From assembly GCF_039535475.1 (NCBI RefSeq), contig NZ_BAAAXG010000011.1, forward strand, positions 62,001 through 126,000: a stretch of 64,000 nucleotides of DNA, read 5' to 3'. Shown here one piece after another: positions 1 through 64,000 of the stretch. The DNA is from Streptomyces showdoensis (lineage in GTDB: Bacteria; Actinomycetota; Actinomycetes; Streptomycetales; Streptomycetaceae). Position 1 is the first letter of the stretch. Each line of letters begins with the position of its first letter. The notes below the pieces were generated by a model. The model saw nothing but the letters and a program-made list of their open reading frames with translations, was not told the origin of the DNA and made no database searches. The position numbers and the translations under genes were made by a program.

Positions 1-1480
1 AGACCACCAGGGTCGCGATGCCGGTGGCCCGGTCGACGTGCGTCGGCGCGACGGACGCGACGCCCGGATCCGCCCCGACCGCCGCCGCGAGCCGGTCCAC
101 CGCTCCCCGATCACCGGCGGGGTCCGCGGCGATGACGAGGGGACCGTTGGCGCCCGGGCCGAACCCCTCGGCGACGAGGTCGTAGGCGCGGCGCTCGGTG
201 CGGCCGGGGGGCAGTGAGCCGTCGTCGGGCAGGCCGACGCGCAGGCCGAGCACGGGCAGCGTCGCGGTGAGCAACAGCCCCGCCGCGCCGACCGCGTACG
301 CCACCGGGTGCCGGCCGACGTGCCCGATCCAGCGACGCCACCCGGTGGCGTGGGCGGCGTCCGTCGCAGGGCCCCGCCGCCCTGCGAGCCGGCCCGGCCC
401 CCGGCTCCGCCACGCCCGGCCGAGCCGGCCGGCCCGCGCCAGGCGCGGGCCCGCGGCGCCGAGGAAGGCCGGCAGCAGCGTCACCGACGCGAGCACCATC
501 ATCAGGACGACGATCGAGACGGCGACCCCGCCCACGGTCATGAACGGCACGTTCGCGACCGCCAGGCCGAGGATCGACACGACGACGGTGCCGCCGGCGA
601 AGACCACCGGCCGCCCCGCCGTCGCCACCGCGCGTCCGGCCGCCGTCTGCGGATCGAGCCCGTACGCGAGGTGCTCCCGGTGCCTGGCGAGCACGAACAG
701 GGCGTAGTCGATGCCCACGCCGAGCCCGACCATGCTGCCCAGGACCGGTGCGAAGGCGGGGACCTCCGTCACCCCCGCCAGGACCGTCATCGTGGCGACG
801 CCGACGGTCAGCCCGAAGACCGCCATGCCGATCGGCAGCGCGGCGGCGACGAGCGAACCGAACGCCAGGAACAGGATCGCGGCCGCGGCGAGGAGGCCGA
901 TCAGCTCGCTCGCGCCGCCGTCGGGATCGGAGAAGGCGTAGAAGAGGTTCCCGCCCATCTCGATGCGCAACGGCAGCTCGGCGCGCAGCCGGTCGCCGAG
1001 TTCGACGAGGGCGTCGAGGTCCTCGGCCGACAGCCGGCTCTGGTCGGGGTACTGCACCCGGACGACCGCGATCCGTCCGTCGGCCGAGACGAGGCCGCCG
1101 CGCACGGCGGAGCCCCCGCCCGCGTCGAGCGCCCCCGCCGGGTCGCTCGTGCCGAGCACGTGCGGCAGCCCGGTCACCTCGGCCCGCAGCCGCGCGAGAG
1201 CGGTGCGCGCGGCGTCGTCCGCGAAGAACGTCGCGCGGTCGTCGAGGGGGGTGACGACCACGTGGGCGGTCATCCCCTCCTGGCCGGTGCCCGCCCGCTC
1301 GATCAGTTCCGCGGCCCGGCGCGAGTCCAGTCCCGGAGCGGTCATCGAGTCCGTGGTCCGCCCGCCGAAGGCGACGGCGGCGAGCACGACGAGCGTGGCG
1401 GCGACCAGCCAAGCCGCGATCACCCGCCAGGGATGACGGGCGGCGCTTGTGCCCAGGCGCAACAGGGCTTTCGAGAGCAT
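1..1480 (-). CDS. MMPL/RND-family transporter, 3' end outside window
   Basis: Predicted inner-membrane exporter of the MMPL branch of the RND superfamily, usually moving lipids, pigments or drugs with the proton gradient. The ATG at 1480 sits 5 nt behind a good GGAGGA ribosome site (1485-1490). A first membrane helix near residues 18-40 is followed by a large extracytoplasmic loop. Several helices follow, including the stretch with GVGIDYALFVLARHREHL, the family's conserved GxGxDY motif. A linker rich in Arg and Pro leads to the next helix and the start of the second periplasmic loop. About 493 residues are visible of a usual 700-750, so the second transmembrane block is cut off by the window edge. 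It is divergent from a two-component pair, an arrangement that often means the pair controls the pump (inference). Substrate unknown. Confidence 0.9.
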   Translation of the reverse strand, partial: MLSKALLRLGTSAARHPWRVIAAWLVAATLVVLAAVAFGGRTTDSMTAPGLDSRRAAELIERAGTGQEGMTAHVVVTPLDDRATFFADDAARTALARLRAEVTGLPHVLGTSDPAGALDAGGGSAVRGGLVSADGRIAVVRVQYPDQSRLSAEDLDALVELGDRLRAELPLRIEMGGNLFYAFSDPDGGASELIGLLAAAAILFLAFGSLVAAALPIGMAVFGLTVGVATMTVLAGVTEVPAFAPVLGSMVGLGVGIDYALFVLARHREHLAYGLDPQTAAGRAVATAGRPVVFAGGTVVVSILGLAVANVPFMTVGGVAVSIVVLMMVLASVTLLPAFLGAAGPRLARAGRLGRAWRSRGPGRLAGRRGPATDAAHATGWRRWIGHVGRHPVAYAVGAAGLLLTATLPVLGLRVGLPDDGSLPPGRTERRAYDLVAEGFGPGANGPLVIAADPAGDRGAVDRLAAAVGADPGVASVAPTHVDRATGIATLVV

Positions 1481-1642
1481 CGGGTCCTCCAACCACCTCG
1501 TCGGCCGTCCTTGTACGGCCGCCGATGCCGAGGCTCGCCGCCACGGCGCTCCGCGGCATCGGCCCCGGGGCCGCGGATCCGTCGGCCCCGGGGCGGAGTG
1601 ACGACCCGTCCTTTCGGCCGATGCGCGGCACGCCGCGGCCCC

Positions 1643-1655
1643 TAGGCTGAGAACC
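1643..1655 (+). promoter_or_regulatory. Candidate leaderless promoter, -10 TAGGCT
   Basis: TAGGCT at 1643-1648 ends 7 nt before the GTG start at 1656, and there is no Shine-Dalgarno sequence. This spacing places the transcript start on or next to the start codon, as in many Streptomyces leaderless genes. The same box and spacing recur at 32835. Confidence 0.5.
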
Positions 1656-2825
1656 GTGCTCCGAGACGACCTGCGAACCCTGTGGACCGAACCCCGGCCG
1701 CCCGACGCGCCCGCCCGGGTGGGGCGGGACTGGGTGCTGCTCGCCGCGGGCCTCGCCGGTGTGGCGCTGGAGGCCACCCTGCGCGAGGACGTCGTGTGGC
1801 GGCCGGTGGCGGTGGTGCTCGCCCTGTGGCTGTGCCTGCTGCCCCTGTGGCGCCGGACCCGCCCCCTGGCGGTGGTGACGCTGGCCTTCGGCTCGGTGGT
1901 CCTGCCTCCGCTGGCCTCGCTCGTCGCCCCGCCGCGCGAGCCCGTCGGCCTGTACGCCGACGCGGTCGTGCTCGTGCTGGTGTACGCGCTGCCCCGGTGG
2001 GGATCGGGGCGCGAGATCGTGCTGGGCGGCGCGGTGGTCCTCGCGGCCGGAACGCTGTGTTCCGTCACGGACGCGACCCCGGCCGTGGAGAACCTCGTGG
2101 GCATCGCCTTCCTGCTGCTGCCCGGCGTGGTCGGCGCTGCCGTGAGGTTCTGGGTGACCGCTCGCGAACGGCAGTTGGAGCAGGTGCGCTCCCGCGAGCG
2201 CGAGCAGCTCGCCCGGGAGCTGCACGACACGGTGGCCCACCACGTGTCGGCCATGGTGATCATCGCCCAGGCGGGCCGGGTGCTCGCGGGCGCCGACCCG
2301 TCCGCCGCCGTCGAGGCGCTGGAGGGCGTCGAGGAGGAAGGGGCGCGCACGCTGGAGGAGATGCGCGCCATGGTCGCCGCGCTGCGCGACCGCGAGGTCG
2401 GAGCCGAGCTCGCGCCCCCCGCCGGAGTCGCGGATCTGGAGCGCCTGGTGCGCACCCCGGGTGGTCGCCTCAGGGTCGACCTGGGGCTCGACGGCGAACT
2501 GGACGCGCTGCCACCGGCCGTGGACGCGGCCGTCTACCGGATCGTGCAGGAGTCGGTGACCAACGCGCTGCGCCATGCGCTCGACGCGACCGAGCTCGTC
2601 GTCCGGGTCGCCGCGGAACGGCACACGGTACGGGTGAGCGTGCGCGACGACGGCCGGCGCACCGGCCGGGGACGCGACGGCTACGGACTCACCGGACTGC
2701 GCGAGCGCGCGACCCTGCTCGGCGGCACGCTACGAGCCGGCCCGGGCACCGACCGGGGCTGGCATGTCGAAGCGGAACTGCCGAGAGCGAGGAGCGGGAG
2801 TGCCCATTCGCGTCCTCGTCGCTGA
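1656..2825 (+). CDS. Sensor histidine kinase, NarL/DesK type (HisKA_3)
   Basis: Membrane sensor kinase that phosphorylates the response regulator encoded next to it. About six hydrophobic segments fill residues 24-170. The dimerisation/phosphoacceptor region follows with ELARELHDTVAHHVSAM, His190 being the expected phosphate acceptor, as in the HisKA_3 group. The HATPase_c domain has the N-box region QESVTNALRHA and a G-box in GYGLTGLRERATLLGG. The 389-residue length is normal. The GTG start fits a leaderless promoter. Its last 26 bases overlap the regulator gene, implying translational coupling. It is divergent from the MMPL exporter, a likely target. The signal sensed is not evident from sequence. 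Confidence 0.92.
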   Translation: MLRDDLRTLWTEPRPPDAPARVGRDWVLLAAGLAGVALEATLREDVVWRPVAVVLALWLCLLPLWRRTRPLAVVTLAFGSVVLPPLASLVAPPREPVGLYADAVVLVLVYALPRWGSGREIVLGGAVVLAAGTLCSVTDATPAVENLVGIAFLLLPGVVGAAVRFWVTARERQLEQVRSREREQLARELHDTVAHHVSAMVIIAQAGRVLAGADPSAAVEALEGVEEEGARTLEEMRAMVAALRDREVGAELAPPAGVADLERLVRTPGGRLRVDLGLDGELDALPPAVDAAVYRIVQESVTNALRHALDATELVVRVAAERHTVRVSVRDDGRRTGRGRDGYGLTGLRERATLLGGTLRAGPGTDRGWHVEAELPRARSGSAHSRPRR

Positions 2826-3462
2826 CGACCAGACGATCATCCGCACCGGGTTGCGGATCATGCTGAACGCCCAGCCCGGCATCGAGGTGGTCGGCGAGGC
2901 CGCCGACGGGCGGGAAGCGGTACGACTGGCCCGCGCACTACGCCCCGACGTATGCCTGTTCGACATCCGCATGCCCGTACTCGACGGGCTCGAGGCCACC
3001 CGGCTGCTCGCCGGGCCGGGCGTCGCCGATCCGCTGGCCGTGGTCGTCATCACCACGTTCGACCTCGACGAGTACGTCTACGGCTCCCTGCGTGCCGGCG
3101 CCCGCGGATTCCTCCTCAAGGACACGGGACCGGACCTCCTGGCGCAGGCCGTACGGTCGGCCTCCGACGGTGAGGCGCTCATCGCCCCCAGCGTCACCGT
3201 CCGCCTGCTCCGGGCGTTCGCGGACCTGCCCGCCGGACGGCCCGTGGCCCAGCCGGTCGCTCCGGTCACCGCCCGCGAGGAGCAGGTGCTCCTCGCCGTC
3301 GCCCGCGGGCTGACCAACACCGAGATCGCCGACGCACTGCACATCAGCCTCAGCACCGTGAAGACGCACCTGGCCAGCCTCATGGCCAAACTCGGCGCCC
3401 GCAACCGGGTCGAGATCGCGATGTGGGCCTACGAGACGCGCCGCATCCTCCCCGGAACCTGA
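2800..3462 (+). CDS. LuxR/NarL-family response regulator
   Basis: DNA-binding partner of the upstream kinase. The receiver domain runs from VLVADDQTIIRTG to about residue 120, with Asp55 in LFDIRMPVLDGLEATR as phosphate acceptor and a Lys in LLKD as the conserved switch residue. The C-terminal half carries a LuxR helix-turn-helix: VTAREEQVLLAVARGLTNTE followed by ISLSTVKTHLASLMAKL. GTG 2800 is preferred because GGAG at 2791-2794 is well spaced; an in-frame ATG at 2764 adds 12 residues and lies deeper inside the kinase gene. The product is 220 residues, normal for the family. Likely target is the divergent MMPL gene and its own operon (inference). Confidence 0.92.
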   Translation: MPIRVLVADDQTIIRTGLRIMLNAQPGIEVVGEAADGREAVRLARALRPDVCLFDIRMPVLDGLEATRLLAGPGVADPLAVVVITTFDLDEYVYGSLRAGARGFLLKDTGPDLLAQAVRSASDGEALIAPSVTVRLLRAFADLPAGRPVAQPVAPVTAREEQVLLAVARGLTNTEIADALHISLSTVKTHLASLMAKLGARNRVEIAMWAYETRRILPGT

Positions 3463-3472
3463 GCCGGGTGCC

Positions 3473-3494
3473 GGCCACGACCCAGGTCGTGGCC
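3473..3494. terminator. Hairpin after the two-component operon
   Basis: GGCCACGAC and GTCGTGGCC form a perfect 9-bp stem with a CCAG loop, 11 nt after the regulator stop. No T-run follows, which is common for Streptomyces hairpin terminators. Confidence 0.5.
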
Positions 3495-3543
3495 ACGGCC
3501 GCCGCCCCCTGTTCGCGGCGCCCGCGAGGTGCTAGCAAGGGGC

Positions 3544-5091
3544 ATGACCGCACAGCGCTCCTACGACGCCGTCATCGTCGGCGGTGGGCACAACGGCCTC
3601 GTCGCCGCCGCCTACCTCGCCCGCGCGGGACGCAGCGTCCTCGTCCTCGAACGGCTCGGCTCCACCGGCGGGGCCGCCGTGTCCACCCGGCCCTTCGCCG
3701 GCGTCGACGTCCGGCTGTCCCGCTATTCGTACCTCGTCTCGCTCCTCCCGGAGAAGATCGTCCGCGAGCTCGGGCTGCGCTTCGCCGTCCGCAAGCGGTC
3801 CGTCTCCTCGTACACCCCGTACGGCGACTCCGGCCTGCTCGTCGGCGGCGACCGGGAGCGCACCCGGGCCTCCTTCGCGGCGCTCACCGGCTCGGACCGG
3901 GAGTACGAGGCCTGGCGCGCCTTCTACGGCCGCACCGAGCGGGCCGCGCGCCGGATCTTCCCCACGCTCACCGAGCCGCTGCCCGACCGGGCCGGGCTGC
4001 GCGCCCGGGTCGACGACGACGCGACCTGGGACATGCTCTTCGAGCAGCCCATCGGCGTCGCGGTGGAGCGGGAGTTCGCCGACGACCTCGTGCGCGGGGT
4101 GGTCCTCACCGACGCCCTGATCGGCACCTTCGCGGACGCCCACGACCCCTCGCTGCTGCAGAACCGCTGCTTCCTCTACCACGTCATCGGCGGCGGCACC
4201 GGCGACTGGGACGTGCCCGTCGGCGGCATGGGCGCCCTCACCGACGCCCTGGCCGACGCGGCCCGTTCGGCCGGGGCGACGATCCTCACCGGCCACGAGG
4301 CCACCCGGATCGACACCGACGGCATCCGCGCCGAGGTCGGCTACCGCGCCGCCGACGGCGAAGGCGTCGTCGCGGCCGGGAGGGTCCTCGTGAACGCCTC
4401 CCCGCAGGCGCTCGCCGGCCTCCTCGGCGACCCGCCCGCGCCACCCGCCGAGGGCGCCCAGCTCAAGGTGAACATGGTGCTCACCCGGCTGCCGCGGCTC
4501 CGTGACCGCTCCGTCGACCCGCGCGAGGCCTTCTCCGGCACCTTCCACATCGCCGAGGGCTACCGGCAGTTGGCGACCGCCCACGCCGAGGCCGCGTCCG
4601 GCCGGCTGCCGTCCGCCCCGCCGTCGGAGATCTACTGCCACACCCTGACGGACCCGAGCATCCTCGGTCCGGAGGCCGCCGCACGCGGCTACCAGACCCT
4701 CACCCTGTTCGGACTCCACGCCCCCGCCCGGCTGTTCGCGGCGGACCCCGAGGGCGCCCGCGAGGCGCTCCTGAAGGCCACCCTCGACCAGCTCGACGCC
4801 TGTCTCGACGAGCCGATCGCCGACTGCCTGGCCCGCGACGCCGACGGCCGCCCCTGCGTCGAGGCGAAGAGCCCGCTCGACCTGGAGCGCGAGCTGCGGC
4901 TGCCGGGCGGGCACATCTTCCACCGCGACCTCTCCTTCCCGTACGCGGCGGAGGGCGCCGGCCGCTGGGGCGTGGAGACGCCGTACGCCAACGTGCTGCT
5001 CTGCGGCGCGGGCGCGGTCCGCGGTGGCGGGGTGAGCGGGGTGCCGGGCCACAACGCGGCGATGGCGGTGCTGGAAGGGGCGGGAGGCTGA
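3544..5091 (+). CDS. FAD-dependent oxidoreductase, CrtI/PYROXD2-like
   Basis: Predicted flavoenzyme of the phytoene-desaturase-like amine-oxidase superfamily. The N-terminal Rossmann dinucleotide motif VGGGHNGLVAAAYLARAGR is at residues 12-30. A C-terminal FAD motif, CGAGAVRGGGVSGVPGHNAA, is typical of the PYROXD2-like group rather than true carotenoid desaturases. Length 515 residues is usual. No carotenoid genes (crtB, crtE) lie nearby, so pigment synthesis is not supported. Start ATG 3544 was chosen because MTAQRSYDAVIVGGG gives the usual short lead before the motif; an in-frame GTG at 3529 would add five residues. Substrate unknown. It stands alone between a hairpin and the tdh leader region. 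Confidence 0.85.
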   Translation: MTAQRSYDAVIVGGGHNGLVAAAYLARAGRSVLVLERLGSTGGAAVSTRPFAGVDVRLSRYSYLVSLLPEKIVRELGLRFAVRKRSVSSYTPYGDSGLLVGGDRERTRASFAALTGSDREYEAWRAFYGRTERAARRIFPTLTEPLPDRAGLRARVDDDATWDMLFEQPIGVAVEREFADDLVRGVVLTDALIGTFADAHDPSLLQNRCFLYHVIGGGTGDWDVPVGGMGALTDALADAARSAGATILTGHEATRIDTDGIRAEVGYRAADGEGVVAAGRVLVNASPQALAGLLGDPPAPPAEGAQLKVNMVLTRLPRLRDRSVDPREAFSGTFHIAEGYRQLATAHAEAASGRLPSAPPSEIYCHTLTDPSILGPEAAARGYQTLTLFGLHAPARLFAADPEGAREALLKATLDQLDACLDEPIADCLARDADGRPCVEAKSPLDLERELRLPGGHIFHRDLSFPYAAEGAGRWGVETPYANVLLCGAGAVRGGGVSGVPGHNAAMAVLEGAGG

Positions 5092-5281
5092 CGCGCGGGT
5101 GCCACGGGGTGACGCGGGGGCCGCCCCCACCGGCGGCGTGAAGCTGATCTGCGAGTGCGCTTAAGAAATCCTCGATGGACCATGGGCCCCAGGTACGGAA
5201 GATTCTCTTCCAGGGATCTTGGGCGCTTCGCCGCGTCCGGAACCTGCACATCACAGGACGCGTACGTCGGGAGCCGTTACT
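5092..5281. promoter_or_regulatory. Upstream region of tdh with an inverted repeat
   Basis: This 190-bp gap is less GC-rich than its surroundings. GGAAGA-TTC-TCTTCC at 5197-5211 is a perfect 6-bp inverted repeat, flanked by CCCA and TGGG that could extend a stem. It may be an operator or a leader-RNA hairpin for tdh-kbl. No known riboswitch fold was recognised. Confidence 0.35.
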
Positions 5282-6310
5282 TTGAAGGCGCTGGTCAAGC
5301 ACAAGGCAGAGCCGGGACTCTGGCTCATGGACGTTCCCGAGCCCGAGATCGGTCCCGGTGACGTGCTGATCAAGGTCAAGCGGACCGGAATCTGCGGGAC
5401 CGACCTGCACATCCGTTCCTGGGACGGCTGGGCGCAGAAGACGATCGCCACGCCGCTGACCCTCGGGCACGAGTTCGTCGGCGAGGTCGTCGAGACCGGC
5501 CGCGACGTCGTCGACATCGCCGTCGGCGACCTGGTCAGCGGCGAGGGCCACCTGGTCTGCGGCAAGTGCCGCAACTGTCTGGCCGGCCGCCGCCACCTCT
5601 GCCGCGCCACCGTCGGCCTCGGCGTCGGCCGCGACGGCGCCTTCGCCGAGTACGTCGCGCTGCCCGCGTCCAACGTGTGGGTGCACCGCGTCGAGGTGGA
5701 CCTCGACGTCGCCGCGATCTTCGACCCCTTCGGCAACGCCGTGCACACCGCGCTGTCCTTCCCGCTCGTCGGCGAGGACGTCCTGGTCACCGGCGCGGGC
5801 CCGATCGGCATCATGGCCGCCGCGGTCGCCAAGCACGCCGGCGCGCGCCACGTGATGATCACCGACGTCAGCGAGGAGCGCCTCGCCCTGGCCCGCAAGG
5901 CCGGCGTCTCGCTCGCCCTGAACGTCGCCGAGCAGACCATCGCCGACGGCCAGCGCACCCTCGGCCTGAAGGAGGGCTTCGACGTCGGTCTGGAGATGTC
6001 CGGCAACCCGCGCGCGATGCGCGACATGGTCGCCAACATGACCAACGGCGGAAAGATCGCCATGCTCGGCCTGCCCAGCGAGGACTTCGCCGTCGACTGG
6101 GCGAAGATCGTCACGTCCATGATCACCATCAAGGGGATCTACGGCCGCGAGATGTTCGAGACCTGGTACGCCATGTCCGTGCTCCTGGAGGGCGGTCTCG
6201 ACCTCGCCCCCGTGATCACCGGCCGCTACGCCTACAGCGACTTCGAGGCCGCCTTCGACGACGCCGCCTCCGGCAAGGGCGGCAAGATCATCCTCGACTG
6301 GACCGTCTGA
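5282..6310 (+). CDS. tdh: L-threonine 3-dehydrogenase
   Basis: Oxidises L-threonine to 2-amino-3-ketobutyrate with NAD+, the first step of threonine-to-glycine breakdown with Kbl. It is a zinc medium-chain dehydrogenase: catalytic zinc region [13 protein letters not shown] and [12 protein letters not shown], the four-cysteine structural zinc loop between CGKC and HLC, and a Rossmann motif [20 protein letters not shown]. Starting at TTG 5282 (GGGAG at 5269-5273, 8 nt away) gives [14 protein letters not shown], the usual Tdh N-terminus, and 342 residues against about 341 in E. coli. Upstream in-frame starts would add an unrelated leader. The kbl gene follows after 43 bp. Confidence 0.95.
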
Positions 6311-6353
6311 ACCGCCTGACCCCGTACGAAGACCTTCAGGAGCTGCACTCCCC

Positions 6354-7553
6354 ATGTTCGATTCCGTACGCGACGACCTGCGCACCACCCTCGAAGAGAT
6401 CAAGCAGGCCGGCCTCCACAAGCCCGAGCGGGTCATCGGCACGCCCCAGTCCGCGACCGTCGAGGTCACCTCCGGCGGCCGCCCCGGCGAGGTGCTGAAC
6501 TTCTGCGCCAACAACTACCTGGGCCTCGCCGACCACCCCGAGGTGGTCGCCGCCGCCCACGAGGCGCTCGACCGCTGGGGCTACGGCATGGCCTCCGTCC
6601 GCTTCATCTGCGGCACCCAGGAGGTCCACAAGGAGCTGGAGGCGCGCCTGTCCTCCTTCCTCGGCCAGGAGGACACGATCCTCTACTCCTCCTGCTTCGA
6701 CGCCAACGGCGGCGTCTTCGAGACGATCCTCGGCCCCGAGGACGCCGTCATCTCCGACGCCCTCAACCACGCCTCGATCATCGACGGCATCCGCCTCTCC
6801 AAGGCCCGCCGCTTCCGCTACGCCAACCGCGACATGGCCGACCTGGAGCAGCAGCTCAAGGCGGCCGACGAGGGCGGCGCCCGGCGCAAGCTGATCGTCA
6901 CCGACGGCGTGTTCTCCATGGACGGCTACGTGGCCCCGCTCGACGAGATCTGCGACCTGGCCGAGCGCTACGACGCCATGGTCATGGTCGACGACTCGCA
7001 CGCCGTCGGCTTCGTCGGCCCCGGCGGCCGCGGCACCCCCGAGCTGCACGGCGTGATGGACCGCGTCGACATCATCACCGGCACCCTCGGCAAGGCCCTC
7101 GGCGGCGCCTCCGGCGGCTACGTCGCGGCCCGTGCCGAGATCGTCGCCCTGCTGCGCCAGCGCTCGCGCCCGTACCTGTTCTCCAACACCCTCGCCCCGG
7201 TCATCGCCGCCGCCTCCCTCAAGGTCCTCGACCTGCTGGAGTCCGCCGGCGACCTGCGCGAGCGCCTCAACGCCAACACGGCGCTGTTCCGCTCCCGCAT
7301 GACCGAGGCGGGCTTCGACATCCTCCCCGGCGACCACGCCATCGCCCCCGTCATGATCGGCGACGCCGCCGAGGCGGGCCGGATGGCCGAGCTCCTCCTG
7401 GAGCGCGGCGTGTACGTGATCGGCTTCTCGTACCCGGTCGTCCCGCAGGGCGCCGCCCGCATCCGCGTGCAGCTCTCGGCGGCCCACTCCACGGACGACG
7501 TGCACCGCGCGGTGGACGCGTTCGTCGAGGCCCGGGACGCCCTGCGAAACTAG
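6354..7553 (+). CDS. kbl: Glycine C-acetyltransferase (2-amino-3-ketobutyrate CoA ligase)
   Basis: PLP enzyme that cleaves 2-amino-3-ketobutyrate with CoA to glycine and acetyl-CoA, completing the pathway begun by Tdh. It belongs to the alpha-oxoamine synthase family. Visible features are [15 protein letters not shown] near the N-terminus, [14 protein letters not shown], the cofactor-binding [19 protein letters not shown], and the PLP-lysine motif [15 protein letters not shown]. Length 399 residues is normal. ATG 6354 has AGGAG at 6338-6342. It shares an operon with tdh upstream and a LysR gene starting 4 bp after its stop. Confidence 0.95.
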
Positions 7554-7557
7554 GGGC

Positions 7558-8463
7558 ATGATCGAAGCGCGGCGGCTGCACATCCTCCGGGCGGTGGCCG
7601 ACCACCGTACCGTCACGGCGGCTGCCGCCGCGCTCTACCTCACCCCCTCCGCGGTCTCCCAGCAGCTGGCCGCCCTGGAGCAGGAGACCGGCCACCGGCT
7701 GGTCGACCGCAACGCCCGGGGCGCCCGGCTCACCCCGGCCGGCGAGATCCTGCTGAGCCACGCCAACGCCGTCCTGGCCCAGCTGGAGCGGGCCGAGGCC
7801 GAGCTCGCCGCGTACGGCTCGGGCGAGGCCGGTACGGTCACGGTGGCCGCGTTCGCCACCGGCATCGGCCTGGTCGTGGCCCCCGCCATCGGCTCCCTCG
7901 CCCGCACCTCGCCCGGCATCCGGGTCCGGGTGCAGGACGCGGAGGGCGACGAGAGCCTGCTGATGGTCCTGGACCGGCAGGTGGACGTCGCGGTGGCCGT
8001 CGAGTACCGCGGCGCGCCCGGCGAGGACGACGCCCGCCTCACCCGCGTGCCGCTCTACGCGGAGCCGTTCGACGTCGTGCTCCCGCCCGGCCACCCGTTC
8101 GCGGACCGCGACCGGATCTCCCTCGACGACCTGGCCAAGGACCCCTGGATCGGTCAGTCCGCCGGCAACCCCTGCCACGACGTCACCGTCCTGGCCTGCG
8201 AATACGCGGGCTTCGCGCCGGCCTTCGCGCACGTCTCCGACGACTTCCGCGCGGTCGTGGCCCTCGCCGCGGCGGGCGCGGGCGTGGCCCTGGTCCCCCG
8301 TTCGGCCCTGCGGGGCACCGACCTCACGGGTGTCGTCGTCCGCCCGGTCGACGGCGTCGCCCCCACCCGCCGTGTCTTCGCCGCGGTCCGCCGCGGCGCG
8401 GAGGACCACCCGTTGATCCTGCCGGTCCTCGCCGCCCTGCAGGAGGCGGCGAGGCGTCCGTAG
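7558..8463 (+). CDS. LysR-family transcriptional regulator
   Basis: DNA-binding regulator with an N-terminal winged helix-turn-helix at residues 1-60 (HILRAVADHRTVTAAAAALY and LTPSAVSQQLAALEQETGH) and a periplasmic-binding-protein-like effector domain in residues 90-300. The 301-residue length is typical. The start lies 4 bp after kbl, so it is co-transcribed with tdh-kbl rather than divergent, the more common LysR layout. It probably adjusts threonine/glycine metabolism, but that rests only on position. Confidence 0.9.
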   Translation: MIEARRLHILRAVADHRTVTAAAAALYLTPSAVSQQLAALEQETGHRLVDRNARGARLTPAGEILLSHANAVLAQLERAEAELAAYGSGEAGTVTVAAFATGIGLVVAPAIGSLARTSPGIRVRVQDAEGDESLLMVLDRQVDVAVAVEYRGAPGEDDARLTRVPLYAEPFDVVLPPGHPFADRDRISLDDLAKDPWIGQSAGNPCHDVTVLACEYAGFAPAFAHVSDDFRAVVALAAAGAGVALVPRSALRGTDLTGVVVRPVDGVAPTRRVFAAVRRGAEDHPLILPVLAALQEAARRP

Positions 8464-8610
8464 GAACTCCGGGCCCCGCTGGTCCAGAAGCGTCGCTCCG
8501 GCCCCGTCGGCGTGGTCGCCGTCGATGCCGTCGCCGGTGGAGGCGGTGACGGCGTTGCCCGCCCCGGAGACGTCCCCGGCGGCGTCGACGGCCTTCACCG
8601 GTGCGGTCCT
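8464..8610 (-). pseudogene. Possible remnant of a secreted FN3-domain protein
   Basis: The gap between the LysR stop and the serine hydrolase stop reads on the minus strand as KAVDAAGDVSGAGNAVTAST, close to the end of a fibronectin type III module (usual form AVDAAGNVSxPSNxVTATT). No start, signal peptide or complete domain is present. It may be a decayed fragment, or chance in GC-rich DNA. Confidence 0.25.
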
Positions 8611-8629
8611 GATCGGGAGGGCGTGGCGC

Positions 8630-10456
8630 CTAGTCCTCCGCCCGTACCCACCCCGAGGCCTCGATCCGGGCCCCGTCGGCGGGCCGGGCCTCGTCGAACA
8701 CCGGGCGGCCCGTGGGGTCCAGCACGCGCAGCGCGTCCACGTACACGCCGCGGCCGACGTAGCGGCGGTCGGTCGTGCAGCGCCAGCGGAGGCGGGTGCC
8801 GGACGGGCCCGCCTCGGGCAGGTCCGCCGTGACGGTGTGCCAGGTGCGTCCGGACCAGCCGGTCACCGTGCCGGTGGGATGGGGGCCCGGGGTGTCGCCG
8901 GCGGTGGTGAAGGGGAGCGGGTGCCAGGTCGTGCCGCCGTCCGGGGAGGACTCCAGGTGGGCGGCGTCGGTGCCGGGTTCCGTGTCCCACCAGAGCGCGC
9001 AGCTGAGGCGGGCGGTGTGCGGGACGGCGGGCAGCGTGAGGGTGGCCGTCGTGTCGTTCGCCATGCCGGAGAACCACGCGGTGCGCCCGTGCGCCGGGCG
9101 GACCGGCACGGCGCGGGCCAGGTGGTCGGCGGCGGCGACGCGCGGGGCGGAACCCGAGCGCCAGGAGCGGACCGGGTGCACGGAGTTGCCGAGGACGACG
9201 AGGAAGGCGTCCGTGGTGGGGTCCAGGACCACGCTGGTGCCGGTGAAGCCGGTGTGGCCCGCGGTGCGCGGGGTGGCCAGGGCGCCCATGTACCAGTGCT
9301 GGTAGAGCTCGAAGCCCAGGCCGTGCTCGTCGCCGGGGAAGGCGGTGTTGAAGTCGGTGAACATCAGCTCCACCGACGCGGGGGAGAGGATGCGGGCGTC
9401 ACCGTAGGCGCCGCCGTTGAGCAGGGTGCGGGCGAGGACCGCGAGGTCCCAGGCGGTCGAGAACACCCCGGCGTGACCGGCCACGCCGCCCATGCCGTAC
9501 GCGTTCTCGTCGTGGACCTCGCCCCACACCATCCCGCGGTCGAGCCCCGACCACGGCGCGCGGGCGTCCTCGGTGGCGGCGATCGAGGGGCGCCAGGAGG
9601 GCGGCGGATTGAAACGCGTGCGGCGCATCCCGAGCGGAGCGGTGATCTCGGTCCGGAGCAGCTCGTCCAGGGGGCGGCCGGTGATCCCCTCCAGGATCAG
9701 CTGGAGCGTGATCAGGTTGAGGTCGGAGTAGAGGTACGCCGTGCCCGGGGGGTGCGCCGGCACCTCGTTCCAGAGCCGGCGCAGCCGCCCCTCGCGCGTC
9801 GGCTCCTCGTAGAGCGGGATCCACGCGCGGAAGCCCGAGGTGTGGGTCAGCAGCTGGCGGACCGTGATGTCCCCCTTGCCGCCGCCCCCGAACTCGGGGA
9901 GGTACGCCGTGACCCGCTCCGAGAGCTCCAGCGCGCCGCGCTCGATCTGCTGCACCGCCAGGATCGAGGTGAAGAGCTTGGACACCGAGGCCAGGTCGAA
10001 GACGGTGTCCCCGGTCATCGGGATCTGGCGGTCGGCCGGCAGCTCGACGCCGCTGTCGGTCTTCTCGTCGTAGGCCGCGTAACGCACGGCCATGCCGATC
10101 GGCCGGTGCAGCGCGACCGTCCCGCCGCGCCCGGCGAGCAGCACGGCCCCCGCGTACCACGGGTGCCGGGCGCCGGGCGGGGGGAGGAGGAAGGATTCGG
10201 CGTCGGCGACCAGGCGGTCCAGGTGCTCGGGGAGGAGCCCGGCGCGGGCGGCGGAGCCGTGGCGCAGGGTGGTGCGACGGGCCCCGCCGGGCGCGTGGGC
10301 CGCGGGGCCCGCGGCACCGGGCCCCGGTTCGGGCGCGGCCGAGGCCCCCGGCACCGTACCGATCATCAGCGCACCTCCCAGGGCCAGGACGCGACCGCCG
10401 AACGCGCGGCGGCTCGGGCCCCGGCTCCCGCTCCTCGACTCTTCCGTCCCGCCCAC
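8630..10456 (-). CDS. Exported serine hydrolase (class C beta-lactamase/DD-peptidase fold) with C-terminal beta-rich domain
   Basis: Predicted extracytoplasmic serine esterase or peptidase. Starting at GTG 10456 (preceded by GGGAGAGG) gives an N-terminus with the twin-arginine motif SRRAFGG, a hydrophobic stretch and AxA-type cleavage near SAAPEP, so Tat export is likely. The catalytic SxxK is S157-V-S-K160 in LASVSKLFTS. A YSDLN motif fits the second Tyr-x-Asn-type box, and GHTGFTG fits the KTG-like box. The last ~160 residues, with repeated Gly/Trp-rich strands, look like a jelly-roll binding domain. Length is 608 residues. An in-frame start 32 codons upstream would spoil the signal peptide. 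It is divergent from the nitronate monooxygenase-like gene, with a shared operator between them. Confidence 0.85.
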   Translation of the reverse strand: MGGTEESRSGSRGPSRRAFGGRVLALGGALMIGTVPGASAAPEPGPGAAGPAAHAPGGARRTTLRHGSAARAGLLPEHLDRLVADAESFLLPPPGARHPWYAGAVLLAGRGGTVALHRPIGMAVRYAAYDEKTDSGVELPADRQIPMTGDTVFDLASVSKLFTSILAVQQIERGALELSERVTAYLPEFGGGGKGDITVRQLLTHTSGFRAWIPLYEEPTREGRLRRLWNEVPAHPPGTAYLYSDLNLITLQLILEGITGRPLDELLRTEITAPLGMRRTRFNPPPSWRPSIAATEDARAPWSGLDRGMVWGEVHDENAYGMGGVAGHAGVFSTAWDLAVLARTLLNGGAYGDARILSPASVELMFTDFNTAFPGDEHGLGFELYQHWYMGALATPRTAGHTGFTGTSVVLDPTTDAFLVVLGNSVHPVRSWRSGSAPRVAAADHLARAVPVRPAHGRTAWFSGMANDTTATLTLPAVPHTARLSCALWWDTEPGTDAAHLESSPDGGTTWHPLPFTTAGDTPGPHPTGTVTGWSGRTWHTVTADLPEAGPSGTRLRWRCTTDRRYVGRGVYVDALRVLDPTGRPVFDEARPADGARIEASGWVRAED

Positions 10457-10561
10457 CCTCTCCCACCACCCTCTGAAAGAAAACTCCGGCCGCTCCGGCG
10501 GGCTCTGAAAATTTCTACCGGAACGGGGGCGGGCCCGGGAAGCACGGCACACGCCAAGAAA

Positions 10562-10578
10562 TCTGACACTGCATCAGA
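10562..10578. promoter_or_regulatory. 17-bp inverted repeat, candidate TetR-type operator
   Basis: TCTGACACTGCATCAGA has TCTGA/TCAGA arms. With flanks (AATCTGAC... TCAGAAAA) it is almost the same as the site at 28697-28713 in front of the crotonase operon. It lies between the divergent serine hydrolase and nitronate monooxygenase-like genes. No TetR gene is in the window. Confidence 0.55.
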
Positions 10579-10591
10579 AAATCTCTTCCCT

Positions 10592-10618
10592 CGGCAGGAC
10601 CGCTGCGGCATCCTGCCG
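10592..10618. promoter_or_regulatory. Inverted repeat just before the nitronate monooxygenase-like start
   Basis: CGGCAGGA and TCCTGCCG form perfect 8-bp arms around an 11-nt spacer, ending 3 nt before the ATG at 10622. It could be a second operator or an RNA hairpin hiding the start, which has no Shine-Dalgarno sequence. Confidence 0.35.
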
Positions 10619-10621
10619 CCC

Positions 10622-11731
10622 ATGAAGACGGAGCTGAGTCGCACACTGGGGATCGAGCACGCCATCTTCGGCTTCACGCCCTTCCCCGCGGTGGCCGCCG
10701 CCATCACCAGAGCCGGCGGATTCGGCGTCCTCGGCGCGGTCCGCTACACCGCCCCCGACGACCTCGCCCGCGACCTCGACTGGATGCAGGAGCACACCGA
10801 CGGGCTGCCCTACGGCCTCGACGTCGTCATGCCCGCGAAGAAGGTCGACGGGGTCAGCGAGGCCGACGTGGAGGCCATGATCCCCGAGGGGCACCGCGCG
10901 TTCGTCCGCGACACCCTCGCCAAGCACGGCGTCCCCGAACTCGCCGCGGGCGAGGCCTCCGGCTGGCGGATCACCGGCTGGATGGAACAGGTCGCCCGCA
11001 GCCAGCTCGACGTCGCCTTCGACTACCCCATCAAACTGCTGGCCAACGCCCTCGGCTCACCGCCCGCCGACGTCGTCGAGCGCGCCCACGCGCACGGCGT
11101 CCTGGTCGCCGCCCTGGCCGGCAGCGCCCGGCACGCCCGCCACCACGCCGACGCCGGGATCGACGTCGTCGTCGCCCAGGGCTACGAGGCCGGCGGCCAC
11201 ACCGGCGAGATCGCCTCCATGGTGCTCACCCCCGAGGTCGTCGAGGCCGTCGCCCCGCTCCCGGTGCTCGCCGCCGGCGGCATCGGCAGCGGCGAGCAGA
11301 TCGCCGCCGGGCTCGCCCTCGGCGCCCAGGGCGTCTGGCTCGGCTCCCTCTGGCTCACCACCACCGAGGCCGAGATGCACTCCCGCGCCCTCACCGCCAA
11401 GCTGCTCGCCGCGGGCTCCGGCGACACCGTCCGCTCCCGCGCCCTCACCGGCAAGCCCGCGCGTCAGCTCCGTACCGAATGGACCGACGCCTGGGACGAC
11501 CCCGCAGGACCCGGCACGCTGCCCATGCCGCTCCAGGGCCTCCTGGTCGCCGAGGCCGTCTCCCGGATCCAGAAGTACGAGGTGGCGCCGCTGCTCGGCA
11601 CGCCGGTCGGCCAGATCGTCGGCCGGATGAACTCCGAGCGCAGCGTCCAGCAGGTCTTCGACGAGCTGACCAGCGGCTTCGAGAAGGCCATCGACCGGAT
11701 CAACCGCATCGCCGGAAGGAGCACGCAGTGA
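10622..11731 (+). CDS. Nitronate monooxygenase/2-nitropropane dioxygenase-like flavoprotein
   Basis: Predicted FMN enzyme with a TIM-barrel fold. Residues near ITRAGGFGVLGAVRYT, the flavin/phosphate-binding stretch VVAQGYEAGGHTGEI, and PVLAAGGIGSGEQIAAGLALGAQGVWLGS are hallmarks of the NPD family. Length is 369 residues. Members also include enoyl-reductase-like proteins, so true nitronate activity is uncertain. ATG 10622 was chosen by family alignment. The 3' end overlaps the next gene (GTGA), so the two are translationally coupled; an acyl-CoA synthetase partner suggests a role in breaking down an unusual acyl chain (inference). Confidence 0.85.
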   Translation: MKTELSRTLGIEHAIFGFTPFPAVAAAITRAGGFGVLGAVRYTAPDDLARDLDWMQEHTDGLPYGLDVVMPAKKVDGVSEADVEAMIPEGHRAFVRDTLAKHGVPELAAGEASGWRITGWMEQVARSQLDVAFDYPIKLLANALGSPPADVVERAHAHGVLVAALAGSARHARHHADAGIDVVVAQGYEAGGHTGEIASMVLTPEVVEAVAPLPVLAAGGIGSGEQIAAGLALGAQGVWLGSLWLTTTEAEMHSRALTAKLLAAGSGDTVRSRALTGKPARQLRTEWTDAWDDPAGPGTLPMPLQGLLVAEAVSRIQKYEVAPLLGTPVGQIVGRMNSERSVQQVFDELTSGFEKAIDRINRIAGRSTQ

Positions 11732-13284
11732 CGGACGCCGCGCCGCCGAACGGATTCTGGTCCCAGGCCGCCGCCGACCCCGGACGTACGGTCCTGATCG
11801 CGCCCGACGGCGAGGAGTGGACCGCGGGACGCCTGCACGCCGACGCCAACCGGCTCGTCCACGGCCTGCGCGCCGCCGGGATGGAGCGCGGCGACGCCTT
11901 CGCCGTCGTGCTGCCCAACGGGGTCGCCTTCCTCACCGCCTACCTCGCCGCCGCCCAGGCGGGCTTCTACCTCGTCCCGGTCAACCACCACCTGGTCGGC
12001 CCCGAGATCGCCTGGATCGTCTCGGACTCCGGCGCCAAGGTCCTCGTCGCCCACGAGCGCTTCGCCGAGGCCGCCGCCCAGGCCGCCGACGAGGCGGGGC
12101 TGCCCGCGAGCCACCGGTACGCCGTCGGCGCGCTCCCCGGCTTCCGCCCGTACGCCGAACTCCTCGACGGACAGCCCGAGTCGGCGCCCGCCGACCGCAC
12201 CCTCGGCTGGGTGATGAACTACACCTCGGGCACCACCGGACGGCCCCGCGGTATCCGCCGCCCGCTGCCCGGCAAGCTGCCCGAGGAGACCTACCTCGGC
12301 GGCTTCCTCGGGATCTTCGGCATCCGGCCCTTCGACGGGAACGTCCACCTGGTCTGCTCGCCGCTCTACCACACGGCCGTGCTCCAGTTCGCGGGCGCCG
12401 CCCTGCACATCGGGCACCCCCTCGTCCTCATGGACAAGTGGACCCCCGAGGAGATGCTGCGGCTCATCGACACCCACCGCTGCACCCACACCCACATGGT
12501 GCCCACCCAGTTCCACCGGCTCCTCGCCCTGCCCGCGGCCACCAGGGACCGCTACGACGTCTCCTCCATGCGGCACGCGATCCACGGCGCCGCGCCCTGT
12601 CCCGACCACGTCAAGCGCGCGATGATCGAATGGTGGGGCCACTGCGTCGAGGAGTACTACGCCGCCAGTGAGGGCGGCGGCGCCTTCGCCACCGCCGAGG
12701 ACTGGCTGAAGAAGCCCGGCACCGTCGGCCGCGCCTGGCCCATCAGCGAGCTCGCCGTCTTCGACGACGACGGCGAGCGGCTGCCGCCCGGACAGCTCGG
12801 CACCGTGTACATGAAGATGAGCACCGGCGCCTTCCGTTACCACGGGGACGAGGCCAAGACGAAGTCGAGCCGCATCGGGGACTTCTTCACCGTCGGCGAC
12901 CTCGGCGTCCTCGACGAGGACGGCTACCTCTTCCTCCGCGACCGCAAGATCGACATGATCATCTCGGGCGGCGTGAACATCTACCCCGCCGAGATCGAGG
13001 CCGCGCTCCTGGCCCACCCCGCCGTCGCCGACGCCGCCGCCTTCGGCATCCCGCACGCCGACTGGGGCGAGGAGGTCAAGGCGGTCGTCGAGGCGGCCGA
13101 GGGCCACGAGCCGGGGCCCGAGCTCGCCGCCGCGATCCTGGCCCACTGCGAAACCCGTCTCGCCGGATATAAACGTCCCAAGTCCGTGGACTTCATCACG
13201 GTCATGCCCCGCGATCCCAACGGCAAGCTGTACAAGCGCCGGCTCCGCGATCCGTACTGGGAAGGCCACGACCGGGCGCTGTGA
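11728..13284 (+). CDS. Acyl-CoA synthetase (AMP-binding, FadD-like)
   Basis: Activates a carboxylic acid to its CoA thioester through an acyl-adenylate. The ATP-binding P-loop is MNYTSGTTGRPRGIRR. The hinge/A8 region reads FLRDRKIDMIISGGVNIYPAEIE, and a C-terminal PNGKLYKRRLR holds the catalytic lysine of the adenylation half-reaction. Length 518 residues. The GTG start overlaps the upstream TGA and has GGAAGGAG at 11713-11720. It forms an operon with the nitronate monooxygenase-like gene. Chain-length specificity cannot be read from sequence. Confidence 0.92.
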   Translation: MTDAAPPNGFWSQAAADPGRTVLIAPDGEEWTAGRLHADANRLVHGLRAAGMERGDAFAVVLPNGVAFLTAYLAAAQAGFYLVPVNHHLVGPEIAWIVSDSGAKVLVAHERFAEAAAQAADEAGLPASHRYAVGALPGFRPYAELLDGQPESAPADRTLGWVMNYTSGTTGRPRGIRRPLPGKLPEETYLGGFLGIFGIRPFDGNVHLVCSPLYHTAVLQFAGAALHIGHPLVLMDKWTPEEMLRLIDTHRCTHTHMVPTQFHRLLALPAATRDRYDVSSMRHAIHGAAPCPDHVKRAMIEWWGHCVEEYYAASEGGGAFATAEDWLKKPGTVGRAWPISELAVFDDDGERLPPGQLGTVYMKMSTGAFRYHGDEAKTKSSRIGDFFTVGDLGVLDEDGYLFLRDRKIDMIISGGVNIYPAEIEAALLAHPAVADAAAFGIPHADWGEEVKAVVEAAEGHEPGPELAAAILAHCETRLAGYKRPKSVDFITVMPRDPNGKLYKRRLRDPYWEGHDRAL

Positions 13285-13363
13285 CGGGTCCTGACCTCCT
13301 GTCAGCTGCGCGAGCACGCGGCGCCACGGAGGACGATCCTCCCCTTATGGCAGGATTCAGGGC

Positions 13364-14470
13364 ATGAGTTCGAGCGCGACACCACTGACACGACAATGGA
13401 CCACCTGGGGGCCGATCGTCGCCGGGGTCGGCCTCGGCCTCGGCTGGGGGCGCGACCTGGCCGGCCTCGCGGTGATCGCCATCGCGGCCTGCCTCATCGC
13501 CGCGGTGCTCGCCGCCGTGCACCACGCGGAGGTGATCGCCCACCGGATCGGCGAGCCCTACGGCTCGCTCGTCCTCGCGGTCGCCGTCACCGTCATCGAG
13601 GTCGGACTGATCGTCACCCTGATGGCCGGCGGCGGCGACAAGACCTCCACGTACGCCCGGGACACGGTCTTCGCCGCCGTCATGATCACCTGCAACGGCA
13701 TCGTCGGCCTGTCGCTGCTGGTCGGCGCGCTGCGCAACCGCGTCGCCGTCTTCAACGCGGAGGGCTCCGGCGGCGCACTCGCCACCGTCTGCACCCTGGC
13801 GGCCATGACGCTGGTCCTGCCCACCTTCACCACGAGCCACCCCGGCCCCGAGTTCTCCAGCGCCCAGCTGGCCTTCGCCGCCGTCGCCTCCCTCTGCCTG
13901 TACGGCGTCTTCGTCGCCGTGCAGACGGTCCGGCACCGCGACTACTTCCTGCCGGTGCCGCGCCCCGGCGCGGACGGCAAGGAGTCCGAGGACGACCACG
14001 CCGACCCGCCCACCTCCCGACAGATGTGGATCAGCCTCGGGCTGCTCATGGTCGCCCTCGTCGCCGTCGTCGGCCTGGCCAAGCTGGTCTCGCCCACCAT
14101 CGAGGACGGCGTCGAGTCCGCCGGCCTGCCGAAGGCCGTCGTGGGTGTCGTCATCGCCCTCATGGTGCTGCTCCCCGAGACCCTCGCCGCCGTGCGCGCG
14201 GCCCGCCGGGACCGGATGCAGACCAGCATGAACCTGGCCTACGGCTCCGCCATCGCCAGCATCGGCCTGACCATCCCGTCCATCGCGCTGGCCTCCATCT
14301 GGCTCTCCGGCCCCCTCGTCCTCGGTCTGGGCCCCCTCCACATGGTGCTGCTCGTGCTCACCGCCGTGGTGAGCGCCCTGACCGTGGTGCCCGGACGGGC
14401 CACGCTCCTCCAGGGCGGCGTCCACCTCTCGATCTTCGCCGCCTTCGTGTTCCTGTCGTTCAGCCCCTGA
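13364..14470 (+). CDS. Calcium/proton antiporter-like ionic transporter (ChaA/CaCA family)
   Basis: Polytopic membrane protein of 368 residues with about eleven hydrophobic segments. It shows two alpha-repeat regions of the cation/calcium exchanger superfamily: GEPYGSLVLAVAVTVIEVGL in the first half and VLLPETLAAVRAARRDR with NLAYGSAIASIGLTIPSIAL in the second. A hydrophilic acidic loop (ESEDDHADPP) separates the halves. Probably exchanges Ca2+ or Na+/K+ for H+. It ends tail to tail with the penicillin-acylase-family gene, overlapping 11 bp. It appears to be a single-gene unit. Confidence 0.9.
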   Translation: MSSSATPLTRQWTTWGPIVAGVGLGLGWGRDLAGLAVIAIAACLIAAVLAAVHHAEVIAHRIGEPYGSLVLAVAVTVIEVGLIVTLMAGGGDKTSTYARDTVFAAVMITCNGIVGLSLLVGALRNRVAVFNAEGSGGALATVCTLAAMTLVLPTFTTSHPGPEFSSAQLAFAAVASLCLYGVFVAVQTVRHRDYFLPVPRPGADGKESEDDHADPPTSRQMWISLGLLMVALVAVVGLAKLVSPTIEDGVESAGLPKAVVGVVIALMVLLPETLAAVRAARRDRMQTSMNLAYGSAIASIGLTIPSIALASIWLSGPLVLGLGPLHMVLLVLTAVVSALTVVPGRATLLQGGVHLSIFAAFVFLSFSP

Positions 14471-16880
14471 CGACCACGATCCGCAGCTCCGGCGAGCGCA
14501 GGATGTCCTTCTCGCAGAACCGGGAGGTCACCCAGCGCTCGCCGGAGTACAGCGCCGTCTGGTCGGCGTAGTGCGGCGAGAGCGGGTTCGAGGACTGGGA
14601 GTAGGTCAGCAGCGTGCGGGCCACCGGGCACCGCCCGCCGTCCCAGCCCACCGCCTGGACGTGGCTGGTGCCGTGCGCGACCTCCGTGTAGCCGCCGCCC
14701 GCCGGGTTCCACACCGGCTCCGTCTTGTTCCAGACGCCCAGCGCCTCGGTGCCGCCGCCCACCGGGACGCGCGCCCCGTTCCGCACCACGAACTGGTGCC
14801 GCCCGAGCGGCGCGTCCAGGGCGATCCCCGCCCCGCGCAGCTCCGCCACCGCGTCCCTGAGGGCCTTGCCGAAGCCGGGGGCGTCCGTGTTCAGGGTGTG
14901 CGGCGTGCGCACCGGGTCGGCCGCCGAGAACGGCACCTGCCACTGCTCGGCGAGCGGCGTCCCGGCGGTGAAGCGCCGCCAGAACCGGTCGAAGAGCAGC
15001 GCGCCCCGGCTGCCGGTCTCCATCGTGCGGTCCCAGGCGCCGATCACCCGGCAGGCCTCCGGGTCGTCGGCGAGGACCGCCGCGCAGGCCCGGGCCGTGT
15101 CGGCCGCCGCCAGATCGCCGGCGGGCGCGCGGTTCGCGAACTGCTGGCGCTGCAGATCGGCCACGGTCAGACCGCCGCGCCCGGCCATCGCCGCCACGTC
15201 CTCCACGGCGCCGCGGGTGCGCAGCGAGCGCGGGGTGCCGATCGTGCCGAAGATCCGCTCGTAGCCGGTGACCGGACGCTCCGCGTTGGCCAGCCAGGCG
15301 CTGTCGTTGGAGTTCTCCACGTACGGGGCGTCCCGCAGCACCGGCATCCGCGCGGGCCCGAAGACCCCCGGCTGCACCGCGTCCGGGTCCGAGCCGAGCG
15401 CGCAGTCGCCGCGCGAACCGTCCAGCACGGCCACGCCGGAGGCCGGGTAGGTGGCGCGGCCGAGCGGGGTGGAGCAGCGCTGGGCCAGCTCGTCGGTGAT
15501 CCTCGGCAGCACCTGCGACTGGGTGAACAGGGTGTGGCCGGAGGAGTCGGCGGCGATCGTGTTCACCCACGGCAGGCCCTGGGTGCGCCGCAGCGCGTCG
15601 ACCAGACCCTGCGTGGAGCGGGAGCGGGCGAAGCCGAGCGCGGTGTCGGAGGCCCGCAGGTTGGCGGCGTTCGGGTCGTTCAGGGCGAAGGTCGTCGTCG
15701 TGGTCCAGGGCAGCGGCAGCTGCGGTCCGAGCCCGGAGACGACCGGCCCGTACCGCGTCCACCACTGGGTACGGGTGACCGGGGCGCCGTCCTTGACCGC
15801 GACCGTGACCGTGCGCGGCGTCATCCGCTCCGGCCTGCCGTCCACCAGGTACGCGGTGGGGTCGGCCGGGTCGAGGGCGAGCTGGTGCAGGCTGAGCGGC
15901 ACGCCCGTGGCGACGGTGTGGCTCCAGGCCACCCTGTCGTTGAAGCCGATGCTGACCGGGACCGTGCCGAGCAGGGAGGCGCCGGAGACGTTCAGCTCGC
16001 CCGGGATGGTCTGCTGGGACTGCCAGAAGCGCCGGCCGCCCTGCCACGGGTAGTGCGGATTGCCGAGCAGCAGCCCGCGCCCGCCCGCCGTGGCCGAACC
16101 CCGGAACGCGACGGCGTTGGAGCCCATGGTGGCGTTCTCGGCCGCGAACAGGGCCCGCGCCGCCTCGGCCGTACGGTCCGGATCCGGGCCCTCGGAGGCG
16201 GCGGGCCGGGAGGCGCCCGCCGCCCCGGGGGCGACGGCGGGCGGCCGGGCGGCGGTGATGCCGTCCGCGCCGCGGCCCTGGCCGCCGAGGACGGAGACCG
16301 CCCAGCCGCGCCGCGCCACGTCGAGCTCCGTGACCGGCCGGACCCACGCCGCTCCGGCGCAGGCCGGGTCGGTGATCCGGTTCTTCCGCAGCCACGCGTT
16401 GTACCCGGCCGCCCAGCCGCGCATCAGCTCCCTGGACTGCCGGCTGGGACCGGCGGGCGCGGGCGCGGCGAGCAGCGCCTCGACCGTGCCGGCGTCCTTC
16501 ACCCCGCGGAAGAACAGGTCGCTGGAGAGGTTCCTCGTCGCCGAGGACAGGGACCCGTCCGGGGCGCCGTCGGCGCCGAAGTGGCGGGAGCGCTCGCCGT
16601 CCACGGTCACGAAGCCGTCGGCCAGGACGCAGACCTGGTCCGCGGCCTGCGCCCAGCCGGTGCCGAAGCCGAGGTTCGCGTAGTCCTTGGCCACGATGTG
16701 CGGGATGCCGTACTCGGTGTACCGGATGACGGCCGACAGGCCCCGGTCGGAGGGACGGTGGCCCCGGTCGCCGGCGTCGGCGACGGCCGCGGCGGGCAGT
16801 GAGGCGGTGACGGTGGCCAGAGCCGCGCCGACCAGCGCCAGCCGTCTGAACCGGGCGGGGAGCAAGGTGCGGACGTGCAA
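14460..16880 (-). CDS. Secreted penicillin-acylase-family Ntn hydrolase
   Basis: Predicted exported amidase that hydrolyses an N-acyl bond, with relatives acting on aculeacin, cyclic lipopeptides, N-acyl-homoserine lactones and beta-lactams. The TTG start at 16880 has GGGAGG 4 nt upstream and yields a clean signal peptide (RRLALVGAALATVTASLPAAAVA). An in-frame ATG at 16922 lacks a ribosome site. The alpha chain begins near GLSAVIRYTEYGIPHIVA. The autocleavage/catalytic serine is S254 in TMGSNAVAF, giving the beta-chain N-terminus; VSIGFNDRVAWSHTV follows as usual. The total of 806 residues fits the family. Substrate unknown; its neighbours are acyl-CoA synthetases, so a released fatty acid could feed them (inference). 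Confidence 0.92.
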   Translation of the reverse strand: MHVRTLLPARFRRLALVGAALATVTASLPAAAVADAGDRGHRPSDRGLSAVIRYTEYGIPHIVAKDYANLGFGTGWAQAADQVCVLADGFVTVDGERSRHFGADGAPDGSLSSATRNLSSDLFFRGVKDAGTVEALLAAPAPAGPSRQSRELMRGWAAGYNAWLRKNRITDPACAGAAWVRPVTELDVARRGWAVSVLGGQGRGADGITAARPPAVAPGAAGASRPAASEGPDPDRTAEAARALFAAENATMGSNAVAFRGSATAGGRGLLLGNPHYPWQGGRRFWQSQQTIPGELNVSGASLLGTVPVSIGFNDRVAWSHTVATGVPLSLHQLALDPADPTAYLVDGRPERMTPRTVTVAVKDGAPVTRTQWWTRYGPVVSGLGPQLPLPWTTTTTFALNDPNAANLRASDTALGFARSRSTQGLVDALRRTQGLPWVNTIAADSSGHTLFTQSQVLPRITDELAQRCSTPLGRATYPASGVAVLDGSRGDCALGSDPDAVQPGVFGPARMPVLRDAPYVENSNDSAWLANAERPVTGYERIFGTIGTPRSLRTRGAVEDVAAMAGRGGLTVADLQRQQFANRAPAGDLAAADTARACAAVLADDPEACRVIGAWDRTMETGSRGALLFDRFWRRFTAGTPLAEQWQVPFSAADPVRTPHTLNTDAPGFGKALRDAVAELRGAGIALDAPLGRHQFVVRNGARVPVGGGTEALGVWNKTEPVWNPAGGGYTEVAHGTSHVQAVGWDGGRCPVARTLLTYSQSSNPLSPHYADQTALYSGERWVTSRFCEKDILRSPELRIVVVRG

Positions 16881-16925
16881 GGTTCCTCCCAACGGGCGTG
16901 CTGTGCATACGGGTTGGGCCATGCA

Positions 16926-16945
16926 CTCAGCTGAGCGCTTGCTTT
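16926..16945. promoter_or_regulatory. Palindromes between acylase and acyl-CoA synthetase genes
   Basis: CTCAGCTGAG (16926-16935) is a perfect palindrome and runs into AGCGCTTGCTT (16934-16944), whose complement AAGCAAGCGCT resembles TetR-type half-sites seen near lipid genes. It lies between divergent genes and could serve both. Confidence 0.35.
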
Positions 16946-17011
16946 GTCAACATCCCGTTCGGTATCCGGGGTACTTGACCCGCCGCTCCGCCCCGCCCAA
17001 GATCGGCGTCC

Positions 17012-18544
17012 ATGGACCGAGGACTGGAACGAGGCCCGGAGCGCGGCCTGCTCACCCGTACCGTCGACGGCGTGCTGCGCCGGACCGCCCAGCGCGTCCC
17101 GGACCGCACCGCCGTGCGCTACGCGGACCGGACGTGGAGCTACGCCGAACTGGACGCCGCCGTCTCGACGGCCGCCGCCGTCCTGCGGGACCCCGAAGGC
17201 GCCGGGCTCGCGGCGGGCGACCGGGTCGCGACCTACGCCCACAACTCGGACGCCTATCTGATCGCGTTCCTCGCCTGCGCCCGGGCCGGGCTGGTCCACG
17301 TGCCGGTCAACCACCACCTCACCGGCGAGGACCTGGACTACGTCCTGCACCAGTCGGGCAGTTCGCTGGTGCTCGCCGACCCGGCGCTCGCCGGCCGGGT
17401 CCCGGAGGACTTCCCCGTACGGCCCCTCCGGGACGCCCCGGACTCGCTCCTCGCGGCGCTCGCCGCCCCGCGGCCGTACGACGCCGACCGCGACCCCGGC
17501 GACCTGGTGCAGCTGCTCTACACCTCGGGCACCACCGCCCTGCCCAAGGGCGCGATGATGACCCACCGGGCCCTGGTCCACGCGTACGCGAGCGCCATCG
17601 ACGCGCTCGACCTGGGCGAGGACGACCGGCCGGTGCACTCGCTGCCGCTCTACCACTCGGCGCAGATGCACGTGTTCCTGCTGCCCTACCTGGCCGTGGG
17701 CGCCGAGAACACCATCGTCGACGGGCCCGAGCCGGCGGTCCTCTTCGACCTGGTCGCGTCCGGCCGCTGCGACAGCCTGTTCGCCCCGCCGACCGTCTGG
17801 ATCGGGCTCGCCAACCACCCCGATTTCGCCACCCGCGACCTCGCCGCCCTGGGCAAGGCCTACTACGGCGCCTCGATCATGCCCGTACCGGTCCTGGAGC
17901 GGCTGCGCGCACGCCTGCCCGGCCTGCGCTTCTACAACTGCTTCGGCCAGTCCGAGATCGGCCCGCTCGCCACCGTCCTCGGTCCCGACGAGCACGAGGG
18001 GCGGATGGAGTCCTGCGGCCGCCCGGTCCGGCACGTCGAGGCCCGGGTCGTCGACGAGGACGGCGCGGACGTGCCCCCCGGCACCCCCGGTGAAGTCGTC
18101 TACCGCTCACCGCAGTTGTGCTCCGGCTACTGGGACAAGCCGGAGGAGACCGCGGCCGCCTTCCGCGGCGGCTGGTTCCACTCGGGCGACCTGGCCGTGC
18201 GGGACGAGGAGGGCTACCTCACCGTCGTCGACCGGGTGAAGGACGTCATCAACTCCGGGGGCGTCCTCGTCGCCTCCCGGCAGGTCGAGGACGCCCTCTA
18301 CACCCATCCGGCGGTGGCCGAGGCCGCCGTCGTCGGTCTCCCGGACGAGCGCTGGATCGAGGCCGTCACCGCCGTCGTCGTCCCGCGCGGCCAGGTCACC
18401 GAGGCCGAACTCCTCGCGCACGCGCGGGAGAAGCTCGCCCACTTCAAGGCCCCCAAGAGGGTCCTGTTCGTGGACGAGCTGCCCCGCAACGCCAGCGGGA
18501 AGATCCTCAAGCGAGAGCTGCGCGACCGCTTCGGGGCCGCGTGA
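17012..18544 (+). CDS. Acyl-CoA synthetase (AMP-binding)
   Basis: Adenylate-forming enzyme of 510 residues. The P-loop is LLYTSGTTALPKGAMM. YYGASIMPVPVL and YNCFGQSEIGPL are the A4-A5 region, YLTVVDRVKDVINSGGVLVA the A8 hinge, and NASGKILKRELRDRF carries the catalytic lysine. ATG 17012 gives a family-like N-terminus, though no strong ribosome site is visible. It is divergent from the penicillin-acylase-family gene and is followed by a convergent VOC gene, so it looks monocistronic. Substrate unknown. Confidence 0.9.
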   Translation: MDRGLERGPERGLLTRTVDGVLRRTAQRVPDRTAVRYADRTWSYAELDAAVSTAAAVLRDPEGAGLAAGDRVATYAHNSDAYLIAFLACARAGLVHVPVNHHLTGEDLDYVLHQSGSSLVLADPALAGRVPEDFPVRPLRDAPDSLLAALAAPRPYDADRDPGDLVQLLYTSGTTALPKGAMMTHRALVHAYASAIDALDLGEDDRPVHSLPLYHSAQMHVFLLPYLAVGAENTIVDGPEPAVLFDLVASGRCDSLFAPPTVWIGLANHPDFATRDLAALGKAYYGASIMPVPVLERLRARLPGLRFYNCFGQSEIGPLATVLGPDEHEGRMESCGRPVRHVEARVVDEDGADVPPGTPGEVVYRSPQLCSGYWDKPEETAAAFRGGWFHSGDLAVRDEEGYLTVVDRVKDVINSGGVLVASRQVEDALYTHPAVAEAAVVGLPDERWIEAVTAVVVPRGQVTEAELLAHAREKLAHFKAPKRVLFVDELPRNASGKILKRELRDRFGAA

Positions 18545-18568
18545 CGACGGGACGACGAGGGGGCGGGT

Positions 18569-18949
18569 TCAGCCCTGGCGCTCCTCCAGCACGCAGAGGA
18601 TGTTGCCCTCGCTGTCCTTGAACCAGGCCCCCCTCATGTCGTCCGACTCGACCACGCCGTCGACCGTCTTGAGGCCGGGCAGGTCGTAGTCCTCGAAGGC
18701 CACGCCCTTGGAGCGCAGCTCCTTCATCTCGGCATCGAGGTCGGCGACCTTCCAGCTGGCCAGCGTGTGCTGCGCCTGGCCGCCGTAGGGGGTCTCGTAC
18801 AGACCGATCATGGATCCACCGGTCTCGAACATCACGTCCTGGGGCGATTCCTTGACGAGCGTCAGGCCCAGGGTCTCGGTGTAGTAGCGCTTCGCGCGGG
18901 CCATGTCGTTGACCGGAATGATCGCGGCTATGGGGGAGTCCGCCAGCAT
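18569..18949 (-). CDS. VOC-family (glyoxalase/bleomycin-resistance-like) protein
   Basis: Small 126-residue protein made of paired beta-alpha-beta-beta-beta modules: AIIPVNDMARAKRYYTETLG opens module one, and the second ends in GAWFKDSEGNILCVLEE. Members bind metals or small molecules and act as lyases, dioxygenases or resistance proteins. The ATG start at 18949 has a strong AGGAGGT (18958-18964). It lies just downstream of paaK on the same strand (24-bp gap), so the two are probably co-transcribed. Exact function unknown. Confidence 0.88.
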   Translation of the reverse strand: MLADSPIAAIIPVNDMARAKRYYTETLGLTLVKESPQDVMFETGGSMIGLYETPYGGQAQHTLASWKVADLDAEMKELRSKGVAFEDYDLPGLKTVDGVVESDDMRGAWFKDSEGNILCVLEERQG

Positions 18950-18972
18950 CGCAACCACCTCCTCCCTCCAGG

Positions 18973-20271
18973 CTACGCGCCGTCCCGGAGGTCCACGATC
19001 CGCTTGATCTTCCCCACCGAGCGCTCCAGCGTCTCCGGGTCGACGACCTCGACGCCCACCGAGACCCCGATCCCGTCCTTCACCGCCGCGGCGATCGAGA
19101 GGGCCGCCTCCCGGCGCTGCCCGGGGCTCGCGCCGGGCCGCGCCTCGGCCCGTACGGTCAGCGCGTCCAGCCGGCCCTCGCGGGTGAGCCGGAGCTGGAA
19201 GTGGGGGGCGACGGCCGGGGTGCGCAGGACGATCTCCTCGATCTGGGTGGGGAAGAGGTTCACCCCGCGCAGGATCACCATGTCGTCGCTGCGGCCGGTG
19301 ACCTTCTCCATCCGCCGGAAGACCCGCGCGGTGCCCGGCAGCAGCCGGGTGAGGTCCCGGGTGCGGTAGCGGATCACCGGCATGGCCTCCTTGGTCAGGG
19401 AGGTGAAGACCAGCTCGCCCTCCTCCCCGTCCGGCAGCACCTCGCCGGTGATCGGGTCGACGATCTCCGGGTAGAAGTGGTCCTCCCAGATGTGCAGGCC
19501 GTCCTTGGTCTCCACGCACTCCTGCGCCACGCCCGGGCCCATCACCTCGGAGAGCCCGTAGATGTCGACGGCGTCGAGGTCGAAGCGCTCCTCGATCTCC
19601 CGGCGCATCTCCTCGGTCCAGGGCTCCGCGCCGAAGACGCCGACCTTCAGCGAGGTGGTGCGCGGGTCGATCCCCTGGCGCTCGAACTCGTCGAGCAGGG
19701 TGAGCATGTACGAGGGCGTCACCATGATGACCTCGGGCCGGAAGTCCTGGATGAGCTGGACCTGGCGGGCCGTCATGCCGCCGGAGGCGGGGATCACCGT
19801 GCAGCCGAGCCGCTCGGCCCCGTAGTGGGCGCCGAGACCGCCGGTGAACAGCCCGTATCCGTAGGCCACGTGGACCTTGTGGCCCGGGCGGGCGCCGGCC
19901 GCGCGGAGGGAGCGGGCGACGACGTCCGCCCAGGTGTCCAGGTCCCGCTCGGTGTAGCCGACCACGGTGGGCCGGCCGGTCGTCCCGCTGGAGGCGTGGA
20001 TGCGGCGGATCTCCGACTGGCCGACGGCGAACATGCCGAAGGGGTAGTGCTCGCGCAGGTCGGTCTTGGCGGTGAACGGGAAGCGGGCCAGGTCGGCGAG
20101 GCTCCGGCAGTCCTCGGGCCGCACCCCGGCCCCGTCGAATGCATGCCGGTAGAACGCCACGTTCTCGTAGGCGTGCCGCAGGGTCGCGCGCAGCCGTTCC
20201 AGCTGGAGCGCCTCCAGCTCGTCGCGTCCGAGTCGCTCGCCCGCGTCCAGCAGCTCGCCCAGCTCGCCCAT
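18973..20271 (-). CDS. paaK: Phenylacetate-CoA ligase
   Basis: Activates phenylacetate, or a related aryl acid, to the CoA thioester. The N-terminal region LERLRATLRHAYENVAFYR and the adenylation motif IHASSGTTGRPTVVGYT are diagnostic of the PaaK family, as are YGLSEVMGPGVAQEC and the C-terminal RSDDMVILRGVNLFPTQIEE. Length 432 residues. ATG 20271 is preferred over the in-frame GTG at 20280 because GGGAG sits 8 nt upstream. No paaABCDE ring-oxygenation genes lie nearby, so it may serve another pathway or supply CoA esters alone. A TetR-type palindrome lies about 52 bp upstream. Confidence 0.93.
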   Translation of the reverse strand: MGELGELLDAGERLGRDELEALQLERLRATLRHAYENVAFYRHAFDGAGVRPEDCRSLADLARFPFTAKTDLREHYPFGMFAVGQSEIRRIHASSGTTGRPTVVGYTERDLDTWADVVARSLRAAGARPGHKVHVAYGYGLFTGGLGAHYGAERLGCTVIPASGGMTARQVQLIQDFRPEVIMVTPSYMLTLLDEFERQGIDPRTTSLKVGVFGAEPWTEEMRREIEERFDLDAVDIYGLSEVMGPGVAQECVETKDGLHIWEDHFYPEIVDPITGEVLPDGEEGELVFTSLTKEAMPVIRYRTRDLTRLLPGTARVFRRMEKVTGRSDDMVILRGVNLFPTQIEEIVLRTPAVAPHFQLRLTREGRLDALTVRAEARPGASPGQRREAALSIAAAVKDGIGVSVGVEVVDPETLERSVGKIKRIVDLRDGA

Positions 20272-20322
20272 GTGCGCCACTCCCTCGCCTCGCGTACCGG
20301 CCGCCGTCCGTCGTAAAACGGA

Positions 20323-20340
20323 CGACCGATCATTCGGTCG
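20323..20340. promoter_or_regulatory. Perfect palindrome upstream of paaK
   Basis: CGACCGATCATTCGGTCG has 7-bp arms around a 4-bp centre. Its ACCG-N6-CGGT core is the spacing expected of TetR-family operators such as those described for PaaR regulators. It lies in the 361-bp gap between paaK and rppA, closer to paaK. Confidence 0.5.
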
Positions 20341-20512
20341 ATCTTCCGGGTTCAGTAAATCCGGCGGCCCCCGGGGCTTGGCAAGGGGTCGGGGCGGGTT
20401 TTCTTCGCGCAGGTGTCCGGCCGGTCGCGGCGCGCCCCCGGGCCGCCCCGCAGCCTCGCCCGCGGGGCCTCGTCGGGGGCGTCTTCCCGCAGGTCACGGA
20501 GGTCTGGCGAAG

Positions 20513-20532
20513 ATCACACATTCGGGTGTGAT
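20513..20532. promoter_or_regulatory. Inverted repeat upstream of the rppA operon
   Basis: ATCACAC-N6-GTGTGAT has perfect 7-bp arms about 100 bp before rppA. It is a good candidate operator for the pigment operon. The remainder of the 20272-20632 gap shows no other gene or clear motif apart from the palindrome at 20323. Confidence 0.5.
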
Positions 20533-20632
20533 TGTCCGCGTGAGCGCAGGAACGGTGCTGCGCCGGGCCGAGCGGACCGGAAGATGATCCCGTCCGGCTC
20601 CCCCTCCCCACCCCCGGACGAAATGGACCACC

Positions 20633-21754
20633 ATGCCTGTCCTGTGCCGTCCCGCCGTGGCCGTGCCCGAGCACACGATCACCCTGGAGGACACCCTCGA
20701 CCTGGCCCGCACCCTGCACGCGGGACACGAGCAGCTGCCGCTCGTGCTGCGCCTGATCGAGAACACCGGCGTCGCCACACGGCAGCTCGTGCAGCCCATC
20801 GAGCGCACCCTCGCCCACCCCGGCTTCGAGGCGCGCAACACGACGTACGAGACCGAGGCCAAGGCGCGCGTCCCCGCCGTCGTGGCCGAGGCCCTCGGCA
20901 ACGCGGGGCTCCAGGCCCGCGACATCGACCTCATCGTGTACGTCTCGTGCACCGGGTTCATGATGCCCTCGCTCACGGCCTGGATGATCAACGAGCTGGG
21001 CTTCCGCAGCGACACCCGCCAGCTGCCCATCGCCCAGCTCGGCTGCGCGGCGGGCGGCGCCGCGATCAACCGGGCGCACGACTTCTGCGCGGCCTACCCC
21101 GGCGCCAACGCGCTGATCGTCGCCTGCGAGTTCTGCTCGCTGTGCTACCAGCCCACCGACCTCACCGTCGGCAACCTGCTCTCCAACGGCCTCTTCGGCG
21201 ACGCCGTCGCCGCCGCCGTGGTCCGCGGCTCCGGCGGCACCGGCGTCCTCCTGGAGCACAATGGCTGCCACCTGGTCCCCGGCACCGAGGACTGGATCGC
21301 CTACCAGGTCCGCGAGACCGGCTTCCACTTCATGCTCGACAAGCGCGTGCCCGGCACCATGGAGCAGCTCGCGCCCGCCCTCGTCGGCCTCGCCGACCGG
21401 CACGGCCGGGACGCCGGCCGCCAGGACTTCTACATCATCCACGCCGGCGGCCCCCGCATCCTCGACGACCTCTGCAAACACCTGGACGTCGTCCCCGACA
21501 TGTTCCGCTTCAGCCGGGCCACCCTCACCGAGCACGGCAACATCGCCAGCGCCGTCGTCCTCGACGCCCTGCGCCGCCTCTTCGACGAGGGCGGGACCGC
21601 CCCCGGCGCCCGCGGGCTCATCGCCGGCTTCGGCCCCGGCATCACGGCCGAGATCTCCCTTGGCAGCTGGACCGACGACGCCCCTCGCACCCCCCTCAGC
21701 CCTCAGACCCCCCTGCACTCCTCACTCACCTCGACAGCGGCGGTGGCCCGATGA
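20633..21754 (+). CDS. rppA: Type III polyketide synthase, 1,3,6,8-tetrahydroxynaphthalene synthase
   Basis: Condenses five malonyl-CoA units to 1,3,6,8-tetrahydroxynaphthalene, which oxidises to flaviolin. The chalcone-synthase-type triad is exactly placed as in known RppA: C138 in AQLGCAAGG, H270 in YIIHAGGPR and N303 in EHGNIASA. C106 (VYVSC) is also present, as in malonyl-primed RppA. Length is 373 residues with a Pro/Ser-rich C-terminal tail that is not part of the fold. The stop overlaps the next P450 start as ATGA, so translation is coupled. The four-gene operon matches flaviolin-polymer pigment clusters. Confidence 0.96.
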   Translation: MPVLCRPAVAVPEHTITLEDTLDLARTLHAGHEQLPLVLRLIENTGVATRQLVQPIERTLAHPGFEARNTTYETEAKARVPAVVAEALGNAGLQARDIDLIVYVSCTGFMMPSLTAWMINELGFRSDTRQLPIAQLGCAAGGAAINRAHDFCAAYPGANALIVACEFCSLCYQPTDLTVGNLLSNGLFGDAVAAAVVRGSGGTGVLLEHNGCHLVPGTEDWIAYQVRETGFHFMLDKRVPGTMEQLAPALVGLADRHGRDAGRQDFYIIHAGGPRILDDLCKHLDVVPDMFRFSRATLTEHGNIASAVVLDALRRLFDEGGTAPGARGLIAGFGPGITAEISLGSWTDDAPRTPLSPQTPLHSSLTSTAAVAR

Positions 21755-23010
21755 CCACGACCACGACCTCCCCGAACCCCGAGAACGCCGGGAGCACCGG
21801 GACCGCCGAGAGCAGCGGCACGCCCCACGTGCACTTCTGGGCCGTCCCCGACCTCACCGGCCTGGAGTTCGACCCGCTCCTCGCCAAGGTCCTCCACGAG
21901 GACCCCGTCACCCGGGTGCGCCTGCCGCACGGCGAGGGCCACGCCTGGCTCGTCACCCGCTACGAGGACGTCAAGTTCGTCTCCGTGGACCCCCGGTTCA
22001 GCCGTCAGGCCGTCTACGGACGCTCCATCACCCGCCTCGCCCCCCACTTCATCCCCATGGAGGGCGCCGTCGGCTTCGCCGACCCGCCGGACCACACCCG
22101 CATGCGCCGGGTCGTCGCCCGCGCCTTCAGCGCCCGGGCCCTGCGCTCCCTGCGCGAACACGCCCAGGACGTCATGGACGGCCTGCTCGACCGCCTCGAA
22201 CGGCACGGCCCGCCCGCCGACCTGATGGAGCTGGTCAACCGGCCCTTCCCGCTCGCCATGGTCAGCGAACTCATGGGCGTCCCCGACGGCGACCAGCCCC
22301 TGATGGCCACCTGGTCCGACGCCATCATCTCCGCCGGCGCGGGCCGCGAGGCCAGCGAGCGCGCCAAGGCCGACATGGCCCGCTACTTCACCGAACTCGT
22401 CGGCCGCAGCCACGGCACCGGCAAGGAGACCCTCGCCGCCGTCCTCGCCGACGCCGTCGACGAGGGCACCCTGGAGGAGCACGAGGCCGTCGGCCTCGCC
22501 GTCCTCATCCAGATCGGCGGCGCCCACGCCGTCCGCAACAACAGCGCCAACATGGTCTACGCCCTGCTCACCCACCCCGAGCACCTGGCCCGGCTGCGCG
22601 CCGAACCCGCCCTGCTCCCGCGGGCCGTCGACGAACTCCTGCGCTACATCCCGCACCGCAACGCGGTCGGCCTCTCCCGGATCGCCCTGGAGGACGTCGA
22701 GGTCGGCGGCGTCCGCATCGCCGAGGGCGACCCCGTCTACGTCTCGTACCTCACCGCCAACCGCGACCCCTCGGTCTTCCCCGACCCGGAGAAGCTGGAC
22801 TTCGACCGCGGCTACAACCCGCACGTCGCCTTCGGTCACGGCCCGCACTACTGCCCGGGCTCCGCGCTCGCCCGCATCGAGTCCGAGATCCTCCTCGACT
22901 CCCTGTGGACCCGCTTCCCCGACCTGCGGCTCGCCGTCCCCGAGGACCGGATCCGCTGGCAGCGCGGCGCCCTGATCCGCGGCCCCGAGACCCTGCCCGT
23001 GACCTGGTGA
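21751..23010 (+). CDS. Cytochrome P450, CYP158A2-like flaviolin oxidase
   Basis: Predicted to couple flaviolin into dimers and trimers, the reaction known for CYP158A2. The haem-thiolate motif is FGHGPHYCPG with Cys368, and the ExxR motif is E295-LL-R298. The I-helix reads IGGAHA (255-260), so the usual acid-Thr pair is absent. CYP158A2 is likewise known for an Ala at the conserved Thr position, which supports the assignment. Length is 419 residues. The N-terminus is a Thr/Ser-rich tail. ATG overlaps the rppA stop. A ferredoxin partner is not encoded nearby. Confidence 0.93.
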   Translation: MTTTTTSPNPENAGSTGTAESSGTPHVHFWAVPDLTGLEFDPLLAKVLHEDPVTRVRLPHGEGHAWLVTRYEDVKFVSVDPRFSRQAVYGRSITRLAPHFIPMEGAVGFADPPDHTRMRRVVARAFSARALRSLREHAQDVMDGLLDRLERHGPPADLMELVNRPFPLAMVSELMGVPDGDQPLMATWSDAIISAGAGREASERAKADMARYFTELVGRSHGTGKETLAAVLADAVDEGTLEEHEAVGLAVLIQIGGAHAVRNNSANMVYALLTHPEHLARLRAEPALLPRAVDELLRYIPHRNAVGLSRIALEDVEVGGVRIAEGDPVYVSYLTANRDPSVFPDPEKLDFDRGYNPHVAFGHGPHYCPGSALARIESEILLDSLWTRFPDLRLAVPEDRIRWQRGALIRGPETLPVTW

Positions 23011-23026
23011 GAGGAACCGCCGCCCC

Positions 23027-23596
23027 ATGACCGCGACCGCCATCGGACGGGCCGGCGGCCTCATCGTGCCGCCCGGCCACGGCCGGACCCTGACCACAGC
23101 CGCCCAGCACGTCACCTTCAAGGTGACCGGCGAACACACCCCCACCGCCTCCACCTTCGAGGTCCTCGTCCCGCCCGGCTTCGACGTCGGCGCCCACGCC
23201 CACGGCCACAGCGAGGAGCTCTTCTACCTCCTGGAGGGAGAGCTCGACGTCCTCGCCTTCGAGCCGCTCGTGCGCACCCGCGACAGCTGGCGGGAGTGGG
23301 AGTCCGCCTCCGGACAGCGCGCCGTCCGGGCCACCGCCGGCACCCTGATCCTGGTGCCGCCCGGCTGCCCGCACGCCTTCGCCAACCCCACCGGCGAGCC
23401 CGCGCGCATGCTGTTCCAGGCCTCGCCCCCGCCCGACCACGAGCGCTACTTCGAGCAGCTCATGGAGATCCTCGGCTCCGGCGGCCCGGTCGACCACGAA
23501 GCCGTCGAGCGGCTCCGGGTCCGCTACGACATCGACCAGATCACCCCGCTCCGGCACGACGCCGGACGGCCGCAGGAGGCGGTCCCCGCGCCATGA
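23027..23596 (+). CDS. Cupin-domain protein, possible quinone-forming monooxygenase
   Basis: Single-domain cupin of 189 residues. Metal-binding motif 1 is HAHGHSEELFYLLEGE, and motif 2 is in LVPPGCPHAFANP. Cupins in this position of rpp operons (MomA type) oxidise tetrahydroxynaphthalene to flaviolin, so the same step is inferred here. It begins 16 bp after the first P450 with GAGAGGAACC as ribosome site, and its TGA overlaps the second P450 ATG. Sequence alone does not exclude a plain cupin of unknown substrate. Confidence 0.85.
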   Translation: MTATAIGRAGGLIVPPGHGRTLTTAAQHVTFKVTGEHTPTASTFEVLVPPGFDVGAHAHGHSEELFYLLEGELDVLAFEPLVRTRDSWREWESASGQRAVRATAGTLILVPPGCPHAFANPTGEPARMLFQASPPPDHERYFEQLMEILGSGGPVDHEAVERLRVRYDIDQITPLRHDAGRPQEAVPAP

Positions 23597-24813
23597 ACCC
23601 ACCCGAGGGCCCTACCGGGCCGGTCCACGACTGGGTCCCGTCCCCGCTGCCCGGCACGGCCTTCGACCCGCTCCCGCACCGGCTCCTGCGCGAGGAGCCG
23701 GTCGCCCGGGTGCGCCTCCCGTACGGCGAGGGGCACGCCTGGCTCGTCACCCGCTACGAGGACGTCAGACTGGTCGCCGCCGACCCGCGGTTGAGCCGCG
23801 CCCGGACCGTCGGCCGGCCGATCACCAGCATGACCCCGCACACCCTCGCCCCGCCCGGCGGCGTCGGCCGGGCCGACCCGCCCGACCACACCCGGCTGCG
23901 CCGGCTGATCGCCCCCGCCTTCGGCCGCCGCCGGATGACCGCCCTGCGCGAGCACACCGAGCACATGGCCGAGACCCTCGCCCTGCGCACCCTGGAGACC
24001 GGACCGCCCGCCGACCTCGCCGAGAGCTTCGTCGGACCGCTGTCCGCCACCGTCATCGCCGAACTCCTCGGCGTCCCGGCCGCCGACCTCGACCGCGTCC
24101 AGACCTGGCGGGCCGGGCTCCTCCGCCACGACACCACCGCAGCCGAGGGCGAGGCGGTCAAGAAGGAGATCGCCGGCTACTTCGCCGACCTCGCCCGGCA
24201 CCGGGCCGCGCACCCCGGCGACGACGTGGTCAGCGAACTCGCCGCCGCCCGCGGGGCCGGCGGGATCAGCACCCCGGAACTGGTGTCGCTGGCCGTCATG
24301 CTCACCCTCAACGGGCTGGACGCCGTCCGGAACATCGTCTCCACCATGGTGTACGTGCTCCTCACGCACCCCCGGCAGACGGCGAAGCTCCGCGCCGACC
24401 CCGGCGCTCCCGGCCGTCTCGCCCGGGCCGTCGACGAACTCCTCCGCTACATCCCGCAGCGCCACGGCGTCGGCATGCCCCGGGTCGCCACCGCCGACAT
24501 CGAGGTCGGCGGGGTCACCATCGCCGAGGGGGAGGCGGTCCACGTCTTCTACCCGGCCGCCAACCGCGACCCCGCCGTGTACACCGACCCCGACCGCCTC
24601 GACCTCGACCGGGACGAGGCCCCGCACCTCGCCTTCGGCCACGGCGCGCACTACTGCGCGGGCGCCCAACTGGCCCGCGTGGAGGCCGAGGTGATGCTCG
24701 GCACCCTGCTCGCCCGGTTCCCCTCCCTCGCCCTCGCCGTCCCGCCCGAACGGATCGCCTGGCGCGCCGGATCGGTCAACCGGGGACCGGTGACCCTGCC
24801 CGTGACCTGGTAA
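23593..24813 (+). CDS. Second cytochrome P450 of the rpp operon, CYP158A1-like
   Basis: 406-residue P450 closely related to the first one of the operon (shared VRLPxGEGHAWLVTRYEDV and VDELLRYIP stretches). Haem ligand is Cys355 in FGHGAHYCAG; ExxR is E282-LL-R285. The I-helix is NGLDAV (240-245), again without the Thr of the proton-relay pair. S. coelicolor has two CYP158 enzymes giving different biflaviolin isomers, but only one lies beside rppA as far as I recall. Here both sit in one operon, which suggests a tandem duplication. ATG 23593 overlaps the cupin stop. Confidence 0.9.
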   Translation: MNPPEGPTGPVHDWVPSPLPGTAFDPLPHRLLREEPVARVRLPYGEGHAWLVTRYEDVRLVAADPRLSRARTVGRPITSMTPHTLAPPGGVGRADPPDHTRLRRLIAPAFGRRRMTALREHTEHMAETLALRTLETGPPADLAESFVGPLSATVIAELLGVPAADLDRVQTWRAGLLRHDTTAAEGEAVKKEIAGYFADLARHRAAHPGDDVVSELAAARGAGGISTPELVSLAVMLTLNGLDAVRNIVSTMVYVLLTHPRQTAKLRADPGAPGRLARAVDELLRYIPQRHGVGMPRVATADIEVGGVTIAEGEAVHVFYPAANRDPAVYTDPDRLDLDRDEAPHLAFGHGAHYCAGAQLARVEAEVMLGTLLARFPSLALAVPPERIAWRAGSVNRGPVTLPVTW

Positions 24814-24855
24814 TCCGGTGGCGTGCGGACCCCGGCGGATGCTGAGGTGGCGGCC

Positions 24856-25632
24856 ATGGACATCACCGCACTGCGCACCCTCTACGACCGCCAGCGCCGC
24901 ATCGGCGCCCGCCCCGACGGCCCCGGCTGCCGCGTCGAACGCGAGGGCCTCGTCGTCCGCCACGCCGGACCGGAGTACGCCTGGAACGGCGTGCTGTGGT
25001 CCGGCCTCGGCCCGAAGGACGCCGACGCGGCGATCGCCGCCCAGATCGGCCACTTCCGCGCCGCCGGCCACTCCTTCGAATGGACGGTGTACGGCCACGA
25101 CGGCCCGGCCGACCTCGCCGACCGGCTCCTCGCCGCCGGATTCACCGCCGAGGAGTCCGAGACCCTGATGGTCGCCGAGGCCGCCTCCCTGCCCGCCTCC
25201 GTGGACCTCCCGGACGGCGTGGAGCTGCACTCCGTCACCGACGAGGCCGGGGTGCGGATGATGGCCGAGGTCCACGAGAAGGCCTTCGGCACCGACAGCT
25301 CGCGCTACGTCAGCCGGATGCTCGACCAGCTCGCCGCCGCCCCCGACTCCGTGGCCGCGGTCGTCGCCCTCGCCGACGGCGTCCCCGTCAGCTCCGGCCG
25401 CCTCGACCTGCCCGAGGACTGCGACTTCGCGGGCCTGTACGGCGGCGGCACCGTCGCCGAGTGGCGCGGCAAGGGCCTCTACCGCGCCCTCGTCTTCCAC
25501 CGCGCCCGCACGGCGATCGCCCGCGGCTACCGCTACGTCCAGGTCGACGCGGCGCCCACCAGCCGGCCCATCCTCAAGCGCCTGGGCTTCGCCGAGCTGA
25601 CCACGATGACCCCGTACGTGTACGAGCTCTGA
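24856..25632 (+). CDS. GNAT-family N-acetyltransferase
   Basis: 258-residue protein with a GNAT fold in the C-terminal half. The acetyl-CoA-binding motif A appears as GGTVAEWRGKGLYRALVFHRA, and the last strands carry YVQVDAAPTSRPILKRLGF. The N-terminal half (residues 1-130) is less conserved and may be a degenerate second GNAT lobe. ATG 24856 follows GAGG at 24844-24847; an in-frame GTG at 24823 is less likely. It trails the rpp operon by 42 bp on the same strand, so read-through is possible. Acceptor unknown. Confidence 0.85.
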   Translation: MDITALRTLYDRQRRIGARPDGPGCRVEREGLVVRHAGPEYAWNGVLWSGLGPKDADAAIAAQIGHFRAAGHSFEWTVYGHDGPADLADRLLAAGFTAEESETLMVAEAASLPASVDLPDGVELHSVTDEAGVRMMAEVHEKAFGTDSSRYVSRMLDQLAAAPDSVAAVVALADGVPVSSGRLDLPEDCDFAGLYGGGTVAEWRGKGLYRALVFHRARTAIARGYRYVQVDAAPTSRPILKRLGFAELTTMTPYVYEL

Positions 25633-25647
25633 GCGGCCCCGGGGCCG

Positions 25648-26499
25648 TCAGCGCGTCCAGTGCGCCGGGCGCTCGAAGCCCTCGGGCAGACGGGTGGCGG
25701 TGTCGCCGCGGGCCGCGTTCAGCTGCGGCTGGGTGAGGAAGAGCGCGCCGGTCAGGTCCGCCCCCGACAGGTCGGCGCCCCGCAGGTCGGCGCCGATGAG
25801 GTCCGCCAGCGACAGGTCCGCCCCCGACAGGTCGGCGGCGATGAGCAGCGCCCCGCGCAGGTCCGCGCCGCGCAGCTTCGCCCCGCGCAGCCGGGCGCCG
25901 ATCAGGTCGGCGCCGCGACGGCTCTTCGGCTTGCCGCCGACGGCAGCCCGCACCAGGGAGCTGCTCCGCAGGAGGAGCGGGTTCACCTCGGCCCGCACCG
26001 GGGCCACGTCCAGGCGCTCCAGCTCGGCGGGGGTGCCCTCGGTGAGCGCGGTCACCCGGGCGAGCGCCCGGTCGAGCTCGGCGTGGAGCCCGCGGGTCGC
26101 GGCCAGGGCGCGTGCCTCGGTCAGGTAGCGCAGCAGCTCGTGCAGCTGGCGCATCACCGGGAAGACCTCGTACATCTGCCGTGCGGTGTCCGGGGCCTCG
26201 CGCCAGGAGACGCCGCCGAAGGTCACCTGGGAGACCCGCTGCCCCGCGCCGAAGCAGTCGTACACCGTGCAGCCGGGGAAGCCGCTGTCGCGCAGCCGGG
26301 TGTGGATGCCGCAGCGGAAGTCCTCCTGGAGGTTGCGGCACGGGTCGCCCGAGGACTTGTTCACAGCGAAGTCGGCCGACTTGGCGAAGGGCAGGGCCAC
26401 ACAGCACAGCCCGAAGCAGTTCGCGCAGTCGCCGCGCAGCTCGGCCTGACGGGTCTGGGACACGGTGAAACGGCTTCCTTCGCTGGTGGGGGCGGACAT
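25648..26499 (-). CDS. Pentapeptide-repeat protein with N-terminal Cys-rich domain
   Basis: 283-residue cytosolic protein. The N-terminus has a cysteine cluster (C25xxC28xxxC32C33, then C54, C63, C77, C82) like metal-binding CxxCx(n)CC proteins. The middle is helical. Residues about 200-260 are an uninterrupted run of A(D/R)LxG pentapeptides ([20 protein letters not shown] and on), about twelve units, enough for three turns of a right-handed beta helix. Such helices in MfpA/Qnr mimic DNA, but the Cys-rich fusion is a separate actinobacterial family of unknown role. It ends 15 bp from a convergent GNAT. ATG 26499 is chosen over upstream in-frame starts because those add an Arg-rich, non-conserved leader. 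Confidence 0.85.
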
Positions 26500-26566
26500 C
26501 CCACCGTATCGCGCTGTCGGCGAACCCGGCTGCCGCGCCCGGACCCGCGTGGTCATGATCGGCGGC

Positions 26567-26926
26567 ATGGCCCGGCACACCCGCACGTTCACGACGTACG
26601 ACGGAACCGAACTCGCCTACCGGACGCACGGCGAGGGCGCCCCCCTGGTCGTCCTGCCCGGCGGGCCCATGCGCGACGCGGTCCACCTCGGCCCGGCGCC
26701 TTCACCCCCGAGGCCACCCGGAGGCCCTGCGCGCGGTGACCGCCCCGGTCCTCGTCCTCGCCGGCGGGCACGACGACCCGGGCGCCTTCCTCCGCCCGGT
26801 CGCGGCCTTCCTCGAATGGCGGAGCGGGTCCCGGACGCCCGGCTGGTCACGATCGGGGCCGGGCACCTGGTGCACCAGGCCCGGCCCCGCGAGTTCCTCG
26901 CCGTCCTGAGGGAGTTCGGCGTCTGA
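26567..26926 (+). pseudogene. Decayed alpha/beta-hydrolase gene
   Basis: An N-terminal piece ([20 protein letters not shown] plus LPGGP) is the start of an alpha/beta hydrolase with its oxyanion GGP. It breaks off near 26690. A different frame then gives HPEALRAVTAPVLVLAGGHD, the strand before the catalytic Asp. The first frame resumes at 26816 with the C-terminal part MAERVPDARLVTIGAGHLVH, containing the usual catalytic His. The middle of the fold, including the nucleophile elbow GxSxG, is missing. About 120 residues remain of 260-280. An internal deletion plus a frameshift makes function unlikely. Confidence 0.7.
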
Positions 26927-26936
26927 CCGCCCGGCG

Positions 26937-27002
26937 TCAGGCGCCGCCCTCCGTGTCCGCGGACACGGCTCAGGCGCCGGCCTCCGCGTCCGCGGACACC
27001 GC
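26937..27002. repeat. 33-bp tandem duplication at the 3' end of the acyl-CoA synthetase gene
   Basis: 26937-26969 and 26970-27002 match at 30 of 33 positions. The copy inside the gene encodes its last ten residues and stop; the second copy lies just beyond and still reads as AVSADTEGGA plus a stop. Confidence 0.75.
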
Positions 27003-28601
27003 CACGGACCGTGCCCAGCGGTAGTCCGCCTTGCCGCTGGGCGAGCGCTGGATCCGGTCGGCGAGCACCAGCTGGCGCGGCACCTTGTAGCCGGCCAGGC
27101 GGGTGCGGCAGTGGGCCTGGACTGCCGCCAGGTCCAGCGGGTCCGCCCCGGCGCGCAGCTGGACCACGGCGGCCACGTGGTTGCCCCACCGGGCGTCGGG
27201 CACTCCGGCGACCAGCGCGTCGTACACGTCCGGATGGGACTTGAGCGCCTGCTCGACCTCCTCCGGGTACACCTTCTCGCCGCCGGTGTTGATGCACTGC
27301 GACCCGCGGCCGAGGACGGTGACGATGCCCTCCTCGTCGACGGTGGCCATGTCGCCGAGGAGCACCCAGCGCTCCTCGCCCCTCCGGAAGAAGGTCTCGG
27401 CGGTCTTGGCGGGGTCGTTGTAATAGCCGAGCGGCACGTGGCCGCGCTGGGCGAGCCGGCCGATCTCGCCGACGCCGACCAGCTCGTGGGTGGCCGGGTC
27501 GACCACCTGGGTGCGCTCGTTGACGTGCAGCCGGAAGCCCTTCTCGGGGCCCGAGTCGTCGGTGGCCCGGCCATTGGAACCGGACTCCGAGGAGCCGAAG
27601 TTGTTGAGCAGCAGCACGTTCGGCGCGAGCGCCTGGAACTGGGCGCGGACCGTGTCGGACATGATGGCGCCCGAGGAGGAGAGGCTGAACAGCGCCGACA
27701 GGTCGGTGCCCTTGAGCGGTCCGTTGAGGGCGTCGATCAGCGGGCGCAGCATGGCGTCGCCGACCAGGGAGACGCTGGAGACCTTCTCCTTCTCGATGGT
27801 CCGCAGCACCTCCTCGGGCACGTACTTGCGGTGCACCACCACCCGCTGCCCGTAGTTGAAGGCGACGAACGAGGTGAGCGTCGAGGTGCCGTGCATCAGC
27901 GGGGGAGTCGGGAAGAAGGTGATCCCGGCGCCGCCCGCGGCGACCCGCTCGGCCAGTTCCTCGGGGCGCTTGACGGGCTCCCCCGAGGGGTCGCCGCCGA
28001 AGAGCCCCGCGAAGAACAGGTCCTCCTGGCGCCACATCACGCCCTTGGGCATGCCGGTGGTGCCGCCGGTGTAGATGATGAACAGGTCGTCGGCCGAGCG
28101 CGGTCCGAAGCCGCGCTCCGGCGAGGCGGCCGCCTCCGCCTCCGCGAACTCCACGCAGTCGAGCGCCGGCGCGCCCTCGGGCGGGGTCCCCACCCGCACG
28201 AGGTGCCGCAGCTTCTCCGTCTGCGGCTGCGCGGCCGCCACCCGCTCGGTGAACTCCGCGTCGAAGACGAGCGCGGCCAGGTCGGCGTCCCGGTAGAGGT
28301 AGACCAGCTCCTCCTCCACGTACCGGTAGTTGACGTTCACCGGCACGATCCGGGCCTTGAGGCAGGCGAGCACGGTCTGCAGGTACTCGATGCCGTTGTA
28401 CAGGTGGATGCCGAGCTGTTCGCCGGGGCGCAGTCCCGCGTCGATCAGGTGGTGGGCGATGCGGTTGGCCGCGGCGTCGAGCCCGGCGTAGGTCAGCCGG
28501 CGCTCGGCACCGGTGCCGGGGTGGTCGACGTAGACCAGCGCCTCGCGGTCCGGGACCACGTCGACGACCGATTCGAACAGGTCGGCAAGGTTGTACTCCA
28601 C
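26970..28601 (-). CDS. Acyl-CoA synthetase (FadD-like AMP-binding)
   Basis: 543-residue adenylate-forming enzyme. Motifs: IIYTGGTTGMPKGVMW (P-loop), NNFGSSESGSNG (A5), LGDMATVDEEGIVTVLGRGS (A7-A8), INTGGEKVYPEEVE, and SGKADYRWAR carrying the catalytic lysine. The overall form recalls actinobacterial FadD enzymes that activate steroid or branched acids. The GTG start at 28601 has GGAGGA 3 nt further upstream. It is divergent from the crotonase/DUF35/thiolase-like operon, with two operator-like sites in between, so the two units probably form one degradation module (inference). Confidence 0.92.
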   Translation of the reverse strand: MEYNLADLFESVVDVVPDREALVYVDHPGTGAERRLTYAGLDAAANRIAHHLIDAGLRPGEQLGIHLYNGIEYLQTVLACLKARIVPVNVNYRYVEEELVYLYRDADLAALVFDAEFTERVAAAQPQTEKLRHLVRVGTPPEGAPALDCVEFAEAEAAASPERGFGPRSADDLFIIYTGGTTGMPKGVMWRQEDLFFAGLFGGDPSGEPVKRPEELAERVAAGGAGITFFPTPPLMHGTSTLTSFVAFNYGQRVVVHRKYVPEEVLRTIEKEKVSSVSLVGDAMLRPLIDALNGPLKGTDLSALFSLSSSGAIMSDTVRAQFQALAPNVLLLNNFGSSESGSNGRATDDSGPEKGFRLHVNERTQVVDPATHELVGVGEIGRLAQRGHVPLGYYNDPAKTAETFFRRGEERWVLLGDMATVDEEGIVTVLGRGSQCINTGGEKVYPEEVEQALKSHPDVYDALVAGVPDARWGNHVAAVVQLRAGADPLDLAAVQAHCRTRLAGYKVPRQLVLADRIQRSPSGKADYRWARSVAVSADAEAGA

Positions 28602-28626
28602 CGTTCCTCCTGATCCTGGCCCGGAC

Positions 28627-28651
28627 TGACCCGTCGGTCACTGGTCGGTCA
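28627..28651. promoter_or_regulatory. GTCGGTCA direct repeats upstream of the acyl-CoA synthetase
   Basis: Two copies of GTCGGTCA are 11 bp apart, within a stretch whose ends TGACC/GGTCA are also inverted. One helical turn of spacing fits a dimeric repressor site just upstream of the minus-strand GTG. Confidence 0.4.
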
Positions 28652-28696
28652 TCAGAGCACCGAAGGGCGGAGGGGGGAAGGGGTCGCGCAGAAGAA

Positions 28697-28713
28697 TCTG
28701 ACTGAGTGTCAGA
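28697..28713. promoter_or_regulatory. 17-bp inverted repeat, candidate TetR-type operator
   Basis: TCTGACTGAGTGTCAGA has perfect TCTGAC/GTCAGA arms around 5 nt. It is flanked by AA and AAAA, exactly as is the site at 10562. It lies in the divergent promoter region in front of the crotonase operon. Confidence 0.6.
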
Positions 28714-28776
28714 AAACTATTGAACTGGACCCGTCACTCCTGCAACCTGTTCCAGAACTGGAGACGGGAGACGCCC

Positions 28777-29580
28777 ATGGGCGGCAGCACCGAGCACCTC
28801 ACCGTGCGGCGCGAAGGCGCCACGCTCGTACTCACCCTCAATCGGCCCGAGGCCAGGAACGCGCTCTCGCTGCCGATGCTGGTCGGCCTCTACGACGGCT
28901 GGCTGGAGGCCGACGCCGACGACACGATCCGCTCCGTCGTCCTCACCGGGGCCGGCGGCAGCTTCTGCGCCGGCATGGACCTCAAGGCGCTGGCCGGCAA
29001 GGGCATGGCGGGCGAGGCCTACCGGGACCGCATGACCGCGGACCCCGACCTGCACTGGAAGGCGATGCTGCGCCACCATCGCCCCCGCAAACCCGTGATC
29101 GCCGCCGTCGAGGGACCCTGCGTCGCGGGCGGCACCGAGATCCTGCAGGGCACCGACATCCGGGTCGCCGGCGCCTCCGCGACCTTCGGCCTCTTCGAGG
29201 TCCGCCGCGGCCTCTTCCCGATCGGCGGCTCCACCGTCCGGCTGCCCCGCCAGATCCCGCGCACCCACGCCCTGGAGATGCTCCTCACCGGCCGCCCCTA
29301 CACGGCCGACGAGGCCCAGCGGATCGGCCTGGTGGGCCGCGTCGTCCCCGACGGCACGGCCCTCGACGCGGCCCTGGAGACCGCCGAGCGGATCAACGCC
29401 TGCGGGCCGCTGGCCGTCGAGGCGGTCAAGGCCTCCGTCTACGAGACCGCGGAGATGACCGAGGAGGAGGGCCTCGCGGCCGAACTGAAGCGCGGCTGGC
29501 CGATCTTCGCCACCGCGGACGCCAAGGAGGGGGCGAAGGCCTTCGCGGAGAAGCGCGCACCGGTGTACCGGCGGGAGTGA
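28777..29580 (+). CDS. Enoyl-CoA hydratase/crotonase-family protein
   Basis: 267-residue crotonase. Oxyanion-hole segments are GGSFCAGMDLKAL and AAVEGPCVAGGTEILQGTDI; EVRRGLFPIGG covers the region of the catalytic acid. Likely hydrates a 2-enoyl-CoA, although crotonases also isomerise and hydrolyse. ATG 28777 with GGGAG (28766-28770) gives a normal N-terminus; an upstream TTG at 28720 would add 19 unlikely residues. It is the first gene of a four-gene operon with the DUF35 and thiolase-like genes. Confidence 0.92.
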   Translation: MGGSTEHLTVRREGATLVLTLNRPEARNALSLPMLVGLYDGWLEADADDTIRSVVLTGAGGSFCAGMDLKALAGKGMAGEAYRDRMTADPDLHWKAMLRHHRPRKPVIAAVEGPCVAGGTEILQGTDIRVAGASATFGLFEVRRGLFPIGGSTVRLPRQIPRTHALEMLLTGRPYTADEAQRIGLVGRVVPDGTALDAALETAERINACGPLAVEAVKASVYETAEMTEEEGLAAELKRGWPIFATADAKEGAKAFAEKRAPVYRRE

Positions 29581-29636
29581 CGCCGCAGCACGGTCCCGCA
29601 GCCACCCCGCGCCCCCACCCACCAAGGAGCCGCCCC

Positions 29637-30594
29637 ATGACATCCGCCCCCGAGACGCTCTCGGCCCCCCCTGGTCGTCGAGTTCCCCTTCACCCGCTCC
29701 CTCGGACCCGTCCAGTCCGCCTTCCTCACCGGGCTGCGCGAGCGCACCCTGCTCGGCGTGCGCACCGAGGCGGGCCGGGTCCTCGTCCCGCCCGTCGAGT
29801 ACGACCCCGAGACCGCCGCCGAACTGAGCGAACTCGTCGAACTCCCCACCACCGGCACCGTCACCACCTGGGCCTGGAACCCCGAGCCCCGCCCCGGACA
29901 GCCCCTCGCGACCCCCTTCGCCTGGGTGCTCGTCCGGCCCGACGGCGCCGACACGGCCCTCCTGCACGCCCTCGACGCGCCCGGCCCGGACGCCGTGCGC
30001 ACCGGCATGCGGGTCCGGATCCGCTGGGCCGCCGAACGCGGCGGCGCGATCACCGACATCGCCTGCTTCGAACCGTACGAGGCCACGGACGCCCCCGAAG
30101 CCGCCGCGCCCCACGACGGCGGCTTCGCCGACCCCGTCACCGGCATCGTCGCCCACGCCCGCCTGGACTACACCTACAGCCCCGGCCGCGCCCAGACCCG
30201 CTACCTCCAGGGGCTCTCCGAACGCCGCACCGTCGGCGAACGCTGCCCCTCCTGCGCCAAGGTGTACGTCCCGCCCCGCGGCGCCTGCCCCACCTGCGGC
30301 GTCGCCACCACCGACCGGGTCGAGGTCGGCCCGCGCGGCACGGTCACCACGTACTGCATCGTCAACATCAAGGCGAAGAACCTCGACATCGAGGTCCCCT
30401 ACGTCTACGCCCACATCGCGCTCGACGGCGCCGGGCTCGCCCTGCACGGCCGGATCGGCGGCATCCCCTACGACCAGGTCCGGATGGGCCTGCGGGTCGA
30501 ACCCGTGTGGAGCGAGGGCGGCCGCTACCCCGACCACTACCGCCCCACCGGGGAGCCGGACGCCGACTACGACACGTACAAGGAGCTGCTGTGA
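29637..30594 (+). CDS. DUF35 OB-fold/zinc-ribbon protein, frameshifted in this sequence
   Basis: Partner protein of thiolase-like enzymes (ChsH2-type DUF35). The C-terminal half has a rubredoxin-like zinc ribbon, RCPSCAKVYVPPRGACPTCG, then an OB fold beginning VGPRGTVTTYCIVNI. The N-terminal half is an extra, Cys-free OB-like or degenerate hot-dog region. From ATG 29637 the frame is lost at a run of seven C (29665-29671): removing one C gives APLVVEFPFTRSLGPVQSAF and one open frame of 318 residues. As written, the longest intact ORF begins at GTG 29758. The next gene starts inside its stop (GTGA). It may be a real frameshift or a homopolymer read error; the 3' part shows no further decay. Confidence 0.75.
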
Positions 30595-31643
30595 GCCGAG
30601 AAGTGGCGATCGTCGCCTTCGCCCAGACCGACCACACCCGGCGCACCGACGAACTCTCCGAGGTCGAGATGGTGATGCCGGTCCTCCACGAGGTGCTGCG
30701 GCAGACCGGACTGAAGACCTCCGACATCGGCTTCACCTGCTCCGGCTCCTCCGACTACCTCGCCGGCCGCGCCTTCTCCTTCACCATGGCCCTGGACGGC
30801 GTCGGCGCCTGGCCCCCGATCTCCGAGTCGCACGTCGAGATGGACGGCGCCTGGGCCCTGTACGAGGCCTGGGTGAAGCTGCTCACCGGCGAGGCCGACA
30901 CGGCACTCGTCTACTCCTACGGCAAGTCCTCGCCCGGCTCCGTCCGCGACGTCCTGACCCGCCAGCTCGACCCCTACTACGTGGCGCCCCTGTGGCCCGA
31001 CTCCGTCGCCCTCGCCGCGCTCCAGGCACGCGCCCTGATCGACGCGGGCGACACCGACGAGCCGGCGCTCGCCCGGATCGCCGCCCGCAGCCGCCAGGAC
31101 GCCGCCGCCAACCCGCACGCCCAGCTGCCCGGCGCCCGCCCCCAGGGCGAGCACGTCGTCGCACCGCTGCGCACCGGCGACTGCCCGCCCATCGGCGACG
31201 GCGCCGCCGCCGTGATCCTCGCCGCCGGCGACCGGGCCCGCGAACTCTGTGCCCGGCCCGCCTGGATCACCGGCATGGACCACCGCATCGAGGCCCACTC
31301 CCTCGGGGTGCGCGACCTCACGGACTCGCCCTCCACCCGGCTCGCCGCCGAACGCGCGGGAGCCTTCGAGCGGCCCGTCGACACCGCCGAGCTCCACGCG
31401 CCCTTCACCTCCCAGGAGGTCGTCCTGCGCAAGGCCCTCGGCCTCGGCGACGACGTCCGGGTCAACCCCTCCGGCGGGGCGCTCGCCGCCAACCCGGTGA
31501 TGGCCGCGGGGCTCATCCGGATCGGCGAGGCCGCCGCCCGCATCCACCGCGGCACCTCCGACCGCGCCCTGGCCCACGCCACCTCCGGGCCCTGCCTCCA
31601 GCAGAACCTGGTCGCCGTCCTGGAAGGGGACTCGCATGAGTAA
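30591..31643 (+). CDS. Thiolase-like protein (SCP-x/Ltp2 type) lacking the nucleophilic Cys
   Basis: 350-residue thiolase-fold protein. Thiolase landmarks are recognisable (SGSSDYLAGR, GDGAAAVILA, VNPSGGALAANPVMAAG). The loop that normally holds the active-site Cys reads SHVEMDGAWALYEA, with no Cys. Condensing or thiolytic activity of the usual kind is therefore not expected. Ltp2-type enzymes with DUF35 partners instead catalyse retro-aldol cleavage of steroid side-chain CoA esters, a plausible role here (inference). The GTG start follows AAGGAG (30580-30585) and overlaps the DUF35 stop; the 3' end overlaps the next thiolase-like gene by 8 bp. Confidence 0.85.
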   Translation: MSREVAIVAFAQTDHTRRTDELSEVEMVMPVLHEVLRQTGLKTSDIGFTCSGSSDYLAGRAFSFTMALDGVGAWPPISESHVEMDGAWALYEAWVKLLTGEADTALVYSYGKSSPGSVRDVLTRQLDPYYVAPLWPDSVALAALQARALIDAGDTDEPALARIAARSRQDAAANPHAQLPGARPQGEHVVAPLRTGDCPPIGDGAAAVILAAGDRARELCARPAWITGMDHRIEAHSLGVRDLTDSPSTRLAAERAGAFERPVDTAELHAPFTSQEVVLRKALGLGDDVRVNPSGGALAANPVMAAGLIRIGEAAARIHRGTSDRALAHATSGPCLQQNLVAVLEGDSHE

Positions 31644-32802
31644 AGAGCCCGTCGCGATCGTCGGCATCGGCCAGACCAAGCACGTCGCCGCCCGCCAGGA
31701 CGTCTCCATGGCCGGACTGGTCCGCGAGGCGGCCCTGCGCGCCCTGGAGGACGCCGAGCTGACCTGGGCCGACATCGACGCGGTCGTCATCGGCAAGGCC
31801 CCGGACTTCTTCGAGGGCGTGATGATGCCGGAGCTGTACCTCGCCGACGCCCTCGGCGCCGTCGGCAAGCCGATGATCCGCGTGCACACCGCGGGTTCGG
31901 TAGGAGGCTCCACCGCGCTCGTCGCCGCCAACCTGGTGGCCGCCCGCGTCCACGGCACCGTCCTGACCCTGGCCTTCGAGAAGCAGTCCGAGTCGAACGC
32001 CATGTGGGGCCTCTCCCTCCCCGTCCCCTTCCAGCAGCCGCTGCTCGCCGGGGCGGGCGGCTTCTTCGCCCCGCACGTGCGCGCCTACATGCGCCGCACC
32101 GGCGCCCCCGACGCGATCGGCTCCCTCGTCGCGTACAAGGACCGCCGCAACGCGCTCAAGAACCCGTACGCGCACCTCCACGAGCACGACATCACCCTGG
32201 AGAAGGTCCAGGCGTCCCCCATGCTGTGGGACCCGATCCGCTACTCGGAGACCTGCCCCTCCTCCGACGGCGCCTGCGCCATGGTCCTCACCGACCGGGC
32301 GGGCGCGGCCCGTTCGCCCCGCCCGCCGGCCTGGATGCACGGCGGCGCCATGCGCAGCGAGCCGACCCTCTTCGCGGGCAAGGACTTCGTCTCCCCGCAG
32401 GCCGGCCGGGACTGCGCGGCCGACGTCTACCGGCAGGCGGGCGTCACCGACCCGCGCCGCCAGATCGACGCGGTCGAGATGTACGTCCCCTTCTCCTGGT
32501 ACGAGCCGATGTGGCTGGAGAACCTGGGCTTCGCCGAAGAGGGCGAGGGCTGGAAGCTCACCGAGGCCGGCGTCACCGAACTGGACGGCGACCTCCCGGT
32601 GAACCCGTCCGGCGGAGTCCTCTCCACCAACCCCATCGGCGCGTCCGGCATGATCCGCTTCGCCGAGGCCGCCCTCCAGGTCCGCGGCCAGGCCGGAGAA
32701 CACCAGGTCGACGGGGCGCGCACGGCCATGGGACACGCGTACGGAGGAGGCGCCCAGTTCTTCGCGATGTGGCTGGTGGGCTCGGAGCCGCCCACGACCT
32801 GA
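31636..32802 (+). CDS. Second thiolase-like protein of the operon
   Basis: 388-residue thiolase-superfamily protein: VAIVGIGQTKH at the N-terminus, SSDGACAMVLTD in the middle, NPSGGVLSTNPIGASGMIRF and GHAYGGGAQFFAMWL at the C-terminus. The nucleophile loop is VHTAGSVGGSTALVAA, with Gly where Cys is expected. A C-terminal GH motif is retained. Together with the upstream paralogue and DUF35 it probably forms a hetero-oligomeric aldolase or lyase acting on a CoA ester. ATG 31636 overlaps the previous gene and has GGAAGGGG upstream. This is the last gene of the operon. Confidence 0.87.
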   Translation: MSKEPVAIVGIGQTKHVAARQDVSMAGLVREAALRALEDAELTWADIDAVVIGKAPDFFEGVMMPELYLADALGAVGKPMIRVHTAGSVGGSTALVAANLVAARVHGTVLTLAFEKQSESNAMWGLSLPVPFQQPLLAGAGGFFAPHVRAYMRRTGAPDAIGSLVAYKDRRNALKNPYAHLHEHDITLEKVQASPMLWDPIRYSETCPSSDGACAMVLTDRAGAARSPRPPAWMHGGAMRSEPTLFAGKDFVSPQAGRDCAADVYRQAGVTDPRRQIDAVEMYVPFSWYEPMWLENLGFAEEGEGWKLTEAGVTELDGDLPVNPSGGVLSTNPIGASGMIRFAEAALQVRGQAGEHQVDGARTAMGHAYGGGAQFFAMWLVGSEPPTT

Positions 32803-32834
32803 GCGCCCGGCGCGAGGCACTCCGCTCCCCGCCC

Positions 32835-32847
32835 TAGGCTGGTGATC
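32835..32847 (+). promoter_or_regulatory. Leaderless promoter, -10 TAGGCT
   Basis: TAGGCT at 32835-32840 is followed by 7 nt and the ATG at 32848, the same arrangement as at 1643. No Shine-Dalgarno sequence is present. Confidence 0.5.
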
Positions 32848-33258
32848 ATGAGTGCAGAGCGCGACCTGACCCGGCTCGTCGCCGGGATGCGACCGGAGCT
32901 CCACCCCGGCCGCTACGTCTTCACCACCGTCGACGGCCCCGTCCCCGAGGGCATCTCCCCGGTCGCGACCGTCGCCGAACGGGAGGGGCTGACGATGGTC
33001 GTACGCCAGGAGGACGCCGACGCGGCCTCGCTGGCGTACGACTACGTGGCGGGCTGGATCACCCTGCGCGTCCACTCGGCGCTGGACGCGGTCGGCCTGA
33101 CGGCGGCGGTGGCGCGCGAGCTGGCCGGGGCCGGTCTGAGCTGCAACGTGGTGGCGGGCTTCCACCACGATCACCTGTTCGTGGAACACGCCCGGGCGGA
33201 ACAGGCATTGGCCACCCTGAACGCCCTGTCGGCGCGGGCGTCCGGCGCGTTCACATGA
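32848..33258 (+). CDS. ACT-domain-like small protein
   Basis: 136-residue cytosolic protein. Residues 55-130 give the beta-alpha-beta pattern of an ACT domain (WITLRVHSALDAVGLTAAVA, then GLSCNVVAGFHHDHLFV). The N-terminal half (LHPGRYVFTTVDG) is typical of the two-ACT family found as stand-alone proteins in many bacteria, usually thought to bind amino acids. ATG 32848 fits the leaderless promoter; the in-frame GTG at 32842 is less likely. It is monocistronic. Confidence 0.85.
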   Translation: MSAERDLTRLVAGMRPELHPGRYVFTTVDGPVPEGISPVATVAEREGLTMVVRQEDADAASLAYDYVAGWITLRVHSALDAVGLTAAVARELAGAGLSCNVVAGFHHDHLFVEHARAEQALATLNALSARASGAFT

Positions 33259-33376
33259 TCCGCACAATCTTTTTCCCCGAGGGTGCATCCGGGCGTACGC
33301 TGGGGCTTTCGCGGGGCCACAGCCCAGGCCGCATCCCTCGTGCGCCGGGTATGCGCCCCCGGCGTGGGGGTGGACG

Positions 33377-36300
33377 ATGGCAGGACACACCGGCAGGACC
33401 GGGGCCCGCGGCTTCGGCATGTTCGAGCGCGAGGCCGAACTGGCGGCGGCAGAGGAGGCCCTGAACCTGCTGACCGGGCAGGGCGATCTCACCACGGGCG
33501 CAACCCTGCGCCTCGTACGGCCTGCGGCCGGCGACGGCGGGGAGGGGTCCGGGGGCGGAGCGGGGGTGGAGGTGTCCGGACGTGGGGGCGCCCGTAACGC
33601 GCGAAGCGAAGTGAAGGTCGCAGTCCGGACACCTCCACCCCCGCGGAGCCCCCGGACCCCGCTGTCGACCCCCGACCCCACCCACCCGGGCAACACCACC
33701 CAGCCCGGCAGCCCCACCCCGCCCACGCACCCCCGCCGAGGCGGCGTCCTGGCCTACGCGGCCCCCGCGGGCCTGGGCAAGACCACCCTCCTGGCCGAGG
33801 TCCGCCGCCGCGCCGCCGCCAAGGGCTGCACCGTCCTCTCCGCCCGCGGCGGCGACCAGGAACAGCGGGTCGCCTTCCACGTGGCCCGCCAGCTCCTCCA
33901 GCCACAGCTCGCCGCCGCCTCCCGCACGGAGCTGGCCGAGCGTCTGGGCGGCTGGTACGACATCGTCGGCCCCGCCCTCGGCCTGTGCACCGCCGCCGAG
34001 GGCTCCCCGCCGGACCCGCAGGGCCTGCGCGACGGCCTCGACTGGGTCCTCACCCACCTCGCGATCCGCCGCGCCCCGCTCGTCGTCGTCCTCGACGACG
34101 CCCACTGGGCCGACCCCGAGTCCCTCGGCTGGCTCTCCGCCTTCGCGCCCCGCGCCGAAGACCTCCCCATGCTGCTGGTCGTCGCCTACCGACCCGACGA
34201 ACTCCCCGAGTCGGGAGCCGAGTTCACCGGCCGCCGCTCCGGCCAGCGCCCCCTCGGCCTGGAGCCGCTGACCTCCGAGGCCATCGCGAGCCTGGTCCGC
34301 GCCCAGGTCGGCGACCACGCCGACGACGCCTTCTGCCAGGAGTGCTGGGCCGTCACCAACGGCAACCCCTTCGAGGCGGTCGAGCTCGCCGCGAGGGTCC
34401 GCGACCGGGGCCTGGAGCCCACCGCGGACCGCGCCCACGCCCTGCGGGACCTCGCCGCGGCCGTCAAGGGCAGCGGCCTCATCGCCCAGATCGAGAGCTT
34501 CGGCACCTCCACCGTCCGCCTCGCCTGGGCCTGTGCGGTCCTCGGCACCGAGATCTCCCCGCAACTCGCGGGCGCCGTGGCGGGCCTGGGCGGCGAGGAG
34601 GTCGCCCGCTGCGCCGAACGCCTCCGCCAGGCCCGCGTACTCGCCCCGGCCGCCGCGGCCGCCTCGTCGGCCCCCGAGGGTCCGCAGGCTCCGCGGGCCC
34701 CGCGCATCCAGTCCGTGGCCGAGGACGAACCCGCGCCCGACACCCTGGAGTTCGTCCACCCCCTGATCGCCACCGCCGTCTACGACGCCATCCCCGCGGC
34801 CACCCGCGTCGCCCTGCACGGCCAGGCCGCCTGGTGCGTCGTCGACGCGGGACTCGGCTCGACGGCGGCAGCCCGCCACCTCGTCGAGACCCATCCCGAG
34901 AGCGACCCCTGGGTCGTGCAGCACCTGCGCGCCGCCGCCCAGGAGACGCTGCGGGCCGGCGCCCCCGACACCGCACGCCGCTACCTCGCCCGGGCCCTGC
35001 GCGAACCCCCGGACCACGACGAGCGCGCCGCCGTCCTCTTCGAACTGGGCTGCGCCTCCCTGCTCACCGAGCCCGCCACCACCGTCAACCACCTGCGCGC
35101 CGCCCTGGAGGAGCCGGTCGCCGACTCGGCGCTGCGGCACGGCATCGTCTACCGGCTCTCCCAGGTCCTCGCCCACAGCGACCGGCTCGTCGAGGCCTCC
35201 GAGCTCCTCGGCCGCGAGTCCCGGCTCACCACCGACGCCCGCAGCCGGCTGCGGATGCAGTCCGAGAAGTTCATGTGGGACGCCTTCCGCGCCGACGAAC
35301 CGGACTCGCCCGCCCGCTCCCGCCGCCTCGCCCGGCTCGCCGACCGGCTCACCGGGCGCGATCTCACCGAGCGGTACGTCATCGGCCTGCGCGCCTGGGA
35401 CGCCACCCTGCGCGCCGAACCCTCCGGCACGGCCGTCGGCCACGCCGAGCGGGCCCTGGAGGGCGGCCTCAGCTGGGCGGACGAGAGCCGCGGCTTCGAG
35501 GTGCCGGTCCTCGTCGCCCTCACCTTCCTCTACGCCGACCGCCCGGGCCGTGCCGAGGAGCTGTTCGCCGCCGGCACCGCCGAGTTCGAACGCCAGGGCT
35601 GGCGCGGCGCCCACCTTTCCTTCGCGTACACGCTCCTCGGCTACATCCGCTACCGCCGCGGCCGGCTCGTCGAGGCGGAGGACTTCGTCCGCGCCGGACT
35701 GCGGCTCGCCGAGCGCGTCGGCCCCCGCACCCCGGCCGAGTGGTACGCCGTGGGCGTGATGATCGAGGTGCTGCTCGCCCGGGGCCGCACCGAGGAGGCC
35801 GAGCGGGTCGCCCGCGCCCACGACTTCGGGGAGCCCTTCCCCGCCGCCGTCACCTTCCCCGACTCCCAGACCGTCCACGCCGAACTGCTCCTCGCCACCG
35901 GCCGCACCGAAGAGGCCGCCGCCGAGCTCGAAGCCGTCGGCCGCCGCCTCGACCCGCGCGGGATGCGCAACCCGGCCTGGTGCCCCTGGCAGCTGCACCT
36001 CGCCCTCGCCGAGGCCTGCGAGACCCCCGCGCGGGCCCGCGAGACCGCCCTCGCGGCCGTCGCCCGGGCCCGCCAGTACGGCGCGCCCTCCGCGATCGGC
36101 CAGGCGCTCCGCGTCACCGCCGAGGTCTCCGCCGACACCGACCGGGTCAAGCTCCTGGAGGAGTCCGTCGACTGGCTGGAGCGCTCGCCCGCCGCGTACG
36201 AGCTGGCCCGCTCCCTGGTCGCCCTGGGGGCCGCGCTGCGCCGCGCCGACGGCCTCGTCGACGACGCCAGGGCCGAGCTCGCCGCCGCCGGGCTGCGCCC

Positions 36301-36502
36301 CCGTACGCTCCATCCCACGGGCACCGACACGCTGACCGTCCGCGAGCGCGCCGCCGCCGAGCTGACCGCCCGCGGCGAGGACCCGGCCGCCGTCCTGGGC
36401 GTGGACCAGGCCACCGTCACCCGGCTGCTCTCGGCCGTCTACCGCAAGCTCGGCACCGACCCCGCGGGCCTCGCCCAGGCCCTGACCAGTGGCAGACCGT
36501 GA
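33377..36502 (+). CDS. LAL/MalT-type LuxR-family regulator with AAA ATPase
   Basis: Large ATP-dependent transcription factor of 1041 residues. The N-terminus MFEREAELAAAEEALNLL is the usual LAL start. The Walker A APAGLGKTTLL (129-139) and Walker B LVVVLDDAHWAD (about 234-245) follow. Long helical, TPR-like repeats fill residues 450-950. The C-terminal LuxR helix-turn-helix is degenerate (LTVRERAAAELTARGEDPAA, then VDQATVTRLLSAVYRKLG). Between the first strand and Walker A lies a Gly/Pro/Ser-rich insert (about residues 51-122) that relatives do not need; it is encoded by the palindrome at 33544-33660 and its flank. Target genes unknown. Confidence 0.9.
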   Translation: MAGHTGRTGARGFGMFEREAELAAAEEALNLLTGQGDLTTGATLRLVRPAAGDGGEGSGGGAGVEVSGRGGARNARSEVKVAVRTPPPPRSPRTPLSTPDPTHPGNTTQPGSPTPPTHPRRGGVLAYAAPAGLGKTTLLAEVRRRAAAKGCTVLSARGGDQEQRVAFHVARQLLQPQLAAASRTELAERLGGWYDIVGPALGLCTAAEGSPPDPQGLRDGLDWVLTHLAIRRAPLVVVLDDAHWADPESLGWLSAFAPRAEDLPMLLVVAYRPDELPESGAEFTGRRSGQRPLGLEPLTSEAIASLVRAQVGDHADDAFCQECWAVTNGNPFEAVELAARVRDRGLEPTADRAHALRDLAAAVKGSGLIAQIESFGTSTVRLAWACAVLGTEISPQLAGAVAGLGGEEVARCAERLRQARVLAPAAAAASSAPEGPQAPRAPRIQSVAEDEPAPDTLEFVHPLIATAVYDAIPAATRVALHGQAAWCVVDAGLGSTAAARHLVETHPESDPWVVQHLRAAAQETLRAGAPDTARRYLARALREPPDHDERAAVLFELGCASLLTEPATTVNHLRAALEEPVADSALRHGIVYRLSQVLAHSDRLVEASELLGRESRLTTDARSRLRMQSEKFMWDAFRADEPDSPARSRRLARLADRLTGRDLTERYVIGLRAWDATLRAEPSGTAVGHAERALEGGLSWADESRGFEVPVLVALTFLYADRPGRAEELFAAGTAEFERQGWRGAHLSFAYTLLGYIRYRRGRLVEAEDFVRAGLRLAERVGPRTPAEWYAVGVMIEVLLARGRTEEAERVARAHDFGEPFPAAVTFPDSQTVHAELLLATGRTEEAAAELEAVGRRLDPRGMRNPAWCPWQLHLALAEACETPARARETALAAVARARQYGAPSAIGQALRVTAEVSADTDRVKLLEESVDWLERSPAAYELARSLVALGAALRRADGLVDDARAELAAAGLRPRTLHPTGTDTLTVRERAAAELTARGEDPAAVLGVDQATVTRLLSAVYRKLGTDPAGLAQALTSGRP
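33544..33660. repeat. Large inverted repeat inside the LAL regulator gene
   Basis: Arms 33544-33581 and 33623-33660 are complementary over 38 nt except for one 4-base block (GGAG against TCCG), around a 41-nt loop; the inner 22 bp are perfect. It lies in the low-complexity linker between the N-terminus and the P-loop and keeps the frame open. It looks like an inserted palindromic element. Confidence 0.8.
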
Positions 36503-36539
36503 GGCCGCCCCGGCGCGCCGCACCGCGCGCCGGGACACG

Positions 36540-36551
36540 TACCATGGCGGT
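36540..36551 (+). promoter_or_regulatory. Candidate leaderless promoter, -10 TACCAT
   Basis: TACCAT (36540-36545) precedes the ATG at 36552 by 6 nt, with no purine-rich ribosome site between. Confidence 0.4.
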
Positions 36552-37052
36552 ATGTCCTTCCTCCGCCGCCGCAGCGCCGCCACACCCGCTGGCCCGGACT
36601 TCGACGTCCTCGCCATGGACCCGGGGGACTGGCCCGGCAATCTCGGCGCCGGTCTGCTCCCGGCCCCCGACGGCACCTGCCAGGGCGTGTTCCTGCGCTA
36701 CGACCTGTTCGGCGGCCGCGGACCCGCGATGATCATCGGTAACCTCCCGGAGGGCTCCCCGGCGCGCGAGCTCGCCGACGGGCAGATCCCCTTCGAGGTG
36801 GCCCAGCTGCTCGCCGCCCTGGAGAACGAGGAGCCGGTCGACGTCCTCGACGTCGAGGACGTCCCCGTCATGCAGGGGGACAACCTGCTGATCGTGCGCC
36901 GTCTGAAGCTCTCCGAGAGCCGGATCTCCTGCGTGCAGTTCGACCGCAGCGACAACGTCCTGGTGACCATCGCCAGTTGGGACCGGCCCATCACCGACGA
37001 CCTGTACGCGCTGCTCAAGCCGCTGCCCGCCGAGCTGTTCCAGCAGGGCTGA
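36552..37052 (+). CDS. Conserved small protein of unknown function
   Basis: 166 residues, acidic, without membrane segments or a signal peptide. After an Arg-rich start (MSFLRRRSAATPAGPDFDVL) it has mixed alpha/beta sequence with an acidic strip EEPVDVLDVEDVPVMQGD and a Trp-containing strand VTIASWDRPITDDLYALL. No domain was recognised. It lies 18 bp before the S4-domain gene and may be co-transcribed with it. Codon use matches its neighbours, so it is a genuine gene. Confidence 0.75.
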   Translation: MSFLRRRSAATPAGPDFDVLAMDPGDWPGNLGAGLLPAPDGTCQGVFLRYDLFGGRGPAMIIGNLPEGSPARELADGQIPFEVAQLLAALENEEPVDVLDVEDVPVMQGDNLLIVRRLKLSESRISCVQFDRSDNVLVTIASWDRPITDDLYALLKPLPAELFQQG

Positions 37053-37070
37053 CGGAGAGGCCGGGGGCCG

Positions 37071-39753
<2,683 letters not shown>

Positions 39754-39789
39754 TCACGCGAACACCGGAATAGTCATATGAACGGCAAT

Positions 39790-39823
39790 GGGTGCCGGTC
39801 GGGCCGCCGCCCGGCCGGCACCC
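39790..39823 (-). terminator. Hairpin after the amidase gene
   Basis: A 15-bp stem with one G-U pair and a CGCC loop lies 26 nt past the amidase stop on the minus strand, followed by a less GC-rich stretch that must also hold the geosmin synthase promoter (GTTC-GCGT-GAAC inverted repeat near 39760). Confidence 0.7.
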
Positions 39824-39848
39824 CCGCGGTGCGCCGCTCCCGGAGCCG

Positions 39849-41783
39849 TCAGGCCCGGGAAATCCGCACGTCAGCGGCCTTCACGAAGGCCACCCGATGC
39901 CCGAACTGGATCTCGTAGTACTCCTCCTGGCCGCGCACGACCGTGTGCCCCGTGGGATCGAACGTCGGAGCGAAGAAGTACTCGCCCGGGGTGCGGCCGC
40001 CCACCACGTACCGCTGCCCGGCGAGCAGCCTGTACGGCAGCGGGGACACCGCCTGCACCGGCACGCCCGCCGGATACGCCGAGGCCTCCGGATAGGCCCG
40101 CCCGTACACCGGCACCGAGGCCAGCCCCTCCTTCGGCGTCAGCACCACGCCCCGCGCGTTCACCGCCGTCCGCCGCTCCTTCGGATCGTGGAACCACGCC
40201 TTCTGCCCCAGGTACCAGATCGCCGTCCACTCGCCCTGGCGCTCGGCGACGGCGAAGCTCTGGCCCGTCGACGCCCGCGCACCCGTGTCGTTGACCCCGT
40301 CGGTCGAGTCCTGCCCACCCGGCCGCAGACCGATGTCCTTCACCAGCGGCGCGTCGGCGCTCGGCGCGGTGTACAGGCGCACGGCCCCGCTCCCGTGGGG
40401 CGCACACGCCACCCCGGCCGTCACGCACCCCGTGTACACCGGCTGGTTCGCCGCGTACTCCGGACGGATCGTCACCACCCCCGCGTCCGCGCCCGCGCTC
40501 GGCGTGATCGGCCGGCCGAGCAGCCGGAAGTAGTGCGCCCAGTCCCAGTAGGGGCCGGGGTCGGTGTGCATCCCGCGGATCGACGAGGTCACCGTGCCCG
40601 GCACGGTGTCGTGGCCCAGGACGTGCTGCCGGTCCAGCGGGATGCCGTACCGCTTCGCCAGGTACCGCACCAGCCGCGCGGAGCTGCGGTACATCGCCTC
40701 CGTGTACCAGGAGTCCGGCGAGGTGAGGAAGCCCTCGTGCTCCAGCCCCACCGACTTGGCGTTCACGAACCAGTTGCCCGCGTGCCAGCCCACGTCCTTC
40801 AGCGCCAGGTGCTGCGCCACGTGCCCGTCCGAGGAACGCAGCGAGTACTGCCACGAGACGTACGTCGGGTCCTGCACCAGCTTCAGCGTGGTGTCCCAGC
40901 TCGCCTCGGTGTCGTGGATCACGATGTAGTCGATCGACTGCGAGGACGGCCGGTCCCCCAGGTCGTGGTTGCCGTAGTCGCCGTCCCCGAACTCCGCGTA
41001 CGGCGCCGGGATCCACTCGCACGCCACCGAACGCGGGCACTCCACCGGGCCCCGCGCGGGCGCGCGCAGCCCGAGCGCGGCGACCTGACCGGTGGCCGGT
41101 GCGACCGACGGCTCGGCCGCCAGGGTCACCACCTGGCCGCTGTCCGTCGTCCGCGACTCGCCGGTGCGGATCACCTCGAACACGTCGTCCGCGTACGTCG
41201 CCGCCGTCGCCGAGTCGTCGGCGCCAGAGTAGCGCGCCACCGCCCCGTACCAGTCGGCCGGATCGGCGCTCGTCGGCAGGCCCGCCCCGCGCTGCGCCGC
41301 GGCCAGCAGGGCCGCACCGCCCTCGATGTTCGCCGCCGTGACGGTCCGCAGCTCGTCCGCGGACCGTCCGGACAGCTCCGCCGCCCGCTCCAGGGTCCGC
41401 AGCCTCGGCGGCAGCTCCGCCGCCGCCGGGGGCGGCGCCCCGGGTCCGACCCGGGGTGCCCGCGCGTCGTCGCCGCGCGCGTCCTCCGCGCCGTCCGAGT
41501 GGTGCGGCGCCTCGGCCAGCGCGGTCGCCGCGTCCGTCAGGTGCATCGGGCCGTAGCCGCCGGTCACGCTCGGCGCGCCGCCGTGGGCGTCCCAGCGCGA
41601 CTGGAGGTACGACACGCCGAGCAGCACGCTCTGCGGCACGCCGTACCGCTCGGCCGCCGCGGCGAACTGGCGCTGCAGGGAACCCGCCGCGGGCTCCTCG
41701 GCGGTCGCGGACGGCGCGGCGGACAGCAGGGGAAGGAGCAGGACGGCCGGAGCGGCACGTCTGAGGAACGCGGAACGGAGCAA
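39849..41783 (-). CDS. Secreted N-acetylmuramoyl-L-alanine amidase (Amidase_2/PGRP type)
   Basis: Exported peptidoglycan hydrolase of 644 residues. The TTG start at 41783 has GGAGG 5 nt upstream and yields a signal peptide (FLRRAAPAVLLLPLLSAAPS). An ATG at 41861 would put 26 extra residues before it. Residues 35-270 are a helical, lysozyme-like region (YGVPQSVLLGVSYLQSRWDA). The Amidase_2 domain (about 285-440) has the zinc-ligand motifs YIVIHDTEAS, GWHAGNWFVNAKSVGLEHEG and HVLGHDTVPGT. The C-terminal 180 residues, with SH3-like strands and VTIRPEYAANQPVYTGC, probably bind cell wall. Likely works in wall turnover. Monocistronic. Confidence 0.9.
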   Translation of the reverse strand: MLRSAFLRRAAPAVLLLPLLSAAPSATAEEPAAGSLQRQFAAAAERYGVPQSVLLGVSYLQSRWDAHGGAPSVTGGYGPMHLTDAATALAEAPHHSDGAEDARGDDARAPRVGPGAPPPAAAELPPRLRTLERAAELSGRSADELRTVTAANIEGGAALLAAAQRGAGLPTSADPADWYGAVARYSGADDSATAATYADDVFEVIRTGESRTTDSGQVVTLAAEPSVAPATGQVAALGLRAPARGPVECPRSVACEWIPAPYAEFGDGDYGNHDLGDRPSSQSIDYIVIHDTEASWDTTLKLVQDPTYVSWQYSLRSSDGHVAQHLALKDVGWHAGNWFVNAKSVGLEHEGFLTSPDSWYTEAMYRSSARLVRYLAKRYGIPLDRQHVLGHDTVPGTVTSSIRGMHTDPGPYWDWAHYFRLLGRPITPSAGADAGVVTIRPEYAANQPVYTGCVTAGVACAPHGSGAVRLYTAPSADAPLVKDIGLRPGGQDSTDGVNDTGARASTGQSFAVAERQGEWTAIWYLGQKAWFHDPKERRTAVNARGVVLTPKEGLASVPVYGRAYPEASAYPAGVPVQAVSPLPYRLLAGQRYVVGGRTPGEYFFAPTFDPTGHTVVRGQEEYYEIQFGHRVAFVKAADVRISRA

Positions 41784-42080
41784 GGCAGCCTCCAGCGACG
41801 AGGGGGAGAACAGGGGCCGTGCGGTACCGAACCCGTACAGGGGTAGCGGCTTCCGGAGCATCCGTCAATCACCCGTGAGCCACGGCGATTTCCCACGTCA
41901 GAGCGGCTGGAGCGGCGGCGGGGCGGAGTTTCGCGCGGGCGGCCCGCCCGCCTGCGGCGCGTCAGTGGAGTGGACCAATGAGCGGCCCTCCGCCACCGCC
42001 CGGACGCCGGAGCGCGCCGCCCGCCCGGTGTGTCGGCACCGGGCGCACGGCGCGCCACCCCCGTCCCGCGTCGGAACCCC

Positions 42081-43208
42081 TCAGCGCGTCCCGACCGCCG
42101 CGCGCACGGCCCGCCGTGCCATGGCGCAGTCGTCGTGCAGCCGCCGCAGCAGCAGCCGCTGTTCCTCACCCGGCGAGACCGCCCCGGCGGGCACCGGGAC
42201 CGAGCCGGCCGGCGGCGCCTCCCGGATCGTGCGCTGCACCGCCGTCTCGTACGTACGGATCTCACGGGTCAGCACGATCATCAGGTTCACCAGGAAGGCG
42301 TCCCGGGAGGCCGTGCCCGCCTGCTGCGCCAGCTGGCTGATCTGACGCCGCGCCAGCGGGGCGTCCCCGAGGACCGCCCACAGCGTCGCCAGGTCGTACC
42401 CGGGCAGGTACCAGCCCGCGTGCTCCCAGTCCACGAAGACCGGTCCGGCGGGGGAGAGCAGGATGTTGGAGAGCAGGGCGTCGCCGTGGCAGAACTGCCC
42501 CATGCCCTGGCGGCCGCCCGCCTGGGCCAGTCCGTGCAACAGCTTCTGCAGGTCGTCGCGGTCACGGTCGGTGAAGAGGCCCAGTTCGTGGAAGCGGGCG
42601 ATCCGCGCCCCGTAGTCGAGCGGGGCCTCGAAGGTCCCGGCCGGCGGACGCCAGGCGTTGAGCCGGGCGACCGCTCCGAGCGCGGCCCGTACGTCCGCGC
42701 GGGGCGGAGCCTCGGCGGGGTGGCGGGTCAGCGCCGCCGCCCGTCCGGGCATCCGCTCGATCACCAGCGTGCAGTTCTCCGGGTCCGCGGCGATCAGCCG
42801 CGGCGCGCGCACCGGGGGACGGTGCCGGACGAAGGTGCGGTAGGCCGCTATCTCGTGCCGGAACCGCTCGACCCACGCGGGGGAGTGGTCCAGTAAACAC
42901 TTCGCGACCGCCGTGGCGCGCCCGGTGGTCCCGACGATCAGCACGGAACGGCCGCTGCGGCGCAGCACCTGGACCGGGTTGAACTCGGGGCAGATCCGGT
43001 GCACGGACGCGATCGCCATGCGGAGCTGCGCGCCCTGGGGGCCGGACAGGTCGATTCTCCCGCTGGGCTGCTGGACGGTGCTGCCCGCCCAGCGCCTCGG
43101 CCGCGCCGCTCCCTGCGGAACGGGGGCGAGGTACGGTCCGGAACCGGCCGGGACGGTGCGGTGGAGCGGCCGGGGCGGGGCGGTCACGGAGGACGATGCT
43201 GTGTACAT
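42081..43208 (-). CDS. Aminoglycoside-phosphotransferase-fold kinase
   Basis: 375-residue APH/choline-kinase-like protein. The catalytic loop is [13 protein letters not shown] and the metal-binding [18 protein letters not shown] follows 15 residues later. The N-loop region around [20 protein letters not shown] holds the ATP-anchoring Lys. The first 60 residues are Pro/Arg-rich and non-conserved. The ATG at 43208 is used because the upstream 23 codons are Arg-rich and lack a ribosome site. It is divergent from the NsdA-like gene. The substrate may be a sugar, aminoglycoside or small alcohol; resistance should not be assumed. The 297-bp gap to the amidase start shows no gene. Confidence 0.82.
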
Positions 43209-43445
43209 GGAGGAGACAGATCCCTTCGTGCGCCGACGAGTTGCGTGCGTCGCCCCGCCCGCCCGAACGGTCCGCACCCTGGGGAAAATGTGGGCCGGTC
43301 GAGGGGGTGGGGTGGCGCGTTCCTACCTGACACCCGGGCGCGGGTGGCGGAACATCGGGCGCACCCTGGCGAACCCTGGCGAATAGTCGCCAGCCCTATG
43401 ACAGGGGGTTACTGTCAACTCAGCCGAGAACCTGGGGGCTTAGAC

Positions 43446-44936
43446 GTGACCGGACAGACCAACACCCGCCTGGCGGACCTCTTCGGCCTCGCCGGCTGGT
43501 CCAAGGGCGAACTCGCGAGACTCGTGAACCGGCAGGCGGCGGCCATGGGCCACCCCCAGCTGTCGACCGACACCTCGCGGGTGCGGCGCTGGATCGACAT
43601 GGGGGAGACCCCGCGCGATCCCGTGCCCCGGGTGCTGGCAGCGCTGTTCACCGAGCGACTCGGCCGTGTCGTGACCATCGAGGACCTCGGGTTCGTACGA
43701 CACGGGCGCGCCGGGAAGAGGCGGGACGTCAGGAACGACGACAACCCTGACGGGCTGCCCTGGGCGCCCGAGCGTACGGCAGCGGTCCTCACCGAATTCA
43801 CGGGAATGGACCTCATGCTCAACCGACGCGGCCTGGTGGGCGCGGGTGCCGCGCTCGCCGCCGGCTCCGTACTCAGCAACGCCATGCAGGACTGGCTCCA
43901 CACCGACCCCGCACGACCCGGCGCCACCCCCCGCGCCATCGATCCGCTCCATGCCGACCCCGCCGGGTTCGACCGCTACGAGGCCGCCCCCATCGGGTCG
44001 GAGGAGATCGACGCGCTGGAGCGGTCCGTGGAGGTCTTCCGCGCCTGGGACGCCTCCCGGGGCGGCGGCCTCCAGCGCAAGGCGGTGGTGGGCCAGCTCA
44101 ACGAGGTGGGCGGCATGCTCGCCTACCGCCACCCCGACCACCTCCACCGGCGCCTGTGGGGCGTCGCCGCCAACCTGGCCGTCCTGGCCGGCTGGATGTC
44201 CCACGACGTGGGCCTGGAGCCCACCGCCCAGAAGTACTTCGTGATCGCCGCGCACGCGGCCCGCGAGGGCGGCGACCGGCCGCGGGCCGGCGAGGCGCTC
44301 TCCCGCGCCGCCCGGCAGATGGTCCACCTGGGCCGTCCCGACGACGCCCTCGATCTGATGAAGCTGGCCAAGTCGGGTTCGGGGGAGCGGGTGCTGCCCC
44401 GGACGCAGGCCATGTTCCACACCATCGAGGCCTGGGCGCAGGCGTCGATGGGCCGCGGCCAGGCCATGCGCCGCACCCTCGGCGAGGCCGAGGACCTCTT
44501 CGTCTCCGACCGGGGCGAGGAGAAGCCGAGCTGGATGCAGAACTTCGACGAGGCCGATCTGCACGGCATGCAGGCGCTCGCCTACCGCACCCTGGCCGAG
44601 CACGACCCGGCCGCCGCGGTCCCGGCGCAGCGCCACGCGAAGATGGCACTCGAACTGCGCCGCAACGGCCACGACCGGTCGAAGCTCTTCGACCACATCT
44701 CGCTCGCCTCGGCCTGCTTCATCGCCGACGACCCGGAGCAGGCGGACCGCTACGCCCGTCTCGCCCTGGTGTCGATGGGGGAGACCTCCTCGCACCGCAC
44801 CTGGGACCGGCTGCGCGAGATGTACCGGCTGACCGGCCAGTACGCGGGGTACACGAAGATCGAGGACCTGCGCGAGGAGATCGAGACCGCGCTGCCGAAG
44901 GCGCCGTCGAACCGCCCCCGGACCGGGGAGGCGTGA
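43446..44936 (+). CDS. NsdA/NsdB-like developmental regulator
   Basis: 496-residue protein. The N-terminus (TRLADLFGLAGWSKGELARL to RVRRWIDMGETPRDPVP) is a helix-turn-helix-like segment shared with Streptomyces NsdA-type negative regulators of sporulation and antibiotic synthesis. A hydrophobic stretch GLVGAGAALAAGSVL follows near residue 130. Residues 200-480 are TPR-like helices (ALSRAARQMVHLGRPDDALD and similar). GTG 43446 has GGGGG 7 nt upstream. Which of NsdA, NsdB or another paralogue it is cannot be decided by eye. The 262-bp gap after it (44937-45198) contains short GACGCCCGGACGAT duplications but no gene. Confidence 0.8.
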   Translation: MTGQTNTRLADLFGLAGWSKGELARLVNRQAAAMGHPQLSTDTSRVRRWIDMGETPRDPVPRVLAALFTERLGRVVTIEDLGFVRHGRAGKRRDVRNDDNPDGLPWAPERTAAVLTEFTGMDLMLNRRGLVGAGAALAAGSVLSNAMQDWLHTDPARPGATPRAIDPLHADPAGFDRYEAAPIGSEEIDALERSVEVFRAWDASRGGGLQRKAVVGQLNEVGGMLAYRHPDHLHRRLWGVAANLAVLAGWMSHDVGLEPTAQKYFVIAAHAAREGGDRPRAGEALSRAARQMVHLGRPDDALDLMKLAKSGSGERVLPRTQAMFHTIEAWAQASMGRGQAMRRTLGEAEDLFVSDRGEEKPSWMQNFDEADLHGMQALAYRTLAEHDPAAAVPAQRHAKMALELRRNGHDRSKLFDHISLASACFIADDPEQADRYARLALVSMGETSSHRTWDRLREMYRLTGQYAGYTKIEDLREEIETALPKAPSNRPRTGEA

Positions 44937-45198
44937 GGCGCCGGACCGAGGGGGAGCCCCGGAAGCACGGGGACGCCCGGACGATCACGGAAGGCCGGAC
45001 CGTCAGGGACGGCCGGGACGCCCGGACGATCCGGGAAGGCGGGGCGGCCCGGGAACTCCGGGAGTACGGGGAGGGAGCACGCCGGACCTCGACGGCCTGC
45101 TCCTGACGCCCGCGCGCGCCCTCAGGGGCGGGAACGGGCGCGTGCGTCCGGGGCGGGGGCGGCACGGTCCGCCGTACGGCCCCGCCGGCCGGCTCCGG

Positions 45199-46629
45199 CT
45201 ACTCGCCGACCCGGACCACCATCACGCAGGCGTCGTCCTCGCGCGGCCCCTCGCCGAACTCCTCCACCACCGCCCGGACGCAGTCCTGCGCGTCGCGCGC
45301 CCCGGCCAGCCGGGGGGCGAGGGCGAGCAGTCGCCGCGTGCCGCCGTCGTCGTCCAGGGCGCCGGCCGTGCGGGTCAGCCCGTCGGTGTGCAGCAGCAGC
45401 AGGTCGCCGGGGAGCAGCCGGGTCTCGGCCTCCTCGTACGCCGCGCCGGTCGTCGCGCCGAGGAGCACGCCCTCGGGCCGGGCCAGGGTGCGCACCGCCC
45501 CGCCGCGGAACAGCAGCGGGGCGGGGTGCCCGGCCTGGGCCCAGGTGAGGACCTGGGACGCGGGGTCGTAGCGGCAGCACATCGCGCTGCCGAGGGCGGG
45601 CTGGACGGAGGTCTCCAGGAGCTGGTTCAGGTGCCCCATCAGGGCACCGGGCCGGATCCCGGCCACCGCCATGCCGCGCAGCGCGCCGAGGAGCATGGCC
45701 ATCGAGGAGGTCGCGGCGACGCCGTGCCCGGTCAGGTCGCCGACCGTCAGCAGCGCGTCGCCGTCCGGGAGCGCGAGGGCGTCGTACCAGTCGCCGCCGA
45801 TGAGTCCGGTGGACGCGGCCGGCAGGTAGTGCCCGGCAACGTCGAGCGGGGCGGGCCCGTCGTGGGCGAAGCGGAGCGAACCGCGCCAGGGCGGCAGCAC
45901 GGCCTCCTGGAGCTCGACGGCGACCCGGCGCTCGGTGTGCTCGATCTGCCGGTGCCGCTGGAGGCTGTCGCGGCTCTCGCGGACCGCGCGCTCGCTGCGC
46001 CGCAGCTCGCTGACGTCCCGCAGGACGGCCCACATCGAGGCCGTGCACCCGTCGGAGTCGAGGACGGGCTCGCCCGTCATGTGGACCGTGCGGACCCGGC
46101 CGTCGCTGCGGACGACCCGGAACTCGCCGTCGATGGGCTTCCCGTCGATCAGGCAGTCCGTCACCATCGCCTGGAGCAGCGGCTGGTCCTCGGCGAAGAC
46201 CAGCGAGGGCAGCTCGTCGAGCGACAGCGGGCCGCTCTCCTGGGGGCGCCCGAAGATCTGGAACAGCTCCTCGGACCAGTGCACCTCGTCGGTGAGCAGG
46301 TCCCACTCGGCGCTGCCGACCCGGGAGAGGAGCGAGCCGGTGGCGCGGGGGGCCGGCGCCGCGTAGGCGGCGGACGAGTCCTCCGGCTGCTCGGCCGGCA
46401 GGCCCGCCTTCAGCTGGCCCAAGTGCTCGTCGAGGTCGTCCAGTTGGTTGACGGCCAGGTCGCACAGGGCGCGCTGCCACCGGTTGCGCGGGTCGTCCTC
46501 GTCCACGGCCGAGTCCCGGCGCACCGCGTCCACGTCCCCCCGCAGACGCCGCGTCTGCGAGATCAGCGCGTCCACCGTGCCCGGCTCGGGCGGCTGTGCG
46601 GGACGGTCCGCGAACAGATGGGACGGCAT
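45199..46629 (-). CDS. PAS-domain PP2C (SpoIIE-type) serine phosphatase
   Basis: 476-residue cytosolic phosphatase. A coiled N-terminus (1-95) is followed by a PAS sensor domain (105-225; GSAEWDLLTDEVHWSEELFQ, WAVLRDVSELRRSE). A linker with ELQEAVLPP leads into the SpoIIE domain: GGDWYDALALPDGDALLTVG, DLTGHGVAATSSMAMLL, LLLLHTDGL and PREDDACVMVVRV, giving the metal-binding Asp residues. Such enzymes dephosphorylate anti-anti-sigma factors and activate stress or sporulation sigma factors. ATG 46629 has GGAG 6 nt upstream. No sigma, anti-sigma or anti-anti-sigma gene is adjacent. Ligand of the PAS domain unknown. Confidence 0.92.
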   Translation of the reverse strand: MPSHLFADRPAQPPEPGTVDALISQTRRLRGDVDAVRRDSAVDEDDPRNRWQRALCDLAVNQLDDLDEHLGQLKAGLPAEQPEDSSAAYAAPAPRATGSLLSRVGSAEWDLLTDEVHWSEELFQIFGRPQESGPLSLDELPSLVFAEDQPLLQAMVTDCLIDGKPIDGEFRVVRSDGRVRTVHMTGEPVLDSDGCTASMWAVLRDVSELRRSERAVRESRDSLQRHRQIEHTERRVAVELQEAVLPPWRGSLRFAHDGPAPLDVAGHYLPAASTGLIGGDWYDALALPDGDALLTVGDLTGHGVAATSSMAMLLGALRGMAVAGIRPGALMGHLNQLLETSVQPALGSAMCCRYDPASQVLTWAQAGHPAPLLFRGGAVRTLARPEGVLLGATTGAAYEEAETRLLPGDLLLLHTDGLTRTAGALDDDGGTRRLLALAPRLAGARDAQDCVRAVVEEFGEGPREDDACVMVVRVGE

Positions 46630-46831
46630 GTCGTACTCCGATACAGGCGACTGGGACCACACGGCACGGCCAGTTCGAGAAGTTGAAAGCCCGGCTAAGA
46701 CTTTCGCACAGGCCGGGACACCTCGTAAGGGATTTGGCAACACTCGATACGGTGGTGCTTCTGACATATGCCAAAGGCCCACAAGGTGACCGACCGGTAC
46801 CCGTGGGCATTTCGGCCACACCGACTCGGGT

Positions 46832-46843
46832 TACGGTGCTGCT
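46832..46843 (+). promoter_or_regulatory. Candidate leaderless promoter, -10 TACGGT
   Basis: TACGGT (46832-46837) ends 6 nt before the GTG at 46844, which is followed by a second in-frame GTG. There is no ribosome site. The 214-bp divergent gap is otherwise AT-richer than usual. Confidence 0.4.
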
Positions 46844-48523
46844 GTGGTGAGCGACGAGGTGAACACGGTGGGTACGGCCCTCCTGCTGGCGGCCGCGCCG
46901 GCCGGACGAGGCCGGGCGATGGACGCGGCCTCCGTGCTGCCCGCGCTCGCGGCGGTGCCGGCCGGAGTCCTCACGGGTACGGACATGGCGACGGTCGTCG
47001 AACTGGCGGACCCGCTCGATCCGCAGACCGTCCTGACCCGCCTGCGCGCCGCCGCCGCGGCCCCCGGCCCGCTCACCCTCTGCCTCGCGGGCCAGCTCCA
47101 ACTCGACCGCCGCCAACGGCTCCCGCACCTGGCGCTCGCCCGCAGCACTCCGACGACCCTGCGCTACACGGGACTTCCCTGGCACTGGCTGGCCGCCGAG
47201 CTCGCCCCGCGCCGCCCCGGCACCACGACCGTCGTCGCCGACCTGGCGGCCGAGCCCGAACTCCTCCAGCTGCTCGCCGCCGACCCGAACGCGCTCGGAC
47301 TCGGCCCGTCCGTCGCGCTGTTCGCCCATCTGACCCCCTTCCCGAAGCGGGGCGCCCCCTCGACCCCGGAGTACCTGCGCCACTGCGCGACGGTCTGGCG
47401 CACCGGCGCCCGGCCCCCGCTCCCGGCCCTCCACGCGGAGGCCGCGGAGGCCGCGATGGCGGCGGGCGGGGCGGAGGCGGTGCTGCTGGCGCCCGTGTCG
47501 GGCGAGCCGTATCGGGCCACGGGCGCGGCGGCACCGGCCGGGCCGCCGCTCGCCGCGGGCCCGACCGGGAATCCCGCCGCGGTGCCGCCGGAGGAGGCCG
47601 TCGTCGCGTCGCCGCCCACCAGGCGGCTGGGAGGAACGGGCGGCCGGTCCCTGGCCGAGCGGCGCGCCGTGGTCGCTCCTCCTGCCGGCCCGGCCGCTGA
47701 TCCGGCTTCGGCCCGGGGCGCTGCGGATGTCTCGGTCCCGCTGTCCACTCCGGTTTCGGCCCCGGCTTCCGCCCCGGCACCCGTTCCGTCCTCGGCCCCG
47801 GTCTCCGCGGCGAGCTCGGTTCCGGCGCCGGGCCAGGCTCCCGCTCCGGTTTCGGCCCCGGCGTCCGCCCCGGCACCCGTTCCGTCCTCGGCCCCGGTCT
47901 CCGCGGCGAGCTCGGTTCCGGCGCCGGGCCAGGCTCCCGCTCCGGTTTCGGCCCCGGCGTCCGCCCCGGCACCCGTGCCGGTGGCTCCCGCCCCGTCCGC
48001 CGTGCGGCAGGCCGTCGCCGTGCCGGCGGTCCCGCCCCGGCCCGTCGCCGCACCGGCACCGTCACCCCAGCCCCAGCCCCGGTCGCAGCCGGCCGTCCCG
48101 CCGGCGCCCGGCGGCGGTGACGATCCGCATCCCGCGATCCTGTCGGCCGCCATGGCCGGGCGGCACGGGGAGGCCGCCGCGATGGCCGCCGCGTGGGAGA
48201 GCGAGGCACTGCGCCGGCACGGCCCGAGGTCGGGGGAGGCGGTGCACTGGGTGGAGGTGCGGGCCGACCTGGCGCGGCTCGCCGGGGAGCCGGCGCGCAG
48301 CTGCGAGCTGTGGATCGCCGCCGCGCAGTCCCGGCTCGGCCTCCGGCAGGGCCCGGACGAGCCGGACGTCGAGGGCGCCGTGGACCGCGCCCACCACCAG
48401 TGGGAACAGATCAAGGACCCGGCCAGGGCCCGCGCCCTCGGCCCGGCGCTCGTCGAGCTGCGGCGCCAGGTGCCCGGCCGGCGCGCCGGAGCCCTCGCCG
48501 CGCTGCAACGGAGGTTGGGCTGA
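46844..48523 (+). CDS. Hypothetical protein with Ala/Pro/Ser tandem repeats
   Basis: 559 residues in three parts. Residues 1-235 form an alpha/beta domain (VGTALLLAAAPAGRGRAMDA, LTLCLAGQLQLDRRQRLPHL) of unknown family. Residues 280-425 are a Pro/Ala/Ser/Val-rich linker with two perfect 32-residue repeats (APASAPAPVPSSAPVS...) and part of a third. Residues 430-559 are TPR-like helices (HPAILSAAMAGRHGEAAAMA, AHHQWEQIKDPARARALGPA). No signal peptide or membrane segment. The linker could span the cell wall only if exported by a non-classical route, so a cytosolic scaffold is as likely. A PLP-enzyme gene follows after 37 bp and may be co-transcribed. I do not recognise the function. Confidence 0.75.
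   Translation: MVSDEVNTVGTALLLAAAPAGRGRAMDAASVLPALAAVPAGVLTGTDMATVVELADPLDPQTVLTRLRAAAAAPGPLTLCLAGQLQLDRRQRLPHLALARSTPTTLRYTGLPWHWLAAELAPRRPGTTTVVADLAAEPELLQLLAADPNALGLGPSVALFAHLTPFPKRGAPSTPEYLRHCATVWRTGARPPLPALHAEAAEAAMAAGGAEAVLLAPVSGEPYRATGAAAPAGPPLAAGPTGNPAAVPPEEAVVASPPTRRLGGTGGRSLAERRAVVAPPAGPAADPASARGAADVSVPLSTPVSAPASAPAPVPSSAPVSAASSVPAPGQAPAPVSAPASAPAPVPSSAPVSAASSVPAPGQAPAPVSAPASAPAPVPVAPAPSAVRQAVAVPAVPPRPVAAPAPSPQPQPRSQPAVPPAPGGGDDPHPAILSAAMAGRHGEAAAMAAAWESEALRRHGPRSGEAVHWVEVRADLARLAGEPARSCELWIAAAQSRLGLRQGPDEPDVEGAVDRAHHQWEQIKDPARARALGPALVELRRQVPGRRAGALAALQRRLG
47753..47976 (+). repeat. 96-bp tandem repeat, 2.3 copies
   Basis: Units start at 47753, 47849 and 47945 (partial) with only rare mismatches. 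The length is a multiple of three, so copy changes keep the frame. It encodes the Ala/Pro/Ser linker of the surrounding gene. Confidence 0.9.
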
Positions 48524-48560
48524 GGCCCGTACTCCCGCCCGTACCGTACGAAAGGACTCA

Positions 48561-49787
48561 GTGACCTCCCTCGCCACCGCCCAGCGCGCCCTGCGCGATC
48601 CTTCCGTGCGCCACCCGCTCTGGCCGCCGCTGACCGCCGGGTGCCCGGCGACCTCCACGGACGCGGTCGCCTACCCGCTGGACATCGACTACGCGTACGA
48701 CCGCGTCCCGGACGACCTCTTCGCCCGCCCCGCCGCACACGGCCTGGAGCGCTGGGCGCCGCTGCTGCCGCCGCTCGCCGCCCCCGGGCTCGGCGAGGGG
48801 AACACGCCGCTCGTCCCGCTCGGCGAGGACGTCTGGATCAAGGACGAGTCGCGCAACCCCACCTGGAGCCACAAGGACCGGCTGAACCGGGTCGCGGTCA
48901 GCGCCGCCGTGGCGTCCGGGGCGCGCGGGATCGTCGTGTCCTCCTCCGGCAACCACGGCGCCGCAGCCGCCGCCTACGCGGCCCGCGCGGGCCTGCCGTG
49001 CGCGGTGTTCACCTCGGCCTCCGCCCCGCCGGCCGTCGCCTCCCACCTGCGTGCCTACGGCGCGACCGTCCTCACCGTCCCGGGCCCCGCGGTGCGCCCG
49101 CTCATGCGCCGGATCGTGGACGAGCTCGGCTACCAGTCGGTGAGCAGCGTCACCGACAGCGCGCACACCGGGCATCCCTTCGGCCCCGAGGGCTACAAGA
49201 CGATCGCGTACGAGATCGCGCTGGAGCTGGGACGAGCCCCGGCCGCCGTCCATCTGCCCACCGGATACGGCGAGTTGCTCTTCGGCGTGACCAAGGGCTT
49301 CCAGGAGCTCGCCCGGCTCGGCGTGACCGGATCCGTCCCGCGCGTCTACGCGGCCGAGCCGGCCGCCGCGGGGGCGCTCACCGAGGCGATGCGCACCGGC
49401 GCGGACACCGCGCGCGTGCCGGTCGGGCCGACCGCCGCGTACGCCATCGACTGCGAGATCAGCGGCTACCGCGGGGTCGTGGCCCTGCGCGCGAGCGGGG
49501 GAACGGCCCGTACGGTCACGGACGCCCAGATGGGCGCGGCACGGGCGGAGTTGGCCGCGCGGGGGCTGTGGTGCGAGATCTCCTCGGCGGCCGGTCTGGC
49601 GAGCCTGCGCGCGCACGGCCCACGGGAGCCGGAGGGGCCCGTCGTCTGCGTCGTCACCTCCAGCGGCTACAAGGACACGGCCACCGCGCGCGAGTCCCAT
49701 GGCCCGATGGACCTGGAGTGGGCCGAGGTGAAGGCGCTGCTGGCCCGGCGCCCGACGATCCCGGACAGCCTCGTAGAAGGATCTTGA
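48561..49787 (+). CDS. PLP-dependent enzyme, threonine-synthase-like
   Basis: 408-residue fold-type II PLP enzyme. The Schiff-base lysine lies in NPTWSHKDRLN, the phosphate/substrate loop is SSSGNHGAAAAAYAA, and GEGNTPLVPLGEDVWIKDES is the usual threonine synthase N-terminal signature. The cofactor-contact region VCVVTSSGYKDT lies near the C-terminus. It may make threonine from O-phosphohomoserine, but diaminopropionate-lyase- or cysteate-synthase-like activities share this fold. The main thrC normally sits with hom-thrB, which are absent here, so a specialised role is likely. GTG 48561 has AAAGGA upstream. A T-tailed terminator follows. Confidence 0.87.
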   Translation: MTSLATAQRALRDPSVRHPLWPPLTAGCPATSTDAVAYPLDIDYAYDRVPDDLFARPAAHGLERWAPLLPPLAAPGLGEGNTPLVPLGEDVWIKDESRNPTWSHKDRLNRVAVSAAVASGARGIVVSSSGNHGAAAAAYAARAGLPCAVFTSASAPPAVASHLRAYGATVLTVPGPAVRPLMRRIVDELGYQSVSSVTDSAHTGHPFGPEGYKTIAYEIALELGRAPAAVHLPTGYGELLFGVTKGFQELARLGVTGSVPRVYAAEPAAAGALTEAMRTGADTARVPVGPTAAYAIDCEISGYRGVVALRASGGTARTVTDAQMGAARAELAARGLWCEISSAAGLASLRAHGPREPEGPVVCVVTSSGYKDTATARESHGPMDLEWAEVKALLARRPTIPDSLVEGS

Positions 49788-49883
49788 ATGATCTGATCCG
49801 CGACGGCCCCGCAGGTGTCGGTCGTCGTCTTTGCCATGCCCGTGGCGGGACGAACGATCCGGCCGGGCGAGGCTCGTTCCCCG

Positions 49884-49910
49884 TGCACCCCCGTGGAGGG
49901 GTGCATTTTT
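49884..49910 (+). terminator. Rho-independent terminator after the PLP-enzyme gene
   Basis: TGCACCCC and GGGGTGCA form an 8-bp stem with a 6-nt loop, directly followed by TTTTT. The U-tail is notable in such GC-rich DNA. Confidence 0.85.
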
Positions 49911-49942
49911 CTCGTTCGACGGCAAGGGATGTGAAGAGCTGC

Positions 49943-51928
49943 ATGAGAAGACCTTCCATAGCAGTGGGCTCGGCCGTGCTGTGCTTGGCTCTGCTCGGCC
50001 TGTCCACGGGCGCCGGTAGCGCGAGCGCCGCGCCTGGGCGACCGGCGGGGTCGGTCACGGCGTTCGACGGCCTGGCGGAGGCGCCGACCATGAAGGCGGC
50101 CGCACCGGTCACCGGTGTCCGGTCGGCCGGCACCGGTGCCCGTCACGACTACAACGGCGACGGCCGCAGTGATCTGGCCGCCTGGTACGACTACGCGGAC
50201 GGGCACGACGCCGTACGCACCTTCATCGCGGGCTCGAACGGCGCTTTCGCCGCGCCCGGGGTGGGCTGGGAGGCCCCCGTGGGCCACTACTGGGTCGAGA
50301 ACATGAAGCGCCTCACCGGCGACTTCAACGGGGACGGTGTGGGCGACCTCGCGGCCTTCTACGGTTACGAGGACGGCCGGGTCACCCTGCTGACCTGGCT
50401 GGGCCGCGGAGACGGCACGTTCGCGACTCCCCTCCATTCCTGGACCGCGGCGCCGGGCAACTGGAGTTTCGACGCCATGACCGCCCAGGCCGGCGACTTC
50501 AACGGGGACGGCCGTGACGACGTCGCCGTCTGGTACGCCTACGGAGACGGCAGCGACAAGCTCTTCACGATGCTCGCCCGCCCGGACGGCGGTTTCGGCG
50601 CGCACCTCTCCTCCTTCCAGCGGGCCCCTGGGGACGGCTGGTACGTCAACCGCATGAAGTTCGCCACCGGCGACTTCAACGGGGACGGACGTGACGACCT
50701 CGCGGCGCTGTACGGGTACCGCGACGGCAAGGTGAAGCTGATGTACTGGGCCGGGGGGACCAACGGCGGGTTCGCCGAGCCGGTGCACGGCTGGGAGTCC
50801 ACGGGCTGGACGTTCCGGCAGGCGAGTCTGCACGCGGGCGACTTCGACGGTGACGGCCGTGACGAACTGGCCGCCTGGTACGACTACGCGGACGGACACG
50901 ACGCGGTGATCGGCTTCCGTCTCGGCACGGACGGAAAGTTCGGCGCCCGGCGGGACATGCTGACCCTCCCGGCCGGCTCGTACGATCGTTCGCGCATGAA
51001 GATCGTCACCGGCGACTACAACGGGGACGGCCGCGACGACCTGGCCACTCTCTACGGATACGCCGACGGACGGGTGAAGACGATCACCTTCACCGCCACG
51101 TCCGACGGTGACCTCAACAGTCCCCTGCACAGCTGGGAGTCCGCGCCCGGCAACTGGACCTTCAGTCAGGTCCACATGATGGAGGGGTACACCAGCCCCA
51201 CCCTGCTGCCCTACTGTCCCGCGGTCTTCGGGCACGGCGGGTGGCCCCAGGAGGCGGAAGGCTGGAAGGAGGACCAGATCCGTGCGGCGAACCACCCCAG
51301 GGGCCTGGCCCAGGAGAAGAGCTGGGGCGCGGCCGGGGTGGAGGCCGACCTGCGGCTGACCAAGAACGGCGGCAAGGCCGTCATGTGGCACAACAGGACC
51401 ACGTACGGGCTGTCCGGATCATCCGATTCCATCTCGGAGCTGACGTGGGCGAGCGGGCCGAACCCGCTCGACGGACGCACCATCACGCGCGGCCCTTACA
51501 CGGGTGAGACCGTGTACACGTTCCGTGAGTGGCTCGACAGCGCCAAGCGCCTCGGCATGGTCGTGCTGGTGGAGCTGAAGGTGGAAACGAAGGAGGCTCT
51601 CCTCAGCAGCGACGCGTCGGTCCGGGAGACGGCCTGGAACGAGGTGCTCGCACCGATCGCGGAGCGCATCGCGTCCCAGGAGATCATGATCTACACGCAT
51701 GACACGCAGCTGGATACGGAGCTCCGGAGCCGGATCAACGCCGCAGGCCTCTCCGCGGCCCTCACCGGCCTCCCCGACTGGTACGACGTCGTCGACTGGC
51801 AGGAGCCGCCGCCGCCGGCCTCCGGCAACTACGCCTCCTGGCAGCGGGCGCTGGACGCCGATGCGACCCGTCTGGCCACCTCGTGGACGCCGGGCCTCAC
51901 CAACTGGATGAACGGACGCTGCGTCTGA
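49943..51928 (+). CDS. Secreted FG-GAP/VCBS propeller protein with GDPD-like domain
   Basis: 661-residue exported protein. Signal peptide VLCLALLGLSTGAGSASA ends near residue 30. Six repeats of about 50 residues carry calcium-binding D(Y/F)(N/D)GDGxxD motifs (DYNGDGRSDLAAWYDY, DFNGDGVGDLAAFYGY and so on), enough for most of a beta-propeller. The C-terminal 260 residues look like a glycerophosphodiester phosphodiesterase barrel: FGHGGWP for the first His, GVEADLRLTKNGGKAVMWHN for the Glu/Asp/His cluster, and LVELKVE later. Substrate is probably a phosphodiester or a related head group. An in-frame GTG at 49931 has AAGGGA almost adjacent and could also be the start. Confidence 0.88.
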   Translation: MRRPSIAVGSAVLCLALLGLSTGAGSASAAPGRPAGSVTAFDGLAEAPTMKAAAPVTGVRSAGTGARHDYNGDGRSDLAAWYDYADGHDAVRTFIAGSNGAFAAPGVGWEAPVGHYWVENMKRLTGDFNGDGVGDLAAFYGYEDGRVTLLTWLGRGDGTFATPLHSWTAAPGNWSFDAMTAQAGDFNGDGRDDVAVWYAYGDGSDKLFTMLARPDGGFGAHLSSFQRAPGDGWYVNRMKFATGDFNGDGRDDLAALYGYRDGKVKLMYWAGGTNGGFAEPVHGWESTGWTFRQASLHAGDFDGDGRDELAAWYDYADGHDAVIGFRLGTDGKFGARRDMLTLPAGSYDRSRMKIVTGDYNGDGRDDLATLYGYADGRVKTITFTATSDGDLNSPLHSWESAPGNWTFSQVHMMEGYTSPTLLPYCPAVFGHGGWPQEAEGWKEDQIRAANHPRGLAQEKSWGAAGVEADLRLTKNGGKAVMWHNRTTYGLSGSSDSISELTWASGPNPLDGRTITRGPYTGETVYTFREWLDSAKRLGMVVLVELKVETKEALLSSDASVRETAWNEVLAPIAERIASQEIMIYTHDTQLDTELRSRINAAGLSAALTGLPDWYDVVDWQEPPPPASGNYASWQRALDADATRLATSWTPGLTNWMNGRCV

Positions 51929-51941
51929 GGTTCGCACCGGG

Positions 51942-51975
51942 CCGGGGGAGAGGCGATGACGTCCGCCTCCCCCGG
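51942..51975 (+). terminator. Hairpin after the propeller/GDPD gene
   Basis: CCGGGGG...AGGCG and CGCCT-CCCCCGG pair with a 2-nt bulge around an 8-nt loop, 13 nt after the stop. Confidence 0.6.
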
Positions 51976-52028
51976 GACCCGGGGCGGAGCCCGCTCCGGC
52001 GTGCCGCCCGGCCTGGCATCATCGATGT

Positions 52029-52517
52029 ATGGCCCCTACACCCGCCCCCCTCCGCACCGAGCGGCTCGTCCTGCGCCCCGTACGGGCCCGGGACCTGCCG
52101 GCCGTGACGCGGCTGTGGACCGACCCCGAGGTACGGCGCCACCTGGGCGGGCCCGTGATCGACTCCGTGGTGCGCATCCGGCAACGGCGGATCGTCGGGG
52201 CGCCCGGCTTCCACGCCGTGGAGCGGACCGTCGACGGCGTCGTCCTCGGCCTGGTCACGGTGGCGCCGGGCGCGCGGGACGGGGAGACGGAGGTGTCCTA
52301 CCAGTTCCTGCCCGAGCACTGGGGTCGGGGCTACGCCCGGGAGGCCGTCGCCGCCGCCGTCGAGCGGGCCCTGGGGGACGCGCCGAGCGTCGTCGCCGTC
52401 ACCCAGGAGGCCAACACGCCCTCGCGGCGGCTTCTGGAGGCCGTGGGCATGACGCACACCGACTCCTTCGTGGAGTGGGAGGCGCAGCAGGTGCTGTACC
52501 GGCGGCGGCGCGCCTGA
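52029..52517 (+). CDS. GNAT-family acetyltransferase (RimJ/RimL type)
   Basis: 162-residue single-domain acetyltransferase. LRTERLVLRPVRARDLPAV is the classic RimJ/RimL-like start. The acetyl-CoA motif A is in YQFLPEHWGRGYAREAVAAA, and NTPSRRLLEAVGM marks the motif B region. It probably acetylates protein N-termini, amino acids or small amines. ATG 52029 lacks a clear ribosome site. It converges with the GNAT-AAA gene 28 bp away. Confidence 0.88.
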   Translation: MAPTPAPLRTERLVLRPVRARDLPAVTRLWTDPEVRRHLGGPVIDSVVRIRQRRIVGAPGFHAVERTVDGVVLGLVTVAPGARDGETEVSYQFLPEHWGRGYAREAVAAAVERALGDAPSVVAVTQEANTPSRRLLEAVGMTHTDSFVEWEAQQVLYRRRRA

Positions 52518-52545
52518 GGCACGCCGCCGGACGGCGGCCGCCCCC

Positions 52546-53835
52546 TCAGAACCGGGCGTGCGTGGTGATGTCGGACTCGAACTGGGTGATCATCTCGGGG
52601 GTGACCGTCGGGCGGCACTGGCCGATCGCGTCCAGGTAGTCCTGGGTGGTCGCGCCCGGCGCCGGCTCGTCCCCGGTGCGGGTGCCGACCGACACGAGAT
52701 CCCGCTCGAAGGAGCTCTGCGCGGCGATCCGGGCCGCGTGCTCGATGTCGGCGGGGGTGAACAGCTCGCTGGCGAGGACGAGTTCGTCCACGTCGACGTC
52801 CGGCCGGGCGTCGGTGTAGCGGGACCAGATCGCGGCGCGGGCCGCCTTGTCCGGCGTACCGATCGGGATCAGGTAGTCGAAGCGCCCCGGGCGCAGGAAG
52901 GCCGGGTCGAGGGAGCGGATCGAGTTGGTCGCGCAGACCAGCAGCCGTTCGTCGCGCTCCCGGAAGCCCGGGATGAGCTTGAGGAGCTCGTTGGTCACGC
53001 CGTGCGTCCCGCCGGGCTGCACCGGTTCGGTGCGTACGGGGGCGATCTCCTCGACCTCGTCGATGAAGACCAGCACCCGCTCCAGCTCGGCGATCCTGGC
53101 GAAGGCGGAGCGCAGCGCGGCCGCCAGGTTGCCCTCGTCGGCGAGCCGGGACGGCAGGATCTCCACGAACGGCCAGCCGAGCCGGGAGGCGATGGCCCGG
53201 GCGAAGGTCGTCTTGCCCGTGCCGGGCGGCCCGAAGAGCCCGAGGGCGCGCGGCGGCCTGACGCCGTGCCGGGCGGCCCGCTCGGGCTCGGCGAGCGGCA
53301 GCACGACACGCCGTTCGATCAGGTCCTTCTCGCGTTCCATGCCGGCGACCTTCGCCCACAGGTCGGCGGGGAGCAGCCGTCCGCCGAGGTCGTCGAGGAG
53401 GTTCGCGGCGGGTCCGTGCAGGGGCTCGACCTTCTCGAAGTAGGCCACGGCGGGCTGCCGGGTGTACCCGGCGTTGAGCAGTCCCTCGCCGACCAGCTCC
53501 TCCTCGGGGAGCACGTAGGCGATCCGGCCCACCCGAGCCGCCACCAGACGCCGCTCCAGCTCCACGAGGAGCGCGCTGGCCAGGCCGCGGCCGCGCCATG
53601 CCGAGGAGATCGCGATCCGCATGACCCAGGCGCGCTCGCCGGCGACGCAGGCCAGCGCGGCGCCGATGGGCGTGCCCTGGTGGACGGCGACGACGGCGGG
53701 CTGGCGGGAGGTCAGGGCGCCGATGCACTCGGCGAGCGAGAAGACCGACTCCTGGCCGAGTTCGGCCGTCGTGTCGATGAGATGGACGACGGCGGCGAGA
53801 TCGCTCTCGCGGTAGTCGTGGATGAGCCAGTTCAC
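52546..53835 (-). CDS. GNAT acetyltransferase fused to an AAA+ ATPase
   Basis: 429-residue two-domain protein. Residues 1-135 are a GNAT domain, with motif A in MRIAISSAWRGRGLASALLV. Residues 150-385 are a classical AAA module close to FtsH/Cdc48: Walker A LFGPPGTGKTTFA (200-212), Walker B RVLVFIDEVEEIAP (253-266), sensor 1 LLVCATNSIRSLD, and the arginine finger region AFLRPGRFDYLIPI. A helical lid and a short tail follow. No membrane segment or protease domain is present. An ATP-driven remodeller that presents a protein to an acetyltransferase, or the reverse, is one reading (inference). GTG 53835 has only a weak ribosome site. Monocistronic. Confidence 0.9.
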   Translation of the reverse strand: MNWLIHDYRESDLAAVVHLIDTTAELGQESVFSLAECIGALTSRQPAVVAVHQGTPIGAALACVAGERAWVMRIAISSAWRGRGLASALLVELERRLVAARVGRIAYVLPEEELVGEGLLNAGYTRQPAVAYFEKVEPLHGPAANLLDDLGGRLLPADLWAKVAGMEREKDLIERRVVLPLAEPERAARHGVRPPRALGLFGPPGTGKTTFARAIASRLGWPFVEILPSRLADEGNLAAALRSAFARIAELERVLVFIDEVEEIAPVRTEPVQPGGTHGVTNELLKLIPGFRERDERLLVCATNSIRSLDPAFLRPGRFDYLIPIGTPDKAARAAIWSRYTDARPDVDVDELVLASELFTPADIEHAARIAAQSSFERDLVSVGTRTGDEPAPGATTQDYLDAIGQCRPTVTPEMITQFESDITTHARF

Positions 53836-53969
53836 CGGTGGTACCGCCCCTCGTTGCTGCTGTCGCGCTCCGTGTCGGCGAGGCTAGGCGGGGCCGCGGG
53901 GGCGGGTCCTGCGCCATCGTGCACAAGGCGGTGCGGTGAAACGCGCCGTACCGGCTCTATGCACGCGGA

Positions 53970-54000
53970 AAGCCCCCGGAGCGGATGCTCGCGGGGGCTT
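53970..54000 (-). terminator. Hairpin after the DUF805 gene
   Basis: AAGCCCCCG and CGGGGGCTT enclose a further GAGC/GCTC pairing with one bulge. On the minus strand the stem ends in CTTTCC. Confidence 0.65.
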
Positions 54001-54020
54001 CGGCGTACGGGGCCGTCAGC

Positions 54021-54060
54021 GGACCGGGGCCGTCGGTGGACCGGGGCCGTCGGTGGACCG
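54021..54060. repeat. 17-bp tandem repeat, about 2.3 copies
   Basis: GGACCGGGGCCGTCGGT at 54021-54037 is repeated exactly at 54038-54054, and GGACCG starts a third copy. It lies in the 3' untranslated region just beyond the DUF805 stop. Confidence 0.8.
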
Positions 54061-54064
54061 ACCG

Positions 54065-54421
54065 TCAGTGGGCCGGGGCCAGCTTCGGGTTGGGGCCGTG
54101 GGCGTTCTGCTGGGCCTCGCCCTCGGTGGCGAGGAAGACGATCAGGATGATGGCGCCGACGAGCGGCACCAGGTCGATCAGGATCCACCAGCCGGAGCGG
54201 CCCGTGTCGTGCAGGCGGCGGACCGTCACGCCGAGGCTGGGCAGGAGCACGCCGAGGCCGTAGATCGCGTACAGCAGCGGGTACGTGCCCAGGGCGGCGT
54301 CGATGATCACGACGACGATCGCCGCGAGCAGGTTGAAGAGGACGAACATCCAGAATTCCTGGCGCCGTGCCCGGCCGGTGAATACGGCGTACTTCTTGAG
54401 AACGTCGAGGTACCAGTTCAC
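54065..54421 (-). CDS. DUF805-family small membrane protein
   Basis: 118-residue membrane protein with about four hydrophobic segments. The family signatures are YAVFTGRARRQEFWMFVLFN at the N-terminus and RRLHDTGRSGWWILIDLVPL in the third loop. The C-terminus is a short Asn/Pro-rich tail. The family is widespread but of unknown function. The GTG start at 54421 has GGGGGGA upstream. It lies between two hairpins and is therefore its own transcription unit. Confidence 0.92.
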   Translation of the reverse strand: MNWYLDVLKKYAVFTGRARRQEFWMFVLFNLLAAIVVVIIDAALGTYPLLYAIYGLGVLLPSLGVTVRRLHDTGRSGWWILIDLVPLVGAIILIVFLATEGEAQQNAHGPNPKLAPAH

Positions 54422-54563
54422 TTAGTCCCCCCAAGGACTGCGATGGTGAGCGGGAGCCTGCCCCCGTGGAGCTAGCTTTACGCAGAACTTATGTGGCCGA
54501 AACCATGGGGGTCAATCCGTTACCGGGTGGTGGCCGTTCACAGATACGGGCGCGACGAAAGTG

Positions 54564-54601
54564 AACGGCGTCGCCTTCTCGTGCGAGAGGGCGACGCCGT
54601 T
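54564..54601 (-). terminator. Hairpin after the SPW-repeat gene
   Basis: A perfect 12-bp stem AACGGCGTCGCC/GGCGACGCCGTT encloses a second short stem TCTCG-TG-CGAGA. It lies 19 nt beyond the SPW stop on the minus strand. Confidence 0.75.
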
Positions 54602-54619
54602 CCGGGGAGAGGATCAAGA

Positions 54620-55057
54620 TCACGTCCTTCTCTTGCTCATGAGCAGTCCGCCCGCGGTGAGGGCGAAGAGACAGACGCACGCGCCGGTGATCACATTACT
54701 GAGGATCGCGCCGGTACCGGCGTCCCGGGAGACCACCCACGGGGAGACGATCAGCCATGCGCCGAGCAGCAGGACCACGAAGTTGAGGTCCTGGGACCGC
54801 TCCGGGGCCATCGACATGCACAGCCCGAGGCCGGCGAGTGCGATGCCGACGATCAGGTTGCTGATGGCCAGTTCCGGCTTTGCGGCGGCGAAGTGGACGG
54901 TCCACCCGGAGACCGCGGCGTAGAGGCCGGCGAGGATCACCAGCTCCTCGACCGCCGTCACGCCACGGGTCTGCATCATGCGGGCATAACGGTCCCGCAT
55001 TTCTCCCGCGTCGGGGTGTCCGCTGATATCACCGGGACGGTGAGAGACGTCGGCCAT
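54620..55057 (-). CDS. SPW-repeat integral membrane protein
   Basis: 145-residue protein. A soluble N-terminal 35 residues is followed by four membrane helices. The second half contains the family's namesake motif in LIVSPWVV, and the first half the degenerate copy AAVSGWTV, so the protein is an internal duplication of two helix pairs. Function of the family is unknown; it is common in actinobacteria. ATG 55057 follows AAGGAGG with 8-nt spacing. Confidence 0.9.
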   Translation of the reverse strand: MADVSHRPGDISGHPDAGEMRDRYARMMQTRGVTAVEELVILAGLYAAVSGWTVHFAAAKPELAISNLIVGIALAGLGLCMSMAPERSQDLNFVVLLLGAWLIVSPWVVSRDAGTGAILSNVITGACVCLFALTAGGLLMSKRRT

Positions 55058-55389
55058 ACGACTCGCCTCCTTCTGGCGTCATGCACGTCTGACCGCGCTT
55101 GCGGCATCGGGGCCGCGGTTTCATTGTGCGCTTATCTGGTCTTTATGTGTAGATCTGCCCGATAAGGGATCCGCACAGAAATCGGCGCCGGGATATGCGG
55201 GGAACCACCAAAGACGGGGAATGTTCAACAAAAATTCGGGAGAAGACCGCGGAGAGATCAAGGAAAGGTCAAGAAAGTCGCCGCATCGATATGCGCTGCC
55301 CCTTGAATTGTCGCGCGCCGTCCCTCATCCTCCGTCCCTGGCCCGCCCGCCCGCCTGCCCGCCCGGACCGCAGACCCTGGAGAGGCCCC
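55058..55389. other. 332-bp divergent intergenic region
   Basis: Holds the promoters of the SPW gene (minus) and the P450 gene (plus). It is clearly AT-richer than its surroundings (for instance TTTCATTGTGCGCTTATC and GGTCAAGAAAGTCG), which may mark regulatory or acquired DNA. No gene, perfect palindrome or known RNA motif was recognised. Confidence 0.5.
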
Positions 55390-56625
55390 ATGACGCGTGC
55401 CCCCGATCTGGCCGAGGACGTCTTCACCCCCGCGGCGCTCGACGACCCGCACGCCCTCTACGCCCGGCTCCGCGCCGCGGGCCCCGTCCACCACCTGCCG
55501 GGAGCCGGACTGCACCTGGTCGCCCGGCACGCCCAGATCCTGGAGGTGCTCGACGACCCGGCCACCTACTCCAGCAGGCTCACCGGACTGTTCTTCGCGG
55601 GCGACGACGGCCGCCCGGCCCTCCTCGACGCCGGCGGAACGGGACCCGACGTCCTCGCCACCGCCGACCCGCCCGCCCACACCGGCCAGCGCGCGATCGT
55701 CCGGCACGCCTTCGGCCGCGGCTCCGTCGAGTCCTGGCGCGCCGCCGTCGAGGAGATCGCCGCACCCCGGATCGGCGCCCTGGTCGAGCGCGGCGGAGGC
55801 GACTGGATGGCCGGGCTCGCCGCGCCGCTCCCGGTGCTCGTCATCGCCCGCGTCCTCGGGCTCCCCGACGCCGACGCCGCACGGCTCACCGCCTGGGCGG
55901 ACGCCGGCGTCGAGCTCTTCTCCGGACACGCCGACGCCGACCGGATGCTCCGCCTCGGCGCCGACATGGCCGACTTCCTCGGCTACCTCCGCACGCGGCT
56001 GGACGCCGCCGAGGACGCTCCCGCCGGCGGCCTGGTCGACACCCTGGTCGCCGCCCGCGCCCGCGGCGAACTCGCCGCCGACGAGGCCACCGCCATGCTG
56101 CTCCAACTGGTCATCGCGGGCAGCGAGTCGACCACCAGCCTGCTGGGCAGCGCCGTCCGGCTGCTCGCCGCCCGCCCCGACCTCCAGGACCGGCTGCGCA
56201 AGGACCCGGCGGCGGTCGAACGGCTGGTGGAGGAGGCGCTGCGCCTGGAGAGCCCGTTCCGGGGCCACTTCAGGATCACCACGCGCCCGGCGGTCCTCGG
56301 CGGGGTGCGCCTCCCCGCCGGAGCGCGGCTGATGCTGCTGTGGGGCGCGGCCAACCGGGACCCGGAGGCCCATCCGGAACCCGACGCCCTCGACCTCGAC
56401 CGGCCGGGCCCGAAGGGACACACCGCCTTCGGGCGGGGCATCCACTTCTGCCTCGGCGCCCACCTGGCCCGCCTGGAGGCGGTGGTCGCCCTGCGCCTCC
56501 TGCTGGCGGCGACGAGCGACCTCGCCCTGCCCGCGGACGACGCCCCCGGCTACGTGCCGAGCCTCTTCGTCCGGCGGCTCGCCAGGCTGCCGATCGTGGT
56601 CAACGGCGCGCGTACGGGCGGGTGA
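55390..56625 (+). CDS. Cytochrome P450 (bacterial class I)
   Basis: 411-residue soluble monooxygenase. I-helix LVIAGSESTTSLL holds the acid-Thr/Ser pair, ExxR is E282-AL-R285, and the haem ligand is Cys354 in FGRGIHFCLGAHLARLE. ATG 55390 follows GGAGAGG. It resembles stand-alone P450s of secondary metabolism or xenobiotic oxidation. No ferredoxin, reductase or biosynthetic core gene is adjacent, so the substrate cannot be guessed. Its last 26 bp overlap the convergent VOC gene. Confidence 0.92.
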   Translation: MTRAPDLAEDVFTPAALDDPHALYARLRAAGPVHHLPGAGLHLVARHAQILEVLDDPATYSSRLTGLFFAGDDGRPALLDAGGTGPDVLATADPPAHTGQRAIVRHAFGRGSVESWRAAVEEIAAPRIGALVERGGGDWMAGLAAPLPVLVIARVLGLPDADAARLTAWADAGVELFSGHADADRMLRLGADMADFLGYLRTRLDAAEDAPAGGLVDTLVAARARGELAADEATAMLLQLVIAGSESTTSLLGSAVRLLAARPDLQDRLRKDPAAVERLVEEALRLESPFRGHFRITTRPAVLGGVRLPAGARLMLLWGAANRDPEAHPEPDALDLDRPGPKGHTAFGRGIHFCLGAHLARLEAVVALRLLLAATSDLALPADDAPGYVPSLFVRRLARLPIVVNGARTGG

Positions 56626-56983
56626 TGATCTCCATGTTGTGGCCGTCGGGGTCGTCGAAGTAGGCGCCCCGGCCGCCGTAACGGTGGTTGATCCGGCCCG
56701 GCTCCGTGTGGTTCGGGTCGGCGTAGTACGTCACCCGCATCCGCTCCAGCCGGTCGATCATCGTGTCGAACTCGTCGTCCGGCACGAGGAACGCGTAGTG
56801 GGTGGGCGTGAACGGCTCGTCACCCTGCTGGTAGTAGTCCAGGGTGACGCCGTTGCCGGTGTCCACGGGCAGGAACGGGCCCATCGGGGCGCCGACCGCG
56901 AGGCCGAGCACCTCCGCGAGGAACTCGGCGGAGACCTGACGGTCACGGGCGTACACGACGGTGTGGTTGAGCTCAACGGCCAT
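56600..56983 (-). CDS. VOC-family protein (glyoxalase/dioxygenase fold)
   Basis: 127-residue single VOC unit pair: MAVELNHTVVYARDRQVSAE, HYAFLVPDDEFDTMIDRLER, and a C-terminal GAYFDDPDGHNMEIITRPY with the usual metal-binding Glu. It overlaps the 3' end of the convergent P450 gene. ATG 56983 has GAAGGA upstream next to a run of eight C. It probably binds a divalent metal; enzymatic role unknown. Confidence 0.88.
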   Translation of the reverse strand: MAVELNHTVVYARDRQVSAEFLAEVLGLAVGAPMGPFLPVDTGNGVTLDYYQQGDEPFTPTHYAFLVPDDEFDTMIDRLERMRVTYYADPNHTEPGRINHRYGGRGAYFDDPDGHNMEIITRPYARR

Positions 56984-57274
56984 GGGGGGGGTCCTTCTTT
57001 CACAGGGCAAGCGCTGTCGACGGTCTCCTACCCCGTACGCGCGGTACGGGAGGGACGGCCGCGGCGGACCCCGCGCCCACCACCCGGCGGCACTCACGCC
57101 ACGGCCGGGTGCCTTACTCGATCACGGCTCACGGCCGACCCGGCAGTCATACGCCCACGCTAACCCCTGCCGATCTTGGTCGGCAACGCGGTTTACGGCC
57201 ACGGTTCACGGCCACGGCGTAGCCTGGAAGTGGACTCGGGGTTCTCATGTTCCACCGCCGGGAGGCGGACGACG

Positions 57275-57646
57275 ATGACCGGAATCGTTTCCAGGAGCTT
57301 CGACTCCGCAGACGAGACCCGCCCCTTCGACGGGGGCATGGGCCGGCTGGACCTGCTCAACACGGACAAGGGCCAGGTCGGCAGGGCCGTGTTCGAACCC
57401 GGCTGGCAGTGGACCAAGCACGTGAAGCCGATCGCGGGCACCGACAGTTGTCAGGCGCACCACGTCGGCTACGTGGTCAGCGGGCGCATCAAGGTCGTCT
57501 CGGACGGCGGCGACAGCGCCGAACTGGGCCCCGGGGACTTCTACGAGATCCAGCCAGGACACGACGCCTGGGTGCTCGGCGACGAACCCTGCGTGGCACT
57601 GGACTGGGTCGGCTTCGGCGACTACGCCGTGCCGTCAGGTTCCTGA
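57275..57646 (+). CDS. Small cupin-domain protein
   Basis: 123-residue cupin. Motif 1 is reduced (AHHVGYVVSGRIKVVSDGG) and motif 2 reads DFYEIQPGHDAWVLGDEP, with fewer His ligands than metal-binding cupins. It may bind a ligand without metal. ATG 57275 has GGGAGG (57260-57265). TAGCCT at 57220 could be the -10 box. A 66-bp gap separates it from the convergent sulfatase. Function unknown. Confidence 0.85.
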   Translation: MTGIVSRSFDSADETRPFDGGMGRLDLLNTDKGQVGRAVFEPGWQWTKHVKPIAGTDSCQAHHVGYVVSGRIKVVSDGGDSAELGPGDFYEIQPGHDAWVLGDEPCVALDWVGFGDYAVPSGS

Positions 57647-57712
57647 CCCTCCAGGGCCCGGGAAGCCGCGGGGAGGGGCCGGAGGCCCGCGGGAGGTGCT
57701 CCGGCGGAGCGG

Positions 57713-59131
57713 TCACGCGTGCCCGAAGCGCACCCCCTCCCACGGCACCCGGCCGTGCGCGAAGGAGTCCGGGGAGCGCTGTTCGAGCGTGCGCGGCTGC
57801 GCCGCCTCGATCACCGGATCCGCCCCCTCCACCTCGCGCAGCCAGCAGGCGAGCGCGTCCCGCAGCCCGTCGGCCACCCGCCGGTGGGAGGTGAGGCCCG
57901 CCAGGTTCTCCAGCTCGTACGGATCGGCCGCCAGGTCGTAGAGCTCGCTCTCCCGGTAGCGGTCGGCGCCCGGCTGCCGCCAGGGATCCGGGCCGGGCGG
58001 GGCCGTCACCACGTACTTCCACCGCTCGGTGCGCACCGCCCGGCCGATCACGTCCTCGCTGATCTGCACGAACACCGAGTACGGCCGCTCGGGGTCGGTC
58101 CCGCCGCCCACCAGCGGGCGCAGCGACCGGCCCTGGACGCCCTCGGGGACCTTCAGGCCCGCCGCGTCGAGCAGCGTCGGCATCAGGTCCACCGTCGAGA
58201 CCGGGTGGCGGATCAGGCCGCCCCCGCGGAAGCCGGGCCCGGTGAGCGCGAACGGCACCCGGACCGAGGCCTCGTGCGCGGAGCGCTTGTACTCGCCGTT
58301 GCGCGTTCGGAAGTGCGAACCGTGGTCGGCGGTCCAGGCCAGCAGCGTGTCGTCCTCGATGCCCAGGCTGCGCAACGCGTCCCGCAGCCGGCCCACCCCC
58401 TCGTCGACCCGCTTGATCTGGCCCAGGTAGCCGCCGAGATGGCGGTGTGCGCCGCCCTGGGCGGCGCCGGGACTGAGCGCCGCCAGGTCCGGCGGCAGCC
58501 ACCGGCCCTCGTAGCGCTCCCGGTATCCGGCGGGCGCCGGGTAGTCGTCGGTGGCGTTCTGGTGGTGCGGCTCCAGGAGGGAGAGGAAGAGCAGGAACGG
58601 GCGCTCGTGGTGGTCGGCGACGAACCGGATCGCCGCGTCGACCAGGGCGTCCGAGCGGTAGCCCGGCAGCCGGACCGGTTCGCCCTCCTCGTCGTACACC
58701 ACCGTCCGGTACGCGTCGGAGGTGAACTCCAGCCGGTCCGAGGCGAGCCAGTGCTCGTAGCCGCCGCGCCGGCCGGGCGGGACCGGGCCGTCGGGGTTGT
58801 CCTCGCCCGCCAGGTGCCACTTGCCGATGTAGCCGGTGACATAGCCGGCCTCGGCGAAGGCCCCCGCGAGCGTGGGGAGTTCCGCTCCGAGCGGAAGTCC
58901 GTTGCGGAACACCCCGGTGGCCGTCGGATAGCGGCCCGTCTGCAGGGCGGCACGGGCGGGCGCGCACACCGGATTGGGCGTGACGGCCTGCTCGACCAGC
59001 GTGCCCTCGCGGGCCAGCCGGTCGAACTCCGGTGTCACCCCTGCGGGGTTGCCGTGCGCGCCCGTGGTGTCCCACCGCTGCTGGTCGGTGAGGACGACGA
59101 CGACGCTCGGCCGGGCGGCGGCGGGCGGCAT
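57713..59131 (-). CDS. Type I (formylglycine) sulfatase
   Basis: 472-residue cytosolic sulfatase hydrolysing sulfate esters. The activation motif is C56-A-P-A-R60 in PNPVCAPARAALQTGRYP; Cys56 would be oxidised to formylglycine. The metal site shows VVVVLTDQQRWDTTG at the N-terminus and WTADHGSHFRTRNGEYKRS further on, with HHQNATDDY and GKWH also typical. No signal peptide is visible. The start codon overlaps the TauD stop (TGATG), so the two are co-translated. With TauD this indicates release of sulfate or sulfite from organic sulfur compounds under sulfur limitation. Confidence 0.93.
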   Translation of the reverse strand: MPPAAARPSVVVVLTDQQRWDTTGAHGNPAGVTPEFDRLAREGTLVEQAVTPNPVCAPARAALQTGRYPTATGVFRNGLPLGAELPTLAGAFAEAGYVTGYIGKWHLAGEDNPDGPVPPGRRGGYEHWLASDRLEFTSDAYRTVVYDEEGEPVRLPGYRSDALVDAAIRFVADHHERPFLLFLSLLEPHHQNATDDYPAPAGYRERYEGRWLPPDLAALSPGAAQGGAHRHLGGYLGQIKRVDEGVGRLRDALRSLGIEDDTLLAWTADHGSHFRTRNGEYKRSAHEASVRVPFALTGPGFRGGGLIRHPVSTVDLMPTLLDAAGLKVPEGVQGRSLRPLVGGGTDPERPYSVFVQISEDVIGRAVRTERWKYVVTAPPGPDPWRQPGADRYRESELYDLAADPYELENLAGLTSHRRVADGLRDALACWLREVEGADPVIEAAQPRTLEQRSPDSFAHGRVPWEGVRFGHA

Positions 59132-60153
59132 CAGGCGGCGGGCTGCGCCGTGGAGGCGCCGGACGCGATGCCGAAGGCCGGGTCGGGCACGCCCTCGGGC
59201 GCGAGCAGCACCGAGGACCGCCCGTCGACGCCGACCGGCACGTCGCCGTCGATGGTCACCCGGCGCAGCTTGCGGTCGTGGGCGTCCGAGTCGTCCACGC
59301 CGTAGTGCTGGGTGGCGCGGTTGTCCCAGATGGCCACGTCGCCCACCTGCCACTGCCAGCGGACCGTGTTCTCCGGGCGCTCGACGTGGGACTGGAACAG
59401 GTCCACCAGGGCGCGCGAGTCGGCGCCGGTCAGGCCGCTGATGCGCTGCACGAAGTTGCCGAGCAGCAGGGTCCGCTCACCGGTCTCGGGGTGGACGCGC
59501 ACGACCGGGTGCTCGGTGAGGAACTTCGTCGAGGCGAACACCTCGCGGAAGCGGACCAGCTGCTCGGGCAGGGTGTCGGGGCGCAGGGCCGCGTAGTCGT
59601 AGTCGTTGGAGTGCACCGCCCGCAGCCCCTCGGCGAGGACCCGGAGCGGCTCGGGCAGCCGCTCGTACGCGGTGGCGGTGTTGGCCCACAGGGTGTTGCC
59701 GCCGTAGGGCGGGATGACCACGGCGCGCAGGATGGAGAAGGCCGGGTAGGCGGGGACGAAGGTGACGTCGGTGTGCCACTGGTTGGCCCGGCCGCCGTAG
59801 TCGGAGTCGATCGGGAAGGAGTAGCGGCCGTCGGCCGAGGGCACGGTGGGGTGGGCGACCGGCGTGCCGAGCAGGCGCCCGAAGGCCTCGTGCGCCTCCT
59901 CGTCCAGGTGGTCCTGGCCGCGGAAGAAGACGACCTTGTGCTCCAGGAGGGCCGCCCGGATCGCGGCGACGGTCTCCGGGGCGAGGTCGCCGCCGAGCCG
60001 CACGCCGGAGATGACGGCGCCGATCCGGCCGCCGACCTTCCGGACGGTGAGCGCGGTGGCCGCGTCGCCGGCCGCGGTCGTGTGCGCGGCGGTGTCGGTA
60101 GCCGGGGCGGTGTCGGTGGCCGAGGCGGTCGTGGGGGCGGTCGAGGTCGACAT
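59131..60153 (-). CDS. TauD/TfdA-family 2-oxoglutarate dioxygenase
   Basis: Fe(II)/2-oxoglutarate enzyme of 340 residues, probably splitting sulfonates (taurine) or alkyl sulfates to give sulfite or sulfate. The iron ligands are H127 and D129 in NQWHTDVTF, and the distal His is in ATQHYGVDD, followed by the 2-oxoglutarate Arg in [11 protein letters not shown]. The first 38 residues are an Ala/Thr-rich tail. ATG 60153 has AAGGGA 7 nt upstream. It is the first gene of an operon with the sulfatase. Coupling to an alkyl sulfatase favours an alkyl-sulfate or sulfonate substrate (inference). Confidence 0.92.
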
Positions 60154-60552
60154 GACGGATCCCTTCGGGACGGGGTGCGGAGTTAATTTCGCAGGGGAAG
60201 TAATGAGGGCGCCAGAGGGCGGACACCGGGAGACCGGCAGGCGCCACAGGTGCGCACCGGAGAGAGCCGGACGGTGCGGCGGGGCGATGTCCAGGACCAT
60301 CGCAGCGTTCCCGGCGGACCGTCAACGATCCACAGGCTCGGCGGAGATCGGCCCGTGGTGGTTGAATCGGCCTCCCCGCCGGCACCGGGCAGCCGCCCAC
60401 CGGACTTCGCCATACCCATGGTGACCAGGGCTTTTCCCGGTGCGGCGGGAGCCGGCGACCGGCACGGCGCGGCCACTCGCGGACGCCCGCGGCGGCGCCG
60501 GGGGATTTCACGCCCTCGCAATACTGAGCAGCACTCCCGAGACGAGGCCTTC
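60154..60552. promoter_or_regulatory. Divergent control region between TauD and ROK genes
   Basis: This 399-bp gap holds a possible minus-strand upstream ORF at 60257-60183 (24 residues, GTG start, two Cys codons including TGT, a rare TTA codon and a TAA stop) ending 29 nt before the TauD ATG. It could act as a leader, but it lacks the RRHVDL motif. No clear palindrome was seen. The ROK promoter lies on the right side. Confidence 0.35.
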
Positions 60553-61782
60553 ATGACCTTCACCCCCCACCCGCCCCGCATGGCCGGGGACGGCCGGCGC
60601 GAGGCCAACGCCGCCACCGTGCTGCGCACCGTCCTCGACCACGGTCCGGTCGCCCGCAGCGCCATCGCCCGGCTCTCCGGGCTCAGCCCCGCGGCCGTCT
60701 CCCGCCAGGCCACCGACCTGCTCGGGCACGGCCTGCTCCGCGAACTGCCCGAGCAGGGGGAGGGCGGGGGAGTGGGCCGCCCGCAGATCCCCGTCGATCT
60801 GCACCTCGGCGCCACCGGCGGCCCGGTGGCCGGCGGGGTCCATCTCGGCGTCCCCGCCTCCTCCTTCGGCCTGGTGGACCTGCGCGGCCGGCTGCTCGCC
60901 CGGCGCACCCTCAGCCACGACCGGGCCGACCCGCGCGTCCTGCCCGGCATCGTCGCCCGGGAGCTGCGGAGCTTCCTCGACGAGCACGTCGAAGGGCGCC
61001 CGCTGCTCGGCGTCGGCGCGGCCGTCGGCGGCTGGGTCGACCCCGACCGGGGACACGTCATGCGCCACGACGCGCTCGCCTGGTACCACCGGCCGCTGGG
61101 CGCGGAGCTCACCCGGGGTCTGGGCGGACGCACCGTACGGGTCGACAACCACGCGCGGGCGATCGCCCAGTCGGAGATCCTCTTCGGCCGCCCCGAGGCG
61201 CGCCGCAGCCTGGTCCACCTCTTCATCGGCAACGTGGTCGACGCCGCGCTCGGCATCGCCGGGGTCGTCCACCAGGGGCCCGGATCGGCCGCCGGCGACG
61301 TGGCCCACCTGCCCGTACCGGACTCCACCACGCCCTGCCCGTGCGGCCGTTCGGGCTGCCTGGAGGCGACCGCGTCCAACACCTGGGTCGCCGAGACGGC
61401 GTACCGCCGGGGGCTCGTGCCCGATCCGGACGTGTTCCTGGTGGTGGACGCGGCGGCGGCCGGCGACCGGCGCGCCGACCGGCTGCTGCGCGAACGGGCC
61501 CGGGCGGTGGGGCGGGCCGTCGCCCTGCTGCTCGACGTCCTCAACCCCGATCTGGTGGTGGTCACCGAGCAGGCCAGCGTCCTCAACCCCGACTACCTGG
61601 AGGAGATCCGGGGCGCCGCGGTGGACCTCTCGCACGTCTGCGACGATCCCGAACGGATCGTCAGTCCACATGCCGGACCCGCCACGTTGCCTGTCGCGGC
61701 GGGCACGGTTCTGCTGAATCCGCTGTTCAGGAACCCTCTTCAGGGCCTCGAGGGGCTGTCCGGGCGGGGGGTGCAAGGCTGA
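60553..61782 (+). CDS. ROK-family transcriptional regulator
   Basis: 409-residue NagC/XylR-type protein. An N-terminal winged helix (NAATVLRTVLDHGPVARSAI, then LSGLSPAAVSRQATDLLGHG) precedes a sugar-kinase-like domain. The zinc-binding ROK signature is PCPCGRSGCLEAT. The phosphate-binding loop is weaker than in true kinases, which fits a regulator. ATG 60553 follows GAGACGAGG. ROK regulators normally sense sugars or sugar phosphates; here it sits between sulfatase/TauD and an ABC binding-protein gene and may control either (inference). Confidence 0.9.
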   Translation: MTFTPHPPRMAGDGRREANAATVLRTVLDHGPVARSAIARLSGLSPAAVSRQATDLLGHGLLRELPEQGEGGGVGRPQIPVDLHLGATGGPVAGGVHLGVPASSFGLVDLRGRLLARRTLSHDRADPRVLPGIVARELRSFLDEHVEGRPLLGVGAAVGGWVDPDRGHVMRHDALAWYHRPLGAELTRGLGGRTVRVDNHARAIAQSEILFGRPEARRSLVHLFIGNVVDAALGIAGVVHQGPGSAAGDVAHLPVPDSTTPCPCGRSGCLEATASNTWVAETAYRRGLVPDPDVFLVVDAAAAGDRRADRLLRERARAVGRAVALLLDVLNPDLVVVTEQASVLNPDYLEEIRGAAVDLSHVCDDPERIVSPHAGPATLPVAAGTVLLNPLFRNPLQGLEGLSGRGVQG

Positions 61783-61810
61783 GTCATTCTCAGAATGCGG
61801 ACAAGCCCGG

Positions 61811-61840
61811 TTGACCCGGCCGCGAAGCCGCTGCCATATT
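61811..61840 (+). promoter_or_regulatory. Sigma-70-type promoter for the leader peptide
   Basis: TTGACC (61811-61816) and CATATT (61835-61840) are 18 bp apart. The expected transcript start is about 7 nt on, at the GTG codon 61847, so the leader would be leaderless. The consensus match is unusually good for this window. Confidence 0.65.
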
Positions 61841-61846
61841 GCTCCC

Positions 61847-61930
61847 GTGAATCCGGACATGCGCCTCATCTGCCGCAGGCACGTCGACCTCTGTCGACAG
61901 GCCAGCGCGGTCTGTGCCGTCCGCCTCTGA
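61847..61930 (+). CDS. Short leader peptide of the RRHVDL type (cysteine/sulfur-linked)
   Basis: A tiny ORF with the signature CRRHVDLCRQASAVC, the pattern of actinobacterial cis-acting leader peptides found upstream of sulfur-assimilation and transport genes. It has three Cys codons, two of them TGT, which is rare in DNA of this composition. The GTG at 61847 sits 6 nt past the -10 box CATATT; an in-frame ATG at 61859 (23 residues) is the alternative. The stop is 515 nt before the ABC substrate-binding protein. Likely role: slow translation at Cys codons under cysteine shortage alters the downstream RNA and relieves attenuation (inference from the family). Confidence 0.75.
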   Translation: MNPDMRLICRRHVDLCRQASAVCAVRL

Positions 61931-62065
61931 GCGGCCCGTTCCGCACCCTCCGCATTCCCCCGGGCTCCGGCCGACCGGACGCGTCGGGTTCGGCCCGCCG
62001 TCGCGTGCCCGCCGCTCGGCCTCCGGGCTTCGGCCGTCCCACGACCGCCGCGCCGCTCGTGGACC

Positions 62066-62105
62066 GGCCGCAACGGCGGCAACGGCCACAACGGCCGCAA
62101 CGGCC
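62066..62105 (+). repeat. 9-bp tandem repeat GGCCGCAAC, four units
   Basis: Units at 62066, 62075, 62084 and 62093 differ at single positions, and GGCC begins a fifth. They lie in the untranslated leader between the leader peptide and the ABC gene. Confidence 0.8.
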
Positions 62106-62176
62106 TTCGTTCCTGAGCGCGCCTTCTGGCGCTTCTCCTGATCGCTTCCCCTCGTTGCTTTCTCTGATCACCGCCC

Positions 62177-62300
62177 GGGGTCGATCCACGGGGTCGATCC
62201 ACCGGGTCGATCCAAGTGGTCGGCCCATCTGATCGGCCCACCTGATCGACCCACCCGATCGATCCACCTGATCGACCCACCCGATCCCGATCCCGATCCC
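62177..62300 (+). repeat. Degenerate 13-14-bp repeat array (GATCGACCCACC-like)
   Basis: About nine imperfect units such as GGGTCGATCCACC, GATCGGCCCACCT and GATCGACCCACCC end in three GATCCC hexamers. GATC and TCGATC elements make several local hairpins possible. It occupies the leader RNA about 150 nt before the ABC gene. No gene lies in 61931-62445. Confidence 0.8.
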
Positions 62301-62445
62301 TTTCCCGGTCCCCCTGTACCCGTCCCGGTCCCGAGTGCCCCTCCGCTGCCAGGGGTTTGTTTCTCCCGCAGCGGAAGTAATTCGGCGCCAGGGCCCATCC
62401 AGGTCCCGGGGATCTCTCTCCTTCCCACCCACAGGCAGGCACCCG

Positions 62446-64000
62446 ATGGCCGAGCTGTACCCCTCCACGCCCAGCACCCCCTCCCGTCGCACCACCCTGC
62501 GCGCCGCGGGCGGCGGAACCCTGCTCCTGGGGCTGGGTCTGGCCGGCTGCCGCTCGGCCGTCTCCGAGTCCGGCGCCACCGACCCGAAGGCCGCCGCCGG
62601 ACCGCGCCGGGGCGGCACGGTCACCGTCGCCGTCAACAGCGACTTCACCCCCAGTCTGCTCTTCTCCCAGAGCGGCCAGTCCCTCCAGCAGCGGCTGGTC
62701 TTCAACACCCTCACCCGCTACGACGACCGGCTCCGCCCGCAGCCCGAGCTCGCCACCTCCTGGGACTACGCCCCCGACGGCCGCAGCATCACCCTCAAGC
62801 TGCGCACCGGAGTGACCTTCCACGACGGCCGCCCCTTCACCGCCGACGACGTCGTCTTCGCCGTCAAGAACCTGCAGAACCCTCTCAGGGCCGCCCAGTT
62901 GAGAGCCACCGCCGCCGCCGTCACGGGCTTCGACAAGCGCGGCGACCACGAGCTGACCCTCCGCCTCGCCCACCCGGTCAACAACCTCTTCGACCTCTTC
63001 GAGTTCATGATCATCACCGACCGGAACAGCGTCGAGGACGCCGTCACCGGAAAGCGGCTCATCGGCACCGGACCCTTCAAGCTGGCCAAGTGGAGCCCCG
63101 GCACCGGCCTCAGCCTCACCCGCAACGAGACGTACTGGCAGCCCGGCCGCCCCTACCTCGACGGGGTCGAACTCCGCGTCATACCCCAGGCCGACGCCCT
63201 CATCTCCTCCCTGCGCACCGGCCAGTCCCAGCTCTCCTTCAACGTCCCCGGCAAGAGCCTCGCCATCGTCAAGAACAACCCCGACCTGACCGTCACCAGC
63301 TACGACACCGGCGCGGGCGCCTACTACCTCGGCGTCAACACCACCGTCGCCCCGCTCGACGACAAACTGGTCCGCCAGGCCCTCGCCTGGGCCGTCGACC
63401 GCGAGCGCCTCCTCAAGCAGGCCCTCGGCGGCTACGGCCTCGACTCCGCCGCGCCCTGGCCGAAGTCCTCGCCCGCGTTCACCGAGACCGGCCGCACCCA
63501 CTACACGTACGACCCCGGCAAGGCCCGCGAGCTGCTCAAGGCCGCCGGACACCCCAGGCTCCGGCTCCCGCTGCTCCACATCAGCCTGCCGGGCGACACC
63601 GCCCTCGCCGAGTCGATCCAGTACGACCTCAAGCAGGTCGGCGTCGACGTCACCCTCCAGCCCACCGACCCCGCCACCGCCCAGAAGAACCTGATCTCGC
63701 AGAACATGCCCGCCCTGTGGACCATGGGCCACGGCTTCGCGCAGGTCCAGCCCTCCACCCTCGCCGTCAGCGCGTACCCCTTCAACGAGGCCAAGAACAC
63801 CTCGAAGTTCCGCTCCGCCGCCTACACCCGCGTCGTCCGCGAGGCCTGGACCAGCCGCGCCACCGGCGCCGCCGCCAACGCCCAGCAGAGCCGGATCTCC
63901 GACATCCTGCTCGACGAGGCCTTCATCATCGACCTGGTCATCCGCGGCAACGTCCAGGTCGCCTCCACCACGCTGCACGGCGTCACCCTCAACAAGTTCT
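62446..64000 (+). CDS. ABC transporter substrate-binding lipoprotein (family 5, DppA/OppA-like), 3' end outside window
   Basis: At least 518 residues of a solute-binding protein for peptides, nickel or related compounds. N-terminal SRRTTLRAAGG with a hydrophobic run and the lipobox LGLAGC indicate an exported lipoprotein, possibly by the Tat route. The SBP_bac_5 core begins RRGGTVTVAVNSDFTPSLLF; LRTGVTFHDGRPFTADDVVF and LIGTGPFKLAKWSPGTGLSL are classic. ATG 62446 has only weak purine content upstream. Permease and ATPase genes are expected just beyond the window. The leader peptide upstream suggests that the ligand carries sulfur, for example glutathione, Cys peptides or a sulfonate adduct (inference). 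Confidence 0.92.
   Translation, partial: MAELYPSTPSTPSRRTTLRAAGGGTLLLGLGLAGCRSAVSESGATDPKAAAGPRRGGTVTVAVNSDFTPSLLFSQSGQSLQQRLVFNTLTRYDDRLRPQPELATSWDYAPDGRSITLKLRTGVTFHDGRPFTADDVVFAVKNLQNPLRAAQLRATAAAVTGFDKRGDHELTLRLAHPVNNLFDLFEFMIITDRNSVEDAVTGKRLIGTGPFKLAKWSPGTGLSLTRNETYWQPGRPYLDGVELRVIPQADALISSLRTGQSQLSFNVPGKSLAIVKNNPDLTVTSYDTGAGAYYLGVNTTVAPLDDKLVRQALAWAVDRERLLKQALGGYGLDSAAPWPKSSPAFTETGRTHYTYDPGKARELLKAAGHPRLRLPLLHISLPGDTALAESIQYDLKQVGVDVTLQPTDPATAQKNLISQNMPALWTMGHGFAQVQPSTLAVSAYPFNEAKNTSKFRSAAYTRVVREAWTSRATGAAANAQQSRISDILLDEAFIIDLVIRGNVQVASTTLHGVTLNKF

Follow-up and report, generated by a model that had tools for sequence, protein, structure and literature searches.

A candidate cysteine-responsive leader peptide with a conserved TGT codon ahead of a probable sulfate-ester import and hydrolysis operon in Streptomyces showdoensis

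The stretch of DNA analysed here (the window) comprises 64,000 nucleotides of the Streptomyces showdoensis genome. Towards its end, a regulator gene, a short open reading frame (ORF) and the first gene of an importer operon follow one another on the plus strand, next to a TauD-type gene and a sulfatase gene on the minus strand. The features of this region, in window coordinates, are as follows.

57713-59131, minus strand: sulfatase gene (PF00884, E=3.7e-52) with a Cys-type motif, CAPAR, read by eye
59131-60153, minus strand: TauD/TfdA-family dioxygenase gene (PF02668, E=5.7e-60)
60183-60203, no strand assigned: weaker copy of the palindrome listed below, 30 bp upstream of the TauD gene (score 23.3; 3 mismatches in a genome-wide pattern search)
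60553-61782, plus strand: ROK-family regulator gene (PF00480, E=1.7e-25)
61811-61816, plus strand: -35 element TTGACC (promoter search; seen by eye before 48/48 aligned leaders)
61835-61840, plus strand: -10 element CATATT with TG ahead of it (promoter search; the aligned leaders show CATATT or differ from it slightly)
61847-61930, plus strand: leader-peptide ORF, 27 aa, family NF042934, probably leaderless (profile score, aligned starts)
61892-61894, plus strand: Cys16 codon, TGT (in 48 leaders: TGT 43, TGC 1, Arg CGT 4)
61913-61915, plus strand: Cys23 codon, TGT, the conserved Cys of the family (TGT in 48/48 leaders)
61931-62445, plus strand: untranslated spacer, hypervariable save for the palindrome and the ribosome-binding site
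62360-62380, no strand assigned: 21-bp palindrome TTTCTCCCGCAGCGGAAGTAA, candidate ROK operator (matrix score 31.1)
62430-62439, plus strand: conserved CACAGGCAGG, ribosome-binding site of the importer (alignment of related loci)
62446-64000, plus strand, running past the end of the window: family-5 solute-binding lipoprotein gene (PF00496, E=7.5e-82)

Genes in the same direction continue beyond the window. They are given here in the coordinates of the extracted locus, L009, to which 54000 is added to obtain window coordinates; all lie in the operon direction.

L009 8446-10038: binding-protein gene (PF00496)
L009 10042 onward: first permease gene (PF00528)
L009 10993-11889: second permease gene (PF00528)
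L009 11886-13745: fused ATPase gene (PF00005/PF08352)
L009 13742-14689: FGE-type (formylglycine-generating enzyme) gene (PF03781)
L009 14686-17001: arylsulfatase gene (PF00884)

The frame of the first permease is broken at a run of seven C near L009 ~10700, through either a sequencing error or a true mutation, and a second ROK-like reading frame, seen by eye only, lies downstream of the operon on the minus strand (L009 18687-19937).

By eye, the N-terminus of the binding protein carries a twin Arg and a lipobox-like LAGC, the translated sulfatases both contain a CxPxR motif (CSPAR and CAPAR), and the FGE protein contains a CHDSYC stretch. We take the CxPxR of the sulfatases and the CHDSYC of the FGE protein to be features tied to formylglycine maturation. 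The arylsulfatase of the operon has no evident signal peptide at its N-terminus, and its nearest solved structures are bacterial arylsulfatases (7all, 1hdh). On the minus strand, the neighbouring TauD and sulfatase genes were recognised by their Pfam matches, as the initial annotation had read them. The best NCBIfam match of the TauD product is taurine dioxygenase, at 219 bits, below the cut-off of 313, and counterparts of the minus-strand sulfatase with 65-85% identity occur in 17 of 65 related loci.

The importer itself had been described as belonging to a type not usually tied to sulfur. That view was dropped, since the same-direction genes reach an FGE-type gene and an arylsulfatase gene beyond the window end. 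The glutathione importer GsiB, moreover, is itself a family-5 binding protein and turns up among the matches of the window's binding protein, although far below its cut-off: against the GsiB equivalog the protein scores 127.4 bits (cut-off 594), and the ATPase scores 558 bits against GsiA (cut-off 1077). With permeases, ATPase, FGE and arylsulfatase in line, and TauD and a further sulfatase nearby, the gene content points most likely to a sulfate-ester scavenging locus. The sulfatase half of the operon, the palindrome and the TGT rule described below had been missed because they lie outside the window or need comparison between loci.

The leader ORF begins with a GTG at 61847, six bases past the -10 element, and its stop codon ends at 61930. 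It encodes MNPDMRLICRRHVDLCRQASAVCAVRL, and its three Cys codons, two of them TGT as originally counted, were read as TGC at 61871, TGT at 61892 and TGT at 61913. The promoter proposed ahead of it, TTGACC and CATATT separated by 18 nt, was present and was the sole promoter-like match between 61780 and 62500 (shuffled sequences gave a mean of 0.0). Assignment of the RRHVDL ORF to an actinobacterial leader-peptide family was borne out by the NCBIfam profile NF042934 ('putative leader peptide'), which the 27-aa peptide passes at 28.3 bits (cut-off 27); when the whole genome was scanned with this profile, the same leader scored 26.6 bits, or 27.4 with in-frame neighbours. The 515-nt gap that follows does end at a family-5 binding-protein gene, with its ATG at 62446. 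GTG is the start codon in 46 of 48 aligned leaders, the other two having an in-frame GTG one codon earlier, and the six-base spacing between -10 element and GTG recurs in the sequences of related loci. In S. lividans the -10 element and the start site are 6.3 nt apart on average (PMC8079986), so this gap fits leaderless transcripts, and the transcript of the window's leader ORF probably starts at the GTG itself.

Scanning with the binding protein yielded 65 related loci, the window's own locus making 66. The initial annotation had proposed a search for RRHVDL-type ORFs upstream of such genes; a like ORF with the same promoter was found at 47/65 (48/66 with the window's own). Because the NF042934 score passes and the like ORF and promoter recur at these 47 loci, the leader ORF is not a chance ORF. 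One locus, L098, has no upstream sequence, leaving 64 assessable for the leader, of which 17 carry the importer operon with no leader in the available flank; the operon can thus do without one. One of these 17 is from Yinghuangia; the other 16 are of a Kitasatospora-like type, under the genus name Kitasatospora or Streptomyces, and in the Kitasatospora-like loci TauD and ROK mostly lie ahead of the importer, on its strand. The leader family is not absent from such genomes, since NF042934 leaders were present elsewhere in 16/16 searched genomes of the 17 leader-less loci (L073 was outside the set). Downstream, among 57 loci with >9 kb of sequence, an arylsulfatase was found in 53 and FGE in 24.

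The strict pattern used to find leaders fixes R10, H12, D14, R17, A21 and C23 by construction, whereas a looser pattern leaves R17, A21 and C23 free. As the strict pattern fixes most of the core residues, only codon choice and the unfixed positions count as evidence. By eye, R17, A21 and C23 were identical in all 42 leaders obtained with the looser pattern. Leaders with RWHVDL fall outside the first pattern, and the looser reading added five. Synonymous changes were seen among the 48 leaders at R17, H12, A21 and R10. Cys9 was ruled out as a cysteine sensor, with Cys at this position in just 3/48 leaders, the window's own included, and Ser in 38/48. At two loci a second leader-like ORF precedes TauD on the minus strand (L062 ~8000 and L085 ~7971), with TGTA and TGTC, respectively, at the conserved Cys.

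In the window's genome NF042934 gave 12 matches of at least 23 bits, nine of them above the cut-off. Eight of the 12 precede clear or probable sulfur genes, several of which score below curated NCBIfam cut-offs: a ThiS-family protein with cysteine synthase; a sulfatase; cysteine dioxygenase with a rhodanese-like protein (the latter by eye); a nitrite/sulfite reductase-type protein; an ABC ATPase with an alkanesulfonate-monooxygenase-like protein; a 3-mercaptopyruvate sulfurtransferase-like protein; an SsuA-like binding protein; and the family-5 importer of the window. The genes behind the remaining four are less clear as to sulfur: they encode a 2OG-Fe(II) oxygenase, an LLM monooxygenase, a GST-like protein and a flavin reductase. 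The profile was found in 60/60 genomes sampled from the order (own genome included) and in 76/98 sampled from the class; at a stricter E-value it was found in 6/119 genomes of the phylum, all six from the same class. A leader subtype, RRHIDLLRVCSA, has its Cys shifted forward (L020 1501-1551; L074 ~4317); in L020 the Cys codon is TGC, and the ORF ends soon after, followed by a GST-like gene.

The codon of the conserved family Cys was TGT at all 118 distinct places read (62 first loci, 40 further places, 15 later loci, and L016). In the first set it was TGT throughout the 62 loci, which represent 58 distinct segments and of which 52 come from the order and class searches. The 40 further places were picked from the class list after the rule had been seen, with their codons not looked at; two near contig starts (G072:C204 and G116:C151) were excluded and two others substituted. 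All 40 had TGT, and in all 40 the next base was C or T. The later reading gave TGT in 16/16 loci, 15 of them additional, since one coincides with a member of the 40; it took in four loci with truncated ends, which lie outside the first set, and the codon of L016 was read separately. Within the window's genome TGT was found in 11/11 leaders having the conserved Cys, the leader at L020, which is without it, being uncounted.

TGC is the commoner Cys codon, and background counts were correspondingly low in TGT: 2 of 48 Cys codons in 24 ORFs near the genome's leaders, 34/161 for the first set, and 46/392 in the regions of the 40 places, where the next base was C or T at 182/392; the ORFs behind the last two counts are mechanical picks (long, GC3-rich) and not annotated genes. 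Other Cys codons in the same leaders were TGT in 6/51 cases (40-place set) and 20/100 (first set). The binomial figure for the rule, 6e-38, overstates independence because the leaders are related by descent. Across the 58 segments, the residue-invariant positions R(-13), R(-6) and D(-9) use five, five and two codons; with codon choice this free for Arg and Asp, the constraint sits on the conserved Cys codon and not on the whole stretch. The next base is less strictly kept: in contrast to C or T at 40/40 places, it is G after TGT23 in 47/48 leaders of the family-5 importer operon, and the C/T rule is also broken in 5/58 first segments and 2/16 later loci. Where a Ser stands three codons upstream of the conserved Cys, it is encoded by AGC in 31/34 and 18/22 leaders (49/56), against a background of 680/2562.

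A local hairpin around the codon was considered and rejected, as the UGU was predicted unpaired at 0.61 vs 0.54 in shuffled sequences, with no added stability. tRNA-Cys, with anticodon GCA, decodes UGU by wobble pairing, and codon reading is weakened by a pyrimidine on the 3' side; the conserved Cys codon may be set to be the slowest, a wobble-read UGU in a weak context. Class-wide, the leaders would then combine one fixed UGU, usually followed by C or U, with an arrest-like peptide, R-x-[HA]-V-D-L-x-R, that sets the ribosome in place for this codon, so that hunger at a single site is amplified into a stall, making them a hybrid of hungry-codon attenuator and arrest peptide; we put this forward tentatively, at somewhat less than even odds. 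A third position that is always T, where TGC would be the commoner choice, offers a direct handle on the mechanism of these leaders. Should UGU prove necessary, the sensing of cysteine depends on how one codon is decoded; if UGU matters in some other way, an RNA-level reader of UGU, as yet unknown, must exist. A limited literature search found no mention of a fixed TGT codon or of this operon, and what is new here is the invariant TGT codon together with the palindrome between leader and importer.

How a stall at the leader would reach the importer depends on the spacer. It ranges over about 125-515 nt in 48 loci, some gene starts being extrapolated; because the window's 515 nt are the longest of the 48 and contain simple repeats, its length is not conserved. 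The repeats, of the GATCGACCCACC kind, lie at 62175-62300 (by eye). Apart from the palindrome and the CACAGGCAGG that precedes the importer start, the spacer does not align, and it is composed of 45% C and 27% G. No Rfam match was found up to E=1 in 57000-64000.

Cysteine sensing could have a translational read-out, in which the ribosome-binding site of the importer is masked by pairing with the leader and freed by a stall on the Cys codons. Poly-Cys leaders (L140, L142, L143) belong to the same NF042934 profile family, which speaks for such a link, and a CACAG upstream of the importer start is a possible pairing partner for CUGUG at Cys23. GACAG occurs within 200 nt downstream at 0.22 vs 0.10 in 58 family members, and ACAGG downstream in 14 leaders where 5.8 are expected, both of which may overlap ribosome-binding sites. 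Pairing of UGUY with its downstream complement RACA was set aside, the enrichment of RACA within 200 nt being only mild (0.59 vs 0.44). Folding of the 48 leaders predicted no consistent opening of the site: with a ribosome-sized mask at Cys23, openness rose by >0.05 in seven loci and fell in five, and its mean was 0.46 both free and stalled, although in the ~14 loci with an extrapolated gene start the site may have been missed. Together with a spacer whose sequence and length are not kept, this makes masking an unlikely read-out; it competes with the preferred reading over the read-out only, and its odds are not exclusive of those of cysteine sensing.

A second read-out would be classic transcription attenuation, with the spacer folding into an intrinsic terminator or an antiterminator. 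In the window, a T-rich tail does follow one terminator-like hairpin (stem 62337-62356; shuffled sequences gave a mean of 0.4), and 60-nt windows around the leader stop reached z < -2 in 28% of 40 loci vs 9% of coding controls. That hairpin was not seen to be conserved in the alignment, however, and no conserved intrinsic terminator was found in the 40 related loci or in 102 family members. From the leader stop to +180 nt, the windows of the 40 loci had mean z of -0.1 to -0.4 vs -0.3 for the coding control; in windows of the 102 family members no position was strongly structured; and T-tracts were hardly above expectation (0.22 vs 0.18). The missing Rfam match also counts against it. This read-out, too, seems unlikely, to about the same degree as masking, and again concerns only how cysteine sensing is read out.

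Termination of most transcripts in the spacer by Rho when cysteine is plentiful is given a chance just short of even; it is our preferred guess and not a result. C-over-G skew is high after the leader, but it lends Rho no specific support, because the region upstream of TauD, where a leader was found in only two loci, is nearly as high (0.175 vs 0.190).

The spacer also holds the 21-bp palindrome. Its consensus is TTCCTTCCGCWGCGGAAGGAA. Most loci that bear a leader have it upstream of the importer start, and many have a second, weaker copy ahead of TauD. A ROK match was found within 2.5 kb at 58 of the 65 related loci, and 46 of these 58 have at least one palindrome site (score at least 20). 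At that score the palindrome was absent from 5/5 assessable loci without ROK (L057, L082, L088, L089 and L097); at L044 it is present, and the contig ends before the ROK position. L065 and 11 Kitasatospora-like loci make up the 12 that have ROK but no site reaching this score, and weaker sites precede TauD in some of them. No site of score 20 was found elsewhere in the roughly 1.15 Mb of the 65 loci, and the window's own locus has an extra site, scoring 20.7, inside the sulfatase gene. Since 34 sites of these same loci went into the matrix, the importer-side matches are partly circular; the TauD copies, the ROK-less loci and the near-empty background escape this circularity. In a pattern search of the whole genome, 62360-62380 was the only place with 1 mismatch. 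Two further places had 2 mismatches (G000:C11:54089-54109 and G000:C27:419144-419164) and are possible further targets of a ROK protein. The 12-base core of the palindrome alone matched the window 10 times vs 8.6 expected, which is chance level.

The palindrome near the regulated genes thus tracks the ROK gene, and we infer from this co-occurrence that the ROK protein binds it. Because the palindrome lies ~500 bp past the presumed transcription start, a bound protein would be a roadblock, unless there is an unseen second promoter; by eye, nothing resembling one was conserved at the palindrome in the alignment of related loci. The ROK protein might even control the operon alone, with a constitutively translated leader adding only an effect on stability or translation start. 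The 17 of 64 assessable loci with the importer operon and no detected leader would suit this, several of them keeping the ROK gene and the palindrome. Yet the peptide and its Cys codons are kept over 48 loci while the spacer drifts, L057, L088 and L089 retain the leader with no ROK gene found nearby, and NF042934 leaders also precede other sulfur genes. Control by the ROK protein alone is accordingly judged improbable, clearly more so than either alternative read-out.

The reading we favour, with a probability of roughly 70%, is that the window's leader is a cysteine-responsive NF042934 switch on a sulfate-ester import and hydrolysis operon, with the ROK protein as a second gate. The promoter, the ORF and its recurrence, the family, the operon content, the invariant TGT and the co-occurrence of palindrome and ROK are all read from sequence, and a cysteine-responsive attenuation role is the best inference from them. 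A ribosome would start on the 5' GTG of the nascent transcript. Where Cys-tRNA is scarce, it would stall at the UGU codons of Cys16 and Cys23, the R-x-H-V-D-L-x-R-x-x-S-A peptide in the exit tunnel possibly strengthening the stall, and transcription would continue into the importer operon. With plentiful cysteine the ribosome would finish and leave, and most transcripts would stop in the C-rich untranslated spacer. The second gate, a ROK protein bound at the palindrome, would open once the ligand of that protein is present, and this ligand may be the ester that is imported. The ester would be taken in by binding protein, permeases and ATPase, and the arylsulfatase, matured by the co-encoded FGE, would release sulfate. 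The operon may thus be under a double lock of cysteine shortage and substrate presence, and its family-5 importer, FGE and arylsulfatase would be recognisable by leader and palindrome as serving sulfur scavenging.

Among known systems, the NF042934 leaders are closest. Like them, the window's ORF is short, directly follows a promoter, has the RRHVDL core and a final Cys, and stands before sulfur genes; it differs in that the genes behind it encode a family-5 importer, FGE and an arylsulfatase, that a palindrome lies between leader and importer, and that the spacer is long and variable. The importer resembles GsiABCD in its family-5 binding protein, two permeases, fused two-domain ATPase and relation to sulfur, but it scores far below the GsiA and GsiB cut-offs and its operon adds a sulfatase and FGE. 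In the ats cluster of Pseudomonas aeruginosa, the arylsulfatase AtsA is encoded with the importer AtsRBC and serves sulfur scavenging. The window's operon likewise encodes a sulfatase without an evident signal peptide together with its own importer, and 1hdh is among the structure matches; the importer of P. aeruginosa belongs to another family, and the operon described here has a leader peptide and ROK.

In the mycobacterial polycysteine leaders of Canestrari et al. 2020, a stall on Cys codons reportedly frees a masked ribosome-binding site. These leaders are described in PMC9031893, PMC13236596 and PMC9094748 as leaderless short ORFs with Cys codons ahead of sulfur genes, and the window's leader shares with them a probable leaderless start and Cys codons in a short ORF before such genes. 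It has no run of Cys, however, its Cys being at 9, 16 and 23 only; there are two conserved, spaced UGU codons, and folding gave no sign that the site is masked. The amino-acid leaders of S. lividans (trpL, leuL, ilvL and others; PMC8079986) are likewise short and mostly leaderless ORFs with regulatory codons, and their attenuators often have no U-tract. One of them, metL, carries three Cys, although its name refers to methionine (PMC8079986). The RRHVDL core was seen by eye in 0/8 leaders tabled in PMC8079986, and in further distinction from the S. lividans leaders as described there, the family of the window's leader also conserves residues other than the regulatory codons.
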